From NCBI RefSeq assembly GCF_000744605.1, contig NZ_JQMG01000001.1, forward strand, positions 2,480,001-2,544,000: DNA of 64,000 bases, given 5' to 3'. The notes beneath the pieces are model-generated. The model made no database searches, had not been told where the DNA came from, and worked only from the letters and a program-made list of their open reading frames with translations. The stretch is from Methylotenera sp. L2L1. GTDB lineage: Bacteria; Pseudomonadota; Gammaproteobacteria; Burkholderiales; Methylophilaceae. Position numbers and translations under genes: made by a program. Of the stretch, positions 1 through 64,000 are shown piece by piece. Position 1 is the first letter of the stretch, and every line of letters begins with the position of its first letter.

Positions 1-1749
1 TTGGCTCTCGTGTGCTTTAGCGCTTAACTGTTCAGCTAATGTCTCAGCCAACGGTAACTCAGTGTTAAATACGGGTATGTTTTGCATCAAAGGTGATGCA
101 CGTAGTTGGCTCTCACCTTCAGTACGACTACTTGAAAATATAAGCTGCCGCGCAGAATGCAATAAGCGCTGGTGTATGGTTGCCGCAAACGTCGCCTGAA
201 TACTATTATCTGCATTCGGCAACCCTGCCAAACGCTGAATAAAAGCAGGTAGCAACGGGTTAGGGCGTGCAGGGGGCGGCCAAATATGGTCATTCATATG
301 CATACACCAAATCGCATCGACTGGTGCGCTCAGCCCTTCCATAATCCCCAATATCTGAATCACTGGCACCTGCTCGGTTTCAGGCTGAAACACTTGATTC
401 GTACAAATTTGCTGCAAATAAGCCACAGCCTGATTTGCTGATAGTCGTTTCCCCAGTACATCCAATTGTGCTAACTGCTGCAATGCCTTTTGCCATGCAT
501 TCATCGCCTGATACTCAAGGCTACTGATATTGCGCTCACCTGGCCAACGCAAATGGTCAAGCAAGCCGTCCAACAAACTCCCCCACTGTGATGCATACAC
601 GGCTTTGCTTGGAATAGCTGCAATCACTGATTTAATATCATGTAATAGTTGCGCTAAGTTCAGGCCATCGTCATGCTGCTTTTGCACAAACTCAATAAAA
701 TGCACCAAAGTAAACTGCATAGGTAGCTTCTCGCGCATCTTTGCATCAAGCAAAGCTCTTACATCCGCCTCTTGCTGGCTCGCAGACCAAAATGGAGAAA
801 GCAGCATGGCAGATACATCTGCATAGGCTAACTGATACGCTGTCACTAACCTTAACAGATTCAAAGCCGCTTGAATCACAGGCTGTTGAGCTAGCGGTGT
901 ACCTAAAGAAAAGTTATAGCGCCGCGGCATTGCAGCCAAGCTAGGACGCACACTCTCAGGGTAAAAAACATCATCCAGCAAATCGGCTAGTTGATTTCTC
1001 ACCTCGCTTAATCTGGGTGTGACAATGGCAATCGTCGCGCTAGGATGCTCGCGCAGGTACTCCTCTGCCCACGCCACAGCCGCCCTACATTCTGCATCAC
1101 CACGTTCTAAACATGCATGCTGCGCGCGCGCAGGCTCACTTGCTGTGGTGATATAGTCAGCCACCTCTACACCACGCTGCATTAAAATATCGCGCAATCG
1201 TTTTTCTTGTGGTGCGGTTTGGTCAAACCCAGCAAACTCAATACGAGACGGCAACACACTGCTGACATTAGCCAAATGCGATAACTGCCAATCTAAATAA
1301 CGCACGCCTTCCAGTGCATTCAGCTCACCGCAGCGCGCCTGAAAAGCATGCTGCCACAGCATAAACTGACGCGACTCCTCTGCTTGGTGCTCGCGTGGTA
1401 CATGCAAATTCCAAGCGACCACATAGCGGTTAGCCTCCATCGCTGCTTTTGCCAACCCAGAAACATCAAACAACTCGCCAAATGCATTTTTCTTCAGCGA
1501 CTGTGTAATGACTTCTTCCCATAACAGCTGTTCGTTGAATGTACTCAAAGCGTACGGAGATGATTGCGCTACAATCTCACCTGTCAGCAAACCCTCTTCA
1601 ATGATACGATCTAACCATTGCGATAAAGTCTGCACATCAGGACTAACCCACTGGTTTTTCTCTGCCGCAATCTGCTGTTGTGCAATGTCGTTTTGAATAC
1701 TGCGTGCCAAGCGGGCTGATGGGCAAAGAATAAGAGGCTGTAAAGTCAT
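1..1749 (-). CDS. PD-(D/E)XK-type DNA repair protein (AddB/RecB-like), 3' end cut by window
   Basis: The minus strand is open without a stop from an ATG at 1749 to base 1 (583 codons), so the C-terminal part lies outside the window. My translation starts MTLQPLILCPSARLARSIQ and contains EGLSAPVDAIWCMHMNDHIW and IFSSSRTEGESQLRASPLM. These match, from memory, the large betaproteobacterial 'probable DNA repair protein' family: an inactivated helicase-like region as in AddB, followed by a C-terminal PD-(D/E)XK nuclease. The nuclease domain would be in the missing part and cannot be checked. The family is thought to act in double-strand break processing with a UvrD/RecB-like helicase partner, which would be expected just outside the window. 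The gene is divergent from the small membrane-protein gene at 1825. Confidence 0.72.
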   Translation of the reverse strand, partial: MTLQPLILCPSARLARSIQNDIAQQQIAAEKNQWVSPDVQTLSQWLDRIIEEGLLTGEIVAQSSPYALSTFNEQLLWEEVITQSLKKNAFGELFDVSGLAKAAMEANRYVVAWNLHVPREHQAEESRQFMLWQHAFQARCGELNALEGVRYLDWQLSHLANVSSVLPSRIEFAGFDQTAPQEKRLRDILMQRGVEVADYITTASEPARAQHACLERGDAECRAAVAWAEEYLREHPSATIAIVTPRLSEVRNQLADLLDDVFYPESVRPSLAAMPRRYNFSLGTPLAQQPVIQAALNLLRLVTAYQLAYADVSAMLLSPFWSASQQEADVRALLDAKMREKLPMQFTLVHFIEFVQKQHDDGLNLAQLLHDIKSVIAAIPSKAVYASQWGSLLDGLLDHLRWPGERNISSLEYQAMNAWQKALQQLAQLDVLGKRLSANQAVAYLQQICTNQVFQPETEQVPVIQILGIMEGLSAPVDAIWCMHMNDHIWPPPARPNPLLPAFIQRLAGLPNADNSIQATFAATIHQRLLHSARQLIFSSSRTEGESQLRASPLMQNIPVFNTELPLAETLAEQLSAKAHESQ

Positions 1750-1824
1750 TTCACAATTCTATTGGATTATTTGCAATAGGCAAATAAAATAGCTTCATTC
1801 ATAACCGAAAGTCTGAAAAGAACC

Positions 1825-2217
1825 ATGGTCAATCGATTTCAAAAAATTCTTACTTATTTCATCTTTTTATTACTCTTGCCTGCCAGCCTGTTCGCACTTT
1901 ACACATTGGCTTCATTGAGCTGGGTTTACTCCTCTGGCGAGCGCGCAGGCTATGTACAAAAGCTATCGCAAAAAGGCTGGGTTTGCAAAACCTATGAAGG
2001 TGAGCTCATCTTAGTCTCAATGCCAGGCACGCAAGCTGAAAAATTCTTTTTCACAGTCAGAGATGAAAGCGTAGCCAAGAAAATCAACACTACCGTTGGC
2101 GAACGTGTGCGATTGATTTATGAAGAGCACAAAGGCGTGCCCACCACTTGTTTTGGCGAAACCAGCTTTTATGTCAAAGATGTGCAATTGCTAGACGAAA
2201 TTAAGGCCACCCCCTAA
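1825..2217 (+). CDS. Conserved hypothetical single-pass membrane protein
   Basis: The protein is 130 residues. It has one strong hydrophobic segment near residues 9-32 (FIFLLLLPASLFALYTLASL), which could be a membrane anchor or an uncleaved signal. A soluble part follows with GWVCKTYEGELILVSMPG and FTVRDESVAKKI. The latter pattern recurs in small conserved hypothetical proteins of Gram-negative bacteria, but I know of no defined function. The gene lies divergently from the nuclease-like gene and 7 bp before greB, so it probably shares a transcript with greB. The ATG at 1825 is the first in frame. Confidence 0.7.
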   Translation: MVNRFQKILTYFIFLLLLPASLFALYTLASLSWVYSSGERAGYVQKLSQKGWVCKTYEGELILVSMPGTQAEKFFFTVRDESVAKKINTTVGERVRLIYEEHKGVPTTCFGETSFYVKDVQLLDEIKATP

Positions 2218-2224
2218 TCATCTC

Positions 2225-2719
2225 ATGGCCGCTACCGACGAAAAAAACTACATTACCCCTGAAGGTTTTGCCGCACTTAAAGCAGAGTTTCATCAGCTAT
2301 ATAAGATTGAGCGCCCAGAAGTCGTTCGCACTGTTTCTTGGGCTGCCAGCAACGGCGACCGTAGCGAGAATGGTGACTACATTTACGGGAAACGGCGTCT
2401 GCGCCAAATCGATAGCCGTTGCCGCCACCTGATGCGACGCATGGATTTAGCCGAAATTGTAGACGCAAGCCAGCAGCAACACCTAGAAAAGGTATACTTT
2501 GGCGCATGGGTTACTTTATACAACCTAGATGATGACACAGAGCTTACTTATCGCATTGTAGGCAAAGATGAGCTAGAACCCAGCAAAGGTTATATCAGCT
2601 GGGTTTCACCATTAGCAAAATCCATACTAGGCAAATCCGTGGGCGATACCGTACGCGCTGCCACGCCCAAAGGTGAAGAGACTTTTGAAATCATTGAGAT
2701 TCAATACCTAAAACCATGA
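2225..2719 (+). CDS. greB: Transcription elongation factor GreB
   Basis: GreB binds in the secondary channel of RNA polymerase and stimulates cleavage of backtracked RNA. The 164-residue length fits the family. An N-terminal helical hairpin (about 1-75) carries the tip motif ASNGDRSENGDY with acidic residues D45 and E48, which coordinate the catalytic metal in Gre factors. The C-terminal FKBP-like domain contains YRIVGKDELEPSKGYISWVS. The basic stretch GKRRLRQIDSRCRHLMRRM suggests GreB rather than GreA. Its stop codon overlaps the ATG of the DUF3147 gene by 4 bp, which indicates translational coupling. Confidence 0.93.
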   Translation: MAATDEKNYITPEGFAALKAEFHQLYKIERPEVVRTVSWAASNGDRSENGDYIYGKRRLRQIDSRCRHLMRRMDLAEIVDASQQQHLEKVYFGAWVTLYNLDDDTELTYRIVGKDELEPSKGYISWVSPLAKSILGKSVGDTVRAATPKGEETFEIIEIQYLKP

Positions 2720-3066
2720 GTTATCTCATTATCAAATACCTGCTGACTGCTTTAGCTATCGTCCTTATTTCCGAAATCGCCAAAGTCAGCGATAAAGTTG
2801 GCGGATTAGTGGCCGCGTTACCTATCATCACTATTATCAGTTTAATTTGGCTATACGTTGAACACCAACCCACGGCTAAAATCGCTAACCACGCGTACTA
2901 TACGTTTTGGTATGTGATACCAACATTGCCCATGTTCCCTGTCTTCGCACTACTCTTACCCAGACTTGGATTCTGGCCAACACTAATCGCCTGTATTTTA
3001 CTGACCATCGTGCTGTTTTATTGGTACGCCCAATTGCTCAAAGTTTTCAACATCCACTTGCTGTAG
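2716..3066 (+). CDS. DUF3147 family small membrane protein
   Basis: The 116-residue protein is almost entirely hydrophobic, with about four transmembrane segments near residues 5-22, 28-47, 62-82 and 88-108. The motif AKVSDKVGGLVAALPI is typical of DUF3147, a family of unknown function in proteobacterial inner membranes. It starts inside the greB stop codon and ends 6 bp before earP, so it is probably part of a greB-DUF3147-earP-efp transcript. No catalytic residues are evident. Confidence 0.8.
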   Translation: MSYLIIKYLLTALAIVLISEIAKVSDKVGGLVAALPIITIISLIWLYVEHQPTAKIANHAYYTFWYVIPTLPMFPVFALLLPRLGFWPTLIACILLTIVLFYWYAQLLKVFNIHLL

Positions 3067-3072
3067 ATTCAA

Positions 3073-4233
3073 ATGGCAACCAACAAGCATTGGGATATCT
3101 TCTGCAAAATAGTCGACAACTTCGGCGACATTGGTGTGTGCTGGCGCCTTGCCAGACAACTCCAGAAAGAACATCACTTAAACATCCGTTTATTCATTGA
3201 CGACCTTAACGTTGCCGAACAACTGATTCCAGCGCTAGACACCTCACTAGCGCAGCAAACCATTCAAAACATAACCATTGTTTCATGGCATACAGAGACC
3301 ACATTCACCCATGCTGCTCAGGTGGTGATTGAAAGCTTCGCCTGCGAACTGCCACCATCCTATTTAGCATTAATGCATCCTGATACTATCTGGATCAATT
3401 TAGAATACCTATCAGCTGAAACTTGGGTAGATGACTTTCATGCAAAAAGCTCAAAACGTGGCCAGTTAACACGCCACTTCTTTTTCCCCGGCTTTACCAC
3501 CAACACTGGCGGACTACTACGAGAACATGAAATTGTTAAAACTAAGCAAGAGAGCGTAAACAACCAAGCTCACCAACAAGACTTTTTAAAAAGCTTAGAT
3601 TTACCGGCTAATGACGACCTAAAAATATCGTTATTTTGTTATCCGCACGCACCTATCGCCTCATTATTAACAGCCATGGCGGCGTCCAACCAACGTGTAA
3701 GCTGTTATGTACCTGCCAGCAGCATTTTACCTAGTGTAGCCAACTTTTTTGGGCAAAATGCTGAACAGGGCTTATTGCATATAGGCGGCCAACTTACACA
3801 CCACAACCTCACCGTGCATGTCGTCCCGTTTTTAAGCCAAGACGATTACGATAAATTACTCAGCCACTGCGATATCAACTTTGTACGTGGTGAAGATAGT
3901 TGGATACGCGCCATTTGGGCAGGCAAGCCGTTCATTTGGCAACCCTACCTACAAACAGAACAAACGCACATTAAAAAACTCCATGCATTTTTAAACCTAT
4001 ATTTTTCTGAATGTGAAAGTACTGATATAGAAGCAGCATTTGCTTTGCATGATGCATGGCAATCCGAACAGGTTTCAAGCGCCATATGGCAGGGCTATTT
4101 AAACAAACTGACAGCACTCAGCACATACAGCCTGCAACAGTCCGCCACTTACTCACAGCAAACTGACCTTGCTACTAAGTTAGTGATTTTTAGTGAAAAA
4201 ATGATAAAAAATATCGCAGAAAATAAGGTATAA
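3073..4233 (+). CDS. earP: EF-P arginine rhamnosyltransferase EarP
   Basis: EarP (formerly DUF2331, family GT104) transfers rhamnose from dTDP-L-rhamnose to Arg32 of elongation factor P. The product is needed for efficient translation of polyproline stretches. The 386-residue protein opens with the family hallmark WDIFCKIVDNFGDIGVCWRL, in which D15 and D19 appear to match the conserved N-terminal aspartates of characterised EarP proteins. The C-terminal part has the nucleotide-sugar motif FVRGEDSWIRAIWAGKPFIW. Its substrate gene efp follows 36 bp downstream and carries arginine at position 32, as required. The dTDP-rhamnose genes (rmlABCD) are not in the window. Confidence 0.95.
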   Translation: MATNKHWDIFCKIVDNFGDIGVCWRLARQLQKEHHLNIRLFIDDLNVAEQLIPALDTSLAQQTIQNITIVSWHTETTFTHAAQVVIESFACELPPSYLALMHPDTIWINLEYLSAETWVDDFHAKSSKRGQLTRHFFFPGFTTNTGGLLREHEIVKTKQESVNNQAHQQDFLKSLDLPANDDLKISLFCYPHAPIASLLTAMAASNQRVSCYVPASSILPSVANFFGQNAEQGLLHIGGQLTHHNLTVHVVPFLSQDDYDKLLSHCDINFVRGEDSWIRAIWAGKPFIWQPYLQTEQTHIKKLHAFLNLYFSECESTDIEAAFALHDAWQSEQVSSAIWQGYLNKLTALSTYSLQQSATYSQQTDLATKLVIFSEKMIKNIAENKV

Positions 4234-4269
4234 TGCGCGATTTCACGCATTTAGAATTTAAGGCAACCT

Positions 4270-4830
4270 ATGAAAACAGCACAAGAACTCCGCGCCGGCA
4301 ACGTGATTATGGTGGATAGCGTTCCACTCGTTGTAGTAAAAGCAGAATACAACAAATCAGGCCGTAGCACTGCGGTTGTAAAAATGAAGTTCAAAAACTT
4401 ATTAACAGAAGCGCCTAGCGAAAGCATTTATGGCGCTGGTGATAAGTTTGACGTAATCGTACTTGAGAAAAAAGAAGTCACTTACTCTTACTTTGCTGAC
4501 CCAACTTACGTATTCATGGATGCTGAATACAACCAATACGATGTAGACGCAGAGTTCATGGAAGATGCATTACCATACCTAGAAGACGGCATGCCAGCTG
4601 ACTTACGCTTTTACGATGGTAAAGCCATCACAGTTGAGTTACCAACAACTGTTGTGCGTGAAATCACTTACACTGAGCCAGCAGTTAAAGGCGACACCTC
4701 AGGTAAAGTAATGAAACCAGCTAAAATTGCATCAGGCTTTGAATTACCAGTACCACTATTCTGTGCTCAAGGCGACAAAATTGAAATTGACACACGTACA
4801 GGCGAATACAAAAACCGCGTGATGAAATAA
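4270..4830 (+). CDS. efp: Elongation factor P (arginine type)
   Basis: EF-P enters the ribosomal E site and relieves stalling at consecutive prolines. The 186-residue length is standard: an N-terminal KOW-like domain, then two OB-fold domains. The tip of the first domain reads [13 protein letters not shown] with arginine at residue 32, where E. coli has a beta-lysylated lysine. This marks the rhamnosylated subclass and agrees with earP immediately upstream. The C-terminal signature [13 protein letters not shown] is present. A strong intrinsic terminator lies 31 bp downstream. Confidence 0.97.
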
Positions 4831-4860
4831 TTTGACTATCAAAAAATAGAAAAATTATTT

Positions 4861-4889
4861 AAAAAGGGAGCAACTAGCTCCCTTTTTTT
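4861..4889 (+). terminator. Intrinsic terminator of efp
   Basis: An A5 run precedes a perfect GGGAGC/GCTCCC stem with a 5-base AACTA loop, followed by T7. The A tract pairs with the T tract, lengthening the stem, so it could also work on the opposite strand. Confidence 0.9.
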
Positions 4890-4957
4890 ATGACTAAGGA
4901 AAGTAAATAGCGTTAATATAGTCATAACAATAAGTACAAAAGTCATGGAGATGCAAA

Positions 4958-5629
4958 ATGAATGACAAACAATTAGTCGCGCTACATGCAGCTAAATACG
5001 TAAAAGATGGCATGCTAGTTGGTCTAGGTACAGGTTCAACAGCAAACTTTTTCATTGAAGAACTTGCGCGGCTAAAGCAGGAACAAGGCCTAAAGTTTAC
5101 AACCATCGCAAGCTCTACCATCAGCGCACAAAAAGCACAGTCATTACAGTTACCCATCGTTGCAATAGAGCATGTCAGCAGCATTGACTTATATGTCGAT
5201 GGCGCAGATGAAATCACCCCAGACAATACCTTACTCAAAGGCCGTGGCAGCGATCTTGTGAAAGAAAAACTGTTAGCCAAAGCTGCGACACAGTTTATCG
5301 TGGTCGCAGATGCAAGCAAATTAGTCAGCCATATCGGGCAAAATTTCACTATCCCTATTGAGGTCATCCCGTTTGCTTGGCAAATGGCAAAAAAGAACTT
5401 AGAGGCGATTGGCGGTGCTGGTGACCTACGTCCAAATGCAGCAAAAGATGGTTTTTGGATAACGTCTCATGGCAGCTATGTGCTTGATATGAAGTTTGAC
5501 AGCAGGATTGATGCCAGCACATTGAACGCACTAATCAACAACACGCCAGGGGTGGTTGAGCATGGGATTTTTCATCAACTCACTGACCTTGTGTTAATCG
5601 CCCAAGATGGCGTTGTGAGCGAGCGCTAA
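4958..5629 (+). CDS. rpiA: Ribose-5-phosphate isomerase A
   Basis: RpiA interconverts ribose 5-phosphate and ribulose 5-phosphate in the pentose phosphate pathway and, in methylotrophs, in the RuMP regeneration branch. The 223 residues are a full-length RpiA. Visible motifs are the phosphate-binding VGLGTGSTANFFIEEL, YVDGADEITPDNTLLKGRG (catalytic Asp/Glu region), and IPFAWQMAKKNLEAIGG. The ATG follows a modest GGAG-like sequence (CATGGAGATGC). The MltF-like gene begins just downstream, so the two may be cotranscribed. Confidence 0.96.
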   Translation: MNDKQLVALHAAKYVKDGMLVGLGTGSTANFFIEELARLKQEQGLKFTTIASSTISAQKAQSLQLPIVAIEHVSSIDLYVDGADEITPDNTLLKGRGSDLVKEKLLAKAATQFIVVADASKLVSHIGQNFTIPIEVIPFAWQMAKKNLEAIGGAGDLRPNAAKDGFWITSHGSYVLDMKFDSRIDASTLNALINNTPGVVEHGIFHQLTDLVLIAQDGVVSER

Positions 5630-5661
5630 GCTTGTTAACGCTCATCCAAAATATACAGTCG

Positions 5662-7059
5662 ATGCGCGCTGTCATCATCGCATTTCTGTGTATTTGTGTT
5701 ATTGGCTGTAAACCGGCAGATGAGATTGATAAAGCCCCTGCCATCGACCCCAAGAAAAAAGAAATTGTGTTTGTTACACACAATGGTCCATCGACCTATT
5801 ATTTAAACAACGATAATCAGCCGTCAGGGATTGAATACGACCTAGCCACGCTATTTGTGAAAACCTATTACCCAGAGCATGAAGTTCGTTTTTTAATAGT
5901 CAACAGCATCAGCGATGTGATTCCGAGCCTACTAAAAGGCAAGGCGCACATTGCGGCCGCTAACCTAAGCGTCACTCACCTGCGTAAGCGTCTCGTGATA
6001 TTTTCAACACCTTATCAGGAAACCCAGCAGCAACTTATTTTCAATAGTGAGGTGAATAAAAAACCAAACGACATTACCGACACTTTCGGTAAGAAAATTA
6101 CAGTCCCAGAAGGGACAAGTTACGAAGAGCACCTAACTGCCCTACAGAAAAAACATAGCGCACTTAAATGGCAAAGTGCGAAACGTACCAATACCGAATC
6201 TTTACTAGAAGAAGTTGCAGACGGCTTACTAGATTACACGGTCTCCGATAGCCATCTGGCTGCTTTAATGCAAAACTATCACCCCTCTCTTAGCGTTGCC
6301 ATGCCAATAGGTACTGCCGATAAAATTGCATGGGCAATGTCTAAGAACTCAGACCCTCAGCTGATCGCTAAAGTAAATACGTTCTTTTCCAAAATCAAAC
6401 AAGATGGCAGTTTACGTAATCTGCTTGATCGCTATTATGGTCACAACAAACGTCTTAATTCACTAGATGTCACTACATTCCTCAAGCGCAGCAATAGCTT
6501 ACTACCTAAATATATACATTTATTTAAACAAGCACAGGACATTACTGGTATCGATTGGCGATTACTTGCAGCATTGAGTTACAGAGAGTCACATTGGGAC
6601 ACCTATAACACATCACCGACCAATGTACGCGGCCTCATGATGCTAACAGAAGGTACAGCAGACCTAATGGGCGTAACAGACAGGCTAGACCCAAAACAAA
6701 GCATACCTGCGGGCGCCAAGTATTTGCTTAAATTAATCGACACCGTCCCTGACCGTATCCCAGAGCCAGATAGAACCTATATGGCACTCGCCTCTTACAA
6801 TATCGGCTATGCGCACGTTGAGGATGCTAGAGTGCTTGCAAAAAGACTGGGATTAAATCCAGATAGCTGGGCCGATGTGAAGAAAACATTAGTGCTACTA
6901 AAAAACCCTGATTACTACACCACACTCAAATACGGTTATGCCAGCGGCGGTGCGCCCGTGATTTTTGTAGAATCAGTACGCAGCTATCAGCGTATATTAG
7001 AAAAGCATCAACCTAGCCACAACCCTGAACTAGATAAATTCAGAATTGCTCGCAATTAG
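5662..7059 (+). CDS. mltF: MltF-like membrane-bound lytic murein transglycosylase
   Basis: The protein has two domains. Residues about 40-260 form a periplasmic solute-binding (SBP_bac_3) fold, and about 285-440 a lysozyme-like SLT domain with catalytic glutamate in AALSYRESHWDTYN, followed by SPTNVRGLMMLT and ASYNIGYAHVEDA. This is the MltF architecture, which cleaves peptidoglycan glycan strands to 1,6-anhydro products. I chose the ATG at 5662 because it gives a compact lipoprotein signal MRAVIIAFLCICVIGC with the lipidated Cys at residue 16. An in-frame TTG at 5632 would add ten residues and cannot be excluded. Neither start has a strong ribosome-binding site. It probably sits in the cell envelope as a lipoprotein. 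Confidence 0.88.
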   Translation: MRAVIIAFLCICVIGCKPADEIDKAPAIDPKKKEIVFVTHNGPSTYYLNNDNQPSGIEYDLATLFVKTYYPEHEVRFLIVNSISDVIPSLLKGKAHIAAANLSVTHLRKRLVIFSTPYQETQQQLIFNSEVNKKPNDITDTFGKKITVPEGTSYEEHLTALQKKHSALKWQSAKRTNTESLLEEVADGLLDYTVSDSHLAALMQNYHPSLSVAMPIGTADKIAWAMSKNSDPQLIAKVNTFFSKIKQDGSLRNLLDRYYGHNKRLNSLDVTTFLKRSNSLLPKYIHLFKQAQDITGIDWRLLAALSYRESHWDTYNTSPTNVRGLMMLTEGTADLMGVTDRLDPKQSIPAGAKYLLKLIDTVPDRIPEPDRTYMALASYNIGYAHVEDARVLAKRLGLNPDSWADVKKTLVLLKNPDYYTTLKYGYASGGAPVIFVESVRSYQRILEKHQPSHNPELDKFRIARN

Positions 7060-7160
7060 CCTGTCTTGAATTTGGCTTAAATCAGCAATGTAGAATTAGG
7101 CAGATTGATTCAGATAGTGATGATTGCAGCAAACCAGACTCACGCAGGATAAGTGCAGCA

Positions 7161-8033
7161 CTAAGCAATTAATACCAAGAGACTGCCGAGCATCATCACG
7201 ATACTGGCCAGCAATTTCCTGAAAATATCCTTTTCATTGAACACTTGGTAGCCAATCAATACCTGCATGACCATCCCCAATTGAAAAAGCGCTAAAGCAT
7301 AGGCTACCAGCATATGTTCAAGTAATAATAACGTCAGATACTGCATGAAAAAAACCATGAGGCCGATTAGCACGATGCTGTACAAATGCGGCTTAGTCGC
7401 TTTTATTTCTTGTTGTATTTTATTAGGAAGAAAAAAATAATTACTAATTAGGATAAGTGGCAGTCCGATTAATGACCAAAAAACCATGGTGACTAGAGCC
7501 CCGCCATCGCCCACTGATCTCTTAAGAAAAATCGTCCCTACTGAGAATAATACAATCGATAGAAAGCGTGCTCGAACGCCTTTATCTGCAAACAAACTCC
7601 CCAATCTGCTTACTTGATGTGTGCGTACGGGTGGAATCAAAAAGAAACTACCGACCACAATAATCAACACCCCTAAAAGACCTTGAACACTTGGTATTTC
7701 ATTGAGAAACAACACCGCTAACAACATTGAGACCACCACTTTATAAGCGTTTAACGGCCCAAACACTGAAAGGTCTGTCTTAGAGAGTGAAAGCACCAAA
7801 AACATCCAACCAGCTACATCAAACAATGACGCCAGTGACACATTTAGCCAAAAGGTGTTGGTTACATGCTTAAGTTCAATCACACTAAGAAAAGGTGCGG
7901 CTAACAAGCTGAGGACACAATAGGTAGTGGCAACAATAAAGAACGGATGCAAGCCCTGATTTGACAGCTTTTTTTGATAGACATTGGACGCCAGAGAAAA
8001 TATCAGGCGTCCACATACGTAAACGATTTCCAC
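7161..8033 (-). CDS. DMT/EamA-family transporter
   Basis: The protein has 290 residues and about ten hydrophobic segments arranged as two five-helix halves, the usual drug/metabolite transporter pattern. The first half has FDVAGWMFLVLSLSKTDLSVFGPLNAYKVV and ends near VVGSFFLIPP; the second runs from about residue 155. The charged loop KIQQEIKATKPH separates helices. The substrate cannot be read from sequence. It follows serS on the same strand with a 32-bp gap and might be read through from that operon. No terminator is obvious on its 3' side. Confidence 0.82.
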   Translation of the reverse strand: MEIVYVCGRLIFSLASNVYQKKLSNQGLHPFFIVATTYCVLSLLAAPFLSVIELKHVTNTFWLNVSLASLFDVAGWMFLVLSLSKTDLSVFGPLNAYKVVVSMLLAVLFLNEIPSVQGLLGVLIIVVGSFFLIPPVRTHQVSRLGSLFADKGVRARFLSIVLFSVGTIFLKRSVGDGGALVTMVFWSLIGLPLILISNYFFLPNKIQQEIKATKPHLYSIVLIGLMVFFMQYLTLLLLEHMLVAYALALFQLGMVMQVLIGYQVFNEKDIFRKLLASIVMMLGSLLVLIA

Positions 8034-8065
8034 TTAAACTACGGTTTTACTGTATCTAGGTCAAG

Positions 8066-9349
<1,284 letters not shown>

Positions 9350-9463
9350 TTATTTATGCTGTTGCATGCTGATTAAGGCCACTACATTAAGAGGCTCTTT
9401 TGAATAATGATAATCAAAAGGCTCAACTTAAATAGTTGACTAAGACAACTGCCTTATCGCTGC

Positions 9464-10771
9464 CTATTTTTTTGCTTTTTTATCAAGCTCACGTAAGTGT
9501 GCTAATTTTTCCGCTATTTTACCCTCAAGACCGCGCGGTGTGGGAGAGTAAAACTGTTGTGGCGGCAAATCGTCTGGAAAGTAACTCTCCCCTGCGGCAT
9601 ATGCGTTTGGCTCGTTGTGAGCATAACGATACTCTTTACCGTAATCTAATGCTTTCATGAGTTTAGTAGGCGCATTTCTTAAATGCAGTGGAACCGGGCG
9701 AGATTTATCCTGCGCAACAAAGGCTTTAGCCTGATTGTAAGCCATATAAGCGGCATTGCTTTTTGCAGCCACTGCCAAGTAAATCACGGCATTTGATAAT
9801 GCCAACTCGCCTTCGGGCGAGCCAAGTCGCTCGTAAATCTGACAAGCTTCTAAGGCCATGGTTTGTGCACGCGGGTCCGCAATGCCTATATCTTCAACCG
9901 CCATCCGTACAATGCGTCGCCCTAGATAAAGGGGGTCTGCGCCGCCATCAATCATACGTAAAAACCAATATAAAGCAGCATCCGGGTTAGAGCCGCGGAC
10001 TGATTTATGTAATGCAGAAATTTGGTCGTAGAATGCCTCACCACCTTTATCAAACCGGCGTAGCTTACTTGCCATCGTGGTTTGCAAAAATGCTTCATCA
10101 ATTTCAGCAATGCCTGCACCTTGCGCCGCGTTAAATAAACCTTCTGCAAAGTTGAGCAGTCGCCTTGCATCACCATCAGCATAGGCCAACACTTGCTCAC
10201 GTACTTCTGCTGTAACGGTTACCCCTGCCGCCACTAGTTGTTGCGCACGATCAAGTAACAATGATAATTCCGCTTCTGACAGCGAGTTAAGCACAAACAC
10301 CTGTGCTCGGCTTAGTAACGCACTATTGACCTCAAAAGATGGATTTTCAGTGGTGGCGCCAATAAAAGTAATCAGGCCACTTTCAACAAAAGGCAGAAAC
10401 GCATCTTGCTGACCTTTATTAAAACGATGCACCTCATCTACAAAAAGTATCGTCTTACGCCCATGCTGTTGCAAGGTTAGCTCTGCACGCTCTACCGCTT
10501 CACGAATATCTTTGATGCCAGATAGCACGGCAGAGATAGGAATAAATTCAGCATCTGCGGTATTGGCAATCAAGCGCGCTAGCGTCGTTTTACCAACGCC
10601 AGGCGGCCCCCACAAAATCATCGAAGGCAACTTACCAGACTGAAACGCTAAACGTAAAGGCTTACCGACACCAAGCAGGTGTGACTGCCCCACAACCTCA
10701 TCTAAGGCCTTAGGACGTAGCCGCTCAGCTAGCGGCGCCTCTGGTGTGTTAGGTGTAAATAAACTATTCAA
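9464..10771 (-). CDS. rarA: Replication-associated recombination protein RarA (MgsA)
   Basis: RarA is an AAA+ ATPase of the clamp-loader/Holliday-helicase family that acts at stalled replication forks. The Walker A motif GPPGVGKTT lies at about residues 55-63 and Walker B is ILFVDEVHRFNKGQQDAFL. Sensor 1 is in FIGATTENPSFEVN. The C-terminal tetramerisation part has AALYWFLRMIDGGADPLYLGRR. The length of 435 residues fits the family. It is separated from lolA by 26 bp and is likely cotranscribed with it. Confidence 0.96.
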   Translation of the reverse strand: MNSLFTPNTPEAPLAERLRPKALDEVVGQSHLLGVGKPLRLAFQSGKLPSMILWGPPGVGKTTLARLIANTADAEFIPISAVLSGIKDIREAVERAELTLQQHGRKTILFVDEVHRFNKGQQDAFLPFVESGLITFIGATTENPSFEVNSALLSRAQVFVLNSLSEAELSLLLDRAQQLVAAGVTVTAEVREQVLAYADGDARRLLNFAEGLFNAAQGAGIAEIDEAFLQTTMASKLRRFDKGGEAFYDQISALHKSVRGSNPDAALYWFLRMIDGGADPLYLGRRIVRMAVEDIGIADPRAQTMALEACQIYERLGSPEGELALSNAVIYLAVAAKSNAAYMAYNQAKAFVAQDKSRPVPLHLRNAPTKLMKALDYGKEYRYAHNEPNAYAAGESYFPDDLPPQQFYSPTPRGLEGKIAEKLAHLRELDKKAKK

Positions 10772-10797
10772 AATAAATTGGCATCTTTCACCACGTA

Positions 10798-11463
10798 TTA
10801 CTCACCCACCACATCAACACCCTTAGGTGCTTTAAATAAAAATGATTTTTCATTGAGTGATGGATTAACTTCTACGTTCGTAAAAACAATTTTCGTATGG
10901 TGACCAAAGCTGTCTACCAAAGTCATTTCTTGAATTCGATTATCTTTAAACCCCAATAATATCTTCTCAAATCCAGACTCTTTGTCTTTAGGTTGTGCGC
11001 TCACCCAATCTAAACTATCTTTATTATTTGTATTGGTCAGCGTAAAGCTCTCTTCAATCGCTTTTCCACCAGCTAATAATGCTGCCGGGCTAGAACCAAG
11101 GGCTTTAGTGGTATCACGGACAGTTACTTGTGCTAGCTCTGTGTCATATAACCACACCTGCTTACCATCACTAATAATCTGCTGTTCATAAGGTTTGTTG
11201 TAATCCCATCTGAATTTATTAGGCCGCTTAAGCTGCATGGTGCCATGCACTTCTTGCACTTTACGCCCCTGCCTATCAGTCACTGTTTGGTGAAAGTTTG
11301 CACGCACCGACTGTGTTTTCTCATAGAACATCTTTACACTATCCAAGCCGTCCGCTTGTACTTGTTGCACTGTTAGCAAAACGGGTAAAACAAGCAGACT
11401 TTTTATCAGCTTGGGGTACAAAGAAGTAAGGTTTTGGGGAGTTATCATTTTCATTAAATTCAA
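10798..11463 (-). CDS. lolA: Outer-membrane lipoprotein carrier protein LolA
   Basis: LolA is the periplasmic chaperone that takes lipoproteins from LolCDE to LolB. A signal peptide ends near residue 38 (LLVLPVLLTVQQVQADG); the stretch before it is long, so the true start may be a few codons later. The mature part has the family pattern SVRANFHQTVTDRQG, GTMQLKRPNKFRWDY and IISDGKQVWLYDTELAQVTV. It sits between ftsK and rarA, the conserved neighbourhood. Gene order and motifs together make the call firm. Confidence 0.94.
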   Translation of the reverse strand: MNLMKMITPQNLTSLYPKLIKSLLVLPVLLTVQQVQADGLDSVKMFYEKTQSVRANFHQTVTDRQGRKVQEVHGTMQLKRPNKFRWDYNKPYEQQIISDGKQVWLYDTELAQVTVRDTTKALGSSPAALLAGGKAIEESFTLTNTNNKDSLDWVSAQPKDKESGFEKILLGFKDNRIQEMTLVDSFGHHTKIVFTNVEVNPSLNEKSFLFKAPKGVDVVGE

Positions 11464-11498
11464 CGTGTCATTTCTTTTAAAAATTAAGGCTCTTAAAG

Positions 11499-13811
11499 TT
11501 AAGGCTCATGGTGCGGTGCTAATACCTCGCGATTACCATTACTCTGCATTGCAGAAACCAAGCCTGCACGTTCCATGTCTTCAATTAAACGTGCTGCACG
11601 GTTATAGCCAATGCGCAGTTGACGCTGTACAGAAGAGATACTGGCTCGGCGCGATTTAAGCACAATGCCAACAGCCTCATCATAGAGTGGGTCAACTTCT
11701 GCACCGCTATTACCAGAAGCGCCAGCGACAAAGTCACCGCCCCCCTCTTCAGCTTCATTCGTTAGAATGCCATCAATGTAATTCGGTTCACCTTGGGCTT
11801 TAAGATAATCAACTACCTTATGTACTTCTTGGTCGGATACAAAAGCGCCATGAATACGCGTTGGGTAACCCGTACCTGGCGGCATATACAACATATCGCC
11901 TTGGCCCAATAAGGCTTCTGCGCCCATTTGGTCAAGAATGGTACGTGAGTCAATTTTGCTAGATACTTGGAAAGAAATACGTGTAGGCACGTTAGCTTTA
12001 ATCAAGCCGGTAATCACATCGACTGATGGGCGTTGCGTTGCCAACACCAAGTGAATACCTGAAGCGCGGGCTTTTTGTGCTAATCGCGCAATCAGCTCCT
12101 CTACTTTTTTGCCTACGACCATCATCAAATCAGCCAACTCATCAATTACTACAACGATTAACGGCATTTCTTCTAATGGCTCAGGTTCATCTGGCGTTAA
12201 GCTAAATGGATGCGGAATCTTCTCTCCGGCTTTATCTGCTTCTTTAATCTTTTGGTTATACCCAGCAAGGTTACGCACACCAAGCATAGACATCAATTTG
12301 TAGCGCCGTTCCATCTCAGCCACACACCAATTTAAGGCATTCGCAGCTTGGCGCATATCCGTCACAACAGGTGCTAATAAATGTGGAATGCCCTCATAGA
12401 CTGACAGCTCCAACATTTTAGGGTCTATCAATATCATACGCACTTGGCTGGCATCTGCTTTATAAAGCAAACTTAAAATCAGCGCATTAATGGCAACAGA
12501 CTTACCAGAGCCAGTAGTACCGGCAACCAGTACGTGTGGCATTTTAGCGAGGTCAGCCACTGCAGGTTTACCGCCAATGTCTTTACCTAAAGAAATAGCG
12601 AGTGGCGAATGTACGTCGGCATACGCTTGACTACCCATAATTTCAGATAAGTATACAATCTGACGCTTAGGATTAGGAATCTCTAAACCCATGCAGGTTT
12701 TGCCAGGAATTGTCTCTACTACACGTACACTGACCACAGATAAGGCACGTGCCAAGTCTTTCACCAGATTAGTCACTTGGCTGCCTTTAACACCCGCAGC
12801 AGGCTCTAATTCATAGCGGGTAATCACAGGCCCTGGCAAAGCGGTTAACACTTTCACTTCTATGCCAAAATCCATCAGCTTACGTTCGATTAAACGCGAG
12901 GTGAAATCCAAAGTTTCAGCAGAGGGCAGCTCCACTGAACCAGATGGCTCATCCAACAAATGTATCGGTGGTAATGGGGTATCTGGATGTGTATCAAACA
13001 ATGGCACTTGTTTTTCTTTTTGCACACGAGCGCTCTGTGCAATTTCGAGCACTGGCGTTTCAATTTGTACAGGCTCACGATCCACCACGCGCTTACGCTC
13101 ACTTTTTACGTATTCAATGCGCTCTTGCTCTACTGCTTTACCTGCTTTTCTATCTTGCCAGTCTTGCCATTTAAGTTTGATAAACTCATAGCTAGTAATC
13201 AAAAATGCACCAAACTTCTCGGTGATCATAATCCAAGACCACCCCGTGAACAAACTAAACCCAACTACAAACATAAGCAATAACAACATGCTAGAGCCGG
13301 TATAGCCAAATAAGCCACGTAAACCAGCATCTACAGCAACCCCTAACATCCCGCCGGAACTGTCTGGCAATAGTGCAGGTAATTTAACCAGATGCCCAGC
13401 CTCTAGTGCGCTTGATGCAACCAGCAACAAAGCAAAACCGAAAAAATTAAACAGCAGGAATGGTTTTTCACTCTGATCAACAGCTTCTAACGCCAAATAG
13501 ACAAACCACATGGCATAAAAAGCCAAGACTGCCCACCACCAGGCTGAAAAGCCAAACACATAGAGTAGTAAATCTGAAATCCAGGCGCCTACACTACCAC
13601 CGCTATTTTGGATCATAGCGCCATCTGGCGCGATGTGCGACCAAGAGGAGTCATTGGGATTATAAGTAAAAAGAATGACAGTAATATACAGCCCGATAAG
13701 CACTAAACCCAACCACCAAGCTTCTTTAATGAGCGTATTAGCTAGGGCATTAGATTTAATTACTTCAGCTTCACGGCGAGCATTAACCGGTTTAGATTTT
13801 TTGAAAAACAA
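11499..13811 (-). CDS. ftsK: DNA translocase FtsK
   Basis: FtsK couples division to chromosome segregation by pumping DNA at the septum and activating XerCD at dif. The 770-residue protein has four N-terminal transmembrane segments (about residues 30-190) and a short linker. The RecA-like motor has Walker [16 protein letters not shown] and Walker [15 protein letters not shown]. The C-terminal winged-helix gamma domain, which reads polarity sequences, contains [20 protein letters not shown]. It heads the ftsK-lolA-rarA-serS set. The linker (about residues 200-260) is much shorter than in E. coli, as is common in betaproteobacteria. Confidence 0.97.
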
Positions 13812-13878
13812 GATAAACCTTTAACGTATTTTGAATGTCAGATTTAATTATAGCAGTATCAAAGTCGCTGCGTAGGGA

Positions 13879-13898
13879 TTAGAATATCATTCTCAATT
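13879..13898 (+). promoter_or_regulatory. Fur-box-like inverted repeat upstream of dps
   Basis: The sequence TTAGAATATCATTCTCAATT (reverse strand AATTGAGAATGATATTCTAA) is an interrupted inverted repeat that resembles the Fur consensus built from GATAAT/ATTATC hexamers. It lies 55-75 bp before the Dps-family ATG, a promoter-like distance. Iron control of a ferritin-like gene would make sense, but no binding data can be inferred from sequence. Confidence 0.45.
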
Positions 13899-13952
13899 AT
13901 GAATCATAAAACGTTGTAAGACCTTGAACAAAGGTCCTATCAGGAGTTCACT

Positions 13953-14417
13953 ATGGATATTGGCATCAAAGAAGAAGATAGAAAAAATATTGCACAAGGC
14001 CTTTCGCATCTTTTAGCAGACACTTACACCTTATATTTAAAAACCCACTATTTTCATTGGAACGTCACTGGTCCAATGTTCAACACGCTACACTTAATGT
14101 TCGAAACGCAATATAACGAGTTAGCACTCGCGGTAGATTTAGTGGCTGAGCGCATTCGTGCCTTAGATGTATATGCACCAGGCACCTATCGAGATTTTGC
14201 AAAGCTTAGCTCTATTAAAGAGTCTGACTCTGTGCCGAAAGCACAAGACATGATTGCTGAACTAGTGGCTGGTCACGAAGCCGTTTGCCGCACAGCACGC
14301 GCTGTATTTCCTAGCGCCGATTCAGCATCAGACGAGGCAACTGCCGATTTACTCACACAACGTCTACAAGTACATGAAAAAACCGCATGGATGCTACGTA
14401 GCTTATTAGAAAAATAA
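13953..14417 (+). CDS. dps: Dps-family ferritin-like DNA-protection protein
   Basis: Dps proteins form 12-subunit shells that oxidise and store iron using peroxide, protecting DNA. The 154-residue protein has the ferroxidase pattern [17 protein letters not shown] with H35 and H47, then D62 and E66 in [12 protein letters not shown]. The spacings match the inter-subunit iron site of the family. The start is supported by AGGAG nine bases upstream of the ATG. The N-terminus is short with few lysines, so DNA binding itself is uncertain. A Fur-like site lies upstream. Confidence 0.92.
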
Positions 14418-14568
14418 TAAAATATTTTTCAGCACCTTTGGATATAAGCCCAGCTTAAGTAGCACAATGTTAACTATCTAGTTGGCCTAAAGTCTAAAAA
14501 TACTTAGATATTATGCTGTTTACTTGAAAAACACACCGACACACCCAACGTATAAAACTCAATATTAA

Positions 14569-15537
<969 letters not shown>

Positions 15538-15560
15538 GTGATTATTTGAAATAGGTACAA

Positions 15561-16145
15561 GTGAGTGTGGTATCCCTACCACCCTCACTTACTCAACAGA
15601 GCCTCAACATTGTGGAAGACGCAAACGACAACGAAGTTGAACTGTTTTTAGAAGCAGTTAAAGATGCGCGCCCACTCAAACCAAAACGCGTGCACCACGC
15701 ACCGCTACGCCCAAAACCAATCCCAAAACAATTCATTCGCGACGAACAACAGGCTTTGGCTGACTCGCTAAGTGACTACTATATCCCAGCACATGATTTA
15801 GAAACTGGCGAAGAATTACTTTACCTACGTGATGGGCACTCTCCTGACATTTTAAGCAAATTACGACGCGGCCATTGGGTAATACAAGCAGCCATTGACC
15901 TGCACGGCTTAATCAGTGACGAAGCAAGACTTTACGTTGCCACTTTTTTAAATGACTGCAAAAAACGTGGTATCCGCTGTGTACGCATTGTGCATGGCAA
16001 AGGATTAGGCTCCCGCAACCGCGAGCCTGTGCTTAAACATAAATTACGTGGCTGGTTAATGCAGCGCGATGAAGTGATTGCCTATGCAGAGGCGCGCAAA
16101 CAAGATGGCGGCAGTGGCGCAGTGATTGTGCTGTTAAAAGCCTAA
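15561..16145 (+). CDS. Smr-domain protein
   Basis: The 194-residue protein has a variable charged N-terminal half and a C-terminal Smr (small MutS-related) domain from about residue 108. The domain hallmarks are IDLHGLISDEARLYV and the VRIVHGKGLGSRNREPVLK loop. Stand-alone Smr proteins of this type (YdaL/SmrA/SmrB-like) are nucleases; SmrB rescues collided ribosomes. The exact subtype here is not resolved. The start is a GTG at 15561 preceded by AGGT. Three inverted repeats lie downstream, between this gene and the convergent ccoG. Confidence 0.85.
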   Translation: MSVVSLPPSLTQQSLNIVEDANDNEVELFLEAVKDARPLKPKRVHHAPLRPKPIPKQFIRDEQQALADSLSDYYIPAHDLETGEELLYLRDGHSPDILSKLRRGHWVIQAAIDLHGLISDEARLYVATFLNDCKKRGIRCVRIVHGKGLGSRNREPVLKHKLRGWLMQRDEVIAYAEARKQDGGSGAVIVLLKA

Positions 16146-16159
16146 AAGAATTACAAATT

Positions 16160-16183
16160 AAACCGTTTAGAATTAAACGGTTT
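16160..16183. terminator. Hairpin 1 between smr and ccoG
   Basis: A perfect 10-bp inverted repeat AAACCGTTTA/TAAACGGTTT with a 4-base GAAT loop lies 14 bp after the smr stop. It has no long T tract, so termination is plausible but not certain. Confidence 0.55.
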
Positions 16184-16196
16184 ACAAATAGTGAAA

Positions 16197-16229
16197 GCAG
16201 TTTAAATACATCAATAGTATTTAAACTGC
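16197..16229. repeat. Hairpin 2 between smr and ccoG (13-bp perfect stem)
   Basis: A perfect 13-bp inverted repeat, GCAGTTTAAATAC and its complement, with a 7-base loop. It is the second of three hairpins packed into 102 bp between convergent genes. No T tract follows, so it may be a transcript 3'-end stabiliser rather than a classic terminator. Confidence 0.6.
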
Positions 16230-16237
16230 ACGATTAC

Positions 16238-16261
16238 CAAGAGGCACTGATGCACCTCTTG
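16238..16261. terminator. Hairpin 3, on the ccoG side
   Basis: A 7-bp inverted repeat CAAGAGG/CCTCTTG with a 10-base loop, 22 bp beyond the ccoG stop codon. It may serve as the 3' boundary of the ccoG transcript. Confidence 0.45.
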
Positions 16262-16282
16262 ATTTCAATCTCAAATCTACCT

Positions 16283-17719
16283 CTATCTAGGCATGTAAAA
16301 AATAGATTTTTGTGTGATGCGCTCTTTACTACCTAATGCTTCAATTTCAAACATAATAGGATGTGTACCGCTACGTACCGCACCATCGGGTAATTGCAAG
16401 CTCACCGCCACCAATCGTTCATTGGCAGGATCTACCGTGAATTGATTTCTTGATGCCATTGACAGTCCATCTAAACCGCTCACTGTCACATGATAGGACT
16501 CCACCACTTCAGTGACATTAGTTATTTGTAATTGATAAACATTCTCTATCTTACCGCCAGCAACCAACCTAGACATCACGCCACGGTCACGATTGATATC
16601 CACCTTAAACGCTGGTCGCATTGCTAATGATGCAACCAACCCAGCCGAAAGAAGTAACAATAACGCGCTATAGATAAGCACTCTTGGACGTAGTATCTTT
16701 TGTATGACTTGATGTTTTGTCCAATGCTGAGCAAGGCCGTTTTGGGTAGTGAACCGAATCAGACCACGCGGATAGCTCATCTTATCCATAATGCTGTTAC
16801 ATGCATCTACACATAGCCCACAACTAATGCACTCATATTGCAAACCATTGCGGATATCGATACCTACCGGGCATACTTGCACGCAAAAGTTGCAATCAAT
16901 ACAATCGCCCAAGCCCTCTTGTTTTGCATCCACTTTTCTAGAGCGACCGCTACGAGGCTCTCCACGCTCCTGATCATAAGTCACAATCAGCGTATCGTTA
17001 TCAAACATCGCACTCTGAAATCGTGCGTAAGGGCACATATGCTTACATACTTGCTCACGCAAAAACCCTGCGTTGCCATAAGTCGCTAAGCCATAAAAGA
17101 AAATCCAAAATGTTTCCCAAGGGCTTAGGCGGATCTGAACAATGCTATCTAATAAATCACGGATGGGTGAAAAGTATCCCAAGAACGTAAAGCCAGTCAC
17201 CATCGAGAAACTAATCCAAGCAAAATGTTTTAGGGACTTTATGTACAACTTTTTAAACCCAAACTTCATGCCATCTAAACGCATACGAGCGGCTCTATCC
17301 CCTTCAATCTTACGTTCCATCCATAAGAATATCTCCGTATAGACGGATTGCGGGCATGAGAACCCACACCAAAGCCGGCCTGCAACCGCTGTAAATAAGA
17401 ATAAAGCTAATGCAGCAATAATTAAGATGACCACTAAGTAAATCAAATCTTGCGGGTATAACACCAAGCCAAAGATGTAAAAGCGATGCGTACTAATGTC
17501 TAACAACATGGCTTGACGATCGCCCCACTGCAACCATGGCACGCCATAAAACACAATCTGCGTGATCCATATCATCACCCAGCGCCAGTTCTTAAAGAAA
17601 CCAAAGGTATTGCGTGGGTATATCTTAGCTTGTGCTTCATACATCGGCATAAACCCACCCTTTGCAGGGTCACTGACAATCGGGATTATTTTCTTAGATG
17701 TGGCTTTAGTATCTGTCAT
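16283..17719 (-). CDS. ccoG: Cytochrome c oxidase accessory protein CcoG (FixG/RdxA)
   Basis: CcoG is an inner-membrane iron-sulfur protein that reduces Cu(II) during assembly of cbb3-type oxidase. The 478-residue protein has about five transmembrane segments, the NosR/NapH-like motif GRLWCGFSCPQSVYTEIF, and two [4Fe-4S] clusters in CIDCNFCVQVCPVGIDIRNG and CISCGLCVDACNSIMDKM. The C-terminal domain from about residue 370 is the Ig-like FixG_C domain. No ccoNOPQ or ccoS/ccoI gene is in the window, so it is separated from its usual partners. It stands alone between the sulfite reductase pair and a hairpin cluster. Confidence 0.93.
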   Translation of the reverse strand: MTDTKATSKKIIPIVSDPAKGGFMPMYEAQAKIYPRNTFGFFKNWRWVMIWITQIVFYGVPWLQWGDRQAMLLDISTHRFYIFGLVLYPQDLIYLVVILIIAALALFLFTAVAGRLWCGFSCPQSVYTEIFLWMERKIEGDRAARMRLDGMKFGFKKLYIKSLKHFAWISFSMVTGFTFLGYFSPIRDLLDSIVQIRLSPWETFWIFFYGLATYGNAGFLREQVCKHMCPYARFQSAMFDNDTLIVTYDQERGEPRSGRSRKVDAKQEGLGDCIDCNFCVQVCPVGIDIRNGLQYECISCGLCVDACNSIMDKMSYPRGLIRFTTQNGLAQHWTKHQVIQKILRPRVLIYSALLLLLSAGLVASLAMRPAFKVDINRDRGVMSRLVAGGKIENVYQLQITNVTEVVESYHVTVSGLDGLSMASRNQFTVDPANERLVAVSLQLPDGAVRSGTHPIMFEIEALGSKERITQKSIFYMPR

Positions 17720-17815
17720 TTGAGGTCCTTGCTTACAATTAAATGACTCACGTTTAAATTATTTAAGATTGCTTGTTTTAAGATTGCTTGGTTAAGGTTA
17801 CTTGGATAAGACTGC

Positions 17816-18349
17816 TTAGTCCTGCTCACTTAACCTCTGAATCGGTTGGCGATATGATTTTTGATAAGTATCGGTAAATGTGTTTAAAGCTTCTAATGCC
17901 AATTGAGAATCGTGCCCTTGCTTCACAAGAAAGCTATCAAAACCGCATCTAGCCAAGTAATACACTGTATCAATCATCACATCCCCCACAGCTCTTAGCT
18001 CGCCAGTCCATCCGTAGACATTTCTTAATAATTGCGCCAATGAATATCCGCGGCCATCGGTATAACTAGGAAAATCTATCGCAATAAACGCAATATTTGC
18101 TTGGCACAACGCTTTTATCTGCTGATTGGGGTCATCATCAAGATCAGCATCTGATGGGATTAATATCGCGACAGGAAATTGACGATTAGCCAATGTCAGC
18201 TGATGCTTAAACCAGCTATCTAATGTCATCATCCAGTCTGTTTCATCAGGTGGAACCGACAATGCCAATTCATTCTCAACATCAAAGCATTGCACATGAT
18301 TCACTTCAAGCAGACCACCTCGTATTAGGTTCATGTTAGGCTCAGACAT
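17816..18349 (-). CDS. DUF934 family protein of the sulfite-reduction cluster
   Basis: The 177-residue soluble protein has the family features GGLLEVNHVQCFDVENE, FPVAILIPSDADLDDDPNQ and IDFPSYTDGRGYSLAQLLRN. DUF934 genes habitually follow a nitrite/sulfite reductase hemoprotein gene, as here, where it overlaps the reductase by 8 bp. No redox cofactor motif is visible. It may help assemble or deliver electrons to the reductase, but this is inferred from context only. Confidence 0.85.
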   Translation of the reverse strand: MSEPNMNLIRGGLLEVNHVQCFDVENELALSVPPDETDWMMTLDSWFKHQLTLANRQFPVAILIPSDADLDDDPNQQIKALCQANIAFIAIDFPSYTDGRGYSLAQLLRNVYGWTGELRAVGDVMIDTVYYLARCGFDSFLVKQGHDSQLALEALNTFTDTYQKSYRQPIQRLSEQD

Positions 18350-20102
18350 TAGATTCCCTCACTAAGTTTGCAGTCTTTGAAAGTAGCGGGTCTGCATAGA
18401 CTTCTTTTTTAAAAGGATCAATGCCAACTCGGTCAACCACATCAATAAATCGCTCAACATCACTTTCTCTTAGCGTTAAATATGTTTGAATTAAACGCGC
18501 GATCACATCTGGCACTTGCTCACGTGCAAATGAAGGGCCTATAACCCGACCAATTGCCGCGCTTGCGCCACACCTTGAACTTTCATCGTTGTCTTTACTT
18601 GATTTGGTCTCTGAATGGAGTGCACCAGATTGTCTACCGCCAATGGTGATTTGGTACCACTCCTCACCTGCTTTATCCACGCCCAAAATTCCAATATGGC
18701 CAACATGATGATGCCCACATGAGTTCATGCAACCAGATAAATTAAGATCAAGCTCACCAATTTCATGCACATAATCTAAATCATCAAATCTTTGCTGAAT
18801 CGCAGTTGCAACTGGAATAGAAACAGCATTTGCCAAACTACAATAATCACCGCCGGGGCAAGCAATAATATTGGTAATTAGCCCAATATTAGGCGTTGCA
18901 AGATTAAGCACATTGAGCTCTTGCCATAAGGTATAAAGTGCATCGATTCTCACATCTGGCAGAATAATATTTTGCTCATGAGAGACACGCAACTCACCAA
19001 ACCCATAGCTATCAGCCATTTCAGCAAGCACCTCCATTTGGTCAGCCGTAATATCGCCAGGAGCAGAGCCCGTCGCCTTTAGTGAGACGGTCACTGCTGA
19101 ATATCCTGAAACCTTATGCTGATGAACATTAGTACGGAACCATCTTGCAAACGCAACATTAGACGCCAAATGTTGGGTCATGACAGCGTTATCATTTTCA
19201 CTCACCGTGTCATAGACCGGCCATGAAAATTTATTGGCAATACTGCGCACAAAGTCTTCAGTCACCGTGTCAGCCCCACCCTTAATGAGTGCCCACTGCT
19301 CATTCACTTGTTGTGCGAACACTTCTGGTGTGAGGTCTTTTACAAGTATCTTGATACGTGCTTTATATTTGTTATCTCGTCTGCCATGAAGGTTGTACAC
19401 ACGTAGTGTCGCCTGCAAATAAGTTAACAAGTCATACCAAGCAACAAACGGATTGATGAGCTTGCCTACGATAGGTGTTCTACCCAAGCCACCGCCTACA
19501 AAGCACATAAATCCGAAGACACCATCCTGCTCAATTGCTTGCAGACCTATGTCATGCACACCAATCGCGGCTCTATCTGCCTTAGCCCCACTCACTGCAA
19601 TTTTGAATTTACGCGGTAAGAATGCAAATTCCGGATGTAACATTGACCACTGCCTAATGATTTCACACCAGATGAGTGGGTTAATGATTTCGTCATGCGC
19701 AACACCCGCAAAATGATCTGTTGTCGTATTACGAATACAATTGCCACTTGTTTGAATCGCATGCATCTGCACGGTTGCAAGCTTAGCTAGAATATCCGGA
19801 GCATCTTCCAACCTAGGCCAGTTGAACTGAATATTTTGTCTGGTAGTTAAGTGGGCATAACCTTTATCCCAACGCCGAGCAACATACGCTAAAGCACGCA
19901 GTTGTTTTGAGGTTAGCATGCCGTAAGGAATCGCTACGCGTAGCATGGGTGCATGCCGTTGAATATACAAACCATTTTGCAAACGCAAAATACGAAACTC
20001 ATCTTCAGTAAGCTGGCCATTAAGGAACCGTTGCGTCTGCCCTCTAAACTGGGCGACACGCTGCTCCACCAACTTCTGATCTATTTCATCATAGATATAC
20101 AT
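18342..20102 (-). CDS. cysI: Assimilatory sulfite (nitrite/sulfite) reductase hemoprotein
   Basis: This siroheme/[4Fe-4S] enzyme reduces sulfite to sulfide with six electrons. The 586-residue protein has two ferredoxin-like repeats; the first ends near TTRQNIQFNWPRLED and ISGNC-type TSGNCIRNTTTDHFAG. The cluster-ligating cysteines are in ACPGGDYCSLANA and LSGCMNSCGHHHVGHIG. No flavoprotein CysJ, CysH or CysG gene is nearby, so the electron donor is unknown. A polar insertion (ETKSSKDNDESSRCGASA) precedes the C-terminal part. Sulfite rather than nitrite as substrate is inferred from the DUF934 neighbour. Confidence 0.9.
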   Translation of the reverse strand: MYIYDEIDQKLVEQRVAQFRGQTQRFLNGQLTEDEFRILRLQNGLYIQRHAPMLRVAIPYGMLTSKQLRALAYVARRWDKGYAHLTTRQNIQFNWPRLEDAPDILAKLATVQMHAIQTSGNCIRNTTTDHFAGVAHDEIINPLIWCEIIRQWSMLHPEFAFLPRKFKIAVSGAKADRAAIGVHDIGLQAIEQDGVFGFMCFVGGGLGRTPIVGKLINPFVAWYDLLTYLQATLRVYNLHGRRDNKYKARIKILVKDLTPEVFAQQVNEQWALIKGGADTVTEDFVRSIANKFSWPVYDTVSENDNAVMTQHLASNVAFARWFRTNVHQHKVSGYSAVTVSLKATGSAPGDITADQMEVLAEMADSYGFGELRVSHEQNIILPDVRIDALYTLWQELNVLNLATPNIGLITNIIACPGGDYCSLANAVSIPVATAIQQRFDDLDYVHEIGELDLNLSGCMNSCGHHHVGHIGILGVDKAGEEWYQITIGGRQSGALHSETKSSKDNDESSRCGASAAIGRVIGPSFAREQVPDVIARLIQTYLTLRESDVERFIDVVDRVGIDPFKKEVYADPLLSKTANLVRESNV

Positions 20103-20237
20103 TTAATCACCTTAAAAATTTAGCGTTGATAAACAGCCAAATGATTATTTTTAACAGTGACTAAAGCTTAAGGTTTGGAAACAATTAATAACAGAGACAG
20201 ATGCAGATAAAAAAAGCATAACAGATGAGCTGTGGCA

Positions 20238-21668
20238 CTATGTCGATGATGAGCTCATCATCCCGAATACTAAAGTACCTAGCGTTGACAATGCCGCCTC
20301 GATACGCGCATCCCAAATATGTCCGTAATTCAGGCGAACATAGCTGGTGAAGTGACGCTGTGCAGAAAATATAGGGCCAGGCGCAATACTAATACCATTA
20401 CTCAGTGCGAGCTTATGCAGTTCAAGCGCATTCACATCATCTGGCAGTTTCACCCATAAGAAATATCCACCTTGCGGTAACGTCAAACACGTTCCTTCCG
20501 GGAAATAGCGCTCAATGGCTTCTACAAACTTGATTTGATTCACCAATAAGGTATGGCGCAAATTGCGTAAATGCTTGTCATATCCACCTTTTTGCAGATA
20601 CTTGGCAATTGCCACCTGTGCCGGCACAGATGCAGAGATGGTTGTGGTTAACTTCAGCCGCGCTAATGCTTTGGCATATCTGCCAGGGGCAACCCACCCC
20701 ACTCGATAGCCCGGCGCAAGGCATTTAGAAAATGACGAGCAATGCATCACCAAGCCTTCTGTATCAAACGCCTTGGCTGGCATCGGACGTTTATCACCAA
20801 AGTATAACTCGCCATAAACATCATCCTCAATCAAGGGGATTTGGTATTGCGTGATAAGCGCCACCAATACCTGCTTCTTCTCATTCGAGAGCAAACTTCC
20901 CAACGGATTCTGAAAATTAGTCATCAACCAGCAGGCTTTAGGCTGATGCTGCTGAATAGCACGCTCCATGGCGGCTAAATCAATGCCATCTTTAGGGTGA
21001 CTAGGAATCTCGACAGCGCGCAAACCAATACGCTCTATGGATTGCAAAGCTGCATAAAAAGTGGGGGATTCGATGAGAACAGTATCACCAGGGCGGGTAA
21101 CCGCCATCAAACATAGATTCAATGCTTCCAAAGCACCATTAGTGACAACAATATCATCAGTTGTCACATGCAGACCATCAATCATGTAGCGCAATGCTAT
21201 CTGGCGTCTAAGATTAATATCACCAGCACTTAAATTATCAACACTTGCCCAAGGATCCATAATCTGAACACTTGACGCCATGGTCTTGGCTAGACTAGCC
21301 CTGGGAAATAATAACGGGCTAGGAAACGCTGACCCCAAAGGCACAACACTTTTGAGCCGAATAGATTCCAGCACTTCAAATACAAGTTCGCTGACATCCA
21401 CTTGCGTTGACTCTAATTGATTGAGAGTAGCTGGCGCTGGCGAAGATGGGATACTGACAGTACCGCTCGTCACAAAATAACCGGAGCGCTCACGCGCAGT
21501 AATCAAGCCTCGCGCTTCTAAAAGATAATAAGCCTCTAATACAGTGGCAGGACTGACGCTACGACTTGCACTGGCTTGGCGCACTGAAGGAAGCTTATCT
21601 CCACGGCAAAGCACACCCTCCTGAATCGATTGAGCAATAGAATTAGCAAGTTGCTCATAAAGCTTCAT
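20238..21668 (-). CDS. MocR-type GntR/aminotransferase transcriptional regulator
   Basis: The 476-residue fusion has an N-terminal GntR winged helix (about 1-70, GDKLPSVRQASASRSVSPATVLEAY region) and a PLP-dependent class I aminotransferase-like domain from about residue 120. The PLP lysine is expected in HCSSFSKCLAPGYRVGW. NFQNPLGSLLS and IEDDVYGELYF match the cofactor pocket. Family members usually regulate a neighbouring metabolic gene in response to an amine or vitamin-B6-related ligand. The neighbours here are the sulfite reductase gene downstream and a long AT-rich region upstream, so the target is unclear. Confidence 0.88.
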   Translation of the reverse strand: MKLYEQLANSIAQSIQEGVLCRGDKLPSVRQASASRSVSPATVLEAYYLLEARGLITARERSGYFVTSGTVSIPSSPAPATLNQLESTQVDVSELVFEVLESIRLKSVVPLGSAFPSPLLFPRASLAKTMASSVQIMDPWASVDNLSAGDINLRRQIALRYMIDGLHVTTDDIVVTNGALEALNLCLMAVTRPGDTVLIESPTFYAALQSIERIGLRAVEIPSHPKDGIDLAAMERAIQQHQPKACWLMTNFQNPLGSLLSNEKKQVLVALITQYQIPLIEDDVYGELYFGDKRPMPAKAFDTEGLVMHCSSFSKCLAPGYRVGWVAPGRYAKALARLKLTTTISASVPAQVAIAKYLQKGGYDKHLRNLRHTLLVNQIKFVEAIERYFPEGTCLTLPQGGYFLWVKLPDDVNALELHKLALSNGISIAPGPIFSAQRHFTSYVRLNYGHIWDARIEAALSTLGTLVFGMMSSSST

Positions 21669-22099
21669 AACGTTCCGATTATCTTAATGTGTACAAACAG
21701 AATGCTACCTTATGCACAGAAAAATACTACCCACGCATAACACCTGATTCTTATCATTGATATATGAATACTTAGAATTAAACGAATAAATCAATAATGA
21801 AAGACTTAGAGAGTAAGCTTAAATAGTAGTTTTAATGGTGAATAATTTAGATACCGAGATAGATATGTGATGTTTTAATCCAAAAATCTCAGAATAATAT
21901 AAAAAATATTAAAAAAATAATCAGTGTAAGTGATTGAATAAATTAATAACTTATAAAAATATTAAATTATTTTCAATTATTTTTGATACTAGCCCTAAAT
22001 TATCTAAATTTGCTGCCGATAAAGACCTATGAGATACGGCAAGATTTAACTTAATTTATTAACCAATAACAATTTAAGACACGATTTTTAAGGGCTAAC
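21669..22099. other. AT-rich intergenic region between the MocR gene and flaG
   Basis: No gene is supported in this 431-bp stretch, which is strongly AT-rich, particularly from 21770 to 22010. It carries the divergent control regions of the MocR regulator gene (minus) and flaG (plus), including a well-formed sigma-28 promoter. AT-rich tracts of this kind can also be silencer (H-NS/MvaT-like) targets, which I cannot test. Confidence 0.6.
21996..22022 (+). promoter_or_regulatory. Sigma-28 (FliA) promoter of flaG
   Basis: The -35 element TAAA is at 21996-21999 and the -10 element GCCGATAA at 22015-22022, with exactly 15 bases between them. This is an exact match to the enterobacterial sigma-28 consensus TAAA-N15-GCCGATAA. 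It lies 78 bp before the flaG ATG, which puts flaG in the late flagellar regulon. Confidence 0.88.
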
Positions 22100-22480
22100 A
22101 TGTTCAACTCTCCACTAGATGCTTACGGCGGCATAAAAATGCCAATCAGCACGCAACAAACAACCGATGCCAAATCAGTTGCTCAGGCTGCTAACGCTAA
22201 TCGCTCAGCACTAAAATCTGCAGAAACAACGGAAAACAGAACTTCAACTGAAGCCAATAAAGCAATGTTGACTGCCGCAGTGAACAAACTGAATGAGCTA
22301 GTGGCACCTGCATTACAAACAGTTCAGTTCTCCATGGATGAAGAAGCTGGACGCATGATTGTAAAAGTCATTGATACAGCCACGCAAAAAACGATCAGAC
22401 AAATTCCTAATGAAGAGGTGTTAGCCTTCTCAAAAACGCTAGGCAGATTGCAAGGCTTAGTAGTAAGAGAACGCGCTTAA
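22100..22480 (+). CDS. flaG: Flagellar protein FlaG
   Basis: The 126-residue protein has a disordered Ser/Thr/Ala-rich N-terminal half and the conserved FlaG domain from about residue 60. That domain reads VQFSMDEEAGRMIVKVIDTA and KTIRQIPNEEVLAFSKTLGRLQGL. FlaG affects flagellar filament length and, in some bacteria, the gene lies between fliC and fliD. Here no fliC, fliD or fliS is adjacent, so it is an orphan copy or sits apart from its cluster. The perfect sigma-28 promoter upstream supports real flagellar expression. An internal ATG at 22139 is an alternative start. Confidence 0.88.
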   Translation: MFNSPLDAYGGIKMPISTQQTTDAKSVAQAANANRSALKSAETTENRTSTEANKAMLTAAVNKLNELVAPALQTVQFSMDEEAGRMIVKVIDTATQKTIRQIPNEEVLAFSKTLGRLQGLVVRERA

Positions 22481-23167
22481 GAAGCTTTTCACTTCATGAC
22501 ATTAGGCGCGTTGTTTGTATAGCGCCTATGAAATGAGCATTTGCATATTGCCACAATATTGATTGCAAATGCTCCGCCCGTAATATAAATTCATATTATC
22601 CGTTGTTAATAACCAAGATTTTAGTGAATAACCACGATTATTGGTATAACAATATCTAAATCATTATGCCACTCATAGGCAAATCGTACTGCGATATGGT
22701 TTGGTCAAATGCTCATATTTCTTTGATTAAGCGATACTCCAATTCACGTACCCATGTCCGAGTTAAAAACTCAACAATTGGCTCACGCCCTTTCACAAAA
22801 TAGGCTAGCAAGCCACGCTATGGCTAATTAAATACTTAACTTCGCACTTAAAACTTCTAAATAAGTAGTGAGCGGCGACCATTCACTTCAAATAAAATTC
22901 ATGTTGACGCGCTATGTATCAACATTGCAATATATCGCAACACAATTATTTTTCGATTAAGTAATGAAGTGTTCCATATAGAGATCTTTATAGAGGCCTT
23001 TTATTTAACGTCTAGATATTGAGGATTGAAATGGCTTCAGGTTCCGGAACAAACTAGTATAAACTAGGCTGGATTACCGGATGTGGCGTGGCAGGTTATT
23101 TTTCCTTCCCAGCAATCCTTTAACAGGACTAATTTAACGGTATTACCTACCACTGGAGCAGACCAAT
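22481..23167. other. Gene-poor region between flaG and an unknown gene
   Basis: I see no supported gene in these 687 bp. The first 100 bp hold two tandem hairpins. The rest is AT-rich with scattered stops in all frames. Near the end, from about 23030, composition shifts towards that of the downstream unknown gene. A small palindrome GTTCCGGAAC lies near 23040. Confidence 0.5.
22503..22572. repeat. Two tandem hairpins downstream of flaG
   Basis: The first is TAGGCGC/GCGCCTA (22503-22509 and 22522-22528). The second is GCATTTGCA/TGCAAATGC (22537-22545 and 22564-22572), with an inner TATTG/CAATA pair. They start 22 bp after the flaG stop and could form its 3' end. Neither has a terminator-like T tract. 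Confidence 0.55.
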
Positions 23168-23695
23168 ATGTCCCGCATAGATTCCGCCAACCCTTACCGC
23201 GTGCAAGGTACGGTCATTTCCATTGCCGAACTGGCGAAGAAGAATCCGAACTTTGTTATTTCAGCCACACCAGCTCAGATTGAGGAACTTAAACTGCACG
23301 ACGAGCAGACGGCGCTGCGCGAGGCCGCTGGCGCGCGCTACGCCAATCAGCATCCCGATCAGATCTATGCGCAAGTGGTGTCAGAGGGTAAAGTGCTAGC
23401 GACGGTTTATGATTCTGGCATAACGACCACCCAGCAGAATATACCCGGCCTTAAGCTGAGCGAGAATGGTCAAGGCTTAGCTTTGGCGAAAACCCGCCTT
23501 GATGAACTAATGCAAGCAATCTCAGGCAAAGTAATCTATAGCAATTTTGTGCAGCCGAAAGTTTCGCCATCGTCCAACATCCCAGACTCGGCCCTTCCAT
23601 CAGTGACAGCGCGCGGCCTCAATGAAATGGTGCGGGACATGGACTGGGCTCGGGTGCGCTCACGCATGGTGGTTGATGAAACACCAAAAGCATAA
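23168..23695 (+). CDS. Unrecognised 175-residue soluble protein
   Basis: I do not recognise this protein. It opens MSRIDSANPYRVQGTVISIA and has no signal peptide, membrane segment or cysteine. The first third is helix-prone and charged (about 20-60). The middle has a beta-like stretch, AQVVSEGKVLATVYDSGITT, and then GLALAKTRLDELMQAISGKV. The tail is Pro/Ser-rich before a basic helix RVRSRMVVDE. The ATG follows GGAGCAGACCAAT, a good ribosome-binding site, which supports real translation. Bases 23281-23340 are 67 percent GC by hand count, above what is usual nearby. This and the isolated position hint at acquisition by transfer, but that is an inference. Confidence 0.6.
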   Translation: MSRIDSANPYRVQGTVISIAELAKKNPNFVISATPAQIEELKLHDEQTALREAAGARYANQHPDQIYAQVVSEGKVLATVYDSGITTTQQNIPGLKLSENGQGLALAKTRLDELMQAISGKVIYSNFVQPKVSPSSNIPDSALPSVTARGLNEMVRDMDWARVRSRMVVDETPKA

Positions 23696-24061
23696 GCGGC
23701 TGGCTAGAATAAATCATTTGCTTATCCAATAGAGCCTGTGCGGTAGTTTCGGCTCAGGAAGTCACCCAAGTACATGGATATAGCGCGACTTTCTTGATTC
23801 TGAACGTGCGAAACTCGTACAATTTTCTCATGGTCACTTTCACTCTGGAGTGTAAACAAGTGATACAGGTTGCAGGTCGCAGCTACCCCACCCATCCTCT
23901 GCTAAACGTACTTTCTGTATGGCTGTTTCGCGGGCTAAATGGTGGCAAGAGTGGTCTAACTTCATTTGTTACAGACATATTTAGCTCCGAACATTAAGTA
24001 TTATTAAAAACTAACAATAAAATTACTGCCGGAATATTTACCAAAAATCTTACTCACCCAA
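23696..24061. other. Intergenic region, nothing convincing
   Basis: In these 366 bp I see no supported gene or RNA. A 67-codon frame from a TTG at 23794 lacks a ribosome-binding site and any recognisable motif. No strong terminator is apparent for the genes converging on it. Confidence 0.4.
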
Positions 24062-25885
24062 TTACTCTCCTAGGAAACCACCACTCTGATGTGCCCATAA
24101 GGTCGCATAGAGGCCGCCTTGCTTAATTAGCGCTTGATGGTCACCCTCTTCTACAATTCGACCCTCATCCAACACAATCAGCCTATCCATCGCGGCAATG
24201 GTCGATAAGCGATGCGCAATGGCCACAACAGTTTTCCCTTGCATCAAATCATACAAACTGGCTTGAATCGCCTGCTCTACTTCAGAATCCAGTGCGCTGG
24301 TCGCTTCATCTAATAGCAAAATTGGCGCATCTTTCAATATCACGCGGGCAATTGCAATACGCTGGCGTTGGCCGCCTGAAAGTTTCACACCACGCTCGCC
24401 TACGTGTGCATCGTATCCCGTACGCCCTTTGGCATCACGCAAGCCTAAAATAAACTCATGTGCCTCTGCGCGGTTAGCCGCATTGATCATCTCTTGTTCT
24501 GTCGCGTTTGGACGCCCATATAAGATGTTATCGCGCACACTGCGATGTAGTAACGATGTATCTTGTGTCACCATCGCAATTTGGCTACGCAAGCTATTTT
24601 GCGTTACATCGCGTACGTCTTGCCCATCAATCAATACGCGACCATGTTCCACATCATAGAAACGTAGTAACAAATTAACAATGGTAGATTTACCAGCACC
24701 AGAACGCCCGACCAAGCCCACTTTTTCGCCTGGCTTAATGGTTAGATTCAGCGTTCTCAATACTGACTTCTGCATACCATACGCAAAATCTACCTGATCA
24801 AATACGATTTCACCCATGCTGATTTTTAAAGGTTTTGCATCGGGCTTATCGACAATCTGTTGCGTTAATGAAAGCGTATTAACGCCATCCTGTGCTGTGC
24901 CTATATGCTCATAAAGTGAAGTAAGCTCCCACATCACCCAATGTGAAATACCGTTGAGGCGCAATGCCATGGCCGTTGCGGCAGCAACACCACCGACACT
25001 GACCTCGCTCTTCGTCCACAACCATAATGCAACACCCGAAGTTGCAATCACCAATAGCATATTCAGAATATGATTGGTAAATTCCACACCCGACACATAA
25101 CGCATTTGTTTGTGCACAGTGCCTAAAAATTCACTCATGGCAGACTTCGCATAATAGGCTTCACGCCCTGCATGTGAAAACAACTTAACTGTACTGATAT
25201 TGGTATATGCGTCAGTGATGCGCCCAGTCATTAACGAGCGTGCGTCTGCCTGATTTTGTGAAACTTTAGCTAAGCGTGGCACAAAGTAGCTGAGTGAAAT
25301 CACATAACAGACCACCCATACCAAAAATGGCAGAACTACTACTACATTAAAGTGCCCGACGACCGCCACCATGGTGACAAAGTAAATCACCACAAACACC
25401 AAGATATCCGCAACAATAAACCAGACATCACGCACCGCTAATGCTGTTTGCATCACTTTTGCAGAAACACGACCAGCAAATTCATCTTGGTAAAAACTCA
25501 TGCTTTGGCCGAGCATTAAACGATGAAAGTTCCAACGTAAACGCATTGGGAAATTCCCTGCTAGAGTTTGATGCTTAATCAACGTTTGTACGGCAATTAA
25601 TATTGCACTAAACACTAACAAACCAGCCAACAGCAATAGGCGGTGTTTCTCTGTTTGCCATAGTAGCTCTGGTGAGGTTTTACTCAGCCAATCTACCACC
25701 TTACCCATCACTGCGAACAGCATCGCCTCAAAGCCACCAATCATGGCTGTGAAGAATGTCATCACCAGAATAAATAACCGCGAGCCTCTAGTGCAGGACC
25801 ATAAAAATGGCCATAGCGCATTAGGTGGAGGTGCGATTTCGTTTGCAGGAAAAGGATTTAATAGATTTTCAAACCAGCGCAGCAT
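24062..25885 (-). CDS. ABC exporter, fused permease-ATPase (MsbA/MdlB-like)
   Basis: The 607-residue half-transporter has six transmembrane segments in about residues 30-320, then a nucleotide-binding domain. The Walker A is VGLVGRSGAGKSTIVNLLL, the signature motif VKLSGGQRQRIAIARVI, Walker B ILLLDEATSALDSE, and the switch histidine is in VAIAHRLSTIAAMDRL. It would act as a homo- or heterodimer in the inner membrane. The substrate cannot be told from sequence; lipid A flippase MsbA usually has other neighbours, so I do not assign that. It is followed on the same strand by nothing; ispF lies 21 bp upstream. Confidence 0.92.
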   Translation of the reverse strand: MLRWFENLLNPFPANEIAPPPNALWPFLWSCTRGSRLFILVMTFFTAMIGGFEAMLFAVMGKVVDWLSKTSPELLWQTEKHRLLLLAGLLVFSAILIAVQTLIKHQTLAGNFPMRLRWNFHRLMLGQSMSFYQDEFAGRVSAKVMQTALAVRDVWFIVADILVFVVIYFVTMVAVVGHFNVVVVLPFLVWVVCYVISLSYFVPRLAKVSQNQADARSLMTGRITDAYTNISTVKLFSHAGREAYYAKSAMSEFLGTVHKQMRYVSGVEFTNHILNMLLVIATSGVALWLWTKSEVSVGGVAAATAMALRLNGISHWVMWELTSLYEHIGTAQDGVNTLSLTQQIVDKPDAKPLKISMGEIVFDQVDFAYGMQKSVLRTLNLTIKPGEKVGLVGRSGAGKSTIVNLLLRFYDVEHGRVLIDGQDVRDVTQNSLRSQIAMVTQDTSLLHRSVRDNILYGRPNATEQEMINAANRAEAHEFILGLRDAKGRTGYDAHVGERGVKLSGGQRQRIAIARVILKDAPILLLDEATSALDSEVEQAIQASLYDLMQGKTVVAIAHRLSTIAAMDRLIVLDEGRIVEEGDHQALIKQGGLYATLWAHQSGGFLGE

Positions 25886-25906
25886 AGGGTTCTTTTCGGT
25901 CTGCGT

Positions 25907-26383
25907 TTAAATAGATTGCAACAAACATACTGCTTCAGCGGCAATGCCTTCACCACGTCCAGTAAAGCCAAGCTTTTCAGTAGTGGTCGCTTTAACGTTG
26001 ATTTGTGAGATCTCAACACCACAATCTGCGGCGATATATGCGCACATCGTTGCAGTATGCGGTCCCAACTTAGGGGCTTCACACATGACAGTAGCATCAA
26101 TATTGCCCACTACATAGCCACTATTTCTAACCAAGTTCACGACATGCTTAAGCAGCTGACGAGAATCAATACCTTTATAACGCATATCTGTAGGCGGAAA
26201 GTGTTTACCAATATCACCAAGCGCTACAGCACCCAGCAACGCATCACAGATTGCATGTAACAATACATCAGCATCTGAATGCCCATCTAGCCCTTTTTCA
26301 AAGGGAATATCAACGCCGCCAATGATGCATTGGCGCCCCACAACCAAGGCATGTACATCAAACCCATGACCAATTCTCATCAT
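25907..26383 (-). CDS. ispF: 2-C-methyl-D-erythritol 2,4-cyclodiphosphate synthase
   Basis: IspF makes the cyclic diphosphate in the MEP isoprenoid pathway. The 158-residue protein has the zinc ligands in [10 protein letters not shown] (D9, H11) and the second histidine in [21 protein letters not shown]. The substrate loop includes [10 protein letters not shown] and the C-terminal [19 protein letters not shown] is the family signature. It overlaps ispD by 4 bp, the usual ispDF arrangement, implying translational coupling. Confidence 0.97.
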
Positions 26384-27069
26384 ACTATTTCCTTTTGCAT
26401 GAAGACTTCCATCAATGCCATATCTTGTGGATAGGTCACTTTCATGTTTCTTAGTGAGCCGGTCACTAGTTTAGGTTCCAAGCCCAGCGCCTCTACCGCC
26501 TGCGCTTCATCTGTGGGAACACCATCAAAACTTTCTAATGCATTGGTTAATAAGCTATAACGGAACATTTGTGGGGTTTGTGCTTGCCACAAACCATCAC
26601 GAGGAATCGTAGCTTTTACGCGACCATCAGCACTTGATTGCTTTAAAGTGTCAGCCAACGGCAATGCAAGTAGCCCGCCAACAGCATCGTTCTCTAAACT
26701 ATCTAGCAATATATCTAACAACGCTAATGTTAGCCCTGGCCTAGCTGCATCATGCACAAGTATCCAATCATCTGCGTCAACTTGTGACTTTACTGCATAC
26801 AAAGTGTTCAACACCGTCTGCGCGCGTGTTTCCCCGCCGGTGTAATGTAGTTGCAGTCGGCTATTAGCTGCCAAATCTAAATTACGCCAAAAGAAATCTT
26901 CTGGGCTAAGTGCTAAGTTAATACTGGCAATGCGTGGGGATGCAAAGAATGTTTGAATACTGTAAGAAATCATTGGCTTACCAGACAGTGGTAAATACTG
27001 TTTGGGAATAGCGGTTTCCATTCTATTACCAATACCCGCTGCTGGAATAACGATGTGAAAGCGCGCCAT
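26380..27069 (-). CDS. ispD: 2-C-methyl-D-erythritol 4-phosphate cytidylyltransferase
   Basis: IspD attaches CMP to methylerythritol phosphate in the MEP pathway. The 229-residue protein has the nucleotidyltransferase N-terminus [20 protein letters not shown], the metal site around [14 protein letters not shown], and [18 protein letters not shown] with the [12 protein letters not shown] stretch near the C-terminus. It is upstream of ispF and probably drives that pair and possibly the ABC exporter gene. Confidence 0.96.
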
Positions 27070-27297
27070 ATTAATCTGTGAGTAATTTAAAAATCATACT
27101 TAGATTTTAACATAGCCACCTTATTGACCCTGAAAATAAAGTGCACAGCATCCCCTGCACCCAGAAAAATTTAGATTAGATTAAATTAATACAATAAGAT
27201 CAAGCAACCATTTACGTTTAGATAATGAATTATATTGAAGAACTTTTTTACCTGCGTACCAATCTGAACGGGTGCTATTTTTAAAAAGGAAAATGTA

Positions 27298-27567
27298 ATG
27301 AAATGCCCAACATGCATCAACACGACTTTAATCATGTCTGAAAGACAAGGGGTAGAAATTGCCTATTGCCCCGAGTGCAGAGGCGTTTGGTTGGACCGAG
27401 GTGAGCTAGACAAAATAATTGATAAAAACCATGGTGTGAATAATTTAGCAAAATCAGCAACATACAATACTGACAATCAAAAATATTCCGAACCGACTCA
27501 GCAGGAGCACTATCACCAAAAGAAAAAAAGAAAAGAAAGTTTTTTTGAAGACCTATTTGACTTCTAG
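27298..27567 (+). CDS. Zinc-ribbon (zf-TFIIB type) small protein
   Basis: The 89-residue protein has a zinc-ribbon at its N-terminus with C3, C6, C24 and C27 (MKCPTCINTT and YCPECRGVWLDRGELDK). The WLDRGEL motif is the hallmark of the zf-TFIIB family of unknown function. The remainder is polar, ending in KKKRKESFFEDLFDF. The ATG has AAAAGGAAAATGTA upstream, a fair ribosome-binding site. It is a single gene convergent with amtB. Confidence 0.85.
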   Translation: MKCPTCINTTLIMSERQGVEIAYCPECRGVWLDRGELDKIIDKNHGVNNLAKSATYNTDNQKYSEPTQQEHYHQKKKRKESFFEDLFDF

Positions 27568-27600
27568 GTAACATTTTTCACGTAACGCGTACCTTCATAC

Positions 27601-27632
27601 AAAAAAAGCCCTGAATATATACTCAGGGCTTT
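27601..27632 (-). terminator. Intrinsic terminator of amtB
   Basis: A 10-bp stem AAAGCCCTGA/TCAGGGCTTT with an 8-base loop. On the minus strand it ends in seven T residues (A7 at 27601-27607), which is strong for amtB. On the plus strand the tail is TTTCTCTT, weaker, but it may also serve the zinc-ribbon gene. Confidence 0.88.
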
Positions 27633-27666
27633 CTCTTAATGCTACCAGACAAAGATTATTTAAAAA

Positions 27667-28866
27667 TCAATCGTTTGTTGTAGATGGGATTTTATGAATC
27701 GTCAAATCGGCACCATCGTATTCCTCTTCAGCCGTGAGCCGAATACCAACAAATTTTTTCAATAGACCATACACAACAAAACCACCAATCAATGCAACGG
27801 CAATGCCGATAGTTGTGCCGATTAACTGTGATGTTAAACTCACACCACCAATTCCACCCAAGGCTTTAAGCCCAAAGATACCTGCGGCAACCCCGCCCCA
27901 CGCACCGCATAGCCCGTGTAGTGGCCAAACACCCAATACATCGTCAATTTTCCAGCGTTGCTGCGTTAACGTAAAGGTCCAAACAAATAGCACACCAGCA
28001 ATTGAACCAGTCACCAATGCACCTAGTGGGTGCATCACATCTGAGCCAGCACAAACTGCAACCAACCCAGCTAGAGGGCCATTATGTACAAAGCCTGGGT
28101 CATTTTTACCAATGATTAAAGCAGCTAAGGTACCGCCCACCATCGCCATCAAGGAGTTCACTGCCACTAGCCCAGTAATGCCTTGAATAGATTGAGCAGA
28201 CATCACATTAAAACCAAACCAGCCAACGGTCAGTATCCATGCACCTAGCGCTAAAAATGGAATGTTTGAAGGTGGATAAGCATGTAATCGGCCATCTTTA
28301 CTGTAACGTCCATTGCGTGCACCAAGCAAAACTACGGCTGTCAGCGCAATCCAACCGCCCATGGCATGCACAACAACTGAACCAGCAAAATCATGGAATG
28401 CCGCGCCTGTTGTTGCTTTTAACCAATCTTGCAATCCGTAATGACCATTCCAAGTGATGCCTTCAAAAAATGGATAGACAAAACCAACGACTGCAAAAGT
28501 AGCAACCATTTGAGGATTAAACTTCGCGCGCTCCGCAATACCGCCTGAAATAATGGCTGGAATCGCGGCTGCAAAAGTTAGTAAGAAGAAAAATTTAACT
28601 AAATCAAAACCATTTTTAGCCGCCAACACTTCAGCACCGCTAAAAAAGTCCACACCATAAGCAATACTATAGCCAATAAAAAAGTATGCAATGGTAGATA
28701 CTGAGAAATCTACCATGATCTTCACTAATGCATTGACCTGATTTTTATGCCTGACGGTACCAACCTCCAAAAAGGCAAAACCTGCGTGCATTGCAAGCAC
28801 CATAATGGCGCCAAGCAATACAAATAAAACATCATTTGCTGAGACTAATGCTTCCATTTCAATCAC
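27667..28866 (-). CDS. amtB: Ammonium transporter (Amt family)
   Basis: This 399-residue inner-membrane channel has about eleven transmembrane segments and conducts ammonium when nitrogen is scarce. The pore histidines are expected in HDFAGSVVVHAMGGW and VWPLHGLCGAWGG. The start FVLLGAIMVLAMHAGFAFLE is typical of the shorter subfamily that lacks a cleaved signal peptide. No glnK gene is adjacent, although this is common in betaproteobacteria. A sigma-54 promoter and NtrC-like sites lie upstream. Confidence 0.94.
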   Translation of the reverse strand: MIEMEALVSANDVLFVLLGAIMVLAMHAGFAFLEVGTVRHKNQVNALVKIMVDFSVSTIAYFFIGYSIAYGVDFFSGAEVLAAKNGFDLVKFFFLLTFAAAIPAIISGGIAERAKFNPQMVATFAVVGFVYPFFEGITWNGHYGLQDWLKATTGAAFHDFAGSVVVHAMGGWIALTAVVLLGARNGRYSKDGRLHAYPPSNIPFLALGAWILTVGWFGFNVMSAQSIQGITGLVAVNSLMAMVGGTLAALIIGKNDPGFVHNGPLAGLVAVCAGSDVMHPLGALVTGSIAGVLFVWTFTLTQQRWKIDDVLGVWPLHGLCGAWGGVAAGIFGLKALGGIGGVSLTSQLIGTTIGIAVALIGGFVVYGLLKKFVGIRLTAEEEYDGADLTIHKIPSTTND

Positions 28867-28892
28867 CTATTAATATTTTAAGCCCCGCAAAT

Positions 28893-28913
28893 TAAGCAAA
28901 TATCACGCCAAAA
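28893..28913 (-). promoter_or_regulatory. Sigma-54 (-24/-12) promoter of amtB
   Basis: On the minus strand the sequence TTGGCGTGATATTTGCTT contains GG and GC dinucleotides separated by exactly ten bases, with TGGC at -24 and TTGCT at -12, close to the consensus TGGCACG-N4-TTGCW. It is about 30-45 bp upstream of the amtB ATG. Sigma-54 control is standard for nitrogen-scavenging transporters. Confidence 0.8.
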
Positions 28914-28962
28914 CATAACCTATTGTTTTGTATGGGGATGAGAAAATACACCATGAAAATTA

Positions 28963-29009
28963 TGCACTTATATTGTGCCATCATGAGTGCATTGCACCAA
29001 TTTTGGGCA
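28963..29009 (-). promoter_or_regulatory. Two NtrC-like binding sites upstream of amtB
   Basis: The first site reads TGCACTTATATTGTGCC (28963-28979) and the second TGCACCAATTTTGGGCA (28993-29009). Both resemble the NtrC consensus TGCACN5-7GTGCA-type inverted repeat, the second with two mismatches. They lie roughly 50-115 bp upstream of the sigma-54 promoter, a normal enhancer position, with centres 30 bp (about three helical turns) apart. Confidence 0.65.
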
Positions 29010-29037
29010 AAATGACTTTAGGGGTAGAGTTGACGAG

Positions 29038-29712
29038 TTAAATTAATGCGTTACCAGAACCTTCTTTAAGTACCATACTGGCAGCACTTGGGTTACCGGA
29101 CCAAAAGTGATAGAACTCACGCACCACCACTAAAAATAAGCGCCGGCTATGCTTAATTGTAAATAAGGGTAAAGTAAGATCAACTGCTGCACGGTAGGCT
29201 TTATTGTCTTTATCTGGTGCAGTGCGCAAACGAATTAATATAATTTTGGCTAACTTGATGCGGGTATCTACCAAGGATTGCTCGGCACCTTCAAAGCGCA
29301 ATGCTTGTGTGTATGCTTTTAAAGGCCAGTTTTCAGAAGCTTCAAATTTTTCCGTTTCCAAACTATCTGAAAGCAATTTTAGTGTTGCCTGAACCGGCTT
29401 CCAATCAATCGGCTTCACATCAAAACCTGGGTTAATATTTAAAGCGGCAATCGCTTTAAAATCCTTGACCCAAAATGGATAAAATTCACGCGCTGTTGTG
29501 AGGCTATCATGCCAGCCATCAGCAGGAATCGACTCCATCACGATCTCAACAACATCTCGATAAGTGTCGCCATCTAGCGCTTGCCCTACAAGAGCTGTCG
29601 CTAAACGATCTAAGAACAATGAACGTTTATGCAACACGCCACTGCTCGCGCCTTTCACTTGTAGCAACTTTAAATAAGCATCGATGGCTTCTTTTTCACG
29701 CATTTCATTCAT
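29038..29712 (-). CDS. Conserved hypothetical protein, all-helical
   Basis: I cannot name this 224-residue protein. It has no signal peptide, membrane segment or cysteine. It is predominantly helical and polar, with repeated aromatic stretches TTAREFYPFWVKDFKAIAAL and VVREFYHFWSGNP; the REFYxFW motif occurs twice (about residues 74 and 196), suggesting an internal duplication. It sits between amtB and pilU on the minus strand, divergent from pilU. The small gap to the amtB control region means it could be influenced by readthrough. The function is unknown. Confidence 0.75.
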   Translation of the reverse strand: MNEMREKEAIDAYLKLLQVKGASSGVLHKRSLFLDRLATALVGQALDGDTYRDVVEIVMESIPADGWHDSLTTAREFYPFWVKDFKAIAALNINPGFDVKPIDWKPVQATLKLLSDSLETEKFEASENWPLKAYTQALRFEGAEQSLVDTRIKLAKIILIRLRTAPDKDNKAYRAAVDLTLPLFTIKHSRRLFLVVVREFYHFWSGNPSAASMVLKEGSGNALI

Positions 29713-29882
29713 TCAGTGGTAGCTCTTATCATTAATCGTGTAAAACAATGGCTGATGATACGAATGTTCGCTTACAATTAAGTTAAATACAATGACATCA
29801 ACAACCACTTTGGTTATGAAGTCTTGTTTAATTATGAATTAACTCGTGCCATATTGTAACCCCAATAGATAAGGTTTATTGA

Positions 29883-31052
29883 ATGACAAACGAACAAGCG
29901 CTTAATTACATGCATAATCTTTTACGTGGCATGCTTGATAAAAAAGCCTCGGACTTATTTATCTCGGCTGACTTTCCACCCGCAATGAAAATCGATGGAA
30001 AAATGACACCAGTTACCCAGCAAAAACTGACTGGTGAGCATACCAAAGCGTTTGCGGATGCACTGATGAATGAGAAGCAGCGCTCTGAATTTAGTACTGA
30101 GAAAGAATGTAACTTTGCTATTTGGCCTAAAGAGATAGGCCGCTTCCGCGTCAACGTCTTCATTCAGCAAGAAAAAGTTGGCATGGTGCTACGCACTATT
30201 ACAACAGATATTCCCAAGTTTGATGATTTAGGCTTACCTCATATCTTAAAAAACGTCACGCTTTCTAAGCGGGGCTTAGTGATCTTAGTCGGTGGCACTG
30301 GCTCTGGCAAGTCAACCACATTAGCCGCGCTAATTGATTATCGTAATGAAAACAGTTACGGGCATATTATTACGGTAGAAGACCCAGTAGAGTATGTGCA
30401 CCAAAGTAAAAACTGTTTAATCACGCACCGTGAAGTCGGCAGAGATACCAACGGCTGGTTTAACGCCCTCAAAAACACATTACGCCAAGCACCTGATGTG
30501 ATTTTTATTGGTGAAATCCGCGACAGAGAGACTATGGAGTTTGCGTTGGCGTTTGCAGAAACAGGTCATCTTTGCATGGCAACTCTGCATGCAAATAGTG
30601 CCAACCAAGCGATTGACCGCATTATCAACTTTTTCCCTGAAGAGCGCCACGCACAGTTGCACATGGATTTATCGCTCAATCTACGGGCATTTGTTTCGCA
30701 ACGTTTGGTTTCAAGGACAGGTGGCGGCCGCTGCGCCGCTATTGAAATTCTGCTCAACTCTCCGTTAATCTCTGATCTCATTCTAAAAGGTGAGACCAGC
30801 ATGATTAAAGAGATTATGGCTAAATCTACAGAGCTTGGTATGCAAACATTTGATCAAGCCCTCTTTAATTTATGTGAAGAAGGCCGCATTACTGAAGATG
30901 ATGCCCTGCGTAATGCAGACTCCATCAATGAACTGAGACTCCGATTCAAACTTCATGGCAAGAACGCGGGTAATGCTAACAACGTATCAAAAGTTGACAG
31001 CCTATCACTACATGACGATGAGCCTGAAGAATCGGCAATAGAACCTTTATAG
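29883..31052 (+). CDS. pilU: Type IV pilus retraction ATPase PilU
   Basis: PilU is a PilT-like hexameric ATPase that assists pilus retraction in twitching and DNA uptake. The 389-residue protein has an N-terminal PAS-like region beginning LLRGMLDKKASDLFISADFP, then Walker A VGGTGSGKSTTLAALI, the Asp box ITVEDPVEYVHQ, Walker B DVIFIGEIRDRETM and the His box GHLCMATLHANSANQAID. The N-terminal wording and the C-terminal extension past residue 345 mark PilU rather than PilT. pilT is normally adjacent but is not in this window. DUF3301 and gluQRS follow closely. Confidence 0.92.
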   Translation: MTNEQALNYMHNLLRGMLDKKASDLFISADFPPAMKIDGKMTPVTQQKLTGEHTKAFADALMNEKQRSEFSTEKECNFAIWPKEIGRFRVNVFIQQEKVGMVLRTITTDIPKFDDLGLPHILKNVTLSKRGLVILVGGTGSGKSTTLAALIDYRNENSYGHIITVEDPVEYVHQSKNCLITHREVGRDTNGWFNALKNTLRQAPDVIFIGEIRDRETMEFALAFAETGHLCMATLHANSANQAIDRIINFFPEERHAQLHMDLSLNLRAFVSQRLVSRTGGGRCAAIEILLNSPLISDLILKGETSMIKEIMAKSTELGMQTFDQALFNLCEEGRITEDDALRNADSINELRLRFKLHGKNAGNANNVSKVDSLSLHDDEPEESAIEPL

Positions 31053-31067
31053 AATGAGCATGCATTA

Positions 31068-31379
31068 ATGGAAACAATCTTAATTATTATATTATTGGCC
31101 ATCGGCTGGTTTTGGATCGACAGTCTAAATAAACGTGAACGCGCAATCTTACTGGGTAGCGAACTTGCGGCAAGATTTAACTTGCAATTACTAGATGAGT
31201 CTGTCGCTTGTAGCAGAATATGGCTGGGGCGCAACCGCCGCGGACATGTGCAGTTTTTACGCACTTACGAGTTTGATGTCAGCGCTAGTGGCAATGACCG
31301 CCTACATTGTCACCTTATGCTATTAGGTAATCAGCTAGGCTATTGGCATATTCCACCTTATCTACAACCAGTCAATTAA
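31068..31379 (+). CDS. DUF3301 family protein
   Basis: The 103-residue protein starts with a single membrane segment (ILIIILLAIGWFWIDSL, about 3-20). It then has the family pattern REALxxG-like RERAILLGSELAARFNLQLLDESVA and RNRRGHVQFLRTYEFDVSASG. DUF3301 is a small gamma/betaproteobacterial family of unknown function that often precedes gluQRS or lies in similar housekeeping clusters. It is 15 bp after pilU and 11 bp before gluQRS, so the three form an operon. Confidence 0.85.
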   Translation: METILIIILLAIGWFWIDSLNKRERAILLGSELAARFNLQLLDESVACSRIWLGRNRRGHVQFLRTYEFDVSASGNDRLHCHLMLLGNQLGYWHIPPYLQPVN

Positions 31380-31390
31380 ACCAAATTGCT

Positions 31391-32275
31391 ATGTACGTTG
31401 GTCGCTTTGCACCCTCACCCACTGGCCCTTTGCATTTTGGTTCGCTAGTCGCTGCTGTCGCAAGCTACTGCGAAGCAAAAGCTAATCAAGGCCTATGGTT
31501 AGTCCGCATGGAAGATGTAGACAAACCACGCGAAATGAAAGGTGCAGCGGATGAGATTTTGCATACTTTGCTCGCATTTGGCTTTGAATGGAGCGGCGAA
31601 GTCGTCTATCAAAGTCAGCGCACATCCCTCTATCAGCAAGCTTTTGATCAGTTACAAAACAATGGATTTATCTACGCATGCAGTTGCTCACGCAAAGAGA
31701 TTGCCGACTCAGCAACTAACGGCATAGAAGGTCTTGTCTATCCTGGCACTTGCAGAAGTGGCATGCTTCAACCACGTGCTCAACATGCCTGGCGTGTCAA
31801 AGTGACAGATGAGATAGTGAGCTTTAATGATGCAATACAGGGCTACCAAGTACAACAACTGAGCCGAGACATTGGTGACTTTGTGCTGAAACGTGCAGAT
31901 GGATTATTTGCTTATCAGCTAGCAGTAGTCGTTGATGACGCACTTCAACACATCACACATATTGTACGTGGTGCTGACCTACTGAACTCAACCCCTAGGC
32001 AAATCTATCTACAACAATTACTTGGATTTAATCAGCCACTTTACACGCACATCCCGCTTGCAGTGAACAACCAAGGTGAAAAGCTCAGCAAACAAAACCT
32101 TGCATTACCCATTAACAAGCAACATGCACCACAATTGATTTTTGATGCACTAGTATTTTTAGGACAAAACCCTCCTCTCGCTATTAAGCAAAGTTCACTC
32201 CCTGAAGTTTGGCAATGGGCTATACAAAACTGGCAAAACTCCAAAATCAGCCACCAACAATCCATTAATATTTGA
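31391..32275 (+). CDS. gluQRS: Glutamyl-queuosine tRNA(Asp) synthetase
   Basis: GluQ-RS is a paralogue of the GluRS catalytic domain that attaches glutamate to queuosine-34 of tRNA(Asp). I prefer the ATG at 31391 since family proteins begin at YVGRFAPSPTGPLHFGSLVA; an upstream in-frame start at 31343 would overlap the DUF3301 gene. This gives 294 residues. Zinc ligands are visible as CSCSRKE and YPGTCRSG, and the KMSKS-like loop as GEKLSKQN. The anticodon-binding domain of GluRS is absent, as expected. Confidence 0.93.
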   Translation: MYVGRFAPSPTGPLHFGSLVAAVASYCEAKANQGLWLVRMEDVDKPREMKGAADEILHTLLAFGFEWSGEVVYQSQRTSLYQQAFDQLQNNGFIYACSCSRKEIADSATNGIEGLVYPGTCRSGMLQPRAQHAWRVKVTDEIVSFNDAIQGYQVQQLSRDIGDFVLKRADGLFAYQLAVVVDDALQHITHIVRGADLLNSTPRQIYLQQLLGFNQPLYTHIPLAVNNQGEKLSKQNLALPINKQHAPQLIFDALVFLGQNPPLAIKQSSLPEVWQWAIQNWQNSKISHQQSINI

Positions 32276-32314
32276 TGATAATCAAAGACCTTGCATATTT
32301 TTATTGCACTTACG

Positions 32315-32334
32315 AATAAAAACAATTCTCATTT
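32315..32334 (+). promoter_or_regulatory. Fur-box-like sequence upstream of the siderophore receptor
   Basis: The sequence AATAAAAACAATTCTCATTT (reverse strand AAATGAGAATTGTTTTTATT) matches one half of the Fur consensus well (AATGAGAAT) and the other half poorly. It lies about 50-65 bp before the TonB-receptor start. Iron repression is expected for such a receptor. Confidence 0.45.
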
Positions 32335-32381
32335 GTGTTAAAATTTGGAAAATTTAAAATATAAACCAAATGGAGATAGCA

Positions 32382-34622
32382 ATGCAGTTTACTGGCAAGC
32401 AGGTTCTTGATAACGAGCAACCTAACGATGGATTTAAAGTATCTAAATTAAAATTAGCAATTCATGGCGTATTAATCGGTACAAGCGCAATTTTAATGAC
32501 TAATCCTTTAATTGCATTAGCAGAACCGAATGCTGAAATCACACTTCAAGAAGTGGATGTTGTTGCCCCAGCATTAAGCGACACTCGCCCAGTAAAAGGC
32601 TATAACGCCAAACGCAGCTCTGCTTCAACAAAAACAGACACAGAACTACGTGATGTGCCACAAGCAATTTCAGTCATCACACAAGACCAACTTAAAGACC
32701 AATCAGTGCAAAGTATTGCAGAAGCCGTACGTTACGTACCAGGTGTGCAAGCTGCACAAGGTGAAGGTAATCGCGATGCATTGATTTTCCGTGGCAATGC
32801 AACTACAGGCGACTTCTTTTTAGATGGCGTGCGTGATGACGTGCAAACCTATCGTGACGTTTACAATACAGACCGCGTAGAAGTACTAAAAGGCCCTAAC
32901 GGCATGATATTTGGCCGTGGCGGTGCAGGTGGTGCAATTAACCGTGTGTCAAAAGAAGCTGGCTGGGACCCTATCAGCGAAATACAAGCTAGCTACGGTG
33001 CTTTTGATCAAAGACGTGTGCAAGTTGATTTTGGTCAAGCGATCAATGATGTAGCGGCGTTCCGTATCAATGCAGTGCACGAGAATTCACACTCATACCG
33101 TGATGGCGTAGAGCTTAAACGTTATGGCGTGACACCAACCATTACTGTAAAACCTACAGATAAAACTAAAATCACATTAGGTGTTGAATACTTTAAGGAT
33201 GAACATACCAGCGACCGTGGTGTGCCATCATTAAACGGTGCAGGTAACTCAACTTTGAAAAATCGTCCTTATAAAATTGGCGATACTGATCAATTTTTTG
33301 GTAACGCAGCACTAAGCCCTAACGAAACTGAAACTAGAGCTTTTAATGCCATGGTTGAACATGCATTCAATAACGGCCTAACGGTTCGTAACCGCTTACG
33401 TTATGCAGATTACGATAAGTTTTACCAAAATGTTTTCGCTAGAAACTCAGTTACTAATGCTGACACAATTCAGTTCGGCGCATATCGCGATGAAACCGAT
33501 CGTAAGAACTTAATTAATCAAACAGATTTGATGTTTGATGTAAAAACAGGCGCTATCGAACATAAAATGTTATTGGGTATGGAACTAGCCAACCAAGAAA
33601 CATACGGCAAACGTTACCAGCCAACGACTGGTTCATCCAATATTGCTACCGTGGTATCGGCAAGCAATCCATTTGTTTCCACTGCTTCTTTTGCAGCGCT
33701 GGCAACCAATAGAAAAAGTGATGTAGACGTCACTGCTTTTTATGTCCAAGACCAAATTGTTTTAACATCAAAATGGCAGGCAATTGTAGGTTTAAGGCAC
33801 GATAAGTTTGCAACCGATTTCACAAACAAACTCAACAACCAAGAGATTAACTCAAGTGATAGCTTTATCTCTCCACGTGCGGGTCTTATCTTTAAACCTG
33901 TAGAGGCAGTTTCACTTTACGGTAATTACAGCATCTCTTATGTGCCACAAGCAGGTGACCAACTTTTAAGCACCAGCCTTGCAAACGGCAATCTTGATCC
34001 AGAAAAATTCATTAACTATGAAATTGGTGCAAAATGGGATATCAACCCTAAACTAGCATTTACCGCTGCTGTATATAAATTGGAACGTGAAAACGTTGCG
34101 ATTACAAACCCTGGTGATGTTACGCAACAAATCTTGGCAGATAATCAAGAAACAAAAGGTATTGAGCTAGGCATGACCGGTAACATTACAGATAAATGGA
34201 GTGTAATCGGTGGTGTAGCTTTCCAAGAGGGAGAAATTACAAAAGACATCATTACTTTCAATAGTGGTGTAAGAACTCCTCAGAACGACATACTGAAAGG
34301 GAGTGAATTAGCGCAAACTCCAAACCGCACGTTTTCATTGTGGAATAGGTATGACATTAACTCTGTCTGGGCAGTTGCTTTGGGGGTAGTTAGCACATCA
34401 GACCGTTACGCAGCATTACCTACAGCGACAACAAGCACTGTAATGCCAGGCTACACACGTTTTGACGCAGCGGTTTACGGAAAATTTAGTGAAAAACTGC
34501 GCCTACAAGTTAACTTGGAAAACTTAACAAACAAAGAATATGCGCTGTATGCACATAACAACAACAACATCACACCGGGCTCACCAATCACTGGCAGAGC
34601 AACGATGATTTATAACTTCTAA
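32382..34622 (+). CDS. TonB-dependent siderophore receptor (Fiu/BfrD-like)
   Basis: This is a 746-residue outer-membrane receptor that imports ferric siderophores using TonB energy. I chose the ATG at 32382 because GGAG lies six bases upstream; the ATG at 32370 has no such site. A long polar lead of about 30 residues precedes a signal-like segment (AIHGVLIGTSAILMTNPLIA) ending near ALAEPNA. A TonB-box-like EITLQEVDVVAP follows. The plug has DVPQAISVITQDQL and FFLDGVRDDVQTYRDVY, and VEVLKGPNGMIFGRGGAGG. A beta-barrel of about 550 residues ends in the typical terminal aromatic, ATMIYNF. The plug wording suggests a catecholate receptor, but the ligand is not proven. Confidence 0.92.
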   Translation: MQFTGKQVLDNEQPNDGFKVSKLKLAIHGVLIGTSAILMTNPLIALAEPNAEITLQEVDVVAPALSDTRPVKGYNAKRSSASTKTDTELRDVPQAISVITQDQLKDQSVQSIAEAVRYVPGVQAAQGEGNRDALIFRGNATTGDFFLDGVRDDVQTYRDVYNTDRVEVLKGPNGMIFGRGGAGGAINRVSKEAGWDPISEIQASYGAFDQRRVQVDFGQAINDVAAFRINAVHENSHSYRDGVELKRYGVTPTITVKPTDKTKITLGVEYFKDEHTSDRGVPSLNGAGNSTLKNRPYKIGDTDQFFGNAALSPNETETRAFNAMVEHAFNNGLTVRNRLRYADYDKFYQNVFARNSVTNADTIQFGAYRDETDRKNLINQTDLMFDVKTGAIEHKMLLGMELANQETYGKRYQPTTGSSNIATVVSASNPFVSTASFAALATNRKSDVDVTAFYVQDQIVLTSKWQAIVGLRHDKFATDFTNKLNNQEINSSDSFISPRAGLIFKPVEAVSLYGNYSISYVPQAGDQLLSTSLANGNLDPEKFINYEIGAKWDINPKLAFTAAVYKLERENVAITNPGDVTQQILADNQETKGIELGMTGNITDKWSVIGGVAFQEGEITKDIITFNSGVRTPQNDILKGSELAQTPNRTFSLWNRYDINSVWAVALGVVSTSDRYAALPTATTSTVMPGYTRFDAAVYGKFSEKLRLQVNLENLTNKEYALYAHNNNNITPGSPITGRATMIYNF

Positions 34623-34651
34623 TCAGTTATAAAAAAGTAATATTGCTTTAA

Positions 34652-34703
34652 AACTTGGCCTAATCAACTTAAGAGAATGCTTCTTAACTGATTAGGCCAA
34701 GTT
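34652..34703. terminator. Long hairpin downstream of the siderophore receptor
   Basis: A perfect 15-bp inverted repeat, AACTTGGCCTAATCA (34652-34666) and its complement (34689-34703), encloses a second stem TTAAGA/TCTTAA. It starts 30 bp after the receptor stop. It has no T tract, so it may be a strong transcript end or a stabilising structure. Confidence 0.6.
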
Positions 34704-34914
34704 GTATCTGGCTTTCATCAACCTTAAGTAAAATAGCACCTAAGCATTACATCAGATTTTCATCACGCGATATCCCCACCCTAGCAATCATCAGCAATCT
34801 ACAGACTTAAGTGATTTAACTTCCATTACTCTCTATCCGCATATCCGTACTGAATTAAATAAAAAAATCCACGCAAATATTTTTAATCATCAACGCAACT
34901 GTTAAAATGCTGTG

Positions 34915-35826
34915 ATGAATAAATTACCAGATACTCTCCAGCGCTTTGTGTTTGAAAACACGCCTATACGCGGCAACCTTGTCAACCTAACAAGCACCTT
35001 ACAATTGGCCCTAAATAGACAACACTTACCAGCCGGCTTAAAACGTGCGCTTGGTGAATTAATGGCCGCCAGCACATTGCTGACGGCAACCCTCAAAATG
35101 AGCGGCTCACTTGTACTGCAAATTCAAAGCAAAGGTGCATTAAAACTATTAGTTGTAGAGTGCAACTCTGAGTTTGGCATCCGCGCCACCGCCAAGTGGA
35201 AAGGTGAAGTGCCTGATGAACAGAACCTGTTTGACCTAATCTCTCACGGGCAATTTATGATTACGCTAGATCCTAAAGATGGTCGCCAAGCTTATCAGGG
35301 GATTGTTCCGCTAGAAGGCGATAGCATAAGCACCATTCTTGAGAACTACATGCTGCGCTCTGAGCAGATTGACACCAGAATTTGGCTACATTGCGACGGC
35401 AACGCTGCTGCTGGCATGCTGCTTCAAAAGCTACCTGACACAATGAATCAGGTAACGCAGACTGAAGACTTAAGCGCACAAGATTTAGACGCATGGAACC
35501 GCGTCGGCCATCTAGCAGGCACGATCACAGATGATGAGCTGCTTAATCTACCAACAGAGCTTTTATTAAAGCGCTTATTCCACGAAGAAGATGTACGTCT
35601 TTTTGAAGCAAGCAATACCAGATTTTATTGCAGTTGCTCACGCGAAAGCGTTTCAGGCATGTTACGTATGCTAGGTAATGATGAAATTACAAGCATTATT
35701 GAAGAACAAGGCAAAATTGAAGTCAATTGTGATTTCTGCAACGCACACTACAGCTTTGATAAAGTAGACGCTACACAGCTAGTGGTGAGTGAAGTCGCCA
35801 CTAAGCCTAGTCCGAAGATACATTGA
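34915..35826 (+). CDS. hslO: Redox-regulated chaperone Hsp33
   Basis: Hsp33 is a holdase activated when oxidants release its zinc. The 303-residue protein has the N-terminal chaperone fold (GNLVNLTSTLQLALNRQHLP) and the C-terminal redox switch with four cysteines in CxC and CxxC form: FYCSCSRESVSGML and VNCDFCNAHYSF. Residue spacing between the two pairs is normal. A GTG at 34912 directly before the ATG is an equally possible start, adding one residue. A 10-bp hairpin follows the stop. Confidence 0.95.
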   Translation: MNKLPDTLQRFVFENTPIRGNLVNLTSTLQLALNRQHLPAGLKRALGELMAASTLLTATLKMSGSLVLQIQSKGALKLLVVECNSEFGIRATAKWKGEVPDEQNLFDLISHGQFMITLDPKDGRQAYQGIVPLEGDSISTILENYMLRSEQIDTRIWLHCDGNAAAGMLLQKLPDTMNQVTQTEDLSAQDLDAWNRVGHLAGTITDDELLNLPTELLLKRLFHEEDVRLFEASNTRFYCSCSRESVSGMLRMLGNDEITSIIEEQGKIEVNCDFCNAHYSFDKVDATQLVVSEVATKPSPKIH

Positions 35827-35844
35827 TAACAACATGTTCTAGAT

Positions 35845-35874
35845 TTAAAGAAGCTGTCACAACGGCTTCTTTAA
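35845..35874. terminator. Hairpin downstream of hslO
   Basis: A perfect 10-bp inverted repeat TTAAAGAAGC/GCTTCTTTAA with a 10-base loop lies 19 bp after the hslO stop. A T3 run is part of the right arm but no separate tail follows, so it is a moderate terminator candidate. Confidence 0.6.
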
Positions 35875-36043
35875 TCAAACCATCTAAAGTAAATCGTAAA
35901 TCAAAACAGTTAAACAAAAATTCCTACCGTGACTTCTGGGATGTCTCTGGGGTATCTAAGCCCCCCCCCACACCCAATCAGCTAAACCAGTATTGACTGA
36001 CAGAATATTTACTTCAATATCTTTATACTTAACACAAAATCTT

Positions 36044-36544
36044 TTACTTACATAAGCCAGGCAAAAACTCTGGTGGAATATTAGTTCTGTTTTCACCTTT
36101 TACTGTCATATTCTCTGGGGCTTTAGCGTTGCCACACACCCAAGCCACCGGCACTACTTTAGACTCCTCAATCACTGCAGGTCTTAGTGTCAGTACCTTA
36201 TCTTTAATTTGAGGGTGTGCTTTATTACCAAAGGTCAGATGAATAGCGCCATTATCAATTTCCAGCGCACTGATAAAGTTACTCACCACTTTGTCTGGGC
36301 TAGGTAGGTCGGCTTCTGCATTATCAGCCAACATTACCTCAGAAAGTGACCAAGCTGCAGCAATCGGCGCTTTAGCAATATCAGCCAATGGCAAAGCTGC
36401 GGTAATTTGCTCTTTAATGATGCGACTCATGCTCGATGGAATCGCCACCATTGCCAATATGCCTAAAATAGCAACCACCACCATCATTTCTATCACGCTA
36501 AACCCACGGACTACAGGTTTGGATTGCTCAGATTTTATTTGCAT
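36044..36544 (-). CDS. Type IV pilin-like protein (prepilin)
   Basis: The 166-residue protein has a prepilin peptidase site VVRGFSVIEMMVVVAILGIL: cleavage after G14, mature residue F1, glutamate at +5, followed by the hydrophobic alpha-1 helix to about residue 38. The globular part is about 125 residues. Two cysteines near the C-terminus (VACG-like AWVCGNAK and PGLCK) could form the D-region disulfide typical of PilA/PilE subunits. It stands alone, adjacent to the TrmH gene, and away from pilus assembly genes. It could be a major pilin or a minor one; length favours major. Confidence 0.82.
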   Translation of the reverse strand: MQIKSEQSKPVVRGFSVIEMMVVVAILGILAMVAIPSSMSRIIKEQITAALPLADIAKAPIAAAWSLSEVMLADNAEADLPSPDKVVSNFISALEIDNGAIHLTFGNKAHPQIKDKVLTLRPAVIEESKVVPVAWVCGNAKAPENMTVKGENRTNIPPEFLPGLCK

Positions 36545-36574
36545 ATCTTTTGACCCTATACTTAAATCATCAGG

Positions 36575-37366
36575 CTAAATTAAAGTGGCCTGCCGCATGC
36601 GTTCATATAAACAAACAGCAGTGGCTGCACCCGCGTTTAAAGATTCAACCGAGCCAAACGCGGTCTGTGCCATCGGAATAGTAATCCGCTTAGTGGTGGC
36701 AGCAATGGTTTGGCTACGTAGCCCTGCACCCTCGTTACCAATCACGAATGCGGTAGGTACAGATAGATCTTGCGCATAAAGAGACTCACCCTGCATGGCC
36801 GTGGCGTAACTATTACCTTCAAACTCCTGCAATGTTTTCACTAAATCCGCGCGCTCGATAATCGGCAACACAAATTGCGCACCCTGCCCGCCTCGCAATG
36901 CCTTAGGTGACCACGCATCGGTGCAGCTAGTACTTAAATATACCGCCTCAACCCCAGATGCGGCCGCTGTGCGCAACATGCTGCCAATATTACCTGGGTC
37001 TTGTATGTCTTCTAGCATTAATGCAAACACTGGCTTCTCAGGTACAGGCAATTGCGGTATTTTGACCAACGCTAAAATACCTGTTGCGTTAGTCACAGGG
37101 GTCAACTCAGCAAACATCAAAGTTGGCAGCATGATGGTGGGAATATCAACTAACGCTTGTATAAGTCCGGTTGCTTCTACGGTACTTTTACCTTCTGGAA
37201 TAATCACCAATTCAGGCTCACCAAACGTAGCCATATAGGATTCGATAAGATGCACGCCATCCAACAGTGTTTTGCCTTCAGCACGACGCTCTCGTGCATT
37301 ATCGGCAAACTTCTTAAGTTGTTTAAAAACTGGATTGTCGCGTGAAACGATGTGCTTAAAAGACAT
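36575..37366 (-). CDS. TrmH/SpoU-family RNA 2'-O-methyltransferase
   Basis: The 263-residue protein has an N-terminal substrate-binding domain and the SPOUT knot. The three family motifs are MLEDIQDPGNIGSMLRTAAA, VIGNEGAGLRSQT and IPMAQTAFGSVESLNAGAAT. The arginine in motif 1 and the asparagine in motif 3 are the expected catalytic and SAM-contact residues. The target nucleotide (rRNA or tRNA) cannot be told from the sequence. It ends 31 bp upstream of the pilin gene on the same strand and may be cotranscribed. Confidence 0.9.
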   Translation of the reverse strand: MSFKHIVSRDNPVFKQLKKFADNARERRAEGKTLLDGVHLIESYMATFGEPELVIIPEGKSTVEATGLIQALVDIPTIMLPTLMFAELTPVTNATGILALVKIPQLPVPEKPVFALMLEDIQDPGNIGSMLRTAAASGVEAVYLSTSCTDAWSPKALRGGQGAQFVLPIIERADLVKTLQEFEGNSYATAMQGESLYAQDLSVPTAFVIGNEGAGLRSQTIAATTKRITIPMAQTAFGSVESLNAGAATAVCLYERMRQATLI

Positions 37367-37507
37367 ATAACGATTGTTTACAATATAAAGGCCTAGTTTA
37401 ACCTAATCTTGCTTGTAGTCACATCACGATTGCAGTAAATTAGCGATGCAATTGATATACATGTTATCCATTAAATATCTAATAATCATTATATTATCGG
37501 AGGAATT

Positions 37508-38197
37508 ATGTCATTATCAAAACGTTCGCTTGCTGAGTTAATCGGTACATTCTGGCTGGTATTAGGCGGCTGTGGCAGCGCAGTGCTTGCTGCCGGCATC
37601 CCAGACTTAGGCTTAGGTTATCTAGGGGTTTCATTTGCTTTTGGTTTAACAGTGGTCACCATGGCCTATGCCATCGGCCATATTTCAGGCTGCCACCTAA
37701 ACCCTGCCATCTCTATTGGCCTAGTTGCTGGTGGTCGGTTCGACGCTAAAGAACTTCCTCACTATATTATTGCGCAAGTATTAGGGGCTATTCTAGCCGC
37801 ATTGCTGATTCGTACCATTGCCAGTGGTATGGAGGGGTATGCTGGCGGTTTAGCATCAAACGGTTTTGCTGAGCACTCTCCACACGGTTACAGCATGATG
37901 GCTGGCTTAATCACAGAAATCGTGATGACTGCCATGTTTCTATTTATCATCATGGGTGCAACAGATAAACGTGCACCAGCAGGTTTAGCGCCATTAGCCA
38001 TCGGCTTCACATTGGTGCTTATTCATTTGATTAGCATCCCTGTGACCAACACCTCAGTCAACCCTGCACGTAGCACCGGCCCTGCATTGATAGAGGGTGG
38101 CATCGCATTACAACAACTATGGCTGTTCTGGATTGCACCTATCATTGGTGCTGTGATTGGTGCAGTGGCTTACAAAACCATTAGTAAGCCTGATTAA
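37508..38197 (+). CDS. aqpZ: Aquaporin Z
   Basis: The 229-residue water channel has six membrane segments and both NPA boxes, [10 protein letters not shown] and [10 protein letters not shown]. The selectivity filter is consistent with the orthodox water channels: F in SFAFGLTV and H in [12 protein letters not shown], plus the arginine of NPARS. The start has GGAGGAAT upstream, a strong ribosome-binding site. An intrinsic terminator follows. Confidence 0.94.
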
Positions 38198-38238
38198 GTT
38201 CTAGCACAGCTCAATTCTAAATAGCATAGTTCTATACC

Positions 38239-38269
38239 AACGTCCGCACTTAACCGTACGGACGTTTTT
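38239..38269 (+). terminator. Intrinsic terminator of aqpZ
   Basis: A stem AACGTCCG/CGGACGTT with a 12-base loop, followed by T5 and further Ts (GTTTTTGTTTG). It lies 42 bp after the aqpZ stop and just before the pseudouridine synthase gene. Confidence 0.82.
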
Positions 38270-38283
38270 GTTTGTGCTTTATA

Positions 38284-39021
38284 ATGGCGCCTATGGCTAA
38301 AAAACTTTCTATCGAACGCATTTTACACAACCAAGGCTTTGGCGCACGCAAGCTATGTCGCATTCTAGTCATCAGCGGAGAGGTCACCGTTAATGGTGAA
38401 TCCTGCGATGACCCTGATGCAACATTTGAGCTGGAGAACCTGCACTACACCATTAAAGGTGAGGCGTGGGACTATCGTGAGAAGTCTTACCTCATGATGC
38501 ATAAACCTAGCAACTACGAATGCTCGCACAAAACCCAGCACCACCCAACCATCTATAGTCTGCTGCCACATCCGCTGGTTGAGCGCGGCGTACAATGTAT
38601 TGGTCGACTGGATGAAGATACCACTGGACTGATTTTAATTTCTGATGATGGTCAATTTATCCATCGCATGAGCTCGCCCAAACATAAAGTGCCTAAAGTA
38701 TATGAAGTGACTTGTAAGCATGCGGTAAGTGATGAGCAAGTTGCCCATATTCTCAATGGCGTGCAATTAATTGATGAAGATGCACCGATTGCGGCTTTAG
38801 CCTGTACAAAAATCAGTGACCATGTGATTCACATGACGCTTGCTGAGGGTAAGTACCATCAGGTTAAGCGCATGGTTGCCGCAATTAGCAACCGTGTAGA
38901 TGCATTAAAACGGATTAAAATCGGGCGTTTGGAATTACCACAAGACTTAAAACTCGGAGAATGGCGCTGGCTAAGTGAAGCTGACCTTAATGCTTTAAAG
39001 GCAGAGAATCAGAGCCAGTAA
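38284..39021 (+). CDS. RsuA/RluB/E/F-family pseudouridine synthase
   Basis: The 245-residue protein has an N-terminal S4 RNA-binding domain (about 5-60, SIERILHNQGFGARKLCRIL) and the RsuA-type catalytic domain with the aspartate in CIGRLDEDTTGLILISDDG. The following YEVTCKHAVSDEQV and GKYHQVKRMVAAISNRV are family landmarks. The likely target is 16S rRNA U516 (RsuA), but RluE/RluF cannot be excluded. The start may be ATG 38284 or the ATG 9 bp further on; both fall just after the aqpZ terminator. Confidence 0.85.
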   Translation: MAPMAKKLSIERILHNQGFGARKLCRILVISGEVTVNGESCDDPDATFELENLHYTIKGEAWDYREKSYLMMHKPSNYECSHKTQHHPTIYSLLPHPLVERGVQCIGRLDEDTTGLILISDDGQFIHRMSSPKHKVPKVYEVTCKHAVSDEQVAHILNGVQLIDEDAPIAALACTKISDHVIHMTLAEGKYHQVKRMVAAISNRVDALKRIKIGRLELPQDLKLGEWRWLSEADLNALKAENQSQ

Positions 39022-39094
39022 TTCATACATTGACAGCCTTCACGCAGCACCCGCAACCAACAGCATGTTATATGCCATTTAGAACGGAAGCCCT

Positions 39095-39679
39095 ATGAAA
39101 CGCATTTATCAATACTTCTTTCGCGGCCTACTTACAGCGTTGCCATTAGGGCTTACTGTATATCTACTGTATGCGTTCTTAACGTGGGCTGAACATATCG
39201 CCATGTGGTGGGTGCGCCCCATCATAGGTGACTTCTACATCCCAGGCTTAGGCCTAATGTTGGGTTTAGGCGGCATCGTGCTACTGGGCTACCTCGTCTC
39301 CCACAAATACATATACAAAGTGCTCTCACTCATCGAGTTTCCATTTACAAACCTACCGGTTGTAAAAAGCATCTATTCGTCATTAAAAAGTTTTGCAGAT
39401 TATTTTGCCCCGCATAAAAAAGGCAGCTCACAGCAGGCGGTAACTTTAAAGGTTCCGGGGCACCCGCTTGAAATAGTTGGCTTAATCACCAGAAAAAATA
39501 CAGATGGCCTACCAGAAGGGTTTATTCAGGGCGACCGTGTTGCCGTGTATTTACCTATGGGCTATATGATTGGTGGTTATACTGTTTTTGTACCGCGTGA
39601 CTGGTTAACACCGATTGATATGTCGGTCGAAGAAGTGATGAGTTCATCACTATTTGCGTGGATGTCTAAGCCAGACTAA
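39095..39679 (+). CDS. DUF502 family inner-membrane protein
   Basis: The 194-residue protein has two N-terminal membrane segments (GLLTALPLGLTVYLLYAFLT and LGLMLGLGGIVLLGYLV) and a C-terminal soluble domain starting near LPVVKSIYSSLKSFADYFA. The PVVKSIYxxxKxF motif is typical of DUF502. Function is not established. It has no obvious operon partners; the lipocalin gene is 91 bp downstream. Confidence 0.86.
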   Translation: MKRIYQYFFRGLLTALPLGLTVYLLYAFLTWAEHIAMWWVRPIIGDFYIPGLGLMLGLGGIVLLGYLVSHKYIYKVLSLIEFPFTNLPVVKSIYSSLKSFADYFAPHKKGSSQQAVTLKVPGHPLEIVGLITRKNTDGLPEGFIQGDRVAVYLPMGYMIGGYTVFVPRDWLTPIDMSVEEVMSSSLFAWMSKPD

Positions 39680-39770
39680 TGCCAGCCAATGATTTAAAAG
39701 CTAGCGATAGAATTTTTAAATCGCTTAACAGTCAGACTGCTAACTACAAAAAAGATTAGACTCGCTCACC

Positions 39771-40355
39771 ATGACACAGTTCAACATACGCTACTTACTT
39801 ATATCTATCTGCCTACTGCTTTCTTCATGCATGGGCGTACCCGATAAGGTAAAAGTGATAGAAAGCTTTGATGCAAACCAGTATCTAGGTACATGGTATG
39901 AAGTTGCACGGCTGGATCATAGCTTTGAACGTGGTTTAGATAACGTAACTGCAACATACAGCCTACGTGACGATGGTGGGATAAAGGTGATTAATCGTGG
40001 ATTCAATCCAAAAACTAAAGAATGGAAAGAGGCTGTTGGCAAGGCCTATTTTATTGATCCCGCTAACGCAGATAAAACCAACACAGGTAAGCTAAAAGTC
40101 TCGTTCTTTGGGCCATTCTATGGTGCGTATAACATTATCGAACTAGATAAACCTTATTACAACTACGTGATGATTTGCGGTCCGGATAAATCTTACTTCT
40201 GGATACTTTCACGTACGCCACAATTATCCTACCCAATTAAGCAACACTTAATTGCGCAAGCCAAAGAGCTTGGATTCGCAACAGATAAATTGATTTACGT
40301 AAATCAGTCGCCAGAAGTGGTCAACTACGAAGCTGGGCGCCACGTAACGCATTAG
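39771..40355 (+). CDS. blc: Outer-membrane lipoprotein lipocalin Blc
   Basis: The 194-residue protein has a lipoprotein signal with lipobox LLLSSC (Cys at about residue 20). The lipocalin hallmark is FDANQYLGTWYEVARLDHSFERG (G-x-W), with a second conserved segment YVMICGPDKSYFWILSRTP. Blc-type lipocalins bind lysophospholipids and attach to the inner face of the outer membrane. It is convergent with the TraB/GumN gene, 19 bp apart at their 3' ends. Confidence 0.93.
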   Translation: MTQFNIRYLLISICLLLSSCMGVPDKVKVIESFDANQYLGTWYEVARLDHSFERGLDNVTATYSLRDDGGIKVINRGFNPKTKEWKEAVGKAYFIDPANADKTNTGKLKVSFFGPFYGAYNIIELDKPYYNYVMICGPDKSYFWILSRTPQLSYPIKQHLIAQAKELGFATDKLIYVNQSPEVVNYEAGRHVTH

Positions 40356-40374
40356 TTACGTGCTGACTTAATTG

Positions 40375-41262
40375 TTATTTAACAGCGCTCAAGGTGTAAC
40401 CCGCTTGTTTCAATGCAGCAATTAATCCAGTTTTACCAGCAAGGTGTGAAGCGCCTACTGCGACAAACAGGCTTGCATTTTGTGCTTTAGCTAGCATACG
40501 CTCAGCCATCACCAAGTTACGCTCGTCTAACAATTTAACACGCATACGCGCCCACAAATCCGCAGGTAGCATACGGCCTGTCATCTCATCGTTCATTGCA
40601 TAAATTTTATCTGCGTCGCCTTTTAGGTAAGCTTTAACTAGCCGCTCGTAATCACGCTCTTTAGTTTGCTGACTGCGCTTTAACACCTTGCGTAAAAAAG
40701 CCACTTGCTCATCACGACTTAAACCATCCATCGCAGAAAAATGCTCAACCGCAGTTTCTAAGCCAACAACCTCTTTACCTGAGTCTTCAGCCAAGCGCAT
40801 CAGTAAATTATCTTGCGCATAAGGCGTTAATGGTCTTGGCGAATCAAACACCACAGCTAATAGCCAAGGTTTGGTACGTAACGCGGCTTCCCGATGCATC
40901 ACATGAAAGTCAGCTAATGCATATACTTGTTCTAACTCCTGCGCACTCAACATTGTGCTGAGGTTAGTATCTTGCATCTGCAAAATAGTCGTGTTTTTAG
41001 ATGGCTCAACTTCCATCATAAAAACATCGACTGATTCTAATGCTGCGATGACTTGAGGAGAAAAGTCAGTGACGCGGTTATCGTCAGTATGAATCGTACC
41101 AAACAGATAGATAGGTTTACTTGAGTTAGACTCAGCCTTCCAGAACAGCCCTTGCTCAGCAAAAGCTGCTGTATTGAGTAAACAAAGCAATACAGCATAA
41201 ATGAGGGTTTTGCAAATATTAAGCATCCATGACCTTAAAATTACATCACCCTCATGCAACAT
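40375..41262 (-). CDS. TraB/GumN family protein
   Basis: The protein has a signal peptide (NICKTLIYAVLLCLLNTAAFA) and a TraB/GumN domain with the hallmark IYLFGTIHTDD, plus MMEVEPS near residue 85 and VAVGASHLAGKTGLIAALKQ at the C-terminus. The family is related to Tiki-type metalloproteases; the GTxH and GxxH histidines seen here are the putative metal ligands. The first ATG gives 295 residues; the ATG at 41226 gives a more normal signal peptide and 283. It starts 4 bp after the ygiQ stop codon on the same strand, so the two form an operon. Confidence 0.86.
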   Translation of the reverse strand: MLHEGDVILRSWMLNICKTLIYAVLLCLLNTAAFAEQGLFWKAESNSSKPIYLFGTIHTDDNRVTDFSPQVIAALESVDVFMMEVEPSKNTTILQMQDTNLSTMLSAQELEQVYALADFHVMHREAALRTKPWLLAVVFDSPRPLTPYAQDNLLMRLAEDSGKEVVGLETAVEHFSAMDGLSRDEQVAFLRKVLKRSQQTKERDYERLVKAYLKGDADKIYAMNDEMTGRMLPADLWARMRVKLLDERNLVMAERMLAKAQNASLFVAVGASHLAGKTGLIAALKQAGYTLSAVK

Positions 41263-41265
41263 TGC

Positions 41266-43434
41266 TTAAGAGTATTTACGCTTTTTCTCTGTGGTGCGTC
41301 TAGGCCGCACAGTTCGCTCTAATTGCTCACCGCGCACCGTCGTCACCGGCTTAGTTGAAAGTGGTTGCCAAGCAGGAATCAAACAATGCTTGCCACTACC
41401 AATTAAATCGTCACGCCCCATTTTCTTTAATGCTTCGCGTAACATTGGCCAGTTATTAGGGTCATGATAGCGAATAAAGGCTTTATGTAATTTACGTACA
41501 TTGCCTGCTTTTGGGATAGGCACATCATCAGAATCCGCCGTCACTTTACGCAAAGGATTTTTGCCTGAGTGATACATTGCGGTTGCCATTGCCATTGGCG
41601 TAGGCGTAAACGTTTGCACTTGGTCTAATTTAAAGTCATATTTCTTTAACCACAATGCCAAATTAAGCATGTCATCATCCGTAGTGCCCGGGTGCGCAGC
41701 AATAAAATACGGAATCAAATATTGCTTCTTACCGGCTTCGGCACTGAACTTCTCAAACATGGCTTTAAATTCGTCATAAGCACCCATGCCCGGCTTCATC
41801 ATTTTGCTCAGCACGTTTTCTTCTGAATGCTCAGGCGCAATTTTCAGATAGCCGCCTACATGGTGCTGTACCAGCTCTTTTACATATTCGGGTGACTTCA
41901 CTGCCAAGTCGTAGCGCAGACCAGAACCAATCAGAATTTTCTTCACACCTTTAAGCGCGCGCGCTTTACGGTACAACTGTATCAAAGCGCTATGATCAGT
42001 ATTTAAGTTTTCACACACGCCAGGGTAAACGCAGCTTAACTTACGGCAGTTTTTCTCGATGGATTCAGATTTACATGCAATACGGTACATATTGGCAGTA
42101 GGCCCGCCTAAGTCTGAAATCACCCCAGTAAAACCTTCGACCTTATCTCGAATTTCTTCCACTTCTTTAAGGATAGAAGCTTCACTTCTGCTCTGAATAA
42201 TGCGGCCTTCATGTTCAGTAATGCTACAGAAGGTACAACCGCCAAAGCAGCCGCGCATGATGTTCACGCTAAAGCGTATCATCTCCCAAGCAGGGATTTT
42301 TGCATCTTTATACGCAGGGTGCGGCTTACGTGCATACGGCATGTCATACACATAGTCCATCTCTTTGGTAGTGAGCGGGATTGGTGGCGGATTCAGCCAC
42401 ACTTCTCTGTCACCATGCTTTTGTACCAAAGCACGCGCATTGCCCGGGTTAGCTTCTAAGTGCAATACTCTTGATGCATGAGCATATAACACTGGGTCAT
42501 TCGCCACCTCTTCAAACGCAGGCAAACGCACCACTTGCTTAGATCTATCCGCCTTAGGCGCTTTTAACCTGAGGTTGGGCACGATTTCAATGGCGCTTAC
42601 GCCATCAGGCAATTCTGTTTTATTAGCATCATCCGTAGCACAGCTAGCGTCAGATTTACCCATTTTCATTTCATATGGGTCAACTGGTTTATCTACTGCA
42701 CCAGGACGATCAAGCTTGGTACTTTCTATCTCACTCCAGCCGTCTGGAATCTTTTTACGTAAAAAAGCAGTGCCGCGGATATCTTGAATATCGGCAACTT
42801 TCTCGCCTTTCGCAATTCTGTGGCTAAGTTCAACCAACGCGCGCTCTGCGTTTCCGTACAATAAAATATCGGCTTTAGAATCCACTAAAATGCTACGGCG
42901 CACTTTATCTGACCAATAGTCATAATGCGCAATACGCCGCAAACTCGCCTCAATACTACCTACCACCAGCGGCACATCAGAATATGCCTCACGGCAACGT
43001 TGGCTATACACCAGCACCGCACGGTCCGGGCGCTTGTTAGCTGCAGCATCAGGCGTGTAGGCGTCATCGCTACGGATTTTTCTATCCGCCGTATAGCGAT
43101 TCACCATGCTATCCATATTGCCCGCAGTGACTCCAAAGTAAAGGTTAGGCTTACCTAACACTTTAAACGCATTGGCGTTTTGCCAATCAGGTTGCGCAAT
43201 AATCCCTACTCTAAAACCTTGCGCTTCTAACAGGCGTCCGACTAAAGCCATGCCAAAGCTAGGATGATCAATGTAAGCATCCCCAGTAATCAAAATAATG
43301 TCGCAACTATCCCAGCCAAGAGCGTCCATTTCGGCACGTGACATCGGTAAAATTGGCGCAGGCCCAAACCGCTTCGCCCAATAAGGGCGATAGCTAGGAA
43401 TAGGTTTTGCTAACATTGTTGAGTATTGTTCCAA
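41266..43434 (-). CDS. YgiQ-family radical SAM protein
   Basis: The 722-residue protein has the radical SAM cysteine motif in [19 protein letters not shown] (C-x3-C-x2-C), a YgiQ N-terminal domain with [20 protein letters not shown], and a C-terminal extension with [17 protein letters not shown] and a basic tail. The B12-binding-like N-terminal region is expected in this family. The reaction of YgiQ is unknown. An additional Cys cluster [15 protein letters not shown] might bind a second iron-sulfur cluster. It precedes the TraB/GumN gene. Confidence 0.9.
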
Positions 43435-43623
43435 GGTATCTGCTATAAATCGATAAAAGTGCGCGCATTTTACGCGCTAATCATATGATTAAGAAGCTTT
43501 TTTTATAGTTCAATCCATTTAGAAAGCAAACTTAATAAATTTAATCTTACTTTTTAACCACAATCACACCCGATATTACATACAATATAGCCACAAACTA
43601 TCGATGAAATCATATTAAAACTT

Positions 43624-44253
43624 ATGCTTAGTTACGCGGATCTAGTAAAAACTTTGCATCAATTTGCAGAAAATGCAAAAGACAAACCCTTAACCATCGG
43701 TGAGGCCTTAGATACGCTAGATGAAGCAGGTTATGCATTCATTTGCATCATACTGGTACTGCCATTTTTACAACCCATCCCATTAGGCCCATTTACCGTG
43801 CTTGGCGGAATAGCTTTTGGCACGTTAGGCTGGCAATTATTACGTGGCCATGAATCCCCTGTATTGCCAAAAAAAATATTAGCAATTGAATTTAATGAAA
43901 AAACTTGGAGAACTTTAGCTAAAGTCTGCCTGAAAATTTTGGATTTATGCAGAAGAATCAGTAAACCACGCTACCCACGGATTGCCGAAGGAAGACGCGG
44001 TCAAAAAATTGGGGGCTTTATCTTACTGGCAGCTGGCGGATTAATGGCAATCCCTTTTGGAGTATTACCATTCAATAATTTTTTACCCGGCTTGGCTATA
44101 CTGTTTTACTGCATAGGAGAGCTGGAAGATGATGGGCTGATGTACTTTATTGCATTCTTTTGGCTCATCGTCACAGCAATCTATTTCAGCGCATTCTTTT
44201 TTGCGCTATGGTACTTTGGTGAAAAAGCATTAGCTTTCTTTAAAATACTTTAA
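43624..44253 (+). CDS. ExoD family membrane protein
   Basis: The 209-residue protein has three or four transmembrane segments and the ExoD pattern LTIGEALDTLDEAGYAFICI, LPFLQPIPLGPFTVLGGI and PFNNFLPGLAILFYCIGELE. ExoD proteins influence exopolysaccharide production in rhizobia, but the biochemical role is unclear. It forms the left flank of the cassette cluster and ends 317 bp before the first cassette gene. I leave the gene symbol blank because function in this organism is uncertain. Confidence 0.87.
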   Translation: MLSYADLVKTLHQFAENAKDKPLTIGEALDTLDEAGYAFICIILVLPFLQPIPLGPFTVLGGIAFGTLGWQLLRGHESPVLPKKILAIEFNEKTWRTLAKVCLKILDLCRRISKPRYPRIAEGRRGQKIGGFILLAAGGLMAIPFGVLPFNNFLPGLAILFYCIGELEDDGLMYFIAFFWLIVTAIYFSAFFFALWYFGEKALAFFKIL

Positions 44254-44529
44254 ACCCTGTGCACATAGACATACCCTAAAAATTTGTAGGCTAATACTGA
44301 GCTTCTATATTTTTCTTAAAAATGCGATTATTTTTGAAGTAATGAAATTACGAGTGACTAATCTTAAAGCCCAAAGCAATCATTCAAGAAGTCAAAAACT
44401 TCCCATACAAAGCAACTTCGTCTAGAATCATTTGGCAATGACTCATTGCCTCTATATTAATGAAACTCAGGACACAAAAATAAGAAAGTGCAACGAGATC
44501 CGGCCATATATCCATTTTCCATTTATTCA

Positions 44530-44553
44530 TATAGAGACCTATAGGTCTCTATA
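44530..44553. repeat. Perfect 24-bp palindrome upstream of the first cassette gene
   Basis: The left arm TATAGAGACCTA is followed directly by its exact complement, with no spacer. It lies 17 bp before the first cassette ATG. It could be an operator for a dimeric regulator, a transcript hairpin or a recombination-related structure. Confidence 0.8.
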
Positions 44554-44559
44554 ATTACT

Positions 44560-44566
44560 GTTAGAT
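44560..44566 (+). other. Integron-type core site (GTTRRRY) before cassette gene 1
   Basis: The heptamer GTTAGAT fits the core-site consensus GTTRRRY and lies 4 bp before the ATG, the same relation as the R' sites found before the next two genes (4 and 11 bp). Alone this is weak, but the position matches the start of a cassette. Confidence 0.45.
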
Positions 44567-44570
44567 ATTT

Positions 44571-44930
44571 ATGTCACCTGAATACAAACTCGACCTAACT
44601 GCGTTTTGGGGAATGACCGGGCCTGAGCTGATTGCTGAAGTGGCCCCAAACGCTTTGTATGAGAAATTTGGTTACCCACTACTCAATGACGGTGATAGCG
44701 AAAGTATGGGAACATATATTTTCGTTTCGCGCGCTGGTGACGTCGTAACTATTTACTACCGAGCAAACGATGTTTGGGAAATATTGCTTCGCTTGGTTAA
44801 ACGCTGGTTCTGGCGAGGCAAGGAGCCCATTCGATTAACAATTGGCGCAGACAAAAGGTTTCAAGCAGAAGAGTTCTCCAAATGGCTCAGTAGCGAAGTT
44901 CCCTGTAAAATTGGAAATTGGCCGTGGTGA
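44571..44930 (+). CDS. Cassette gene 1: hypothetical 119-residue protein
   Basis: I do not recognise the family. The protein starts MSPEYKLDLTAFWGMTGPEL and contains NALYEKFGYPLL, GTYIFVSRAGDVVTIYYRAND and a Trp/Arg-rich helix LLRLVKRWFWRGKEP. It ends in a short tail, SEVPCKIGNWPW. It has no signal peptide. Short, hypothetical, tightly bordered by recombination sites, it is typical of integron cassette genes. The ATG is 4 bp after a core site with no clear ribosome-binding site. Confidence 0.7.
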   Translation: MSPEYKLDLTAFWGMTGPELIAEVAPNALYEKFGYPLLNDGDSESMGTYIFVSRAGDVVTIYYRANDVWEILLRLVKRWFWRGKEPIRLTIGADKRFQAEEFSKWLSSEVPCKIGNWPW

Positions 44931-44931
44931 T

Positions 44932-44991
44932 ATCGAACCCATCATTCAAGCGGGACTGTCTAAAGCCAGCCCTTTAACCCTAACGTTAAGT
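44932..44991 (+). other. attC recombination site 1
   Basis: The site runs from R''-like ATCGAAC (44932-44938) through L'' CATTCAAGCGGG to L' CCCTTTAA and R' GTTAAGT (44985-44991; exact GTTRRRY). The arms are imperfect complements: AAC pairs with GTT, TTcAAgcGGG with CCCTTTAA with unpaired bases, and CTG with CAG in the centre. Such folded stems with extrahelical bases are the hallmark of attC. One R'' position deviates from RYYYAAC. Confidence 0.75.
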
Positions 44992-44995
44992 CTTC

Positions 44996-45379
44996 ATGCG
45001 TACCCAGGCAGCACTAGACGAATTTACACAACATTTGACCGATGTTTTTCGACTGTTCGGATCAATCTCCTTACGCCGAATGTTCTCTGGCTATGGCGTC
45101 TTTCACGATGGAATTATGTTCGGTTTAGTTTCTCAGGAAACCCTGTACTTGAAGGCCGATACCGAAAACTCTGCAGATTTTCGAGACCAAGGGCTTAGTC
45201 AATTCGAATATGTTCGACAGGGAAAAGTTATTGGATTGTCCTACTATCAGGCTCCAGAGATCGTGCTTGAAGACGCCAATGAAGCAGCGCTCTGGGCGCG
45301 ACGCTCGTTTGAAGCTGCTCTACGTGCTGACGCATCAAAAGCAAAGTCTGTTCGGAGCCGTCATAGACATGAAACCTAA
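44996..45379 (+). CDS. Cassette gene 2: TfoX/Sxy N-terminal-domain protein
   Basis: The 127-residue protein has the TfoX_N pattern LFGSISLRRMFSGYGVFHDG and IMFGLVSQETLYLKADTEN, then EYVRQGKVIGLSYYQAPEIV. TfoX/Sxy regulates competence genes in some gammaproteobacteria, but stand-alone TfoX_N proteins are common, occur in integron cassettes and have no settled function. The ATG is 4 bp after the R' site of attC 1 and the TAA stop lies inside the next attC, an arrangement usual for cassette genes. Confidence 0.8.
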   Translation: MRTQAALDEFTQHLTDVFRLFGSISLRRMFSGYGVFHDGIMFGLVSQETLYLKADTENSADFRDQGLSQFEYVRQGKVIGLSYYQAPEIVLEDANEAALWARRSFEAALRADASKAKSVRSRHRHET

Positions 45380-45431
45380 TCCATCATTCAAGCCGGGTGC
45401 CTAACTGCCCCCATTAACTCAAACGTTAGCC
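45374..45431 (+). other. attC recombination site 2
   Basis: This 58-bp site starts with ACCTAAT (45374-45380), has the same CCATCATTCAAGC segment as site 1, and ends in AACGTTAGCC with R' GTTAGCC at 45425-45431. R' and R'' each deviate by one base from consensus. The arms TTCAAGCCGGG and CCCCCATTAA pair imperfectly. Sites 1 and 2 have nearly the same length and spacing of elements, although the centres differ. Confidence 0.72.
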
Positions 45432-45442
45432 AGATTTAAGTC

Positions 45443-45994
45443 ATGGAAGCCCTATCACTTGAACTAAGTATCGCTTGCAAAGCCGACGCTAAAGAAATTG
45501 CAGCCCTCGTGAACAGAGCCTACCGACCTTCTTCGCAGGAAGCGGGCTGGACACATGAAGCAAATCTAATTGCTGGTGAGAGAATTTCCACCGAACAAGT
45601 GCTTTCCCTATTTCACGAACAATCTACGATTTTGCTCTTACGTCTTGGGCAAGATATCGTAGCATGTGTGCATGTGCAAGGTGGTCAGTCCAGTGCTTAC
45701 ATTGGCATGCTGGCGACTAATCCAACAATGCAAGCGCAAGGTCTTGGTAAGCAATTGTTACTTCACGCAGAGGCGTATGCCATTGAACATTACGATGCTT
45801 CTGTACTCAAAATTTCGGTTTTATCTTCACGGCCAGAACTCTTAGCTTTCTACGAACGACGCGGTTATGCTCTTACCGGGCAGGTAGAGGAATATCCAGT
45901 GTCAGCCGGTGTCGGTCAGCCAATAGTCACTGGCATCCAGGTTTTGTGGTTGGAAAAGGTACCAGCTAACCCACCATTCAAGCAAGAATCGTAA
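45443..45994 (+). CDS. Cassette gene 3: GNAT-family N-acetyltransferase
   Basis: The 183-residue protein has the GNAT fold with acetyl-CoA motif A LATNPTMQAQGLGKQLLLHA (Q-x-x-G-x-G) and motif B around LKISVLSSRPELLAFYERRG (FYERRGY). N-terminal EIAALVNRAYRPSSQEAGWT suggests relatives of the small-molecule or antibiotic acetyltransferases found often in cassettes. The substrate is unknown. Its last codons run into a decayed attC, so the present C-terminus (PANPPFKQES) may differ from the original. Confidence 0.83.
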   Translation: MEALSLELSIACKADAKEIAALVNRAYRPSSQEAGWTHEANLIAGERISTEQVLSLFHEQSTILLLRLGQDIVACVHVQGGQSSAYIGMLATNPTMQAQGLGKQLLLHAEAYAIEHYDASVLKISVLSSRPELLAFYERRGYALTGQVEEYPVSAGVGQPIVTGIQVLWLEKVPANPPFKQES

Positions 45995-46032
45995 AAATGT
46001 AGCTTAAACAGCTTCATCAAGCTACGTTATTA
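45964..46032 (+). other. Decayed attC-like site 3
   Basis: The left half is clear: AGCTAACCCACCATTCAAGC matches sites 1 and 2. The right half is degenerate: a GCTTAA stretch, then an inverted repeat GTAGCTT/AAGCTAC and ACGTTATTA, which fails the GTTRRRY rule. This site is probably non-functional and marks the right edge of the cluster. Confidence 0.5.
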
Positions 46033-46138
46033 CTTTATATTTAAAACTTACATTTAAATAACGCTTCTAAGGGATGATGCGCAAGATGTTGTATGTTCAG
46101 CGCAATATGGCAGAAGCTAGAAAATCAAGACTACGTTT

Positions 46139-46894
46139 ATGAGCAACGGATACTATCAACTACCCAACGGTCGGGTTGCCAGTGTTGACGGTGATTGTGA
46201 TTTCCCGCCACTGACCGAAGCACTAACAGACCCCAATGGCTTGGTGGCGATCGGCGGAGATTTATCTCTACCGCGCTTACTCGCTGCTTATCATCAAGGC
46301 ATCTTTCCCTGGTTTAGTGATGGCGAGCCTATCCTTTGGTGGAGCCCTAACCCACGCATGGTGTTATTTCCAAACGAGCTAAAAATATCAAACTCGCTAC
46401 AGAAAACGCTGAAGAAAAAAGTTTTCGAGGTTAGGTTCAATACTGCATTTCGCGAGGTCATCACCGCCTGTAGCGCTACGACACGCGCTCAACAAGCCGG
46501 CACCTGGATTACACAAGATATTATTGAAGCTTACTGCAGATTACATGAGGCAGGGTTTGCCATTTCAGCAGAGTCTTATTTCGACAACCAATTAGTCGGC
46601 GGTTGCTATGGCGTACGCATAGGCAATATGTTTTATGGTGAAAGCATGTTCCATCACAAAACAGATGCCTCCAAAGTAGCTTTTACAAGCCTAGTACAAC
46701 ATATCACGGCACAAGGGGTGGGTCTTATCGACTGCCAAATGAAAACAGCACACTTAGCCAATTTTGGCGCACGTGAGATTAACCGTGTAGCATTTGCATT
46801 TCAACTAAAAAAACTAACAATGGGCCAAGCTACAGAAGATACTAGCGTAGCAAATACTCAATTAACACACGCCAGACTTAGCAACATCGATTAA
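46139..46894 (+). CDS. aat: Leucyl/phenylalanyl-tRNA-protein transferase
   Basis: Aat adds Leu or Phe from aminoacyl-tRNA to N-terminal Arg or Lys of proteins, marking them for ClpSAP degradation. The 251-residue protein has FPPLTEALTDPNGLVAIGGD, the core AYHQGIFPWFSDGEPILWWS (family signature), and GGCYGVRIGNMFYGESMFHH. The bpt gene follows 21 bp later, so the two N-degron transferases form an operon, as in many proteobacteria. It is the first chromosomal gene right of the cassette cluster. Confidence 0.96.
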   Translation: MSNGYYQLPNGRVASVDGDCDFPPLTEALTDPNGLVAIGGDLSLPRLLAAYHQGIFPWFSDGEPILWWSPNPRMVLFPNELKISNSLQKTLKKKVFEVRFNTAFREVITACSATTRAQQAGTWITQDIIEAYCRLHEAGFAISAESYFDNQLVGGCYGVRIGNMFYGESMFHHKTDASKVAFTSLVQHITAQGVGLIDCQMKTAHLANFGAREINRVAFAFQLKKLTMGQATEDTSVANTQLTHARLSNID

Positions 46895-46915
46895 AAATAG
46901 AGTTATACTTTTACC

Positions 46916-47692
46916 ATGAGTTTACCTAGCGATACACCGCTGCACAAACTGCAGTTTTACGTCACCACGGGCTACACCTGCGGCTACCTGCCAAACAAAA
47001 TGGCACAAAGTTTAATTGCCGCACCGCAGCACTTAGTCGACGCAAAGGTATACAGCGGACTAATTCAACAAGGCTTTAGACGTAGCGGAAAATTCTCCTA
47101 TAGACCGCACTGTGAAAACTGCCAAGAATGCATACCAGTCAGAATTATTTTAGATAAGTTCAGCCCAAACCGTAGCCAGAAACGTGCTTTTAAACAGCAC
47201 CACCACCTCACTACCACCATACTACCGATAGGCTTTCATGAAGAACACTATGCTCTGTACGCAAGCTACCAACGTGCCCGTCATAGTGAAGACAAAATAC
47301 AAGCTGAAACAACCTCCCCAGAAAGCGATGTTGAGCAATACCAAAGCTTTTTATGCCAGTCCAACGTAGAAAGTGTCATGGTTGAGTTTCGAGAAAATGG
47401 GCAACTTAAAATGGTTAGTGTCATCGATATTGTCCGGGATGGCATATCGGCCGTTTATACCTTTTATGAAACTAACGACAGCACAACCAGCTATGGCGAC
47501 TCTAGTAAACGTGCCAGTTATGGCACTTACAACGTGTTATGGCAAACACTTTGGGCTAAAGAGTTAGGGTTGCCCTATCTATATTTAGGCTATTGGATTA
47601 AAGACAGCAAAAAAATGGCTTATAAACAAAACTTTAAACCGCTAGAGAAACTCATCGACGGCGAATGGATCAAATCAGCACATCAACTTTAG
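46916..47692 (+). CDS. bpt: Aspartate/glutamate leucyltransferase (Bpt)
   Basis: Bpt transfers leucine to proteins with N-terminal Asp or Glu (the ATE1-related bacterial enzyme). The 258-residue protein has TTGYTCGYLPNKMAQSLIA and SYRPHCENCQECIPVRI with the conserved N-terminal cysteines, then RASYGTYNVLWQTLWAKELG and YLYLGYWIKDSKKMAYKQNF at the C-terminus. It is coupled to aat, supporting a joint role in the N-degron pathway. Confidence 0.95.
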   Translation: MSLPSDTPLHKLQFYVTTGYTCGYLPNKMAQSLIAAPQHLVDAKVYSGLIQQGFRRSGKFSYRPHCENCQECIPVRIILDKFSPNRSQKRAFKQHHHLTTTILPIGFHEEHYALYASYQRARHSEDKIQAETTSPESDVEQYQSFLCQSNVESVMVEFRENGQLKMVSVIDIVRDGISAVYTFYETNDSTTSYGDSSKRASYGTYNVLWQTLWAKELGLPYLYLGYWIKDSKKMAYKQNFKPLEKLIDGEWIKSAHQL

Positions 47693-47755
47693 CTAAAGCA
47701 GAAAAATAAGGTTCAATGCTACAATTGGGCATATTAATAAAAGAATGAATATGCT

Positions 47756-48637
47756 TTGAAAAATCAGGTTCTAAAAAAACTCGTTATTTTTGGCGTAGGT
47801 CTTATCGGCGGCTCTGTTGCATCTGCACTAAAAAAAGCAGGAAGCTCGGCAGAAATTGTAGGCGTTGGTCGATCTAGCGAAAGTCTGCAAACAGCCATCG
47901 ATTTAAACGTCATTGATACGGCAACCAGCAACATCGCTGAAGCACTTTTGCACGCGGACATCGTATTAATTGCTGCGCCAGTTGCACAAACACCACTGAT
48001 TCTAAACGCCATCAAACCACACCTGCATGCAGATACCGTGGTCACTGACGCAGGCAGCACTAAAAGTGATGTCCTCGCATGCGCAAAAGAAATCTTAGGT
48101 GAGCAATTTACGCAGTTTGTGGGTGGGCACCCGATTGCGGGCGCTGAAAAGAGCGGTGTGACAGCAGCAACCGCAGATTTATACATCAACAAAAATGTAG
48201 TATTAACACCAACTAACAGCACTAACGAAAATGCGGTTCAACGTGTTCGTGAACTATGGCAACACTGTGGCGCAAATGTCACTGAAATGCCAGCAGAAAC
48301 ACACGATGGTATCTTTGCCGCCGTTAGCCACCTTCCACACCTACTCGCTTTCGCGCTGGTAGATGACATTGCTTCACGCGCTAATGCAGAGCAACTATTT
48401 GGATTTGCTGCCAGCGGCTTTAGAGACTTTACCCGTATTGCGGGTAGCCATCCGGAAATGTGGCGTGACATTAGCTTGGCTAACAAAACAGCACTACTCA
48501 ATGAAATCACCGCATATCAGAACGAACTATCTAGACTAAAACAAATGTTGGAACAAGACGACGGCGATGCCTTACATGCATTGTTTGAACGTGCCAGCAT
48601 CGCTCGGAACAACTGGGCAAAACTTAAAGAACAATAA
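47756..48637 (+). CDS. tyrA: Prephenate dehydrogenase
   Basis: TyrA oxidatively decarboxylates prephenate to hydroxyphenylpyruvate in tyrosine synthesis. The 293-residue protein begins with the NAD-binding motif VIFGVGLIGGSVASALKKAG and has the active-site region VGGHPIAGAEKSGVTAA and FAAVSHLPHLLAFALVDDI. The start is a TTG at 47756, since no ATG occurs in frame before the nucleotide-binding motif; its ribosome-binding site is weak. The gene precedes aroA by 70 bp, the usual order in betaproteobacteria. Confidence 0.93.
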   Translation: MKNQVLKKLVIFGVGLIGGSVASALKKAGSSAEIVGVGRSSESLQTAIDLNVIDTATSNIAEALLHADIVLIAAPVAQTPLILNAIKPHLHADTVVTDAGSTKSDVLACAKEILGEQFTQFVGGHPIAGAEKSGVTAATADLYINKNVVLTPTNSTNENAVQRVRELWQHCGANVTEMPAETHDGIFAAVSHLPHLLAFALVDDIASRANAEQLFGFAASGFRDFTRIAGSHPEMWRDISLANKTALLNEITAYQNELSRLKQMLEQDDGDALHALFERASIARNNWAKLKEQ

Positions 48638-48707
48638 CTTGTTAAGCACTGTCATTTTCTAAAATTACAAACTTAATGCGTAATCACACAAAGCTAAAGA
48701 ATTAATC

Positions 48708-50006
48708 ATGGAACAACTTACACTCGCAGCTAGCAGTCAGGCACAAGGCACGATAACCCTACCTGGCTCAAAAAGTATTTCAAACCGCACATTGCTGCTT
48801 GCTGCGTTATCTCATGGCACCACCGAAATTCGCGACCTACTAGCATCAGACGACACATCACGCATGCTGGAGGCACTGGAGACTTTAGGTGTAAAACTAG
48901 AGAACTTTGCTGATAATGCATGGCGTGTAGTGGGTTGCAGTGGCAACTTCCCCAACAAAGAGGCTGACCTATTTTTAGGCAATGCCGGTACGGCTTTCAG
49001 ACCCCTCACCGCAGCATTGGCTCTAGCTGGTGGCGCATACACACTATCAGGCGTCCCACGTATGCATGAGCGTCCAATTGGTGACTTAGTTGATGCCTTA
49101 AAACAGGCTGGTGCAGATATTCAATACTTAGGCAATGATGGCTTTCCGCCATTAAAGATTGCTACGCCTCAAATTGACTTATCCAAATCCATTAAAATTC
49201 GCGGTGATGTCTCTAGCCAGTTTTTAACCGCCCTGCTCATGGCATTACCATTGACCAAGCAACAAGCCACGATTGAAGTCGTGGGTGAACTCATCTCCAA
49301 ACCTTACATTGAGATTACACTCAACCTCATGGCAAAATTTGGCGTCAAAGTTGAGCGTAACGGTTGGCAAAGTTTCACCATTCCTGCCAATAGCCACTAC
49401 TCTTCACCCAAGGAAATTTTTGTCGAGGGCGATGCATCAAGCGCCTCATATTTCTTAGCAGCAGGTGCAATTGCAGGTAACGTGTCGGTAGCAGGCTTAG
49501 GTAAAGACAGTATTCAAGGCGATGTGCGTTTCGCAGATGCACTAGCACTGATGGGCGGCAATATCAGCTACGGTGATAACCATATTACTGCAACTAAAGC
49601 AGTCAATATCAACACGATTGATATTGACTGCAACCACATTCCAGATGCTGCCATGACGCTGGCGATTGTCGCACTTTTTGCCCAAGGTGAAACAAATGAA
49701 GAGCGCACCAGCACCTTACGTAACATCGCAAGCTGGCGCGTGAAAGAAACTGACCGCATCGCTGCGATGGCAACTGAACTACGCAAGGTAGGTGCAATTG
49801 TTGAAGAAGGTACTGATTACATTAGCATCACCCCTCCAGAAAAACTTATACCAAACGCAGTGATTGATACTTATGACGACCACCGCATGGCGATGTGCTT
49901 CTCACTAGTGAGCTTAGGCGGCGTACCGATTACGATTAATGACCCCAATTGCGTCGCGAAAACGTTCCCCAACTATTTTGCCGAGTTTAAGAAATTAATT
50001 GCTTAA
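48708..50006 (+). CDS. aroA: 3-phosphoshikimate 1-carboxyvinyltransferase (EPSP synthase)
   Basis: AroA joins shikimate 3-phosphate and PEP in aromatic amino acid synthesis. The 432-residue protein shows the N-terminal [57 protein letters not shown], and the C-terminal [19 protein letters not shown] and [20 protein letters not shown]. The [11 protein letters not shown] region resembles the class I (glyphosate-sensitive) enzymes. It is followed by DUF2061 (opposite strand) and cmk. Confidence 0.97.
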
Positions 50007-50076
50007 AATTAATCGCTTAAACCTCGTTGCTAAATCAACTTGGCTTCATGACAGTTATTTTTTTGAACATGCACAA

Positions 50077-50301
50077 TTAATGAATATGAAGCCAACCAGC
50101 CTTGACAGCGCCAGCATTCATTTGAGGATCGGCTTCAGCAAACCGCTTCCAAGCCTTTTCATGAAAATGGAATACAACCGTGTTACAAGCAGGCTCAATG
50201 ACAGCAAGCATACCGCCTACCATGGCACTGCCAGTCAATAAATAACCTACCGTAAACGCAACGGTAAAGTGTAAAATCGCAAATGAAAATGTTTTAGTCA
50301 T
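50077..50301 (-). CDS. DUF2061 family small membrane protein
   Basis: The 74-residue protein has two hydrophobic segments (about 4-22 and 24-44) and the DUF2061 pattern KTFSFAILHFTVAFTVGYLL and IEPACNTVVFHFHEKAWKRF. Function is unknown. It is on the minus strand between aroA and cmk, interrupting an otherwise plus-strand block; the ATG is preceded by GGAGAGCAAC, a good ribosome-binding site, supporting its reality. Confidence 0.85.
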   Translation of the reverse strand: MTKTFSFAILHFTVAFTVGYLLTGSAMVGGMLAVIEPACNTVVFHFHEKAWKRFAEADPQMNAGAVKAGWLHIH

Positions 50302-50400
50302 GTTGCTCTCCAGAATTTGCTAACTGCAATGAGGCTATCATCCACCCAAGCAACAATTAAATCTAATTAATTGTTATTAACACTACGATAAATTTTACAA

Positions 50401-51096
50401 ATGAATAAAACGCAAGTGAATACAACGCAATTACAACATATCCCAGTCATTACCATCGATGGCCCCTCTGCGTCTGGTAAAGGCACTGTCGCACAATTGG
50501 TTGCAGATAAGCTTGGGTTTGCCTATTTAGACTCTGGCGCGCTATATCGCGTTGTTGCTTATGCCGCACAACAAAATGGCATTGCGTGGGACGATGCCAA
50601 TGCCGTAGCAGAATGCGCAAAATCACTAAATATCAAATTCAAAAATGATCAGGTATTCTTAAACGAGCATGACATTTCAAATGAGATTCGCACAGAACTA
50701 ATGGGTAAAGGTGCGTCACAAGTCGCAGTACATGCACCAGTAAGAGCAGCCTTAATCGATTTACAACATAGCTTTCATCAAGTACCAGGCTTAGTTGCAG
50801 ATGGCCGTGATATGGGCACAGTGATTTTTCCATTTGCACCGCTCAAGATATTTCTTACTGCATCGACTGAAATTAGAGCAGAACGCCGTTACAAGCAACT
50901 ACTAGGCAAAAATCAGCCCGCTAACTATGAAAACATTTTGCAGGATTTACAAGAACGTGATGCCAGAGACAAAGGTCGAGCCAGCGCTCCCTTAGTGATG
51001 GCTGAAAATGCAATTTTGCTGGAAACTGACAATCTAGGCATCGCAGATGCTGTCAATACCGTTTTAAATGCGTATAAGAACGTTACAACTGACTAA
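50401..51096 (+). CDS. cmk: Cytidylate kinase
   Basis: Cmk phosphorylates CMP and dCMP. The 231-residue protein has the P-loop ITIDGPSASGKGTVAQLVA, the NMP-binding LDSGALYRVVAYAA, VADGRDMGTVIFPFA and the lid QERDARDKGRASAPLVMA. Its position before rpsA is conserved across proteobacteria. A 10-bp hairpin lies downstream. Confidence 0.96.
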   Translation: MNKTQVNTTQLQHIPVITIDGPSASGKGTVAQLVADKLGFAYLDSGALYRVVAYAAQQNGIAWDDANAVAECAKSLNIKFKNDQVFLNEHDISNEIRTELMGKGASQVAVHAPVRAALIDLQHSFHQVPGLVADGRDMGTVIFPFAPLKIFLTASTEIRAERRYKQLLGKNQPANYENILQDLQERDARDKGRASAPLVMAENAILLETDNLGIADAVNTVLNAYKNVTTD

Positions 51097-51175
51097 AAAC
51101 GCATATTTTTAGAGGGTTTCGCTTAAAACTTAATACTATCCATATTAAAATTAAGGCCATTCGCATTTCGAAATA

Positions 51176-51206
51176 AAATCAAGATTACAACGCAACATCT
51201 TGATTT
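51176..51206 (+). terminator. Hairpin downstream of cmk
   Basis: A perfect 10-bp inverted repeat AAATCAAGAT/ATCTTGATTT with an 11-base loop lies 80 bp after the cmk stop. No T tract follows, so termination is uncertain. Confidence 0.5.
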
Positions 51207-51283
51207 CGCCAAAAATAGTATTATTTATATCAAAATTATTAGCAAAAATTTGTAAATAGTCTTTTATTTTTCAATGTTTTAGT

Positions 51284-51395
51284 TATAATTCCATCTTTGG
51301 GTTGCATAAACTCGGTATCGTCCTACGCATCGCACCGATTCGTAGCTTTTTAACTACCCCACTGCTAGGTGGGATATTTTAGGTAATTTTAATTA
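51284..51395 (+). promoter_or_regulatory. rpsA promoter -10 and structured leader
   Basis: A perfect -10 TATAAT lies at 51284-51289; the -35 is not clear. The roughly 100-base leader that follows can form CTACG/CGTAG (51323-51327, 51341-51345) and CCCAC/GTGGG (51358-51362, 51369-51373), and the Shine-Dalgarno-like AGGT (51381-51384) lies 11 bases before the ATG. In E. coli the structured rpsA leader mediates autoregulation by S1; a similar role here is an inference. Confidence 0.55.
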
Positions 51396-52898
51396 ATGGC
51401 TTCTACTTCTAATTCTACTGCTTCATCTATGGAATCTTTTGCTGCGCTTTTTGAAGAAAGCTTAGCTCGCCAAGAAATGCGTTCTGGCGAAGTGATCACT
51501 GCTGAAGTTGTTTCTGTTGATAATGATCATGTGATCGTTAACGCAGGTCTTAAATCTGAAAGCGTTATCAACGCTGATGAATTCCGTAATGCTCAAGGTG
51601 AACTTGAAGTTCAAGTGGGCGACTTTGTTAAAGTAGCAATTGAGAAGCTAGAAGACGGCTTCGGTTCAACTGTACTTTCACGCGAAAAAGCTAAACGCAT
51701 GGAAACATGGTTGGATCTTGAAGATGCAATGAACGAAGGCCGCATCATCAAAGGTTTCGTAAGCGGTAAAGTTAAAGGCGGTTTACGCGTATCTGTAAAC
51801 GGCATCATGGCATTCTTGCCAGGTTCATTGGTTGACGTACGTCCAGTTAAAGACACTACTCCATTCGAAAACAAAGAATGTGATTTGAAAGTGATCAAAC
51901 TAGACCGTAAACGTAACAACATCGTTGTTTCACGCCGTGCTGTAATGGAAGTTTCTGCTGGTGCTGACCGCGAAGCTTTACTAGGTACATTGGCTGAAGG
52001 TGCTGTTGTTAAAGGTATCGTTAAAAATATTACTGACTACGGCGCGTTCGTAGACTTAGGTGGCATCGATGGCTTGCTACACATCACAGACTTGGCATGG
52101 CGTCGTGTAAAACACCCATCAGAAGTATTAACAGTGGGTGAAGAAGTTGAAGCTAAAGTATTGAAATTCGATCAAGAGAAAAACCGTGTTTCACTAGGTA
52201 TCAAACAATTAGGCGACGACCCATGGGTTGCATTAACACGCCGTTACCCAGTAAGCACACGCTTGTTCGGTAAAGTGTCTAACTTGACTGACTACGGTGC
52301 TTTCGTTGAAATCGAACCAGGTATCGAAGGTTTAGTTCACGTTTCAGAAATGGACTGGACAAACAAAAACATTCACCCAGGCAAAATCGCTCAATTAGGC
52401 GACGAAGTTGAAGTAATGATTCTTGAGATCGACGAAGCACGTCGTCGTTTATCATTAGGTATGAAACAATGCCAAGCTAACCCTTGGGATGATTTCTCTG
52501 CAACTCACGCTAAAGGCGACAAAGTTTCAGGCCAAATCAAATCTATCACTGACTTCGGCGTGTTCATTGGCTTGCCAGGTGGCATCGATGGTTTAGTTCA
52601 CTTGTCAGACTTGTCATGGACACAAACTGGCGAAGAAGCAATCCGTAACTTCAAAAAAGGTGACGAGTTGCAAGCTGTGATCTTAGCTATCGACGTTGAG
52701 AAAGAGCGTATTTCTCTAGGCGTTAAACAATTGTCTGCTGATCCTTCAGGCGCAACTTCTGAAGAAAAATCAGATGCTAAACCTAAAGCTAAATCTGCTA
52801 AAACAAAAGAACCTGCTCCAATGCCTGATGACGGCGCGGCTGCTGGTACAACTAACCTTGGCGCATTGTTAAAAGCCAAGTTAGACAGCAAGAAATAA
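51396..52898 (+). CDS. rpsA: 30S ribosomal protein S1 (five S1 domains)
   Basis: S1 recruits mRNA to the ribosome. The 500-residue protein has five S1 repeats: near residues 28-95 ([20 protein letters not shown]), 113-175 ([20 protein letters not shown]), 195-270 ([20 protein letters not shown]), 282-356 ([20 protein letters not shown]) and 370-445 ([20 protein letters not shown]). Most proteobacterial S1 proteins are 555-570 residues with six. Here the sixth is replaced by a 50-residue Lys/Ala/Pro-rich tail ending [13 protein letters not shown]. The stop is followed after 44 bp by ihfB, so the short form is not a window or frame artefact as far as I can see. Confidence 0.95.
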
Positions 52899-52942
52899 TT
52901 AGCCCGTTATTATTTAGTATCAAGAAAAAAAGGCATATAAGC

Positions 52943-53224
52943 ATGACAAAATCTGAGCTAATCACACTACTTGCAGAACGTTTTCCGCAATTAGTGATGA
53001 AAGATGCAGAGCTTTCAGTGAAGGCAATATTAGACGCAATGTCTGACAACCTAGCGACAGGCGAACGCATTGAAATAAGAGGCTTTGGCAGCTTTAGCTT
53101 AAATTATCGTCCACCGCGTTTGGGTCGCAACCCAAAAACTGGCAGCAAAGTTGAGGTACCTGAAAAACATGTACCTCACTTCAAAGCTGGTAAAGAATTA
53201 CGTGAACGTGTGGATTTAAGCTAG
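52943..53224 (+). CDS. ihfB: Integration host factor subunit beta
   Basis: IhfB pairs with IhfA to bend DNA sharply. The 93-residue protein has the HU/IHF fold with [20 protein letters not shown] and [20 protein letters not shown]; the proline of the intercalating arm lies in GRNPKTG. The place after rpsA is the conserved one for ihfB. A strong terminator follows. Confidence 0.96.
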
Positions 53225-53248
53225 CATTTGCTTTTAAGTTCCAGTCTA

Positions 53249-53278
53249 AACGGCAACCATTTGGTTGCCGTTTTTTTT
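53249..53278 (+). terminator. Intrinsic terminator of the rpsA-ihfB transcript
   Basis: A stem ACGGCAACC/GGTTGCCGT with a 4-base ATTT loop followed by T8. It separates ihfB from lapB. Confidence 0.93.
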
Positions 53279-53420
53279 ATGATGAGATATACAATTAAGG
53301 TAAAATAACGTTTGTTTTGAGTTAACCCTCATAATCATATTTAGATATCGCATCGCTTTATTGACAAGCGCCTTATACGCTTAACACAACAACCTTAATC
53401 AATTAATAAAGTAGAATAAA

Positions 53421-54593
53421 ATGGAATTTGAGTTCTGGTGGCTATTAGCATTACCTTTATTCTTTAGCTTAGGCTGGATAGCCGCACGTGTTGACCTTAA
53501 ACAACTACTGGCTGAATCAACCGCCCTGCCAGCCGCCTACTTCAAAGGTCTTAATTTTCTCATCACCAATCAGCACGATAAAGCGATTGAAGCTTTTTCA
53601 GAGGCTGTGCAAGCAAATACAGATTCACTTGAGCTGCATTTCGCATTAGGTAGCCTATTCAGAAGACGTGGTGAAGTTGACCGCGCAATTCATTTACACC
53701 TTAATTTGCTCTCAAAAAAAGAACTTGAACCACAGCAGAAACTTGCTGTAACCGCAGAGCTCGCTCAAGACTACCTGAAAGCTGGCTTGCTTGATCGCGC
53801 TGAAGAACTGTTTGAGACTTTAGATGATGACCGTTATCGCCAACCAGCACTACGCGCATTACTTGAAATCTATGTACGTGAACGTGAGTGGGAACGTGCA
53901 ATCAAGGCAGCAACAGAACTAGAACGACTATCTGGTGTACCTTTTAGAATTGAGATTTCGCACTACTATTGCGAAATGGCAGTTAAATCCAAGCTCGCCA
54001 ATGATACTCACAGTGCAAGATTTGAATTGGACTTAGCGCTGAGCGCAAATAAGAACTGCGTGCGTGCAAATGTATTACTCGGAGATCTGGAAGCTGAAGC
54101 TGGTGAGCATAAAACTGCCATCTCTACTTGGAAGCGTGTAGAGTTTCAACAACCAGAGTACTTAGGTCTCATCGCACCAAAGTTGCTGACAAGTTACCGT
54201 GCTTTGAATGCAACATCAGAAGGGTTAGCTCTATTAAACACGTACTTACAAACATACCAACTCAGTTCATTACTTAACGTATTATATGAAGCTACTTTAG
54301 TAGAAGAAGGTGCGGAAAACGCAGCTAAACTGGCACGCACTGAACTGATCAAAATGCCTAGCTTAAACACGTTGGACTTACTGCTACAGGCACGCGCCAT
54401 TGTTGAGACCAGCCAACCAGAACTTAGCAACCTGCAGGATACGCAACTCATGCAACAGGCGGTTCGCCATGCGATAGGCAACAAAACTGCCTACCATTGT
54501 GAACAATGCGGCTTTAAAGCTAAATATCACCACTGGCAATGCCCAGCTTGCAATGCGTGGGAAGCGCTTCCATCAGAACCAACTGCTGTTTAA
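53421..54593 (+). CDS. lapB: Lipopolysaccharide assembly protein LapB (YciM)
   Basis: LapB is an inner-membrane-anchored TPR protein that, in E. coli, presents LpxC to FtsH and controls LPS synthesis. The 390-residue protein has an N-terminal anchor (FWWLLALPLFFSLGWIAARV), TPR repeats from about 45 to 330 and a C-terminal rubredoxin-like zinc module YHCEQCGFKAKYHHWQCPAC. lapA usually lies between ihfB and lapB but is absent here; instead there is a terminator and a 140-bp gap. pyrF follows 16 bp later. Confidence 0.94.
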   Translation: MEFEFWWLLALPLFFSLGWIAARVDLKQLLAESTALPAAYFKGLNFLITNQHDKAIEAFSEAVQANTDSLELHFALGSLFRRRGEVDRAIHLHLNLLSKKELEPQQKLAVTAELAQDYLKAGLLDRAEELFETLDDDRYRQPALRALLEIYVREREWERAIKAATELERLSGVPFRIEISHYYCEMAVKSKLANDTHSARFELDLALSANKNCVRANVLLGDLEAEAGEHKTAISTWKRVEFQQPEYLGLIAPKLLTSYRALNATSEGLALLNTYLQTYQLSSLLNVLYEATLVEEGAENAAKLARTELIKMPSLNTLDLLLQARAIVETSQPELSNLQDTQLMQQAVRHAIGNKTAYHCEQCGFKAKYHHWQCPACNAWEALPSEPTAV

Positions 54594-54609
54594 TTAAACG
54601 ATACACACT

Positions 54610-55332
54610 ATGACCACTTCATTACATACCACTCAACAACTTGACCCAAAAATCATTGTTGCGCTCGATTATGCCGACAGCGCAAGCGCGCTAAAACTAG
54701 TAGCGCAATTAGACCCTGCCCTTTGCCGCTTAAAAGTTGGCAAAGAGCTATTTACCAGTGCGGGCCCACAGTTTGTTGAGACCCTAACGCGCTCAAGTTT
54801 CGGTGTATTTTTAGATTTAAAATTTCATGACATCCCTAATACTGTTGCTAAAGCTTGCTCTGCGGCAAGTAATTTAGGGGTGTGGATGCTCAATGTGCAC
54901 GCCAGTGGCGGCACCGAGATGATGCAAGCAGCTAAGCAGGCGGTAGATAGCAGCTCAACCCAACCTCTCCTTATTGCGGTTACCGTGCTCACCAGCATGA
55001 ATCAGCAAGCCTTAAATCAAATCGGCATCCAAACAGATATCGCCACCCATGTATTGAATCTGGCAACGCTCACTAAACAAGCAGGCTTGGATGGCGTGGT
55101 TTGCTCAGCGTTAGAAGCCGAAATATTACGCGCTAAATTAGGTAGTGACTTTTGCTTGGTAACTCCAGGCATTCGCCCTGCCAATGCCAACAAAGATGAC
55201 CAGTCGCGCGTTGTCACCCCTGCAGATGCACTAAACATGGGGTCTAGCTATCTAGTAATAGGCAGACCTATCACGCAGGCAGCAAACCCGCTAAAAGCAT
55301 TAGAAGCGATTCATGCCGAGTGCGTGTCTTAA
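54610..55332 (+). CDS. pyrF: Orotidine 5'-phosphate decarboxylase
   Basis: PyrF makes UMP from OMP. The 240-residue protein has the catalytic [17 protein letters not shown] (Asp-x-Lys-x2-Asp) motif and the phosphate-binding [20 protein letters not shown]. The N-terminal [20 protein letters not shown] is normal. It is in the lapB operon, as in many proteobacteria. Confidence 0.96.
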
Positions 55333-55447
55333 CCTATCATTGTATTGAGCTTGTTTGATATTCACTGTTTAAGCTATGATGGGCATCACATTGTTTAATT
55401 TTTAAGACAATATTAATAAACAGCCTGAGAACATAACGGAGATTAAA

Positions 55448-56179
55448 ATGAAAAAAATGTTACTAGCATTATTTGTTTTCTTAAGCTTTAGTATCAGTGC
55501 GCTAGCCGCAGTGAACATCAACACAGCAACTCAAGCCGAACTGGAGTCCCTCAACGGTATTGGCCCAGTAAAAGCACAAGCAATTATTGATTACCGCAAA
55601 AAGAATGGTAACTTCAAATCAGTAGATGAACTCGAAAAAGTAGATGGCGTTGGTGCAGCCACCCTGCAAAGCGTGCGAAAAGACGTCTCAATCAGCGGTA
55701 AATCTACAGCCGTAATAACAGACGCTAAAGCAAACGATAGCAAGCCAGCTAAAGCTCCTAAAGCGGTGAGCACAGAAAAAACGGCCGCCACAGGCAAAAC
55801 TGCCAGCACAAAAGAAGTGAAGTCGACTACTGAGAAAAAGGCTACTAAAGCAGACAAACCAGCCAAAGAGACCCTAGCAGTAGGCACAGAAAAAGCAGCT
55901 ACTTCAGGCAAATCTGCCGGCACTAAAGAAGTTAAAGCAACTGCTGAGAAAAAAGCGGCTAAAGCAGACAAACCAGCTAAAGAGACCCAGGCAGTAGGCA
56001 CAGAAAAAGCGGCTACTTCAGGTAAATCTGCTGACACCAAAGAAGCCAAGCCAGCGAAAGCAGAGAAACCAGCAAAGGCTGATAAGAAAGCAACTGACAA
56101 AAAAGATACAAAAACAGAAAGCAAAACAAAGAAATCAACAAGTACAGACAAAAAAGCTGCTGCTGATAAAAAAGAGTAG
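55448..56179 (+). CDS. ComEA-like helix-hairpin-helix protein with H1-like repeat tail
   Basis: The 243-residue protein has a signal peptide (LLALFVFLSFSISALAA, cleaved near residue 21), a ComEA-type double HhH (about 22-85: VNINTATQAELESLNGIGPV and VDELEKVDGVGAATLQSV), then a 150-residue Lys/Ala/Thr-rich tail. The tail contains a repeat of about 40 residues, present almost twice: AVGTEKAATSGKSAGTKEVK and AVGTEKAATSGKSADTKEAK. ComEA binds incoming DNA in the periplasm during transformation; small ComEA proteins (about 90-110 residues) lack such a tail. The tail resembles histone-H1-like or AlgP-like tails and probably binds DNA non-specifically. Upstream GGAG gives a strong ribosome-binding site. 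Confidence 0.87.
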   Translation: MKKMLLALFVFLSFSISALAAVNINTATQAELESLNGIGPVKAQAIIDYRKKNGNFKSVDELEKVDGVGAATLQSVRKDVSISGKSTAVITDAKANDSKPAKAPKAVSTEKTAATGKTASTKEVKSTTEKKATKADKPAKETLAVGTEKAATSGKSAGTKEVKATAEKKAAKADKPAKETQAVGTEKAATSGKSADTKEAKPAKAEKPAKADKKATDKKDTKTESKTKKSTSTDKKAAADKKE

Positions 56180-56190
56180 TTTTCGAACGA

Positions 56191-56225
56191 CAATAAAAAA
56201 GCCGCTAATCGCGGCTTTTTTATTG
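56191..56225. terminator. Bidirectional intrinsic terminator
   Basis: A perfect 15-bp stem (core AAGCCGC/GCGGCTT within A- and T-rich arms) with a 5-base TAATC loop. A6 and T6 flank the GC-rich core on both sides, so it can end both the ComEA-like gene and the glycine-zipper gene. Confidence 0.9.
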
Positions 56226-56245
56226 TCTAAATCTCACTCGATTAT

Positions 56246-56698
56246 TTAATCATCATGGCCTTTATGTTTATTTTTGTGGTGGCCTTTACCATGTTTGTGC
56301 TTACGTTTGTAATCGCCACCGCGAGTTCTAGGTGCAGGCTCATCAATCACCTTACCCACCACCGCACCACCAGCACCGCCCGCAGCCGCTCCCACCACTG
56401 CACCAGCAGTACTACCACTTACTTGACGGCCAACATAAGCACCACCAGCACCGCCTGCCGCACCACCAATCACTGCGCCAGCTTGTCCTTTACCCTTGGT
56501 TGTGACTGCACCACCAAGACCGCCACCTACAGCGCCGCCAACAATCTCAGCTGTGCTACCACCAACCACGCTACCAATAGCGGTACCTGCTGCGGCTCCT
56601 AAGCCACCACCAATTGCAGTTTTGGCATTACTATCTGCAGCCATTGATTGCCCTGAAAGCAGTAACATTGCTAACAACGTAGCATTCATATATTTCAT
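56246..56698 (-). CDS. Glycine-zipper protein with His/Lys-rich tail
   Basis: The 150-residue protein has a signal peptide (ATLLAMLLLSGQSMAAD), three glycine-zipper segments (about 28-115: GGGLGAAAGTAIGSVVGG, GGAVGGGLGGAV, AVVGAAAGGAGGAVVG) and a His/Lys-rich end KRKHKHGKGHHKNKHKGHDD. Glycine-zipper domains insert into or span membranes and occur in outer-membrane proteins of the SlyB type. The histidine-rich tail may bind metal. Function unknown. Confidence 0.8.
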   Translation of the reverse strand: MKYMNATLLAMLLLSGQSMAADSNAKTAIGGGLGAAAGTAIGSVVGGSTAEIVGGAVGGGLGGAVTTKGKGQAGAVIGGAAGGAGGAYVGRQVSGSTAGAVVGAAAGGAGGAVVGKVIDEPAPRTRGGDYKRKHKHGKGHHKNKHKGHDD

Positions 56699-56827
56699 TT
56701 AAAATTCCTTCTTAATTTAAATAAGCTTGTACAACTTTTAGTATACAAGCCCAAGCTTTATTCACAACTACCAGTTTATTGCAATCTTCCTGTAGATTGC
56801 CAACAGGAAAATAAGTTTAATAAATAT

Positions 56828-58900
56828 TTACTTAACACGCATGCCAGCTTGCGCGCCGCTGTCTGGGCTTAATATATATGGGCCACCACGCTCATCACTA
56901 GCGGCTAGCACCATACCCTCACTCATGCCAAACTTCATTTTACGTGGCGCCAGATTGGCCACCATCACCGTCAAACGACCAACTAAACTAGCAGGATCAT
57001 ACGCAGACTTAATACCTGCAAACACTTGGCGTGGCTTATCCTCACCAATATCGAGACTAAGTTTAAGCAGTTTTTCAGCACCTTCTACATGTTCAGCATT
57101 CACGATTTTAGCTATGCGCAAATCTACCTTAGTAAAATCATCAATGCTGATATATTCAGCTTCTGTGGCTTCTGCACTAGCTGCTTGCTGATGCTCTGCA
57201 TGGCGCTGTTGAGAGTGTGGCACTGGTGTTGGTGTCGCTTGTAGATTATCTTTATTCGCCTCTGTCATTGCTTCAATCTGCTTACCTTCAACACGGGTAA
57301 TCAAATGCTCATAAGCGTTAATACGATGTTGCGGTGACAAGGAGCTAGCAACAGCATCCCAGCTCAACGGTGCAATATTTAAGAACTGCTCAATCTCGCC
57401 AGCCAGTTTTGGTAACACTGGTTTCAAATACAGGGTTAATAAACGGAACATTTCCAATGCATCGGAACACACTTCTTGTAAAGCTGCATCTTGGCCTTCT
57501 TGCTTTGCCATCACCCAAGGCGCTTTTTCAGCCACAAAGCCATTGGCAACATCAGCCAAACGCATGATTTCACGCAATGCTTTACCGTACTCACGCGCAG
57601 TATAACTATCAGCGATGACGTTGGCAGAGACTTTAATTTCAGCTACTACAGGGTTATTAGCAGATGGATTTAATTGCCCTGCAAAACGCTTATTAATAAA
57701 ACCAGCGGTTCTGCTTGCGATATTGATGTACTTACCCACCAAATCACTATTCACACGCGCCACGAAATCTTCCAAATTCAGGTCGATATCTTCCATCGTG
57801 CTGTTTAATTTAGCCGCATAGTAATAGCGTAAATATTCTGGGTTCTTGATATGGTCTAAATAGCTGCGCGCAGTAATAAACGTACCGCGTGACTTACTCA
57901 TTTTCTCGCCGTTCACGGTTAGGAAACCATGTGCAAAAATTTGGGTAGGCTTGCGATGTTCGGAGTACTCTAAAGTGGCTGGCCAGAATAAGGCGTGGAA
58001 ATACAAAATATCCTTACCAATAAAATGATAAAGCTCCGTTTGGCTATCTTTCTTCCAATACTCGTCAAAATCCAACCCTTGGTCTGCGCACAACTTCTTA
58101 AAGCTAGCCATATAGCCGATTGGTGCATCCAGCCATACATAAAAATACTTACCTGGCGCATCAGGAATTTCAAAACCAAAATAAGGCGCATCACGTGAAA
58201 TATCCCAATCGTTGAGACCATTTTCAAACCACTCGCCCATCTTGTTAGCAGCTTCACCTTGCAGGGTGCCAGAGCGCGTCCAATCTTTTAAAAACTGCTC
58301 ACATTCAGATAATTTAAAGAAATAATGCTCGGTCTCTTTGCGCACTGGTACGGCGCCAGAAACAGCAGAGTAGGCATTAATCAACTCTGTCGGGTTATAC
58401 GTTGCACCACACACCTCACAGCTATCGCCGTATTGGTCTTTAGCGTGGCACTTAGGACACTCGCCTTTAATAAAGCGGTCTGGCAAGAACATATTTTTGA
58501 CTGGGTCATAAAACTGTTCAATAGTTTTGGTGGAAATTTTTCCCGCGGCTTTTAGTTTTTTGTAAATACTTTGTGAAAGCTCTTTGTTCTCAGGCGCATT
58601 CGTAGAGTAATAGTTATCAAACTGTACCAAGAATTCTGAGAAATCTGCTGAATGCTCTTTGTGTACATTGGCAATCAATGTTTCAGGTGTAATGCCTTCT
58701 TTTTCAGCACGCAACATGATAGGTGTACCGTGCGTGTCATCTGCACACACATAATGCACATGATGACCTTGCATTTTATGAAAGCGCACCCAAATATCTG
58801 TTTGGATGTATTCCACTAAGTGGCCTAAATGAATACTGCCGTTCGCGTACGGTAGTGCTGAAGTAACAAGAATTTTACGAGGATTATTTGCTGTTGCCAT
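56828..58900 (-). CDS. metG: Methionyl-tRNA synthetase
   Basis: The class I synthetase MetG has 690 residues. The HIGH-like motif is in [17 protein letters not shown], the zinc knuckle in [19 protein letters not shown], and the KMSKS motif in [12 protein letters not shown]. The C-terminal tRNA-binding (OB) domain starts near residue 585 ([20 protein letters not shown]). The gene is alone; apbC is divergent upstream, a common pairing. Confidence 0.97.
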
Positions 58901-59136
58901 GAGATAAATGAATCTATTGAGCTAAAAACCACATTCTAACAAATGCGGCATCGTTCACACAGCAATGATTACTGTTTTTAAGTATGCATACGAAATTAAC
59001 CAATAATGGTGTGTAGTTTATGCAAAAGTTTGATGTAAAACATACAAGGCTGCACACAATCAGTTAAAATAACCCATTAAATTACTCAAGTTATAAACTT
59101 GTAGCGCTACCCAATAATAAATCAGGAATTTACGAC

Positions 59137-60225
59137 ATGGCAATTTCAGAACTACTCATTCAAAGCACATTAAAGCTATGTATAGACCCAAACATGGGCA
59201 AAGACTTTGTGAGCAGTAAATCAGCAAGAAACATCAAGGTAGATGGCAATGATGTAAGCTTAGATATCGTACTAGGCTACCCTGCTAAATCTGTTCTAGC
59301 AGACATACAAAACCACGTAGCACAAGCCCTGTTAGGCATTGAAGGCATCGGCAGAGTTGCGGTTAATGTCAGCAGCAAAATCGTCGCACACAAAGCGCAA
59401 CAAGGCGTGAGCTTGCTACCGAATGTTAAAAACATTATTGCGGTAGCTTCAGGTAAAGGCGGCGTGGGTAAATCAACTACATCTGTTAACTTGGCGTTAG
59501 CACTAGCAGCGGAAGGCGCAAGCGTTGGTTTGCTAGATGCAGATATCTACGGCCCAAGCCAACCACAAATGCTAGGCATTAGCGGCCGACCAGAAAGCCA
59601 TGATGGCAAAAGCATGGAGCCAATGGAAGCACATGGCATACAGGCAATGTCTATTGGCTTTTTAATCGACACCGACACGCCAATGGTATGGCGTGGCCCG
59701 ATGGTGACTGGTGCATTAGAACAACTACTGCGCGATACAAAATGGCGCGATCTAGACTACCTAGTGATTGACCTACCGCCTGGCACTGGCGACATTCAAC
59801 TGACATTGTCACAAAAAATTCCGGTCACTGGTGCGATCATCGTCACCACACCGCAAGACATTGCGTTGCTGGACGCACGTAAAGGTCTCAAAATGTTTGA
59901 GAAAGTCAGCATCCCTATTTTAGGCATTGTTGAAAACATGAGCACGCACATCTGCTCTAACTGTGGCCACGAAGAACATATCTTCGGTGCTGGTGGTGGT
60001 GAGTTGATGGCAAAAGACTACAACGTAGATTTATTGGGCGCATTACCACTGGATATTGATATCCGTATGCAAGCTGATAGCGGCAAGCCAACGGTGATTG
60101 CAAATCCGGATTCTAAAGTAGCCAATATCTACAAAGAAATTGCACGTAAAGCAGCAATTAAGATTGCCAATGCAAGTTTAGATCACAGCGGAAAATTCCC
60201 TAACATTGTGATCCAAAATACATAA
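59137..60225 (+). CDS. apbC: Iron-sulfur cluster carrier protein ApbC (Mrp)
   Basis: ApbC/Mrp is a P-loop ATPase that carries [4Fe-4S] clusters to apoproteins. The 362-residue protein has an N-terminal MIP18-like domain (about 1-90) and the ATPase with the deviant Walker A ASGKGGVGKSTTSVNLA. The cluster-binding C-x2-C is in THICSNCGHEEHIFGAGGG. Divergent from metG, the usual arrangement, with a shared 236-bp promoter region. Confidence 0.95.
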   Translation: MAISELLIQSTLKLCIDPNMGKDFVSSKSARNIKVDGNDVSLDIVLGYPAKSVLADIQNHVAQALLGIEGIGRVAVNVSSKIVAHKAQQGVSLLPNVKNIIAVASGKGGVGKSTTSVNLALALAAEGASVGLLDADIYGPSQPQMLGISGRPESHDGKSMEPMEAHGIQAMSIGFLIDTDTPMVWRGPMVTGALEQLLRDTKWRDLDYLVIDLPPGTGDIQLTLSQKIPVTGAIIVTTPQDIALLDARKGLKMFEKVSIPILGIVENMSTHICSNCGHEEHIFGAGGGELMAKDYNVDLLGALPLDIDIRMQADSGKPTVIANPDSKVANIYKEIARKAAIKIANASLDHSGKFPNIVIQNT

Positions 60226-60273
60226 CGTTAATTTCAACAAACTTTAAGCGAATACTTGAAGTGTTTTAAATCT

Positions 60274-60305
60274 TAAAGGGTAGCGTGCGCTACCCTTTAG
60301 TTTTT
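60274..60305 (+). terminator. Intrinsic terminator of apbC
   Basis: A stem TAAAGGGTAGC/GCTACCCTTTA with a 4-base GTGC loop, followed by G and T6. It lies between the convergent apbC and pgl and might function for both. Confidence 0.9.
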
Positions 60306-60330
60306 TAGCTGTATGTGTAGATAGATTGAA

Positions 60331-61053
60331 TTAAAACTCAACACCAAAGCTGTATACATCTACACCACAAGCCGGTGCAATCAGAGTTGCCGGGATCGCA
60401 ACGCCATTCAACCAGTTATTCACTGCATCTTGCTTACCAGCACCAGTCACCAAGAAAATCACGCCATTTGTATTATCAAGACGATTTTGGCTAATGGTCA
60501 CGCGCTCAGCAGGTGGTTTTGGCGAGTTAAACACAGGCACTGCATCTGCACTATTATCAACTGCTTGGTTTGGGAACAAGCTAGCGGTGTGTCCATCTTC
60601 GCCCAAGCCTAAAATTACCAAGTCAAACGTGCGTACACCAGCCAAGGTTTGTGCATAAGCTTTCGCGCCTTCAATATTACCCAACTCGGCAGGGATATCA
60701 TGAATCTGATTTTGCGGAATCGCGACATGGTTCAACCATGCATCACGCGCCATTTTGCTATTACGGTCTACGTGGTCTACAGGCAAGCAACGGTCATCAT
60801 TATGGTAAACATGCCAATTCGCCCAGTCTGCATTTTCTTTAGCAAGTAATTGATACACGCTTTTTGGCGTACTACCACCAGCTAGCACAATTAAAAAGCT
60901 ACCGTGTTTTTGAATCGCCTCATCTGCAGCCTGCAGAATACGTTTTAATGTCGCCTGATTGATTTCATCTTGCGAATTAAACCGGTACCAACGTGTATGC
61001 TGATTATTAGCCAAAGTAAGAGATTTAACTTCAAGTGTTTGTGTGGTTTGCAT
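60331..61053 (-). CDS. pgl: 6-phosphogluconolactonase
   Basis: Pgl hydrolyses 6-phosphogluconolactone to 6-phosphogluconate. The 240-residue protein (SOL/DevB type) has FLIVLAGGSTPKSVYQLLA, WHVYHNDDRCLPVDHVDRNS and LVILGLGEDGHTASLFPNQ, with the general base expected in the last stretch. It is divergent from zwf, 87 bp (measured to the alternative zwf start) or 156 bp away, so the oxidative branch genes face away from each other. In methylotrophs with the RuMP cycle these enzymes oxidise hexose phosphate to CO2. Confidence 0.94.
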   Translation of the reverse strand: MQTTQTLEVKSLTLANNQHTRWYRFNSQDEINQATLKRILQAADEAIQKHGSFLIVLAGGSTPKSVYQLLAKENADWANWHVYHNDDRCLPVDHVDRNSKMARDAWLNHVAIPQNQIHDIPAELGNIEGAKAYAQTLAGVRTFDLVILGLGEDGHTASLFPNQAVDNSADAVPVFNSPKPPAERVTISQNRLDNTNGVIFLVTGAGKQDAVNNWLNGVAIPATLIAPACGVDVYSFGVEF

Positions 61054-61209
61054 AAAACAGTGCTGCCTTTTTCGGTATAATTACGTTAATTCATTTAAAG
61101 GCGCTATTTTAACCTGAGTGATTCATAAAGTTGCGAAATTATGAATCAATCTAACGAATGTAAAATAGCCGCAGTATTTACAAAAACCTATTTAAGAAAG
61201 TTTGAAATA

Positions 61210-62715
61210 ATGGCAAAAAAAATAGATCCTTGTACCTTGGTGCTGTTTGGCGCGAGCGGTAACCTATCTCGCATCAAACTAATGCCTGGTTTGTTTCGCC
61301 TAGATGCAGCTGGTCGCCTACCGGAACACATGGTGATTCTTTCAGTTGGCCGCGGTGAAGTAAGCCGCGAAGACTGGCAAGCCGATGTTAAAGGTATGTT
61401 GGATGCCAAGTTCAAAAACGGTTACGATCAAAAAGTGTTCGAGCGTTTTATCGCACGTAACCACTATCATTCAAATCCACCAACAGATCCAGATGCGATG
61501 AATAAATTGCAAGCAAAACTGTCTGATGAGTCAGTATTCCCACAAAACTTGGCTTATTTCTTATCAGTACGCCCTACTGACTTTGCACCGATTGTTGCAC
61601 AACTGGCAGAAGTTGGCTTAGTTGATGAAAGCAAATACTGGCGCCGTGTGTTAATTGAGAAACCATTTGGTACAGACTTGCCAAGCGCGCAAGCACTACA
61701 AGCTGAGCTGACCAAATACCTAAAAGAGAGCCAAATCTACCGTATTGACCATTACTTAGGTAAATCTGCATTGCAAAATGTGATGCTGACGCGCTTTGCT
61801 AACGCAATGTTTGAGCCATTGTGGAACAATGAACACATTGACCACGTACAAATCACCAACAACGAAACACTAGGCGTTGGCGACCGCACCACATTTTACG
61901 ATGCAACTGGCGCCCTGCGCGACATGGTACAAAGCCACTTGCTACAGACCTTGGCACTGGTTGCGATGGAAAAACCAGCGGACATCAGCCCAGAGAGTAT
62001 TCGTGCTGAAAAAATCAAGCTACTAGAGTCTATTCGCCCGATTCCAGTAAACGAGCTGAACAAGCATGCTTTCCGTGCACAATACAAAGCTGGCCGCGTG
62101 CAAGCTGGTGATGGTCATGGCGAGAACGTAACAGGCTACTTGGAAGAGTTAGCACGTGACGGCGTAACAGAAAGCGTGACAGAAACTTATGCAGCATTAA
62201 AACTGTTCATTGATAATCCACGCTGGAAAGGCGTGCCATTCTACGTGCGTACTGCTAAACGCATGCACGAAGGCAACACAGCTATTTCTATCCGCTTCAA
62301 AAAAGCACCGATGCAATTGGTAGAAGGCCAACACCAAAACTGGTTAACGCTTAATATTCAGCCTCGCGAATGCATCAAAATGGAAATCGAATCTAAGATT
62401 CCAGGCCTGGACGTTGCAACACGTACATTAAGCATTGATGCACCACAACGCCAACAAGGTGATGAGACTATCGATTCTTACGAATCTTTAATGCTCAACT
62501 TGATGGAAGGCGACCCATCACTTTACCTGCACATCAGTGAAGTAGAAGCGCAATGGCGTTTGGTAGACCCAGTGGTAAAAGCTTGGATGGCTGATAAATC
62601 ACCAGTACATCAGTACCCAGCCGGTAGCCGTGACCCACAAGAATCTAGCGTGATTTTCGAGTCTGAAGATCAATTCTGGCGTTACAGCATCGAGCTAGGT
62701 GGCGACAAGCGCTAA
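61210..62715 (+). CDS. zwf: Glucose-6-phosphate dehydrogenase
   Basis: Zwf oxidises glucose 6-phosphate to the lactone. I chose ATG 61210, giving 501 residues starting MAKKIDPCTLVLFGASGNLS, which aligns with family starts; an upstream in-frame ATG at 61141 adds 23 residues that look unrelated. The NADP motif is GASGNLSRIKLMPGLFRLD, a variant of the usual GASGDLAxRKLLPALF. The active-site signature is YRIDHYLGKSALQNVMLTRF (His in RIDHY). IEKPFGTDLPSAQAL is also conserved. Products feed pgl, encoded divergently. Confidence 0.95.
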   Translation: MAKKIDPCTLVLFGASGNLSRIKLMPGLFRLDAAGRLPEHMVILSVGRGEVSREDWQADVKGMLDAKFKNGYDQKVFERFIARNHYHSNPPTDPDAMNKLQAKLSDESVFPQNLAYFLSVRPTDFAPIVAQLAEVGLVDESKYWRRVLIEKPFGTDLPSAQALQAELTKYLKESQIYRIDHYLGKSALQNVMLTRFANAMFEPLWNNEHIDHVQITNNETLGVGDRTTFYDATGALRDMVQSHLLQTLALVAMEKPADISPESIRAEKIKLLESIRPIPVNELNKHAFRAQYKAGRVQAGDGHGENVTGYLEELARDGVTESVTETYAALKLFIDNPRWKGVPFYVRTAKRMHEGNTAISIRFKKAPMQLVEGQHQNWLTLNIQPRECIKMEIESKIPGLDVATRTLSIDAPQRQQGDETIDSYESLMLNLMEGDPSLYLHISEVEAQWRLVDPVVKAWMADKSPVHQYPAGSRDPQESSVIFESEDQFWRYSIELGGDKR

Positions 62716-62746
62716 GCTGTTTTTCGCTGACAAAAGCGTTTTAAGA

Positions 62747-62784
62747 AGCCTCATATCTTACTCAATAAGTGTGAGGCTTTTTTT
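62747..62784 (+). terminator. Intrinsic terminator of zwf
   Basis: An AGCCTCA/TGAGGCT stem with an inner CTTA/TAAG pair and T7 directly after. It lies 31 bp after the zwf stop. Confidence 0.9.
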
Positions 62785-62872
62785 CAATCCAAAACCTACA
62801 ATTTTTCATTGTAATTCAGCGGTTAGGCCTTATAATTCGATTCACTTTAAACCTCTACCAATTTAAACAATT

Positions 62873-63448
62873 ATGAGCATTAAATCAGACAAATGGATTC
62901 GCCGCATGGCAGAACAACACGGCATGATCGAGCCATTTGAGCCTAATCAAGTCAAAATGAATGCGGCGGGCGAGCGTATGGTGTCTTATGGCACCTCGAG
63001 CTATGGCTACGACATTCGCTGCTCAAAAGAATTTAAGTTATTTACTAACCTCAACAGCACGATTGTGGATCCAAAGAACTTTGATCCAAATTCATTTGTT
63101 GAAGTAAACGCAGACTACTGCATTATTCCGCCAAACTCATTTGCACTGGCACGCACAGTGGAATACTTCCGTATTCCACGTAATGTGCTCACCGTGTGTT
63201 TAGGTAAATCAACTTACGCACGCTGCGGCATTATCGTGAATGTGACGCCATTTGAACCAGAGTGGGAAGGCTATGTCACACTAGAGTTCAGTAACACCAC
63301 GCCGTTACCAGCTAAAATTTATGCAAATGAAGGTTGTGCGCAAGTGCTGTTCTTTGAAGCAGACGCAGATGACATTTGCGAAACCAGCTACAAAGACCGT
63401 GGTGGCAAGTATCAAGGTCAAGTTGGCGTGACTTTACCAAAAATCTAA
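62873..63448 (+). CDS. dcd: dCTP deaminase
   Basis: Dcd converts dCTP to dUTP, the main dUMP source in many Gram-negative bacteria. The 191-residue protein has [40 protein letters not shown] and [20 protein letters not shown], the last containing the catalytic glutamate. Full length. It is followed by the decarboxylase gene, 135 bp downstream. Confidence 0.96.
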
Positions 63449-63583
63449 TACTTGGTGCCTTGGGGCATCAAGTTTATATAACGGGCCAAAAGCTGACGAA
63501 AAACAGCTAAGCTAAGCGTATTAAGAGTAAGCGGCAGCGCCATATGCGGAGTCGCCCTCACCATATAATTTAAAGGCATTTGA

Positions 63584-64000
63584 ATGAAATTTCGTTTCCC
63601 TGTCATTATCATCGACGAAGACTTCCGATCAGAGAACTCATCAGGCTTAGGTATCCGCGTACTAGCTAAAGCGATTGAAGAAGAAGGCACAGAAGTGCTT
63701 GGCGTCACTAGCTACGGCGACCTTACCTCCTTTGCACAGCAGCAAAGTCGTGCCTCAGCCTTCATTCTATCGATTGATGATGAAGAGTTTATCGAAGAAA
63801 AACCTGAAGCGATTGAGCAACTACGCAAATTTGTAACGGAAATTCGCCACCGCAACGAAGAAATCCCTATTTTCTTACATGGTGAAACCCGCACCTCACG
63901 CCACATTCCTAACGATGTACTGCGCGAATTACATGGCTTCATTCATATGAATGAAGATACACCAGAGTTTGTAGCGCGCTTAATTATCCGCGAAGCCAAA
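63584..64000 (+). CDS. Orn/Lys/Arg decarboxylase, N-terminal part (cut by window end)
   Basis: The frame is open from ATG 63584 to the last base (139 codons). The visible part begins MKFRFPVIIIDEDFRSENSS and contains LGIRVLAKAIEEEGTEVLGV and EIPIFLHGETRTSRHIPNDV. This is the wing/response-regulator-like N-terminal domain of fold-III basic amino acid decarboxylases (SpeA/LdcC/AdiA group of betaproteobacteria), with a PLP domain expected beyond the window. Which amino acid it uses cannot be told. Confidence 0.82.
   Translation, partial: MKFRFPVIIIDEDFRSENSSGLGIRVLAKAIEEEGTEVLGVTSYGDLTSFAQQQSRASAFILSIDDEEFIEEKPEAIEQLRKFVTEIRHRNEEIPIFLHGETRTSRHIPNDVLRELHGFIHMNEDTPEFVARLIIREAK

Follow-up and report, generated by a model that had tools for sequence, protein, structure and literature searches.

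The locus between exoD and aat in Methylotenera sp. L2L1 is very probably an integron platform without an integrase. It consists of an attI of the type used by a distinct betaproteobacterial clade of integron integrases (IntI), here given the working name IntI2, followed by two whole cassettes and a third with half an attC site. A module of attI type is joined exactly to cassette 1, attC sites follow, an integrase is absent, and the cassettes differ from those of a relative, with the breaks falling at recombination points. The window (the whole stretch of DNA analyzed, 64,000 nucleotides) comprises bases 2,480,001-2,544,000 of a genome that is a single contig of 2,641,989 bases. The layout of the locus is given in Table 1.

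Table 1. Features of the exoD-aat locus, in window coordinates.
Feature	Position	Strand	Evidence or content
exoD, left flank	43624..44253	+	Pfam ExoD, 2.8e-47
attI-like module (IntI2-clade attI), decayed copy without integrase	44444..44564	+	Models R2 and R3
Former start codon of leader ORF: ATG to ATA, then 2-nt deletion; leader dead	44506..44508	+	Alignment to R2
24-bp perfect palindrome TATAGAGACCTATAGGTCTCTATA, IR2 of module	44530..44553	+	
attI crossover G^TTAGAT; cassettes begin at 44561	44560..44566	+	M. oryzisoli homology ends <=12 bp away
Cassette 1	44561..44985	+	ORF 44571-44930, 119 aa, no Pfam or NCBIfam match
attC 1	44932..44991	+	43.5 bits, E 2e-10 (R1)
Cassette 2	44986..45425	+	ORF 44996-45379, TfoX N-terminal domain protein, PF04993 2.7e-28
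attC 2, contains stop of gene 2	45374..45431	+	44.2 bits, E 1.2e-10 (R1)
Cassette 3	45426..45984	+	ORF 45443-45994, GNAT acetyltransferase, PF00583 1.1e-10, 3' truncated
attC 3, 5' half only	45964..45984	+	Good alignment in 5' half alone
aat, right flank	46139..46894	+	TIGR00667, 7e-59

Cassettes, attC sites and the resident integron

The first-pass annotation had placed two attC sites between three genes, and both their coordinates and their motifs stand as described. CCATCATTCAAGC is present in each, each ends in AACGTTA, and the sequences GTTAAGT (44985-44991) and GTTAGCC (45425-45431) lie 4 and 11 bp 5' of the ATGs at 44996 and 45443, respectively. Both sites match a covariance model (R1) built from the eight attC sites of a resident integron 1.24 Mb away, with zero window sequence included. 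With filters off, E is about 1e-10 for both (Table 1), and the best unrelated match in the window has 12.8 bits (E 0.24). R1, which derives from other loci, thus recovers two sites with the R'' and R' (GTTRRRY) ends that bound integron cassettes. A repeat at 44378, CAATCATTCAAG, was considered as a further attC and dropped (9.8 bits, E 1.8); it belongs to the left of attI. The search of the window against Rfam gave no match.

The site at 45964-46032, where an attC-like end had been noted after gene 3, scores only 15.6 bits with R1 and was rejected as a full site. Because comparison with M. oryzisoli and genome G026 shows a join to native DNA, the third attC is, by alignment, a 5' half-site fused to native aat-upstream DNA. 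G026 has no cassettes here; what resembles the DNA after attC 3 in that genome is the 5' end of a gene that lies divergently ahead of aat.

A CALIN is a cluster of attC sites lacking an integron integrase (IntegronFinder, PMC9024848). The exoD-aat locus has at least two attCs with cassettes and no integron integrase nearby, so that label, proposed earlier, is correct by definition; it is incomplete, however, in that the array starts at a recognizable attI. The description of the locus as integrase-less likewise holds within the window, where no TIGR02249 match of the genome falls and no intI accompanies attI and cassettes as in a complete integron, but not for the genome. A genome-wide search found an intact intI at G000:C1:1280973-1281917 (G000 being the genome of the window; TIGR02249, 479 bits), 1.24 Mb from the window, with its array on its left. 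Its attCs are of nearly the same type as those of the window, and more attCs are scattered at 0.39, 0.45, 0.84, 1.39, 1.54, and 1.86 Mb. This sedentary chromosomal integron resembles the exoD-aat locus in attC type and in having related cassettes, but its IntI is of another clade (about 50% identical) and its attI is unrelated. One attC of the resident array (G000:C1:1278174-1278341, minus strand) seems split, with about 120 bp of other sequence between its 5' and 3' halves.

The attI module and the IntI2 clade

The module that precedes cassette 1 was scored with two models that exclude window sequence. R2 gives 57 bits (E 4.2e-15 genome-wide; 51 bits in a separate R2 run) and the broader R3 gives 45.6 bits (E 1.3e-12). 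Over 101 bp the module shares 79% identity with DNA located 96 bp from the start of a second integrase in M. oryzisoli (G014), a member of the same genus. Aligned copies have a common order: an inverted repeat, GTCTCTATAT...ATATAGAGAC (IR1), an A-rich stretch, a leader ORF, a palindrome with like arms (IR2), and a 3' end of TTACTG or TAACTG^TTR, after which the cassette begins. IR1, leader, IR2 and join are recognized in the window copy (E 1e-12 to 4e-15), which has decayed: the leader start is lost, the frame is broken and IR1 is partly gone. A TATAAT at 44550-44555 overlaps the end of the IR2 palindrome. The R'-like GTTAGAT that the first-pass annotation had seen before the gene 1 ATG (44571) is where it was placed, at 44560-44566, and turns out to be the attI crossover.

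The same architecture is found beside eight of eight IntI2-clade integrases examined (G014 with two copies, G013, G282, G122, G087, G287, and G398), versus none of 26 other IntIs. The module lies 173-206 bp from the integrase start in G282, G122, G087, and G287, four further IntI2-like cases. In a tree of 61 rows, from which G287 was left out for its interrupted frame, IntI2 is a clade with 100/100 support, apart from the resident IntI. Because the architecture adjoins all eight IntI2 genes and none of the others, and IntI2 is a separate clade, the module is, on these comparative grounds, the attI of the IntI2 clade. For the left end of the module, GGACAAAGCNGNCNNTCAT (about -190 to -206) is no more than a candidate; its best matches are at modules, but looser ones occur elsewhere. 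A motif like GNCCAAAGCNGNCNTTCAT, at window positions 44369-44387, also occurs on the left side of other modules without an integrase, and looser forms of it are present at other places in these genomes.

A conserved leader ORF of 15-17 codons is present in many module copies. For the majority of Methylotenera copies, and for several belonging to other families, its start lies 56 or 53 bases 5' of the crossover and the frame is the same; the peptides (for example, MQYKLSIINIETHGSL and MRAVSILINVWTHGSLD) end at a stop 2-5 bases 5' of the crossover. The attI1 of class 1 integrons also contains a short ORF, ORF-11 or ORF-17, just upstream of the first cassette, and ORF-11, similarly placed, raises translation of that cassette (PMC8876359). 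The two attIs are unrelated in sequence, and the leader of 15-17 codons with two flanking inverted repeats with like arms sets the IntI2-clade attI apart. Moreover, since its usual stop lies 2-5 bases before the crossover G, the IntI2-clade leader needs no stop from the cassette, unlike the attI1 ORFs. In intact copies the leader ORF may feed ribosomes to the first cassette, by analogy with ORF-11. After attI1, the IntI2-clade attI is a second and independent example of an attI that contains a short ORF. In one copy (L151, G022:C204 about 6720), read by eye, a one-base deletion before the crossover removes the usual stop, and the leader continues in frame into the cassette.

Loss of integrase and exchange of cassettes

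With R2, the module is found in 15 of 52 Methylotenera genomes. The IntI2-clade integrases seen in this genus are those of G014 (two genes) and G013, whose module is clear only with the broader model. Upstream of the Methylotenera copies that lack an integrase, about 1.5 kb of sequence showed no trace of IntI, and many of these copies have attCs just downstream. With R3, at least one module is present in 56 of 399 Burkholderiales genomes and 27 of 159 genera, with up to 8 per genome, although matches under about 30 bits may include chance ones. An integrase is alongside at 5 of the 30 best R3 loci, with none adjacent at the other 25. Some IntI is encoded in 27 of 42 module genomes versus 68 of 258 others (Fisher p 3e-6, which assumes nested samples and ignores kinship). 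Tandem modules about 1-1.5 kb apart, with a cassette between them, were seen at L262 (G205:C40) and L261 (G211:C1).

The genome-wide integrase search found no IntI2 in the genome of the window. At 1.543 Mb of this genome there is a shortened module, in which 75 bp are highly identical to an M. oryzisoli attI up to the first intI2 codons and are followed by unrelated sequence. This scar supports loss of IntI2 from the lineage of the window. The gene adjoining this shortened attI (L157, G000:C1 about 1,543,000) encodes what looks, by eye, like a LexA-type protein.

The exoD-aat junction is filled differently in M. oryzisoli. Homology between the two species (about 80%) extends from exoD through ACTG^TTAG and a few more bases and then ends; from the 3' portion of attC 1 onward the sequences match again, at 87%, across cassettes 2 and 3 and aat. 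In the position of cassette 1, M. oryzisoli has two other cassettes with attCs of their own (80.4 and 36.8 bits). The cassette 2 protein is 91% identical and in the same position (M. oryzisoli La3113 contig NZ_PQVH01000002.1), and that of cassette 3 is 86% identical. These alignments indicate that cassettes were gained or lost precisely at the integrase-less exoD locus, once or more in both lineages or repeatedly in one of them. Cassette 2 was also sought, together with attCs, in Zoogloea and a betaproteobacterial MAG, and this model detected no attC there. G033 has exoD immediately ahead of aat, and in other relatives exoD was not found at this place. Because of these cases and the lack of cassettes in G026, the array is, as judged from these genomes, not fixed in the genus. 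The earlier picture of cassettes captured in a housekeeping neighborhood is thus borne out for attC-bounded cassettes that lie between exoD and aat and vary between relatives; what it overlooked is the attI of another clade. A second locus, presumably upstream of purB, is common to G014 (G014_C1) and G061, which we take to be M. mobilis JLW8; its flanks are 83-90% identical and the module is shared, but the cassettes differ.

The two IntI2 genes of M. oryzisoli are on contigs other than that of the exoD locus. Because this species carries its cognate integrase away from the locus, the enzyme probably acts on the exoD platform in trans; for the platform of the window, such service is probable at least for the past. 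We infer trans action from these comparisons of sequence: either IntI2, as encoded in M. oryzisoli, or conceivably the resident enzyme would have inserted and excised cassettes at the exoD attI. The lineage of the window would have lost IntI2, its attI now decaying, and the window module may be inert now because of this decay. The cassette differences could come partly from homologous recombination between strains, and each lineage may have lost the integrase once the exchanges had taken place, so that past action may have been in cis.

Other readings and known systems

The locus could be an ordinary CALIN, in which cassettes of the resident integron entered a secondary chromosomal site of the attG type and the stretch before them is a mere target. 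The resemblance of the window attCs to those of the resident array and the single attCs at other loci of the genome fit such an origin. An attG is a non-conserved chromosomal target, however, and a random target would not be conserved, whereas the stretch here is a conserved module, which adjoins integrases of a single clade and recurs ahead of cassettes at numerous loci. Random secondary-site insertion was therefore rejected as the main explanation, and we regard it as very unlikely. Still less credible is that the module is no recombination site and that a conserved region of promoter and leader comes before cassettes by coincidence. A role in expression is suggested by the conserved leader ORF and the palindromes, but the module stops at G^TT, the point at which strains diverge in their cassettes, and next to IntI2 genes it occupies the place of attI; attI1, too, serves both functions (PMC8876359).

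A further proposal concerns the origin of the platforms and is compatible with the explanation preferred here, an integron platform minus its integrase. The modules would be dispersed small elements that spread with a cassette and without an integrase, non-autonomous and dependent on IntI2 in trans, and would not descend from complete integrons. There are up to 8 copies per genome, copies far outnumber IntI2 genes, several Methylotenera copies have a common left arm that is absent from integrase-bearing loci, and modules occur in tandem in G205 and G211. For these modules, however, a defined left end, a target duplication and a transfer mechanism were not found, the left-arm motif matches loosely elsewhere, and the genome of the window has plainly lost intI2 at one locus of its own (1.543 Mb). 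On balance, we consider such an origin somewhat doubtful.

The usual account of integrons pairs a single integrase with a single attI in cis and treats arrays without an integrase as degraded remnants. It is possible, and we propose it tentatively, that integrase-less attI platforms, each made up of an attI with its built-in leader ORF and a few cassettes, form a widespread family in Burkholderiales that spreads over chromosomes, and that integrases with genes at other places exchange their cassettes. The arrangement would be a split integron, in which one enzyme serves many expression sites. If such platforms are common and still exchanging, one cell would display cassettes at several expressed sites, and many CALINs would need re-reading. 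IntegronFinder 2 seeks attI for class 1 only, so that such platforms are lumped with CALINs (PMC9024848). A literature search for integrase-less integrons with attI gave no match, the one described precedent being the CALIN of the Shewanella prophage M16-3, also an integrase-less array that starts at attI and has its cognate integrase elsewhere (PMC9892861). The prophage offers one example, adjacent to a complete integron, whereas here there are many loci in many genera and another type of attI. The attI family and its models make the idea of split platforms testable in existing genomes.

The two IntI2 integrons of M. oryzisoli (L145, G014:C7; L146, G014:C17) have an identical first cassette (271/271 bases) after attIs that differ. 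A cassette related to it is present in the resident array of the genome of the window.
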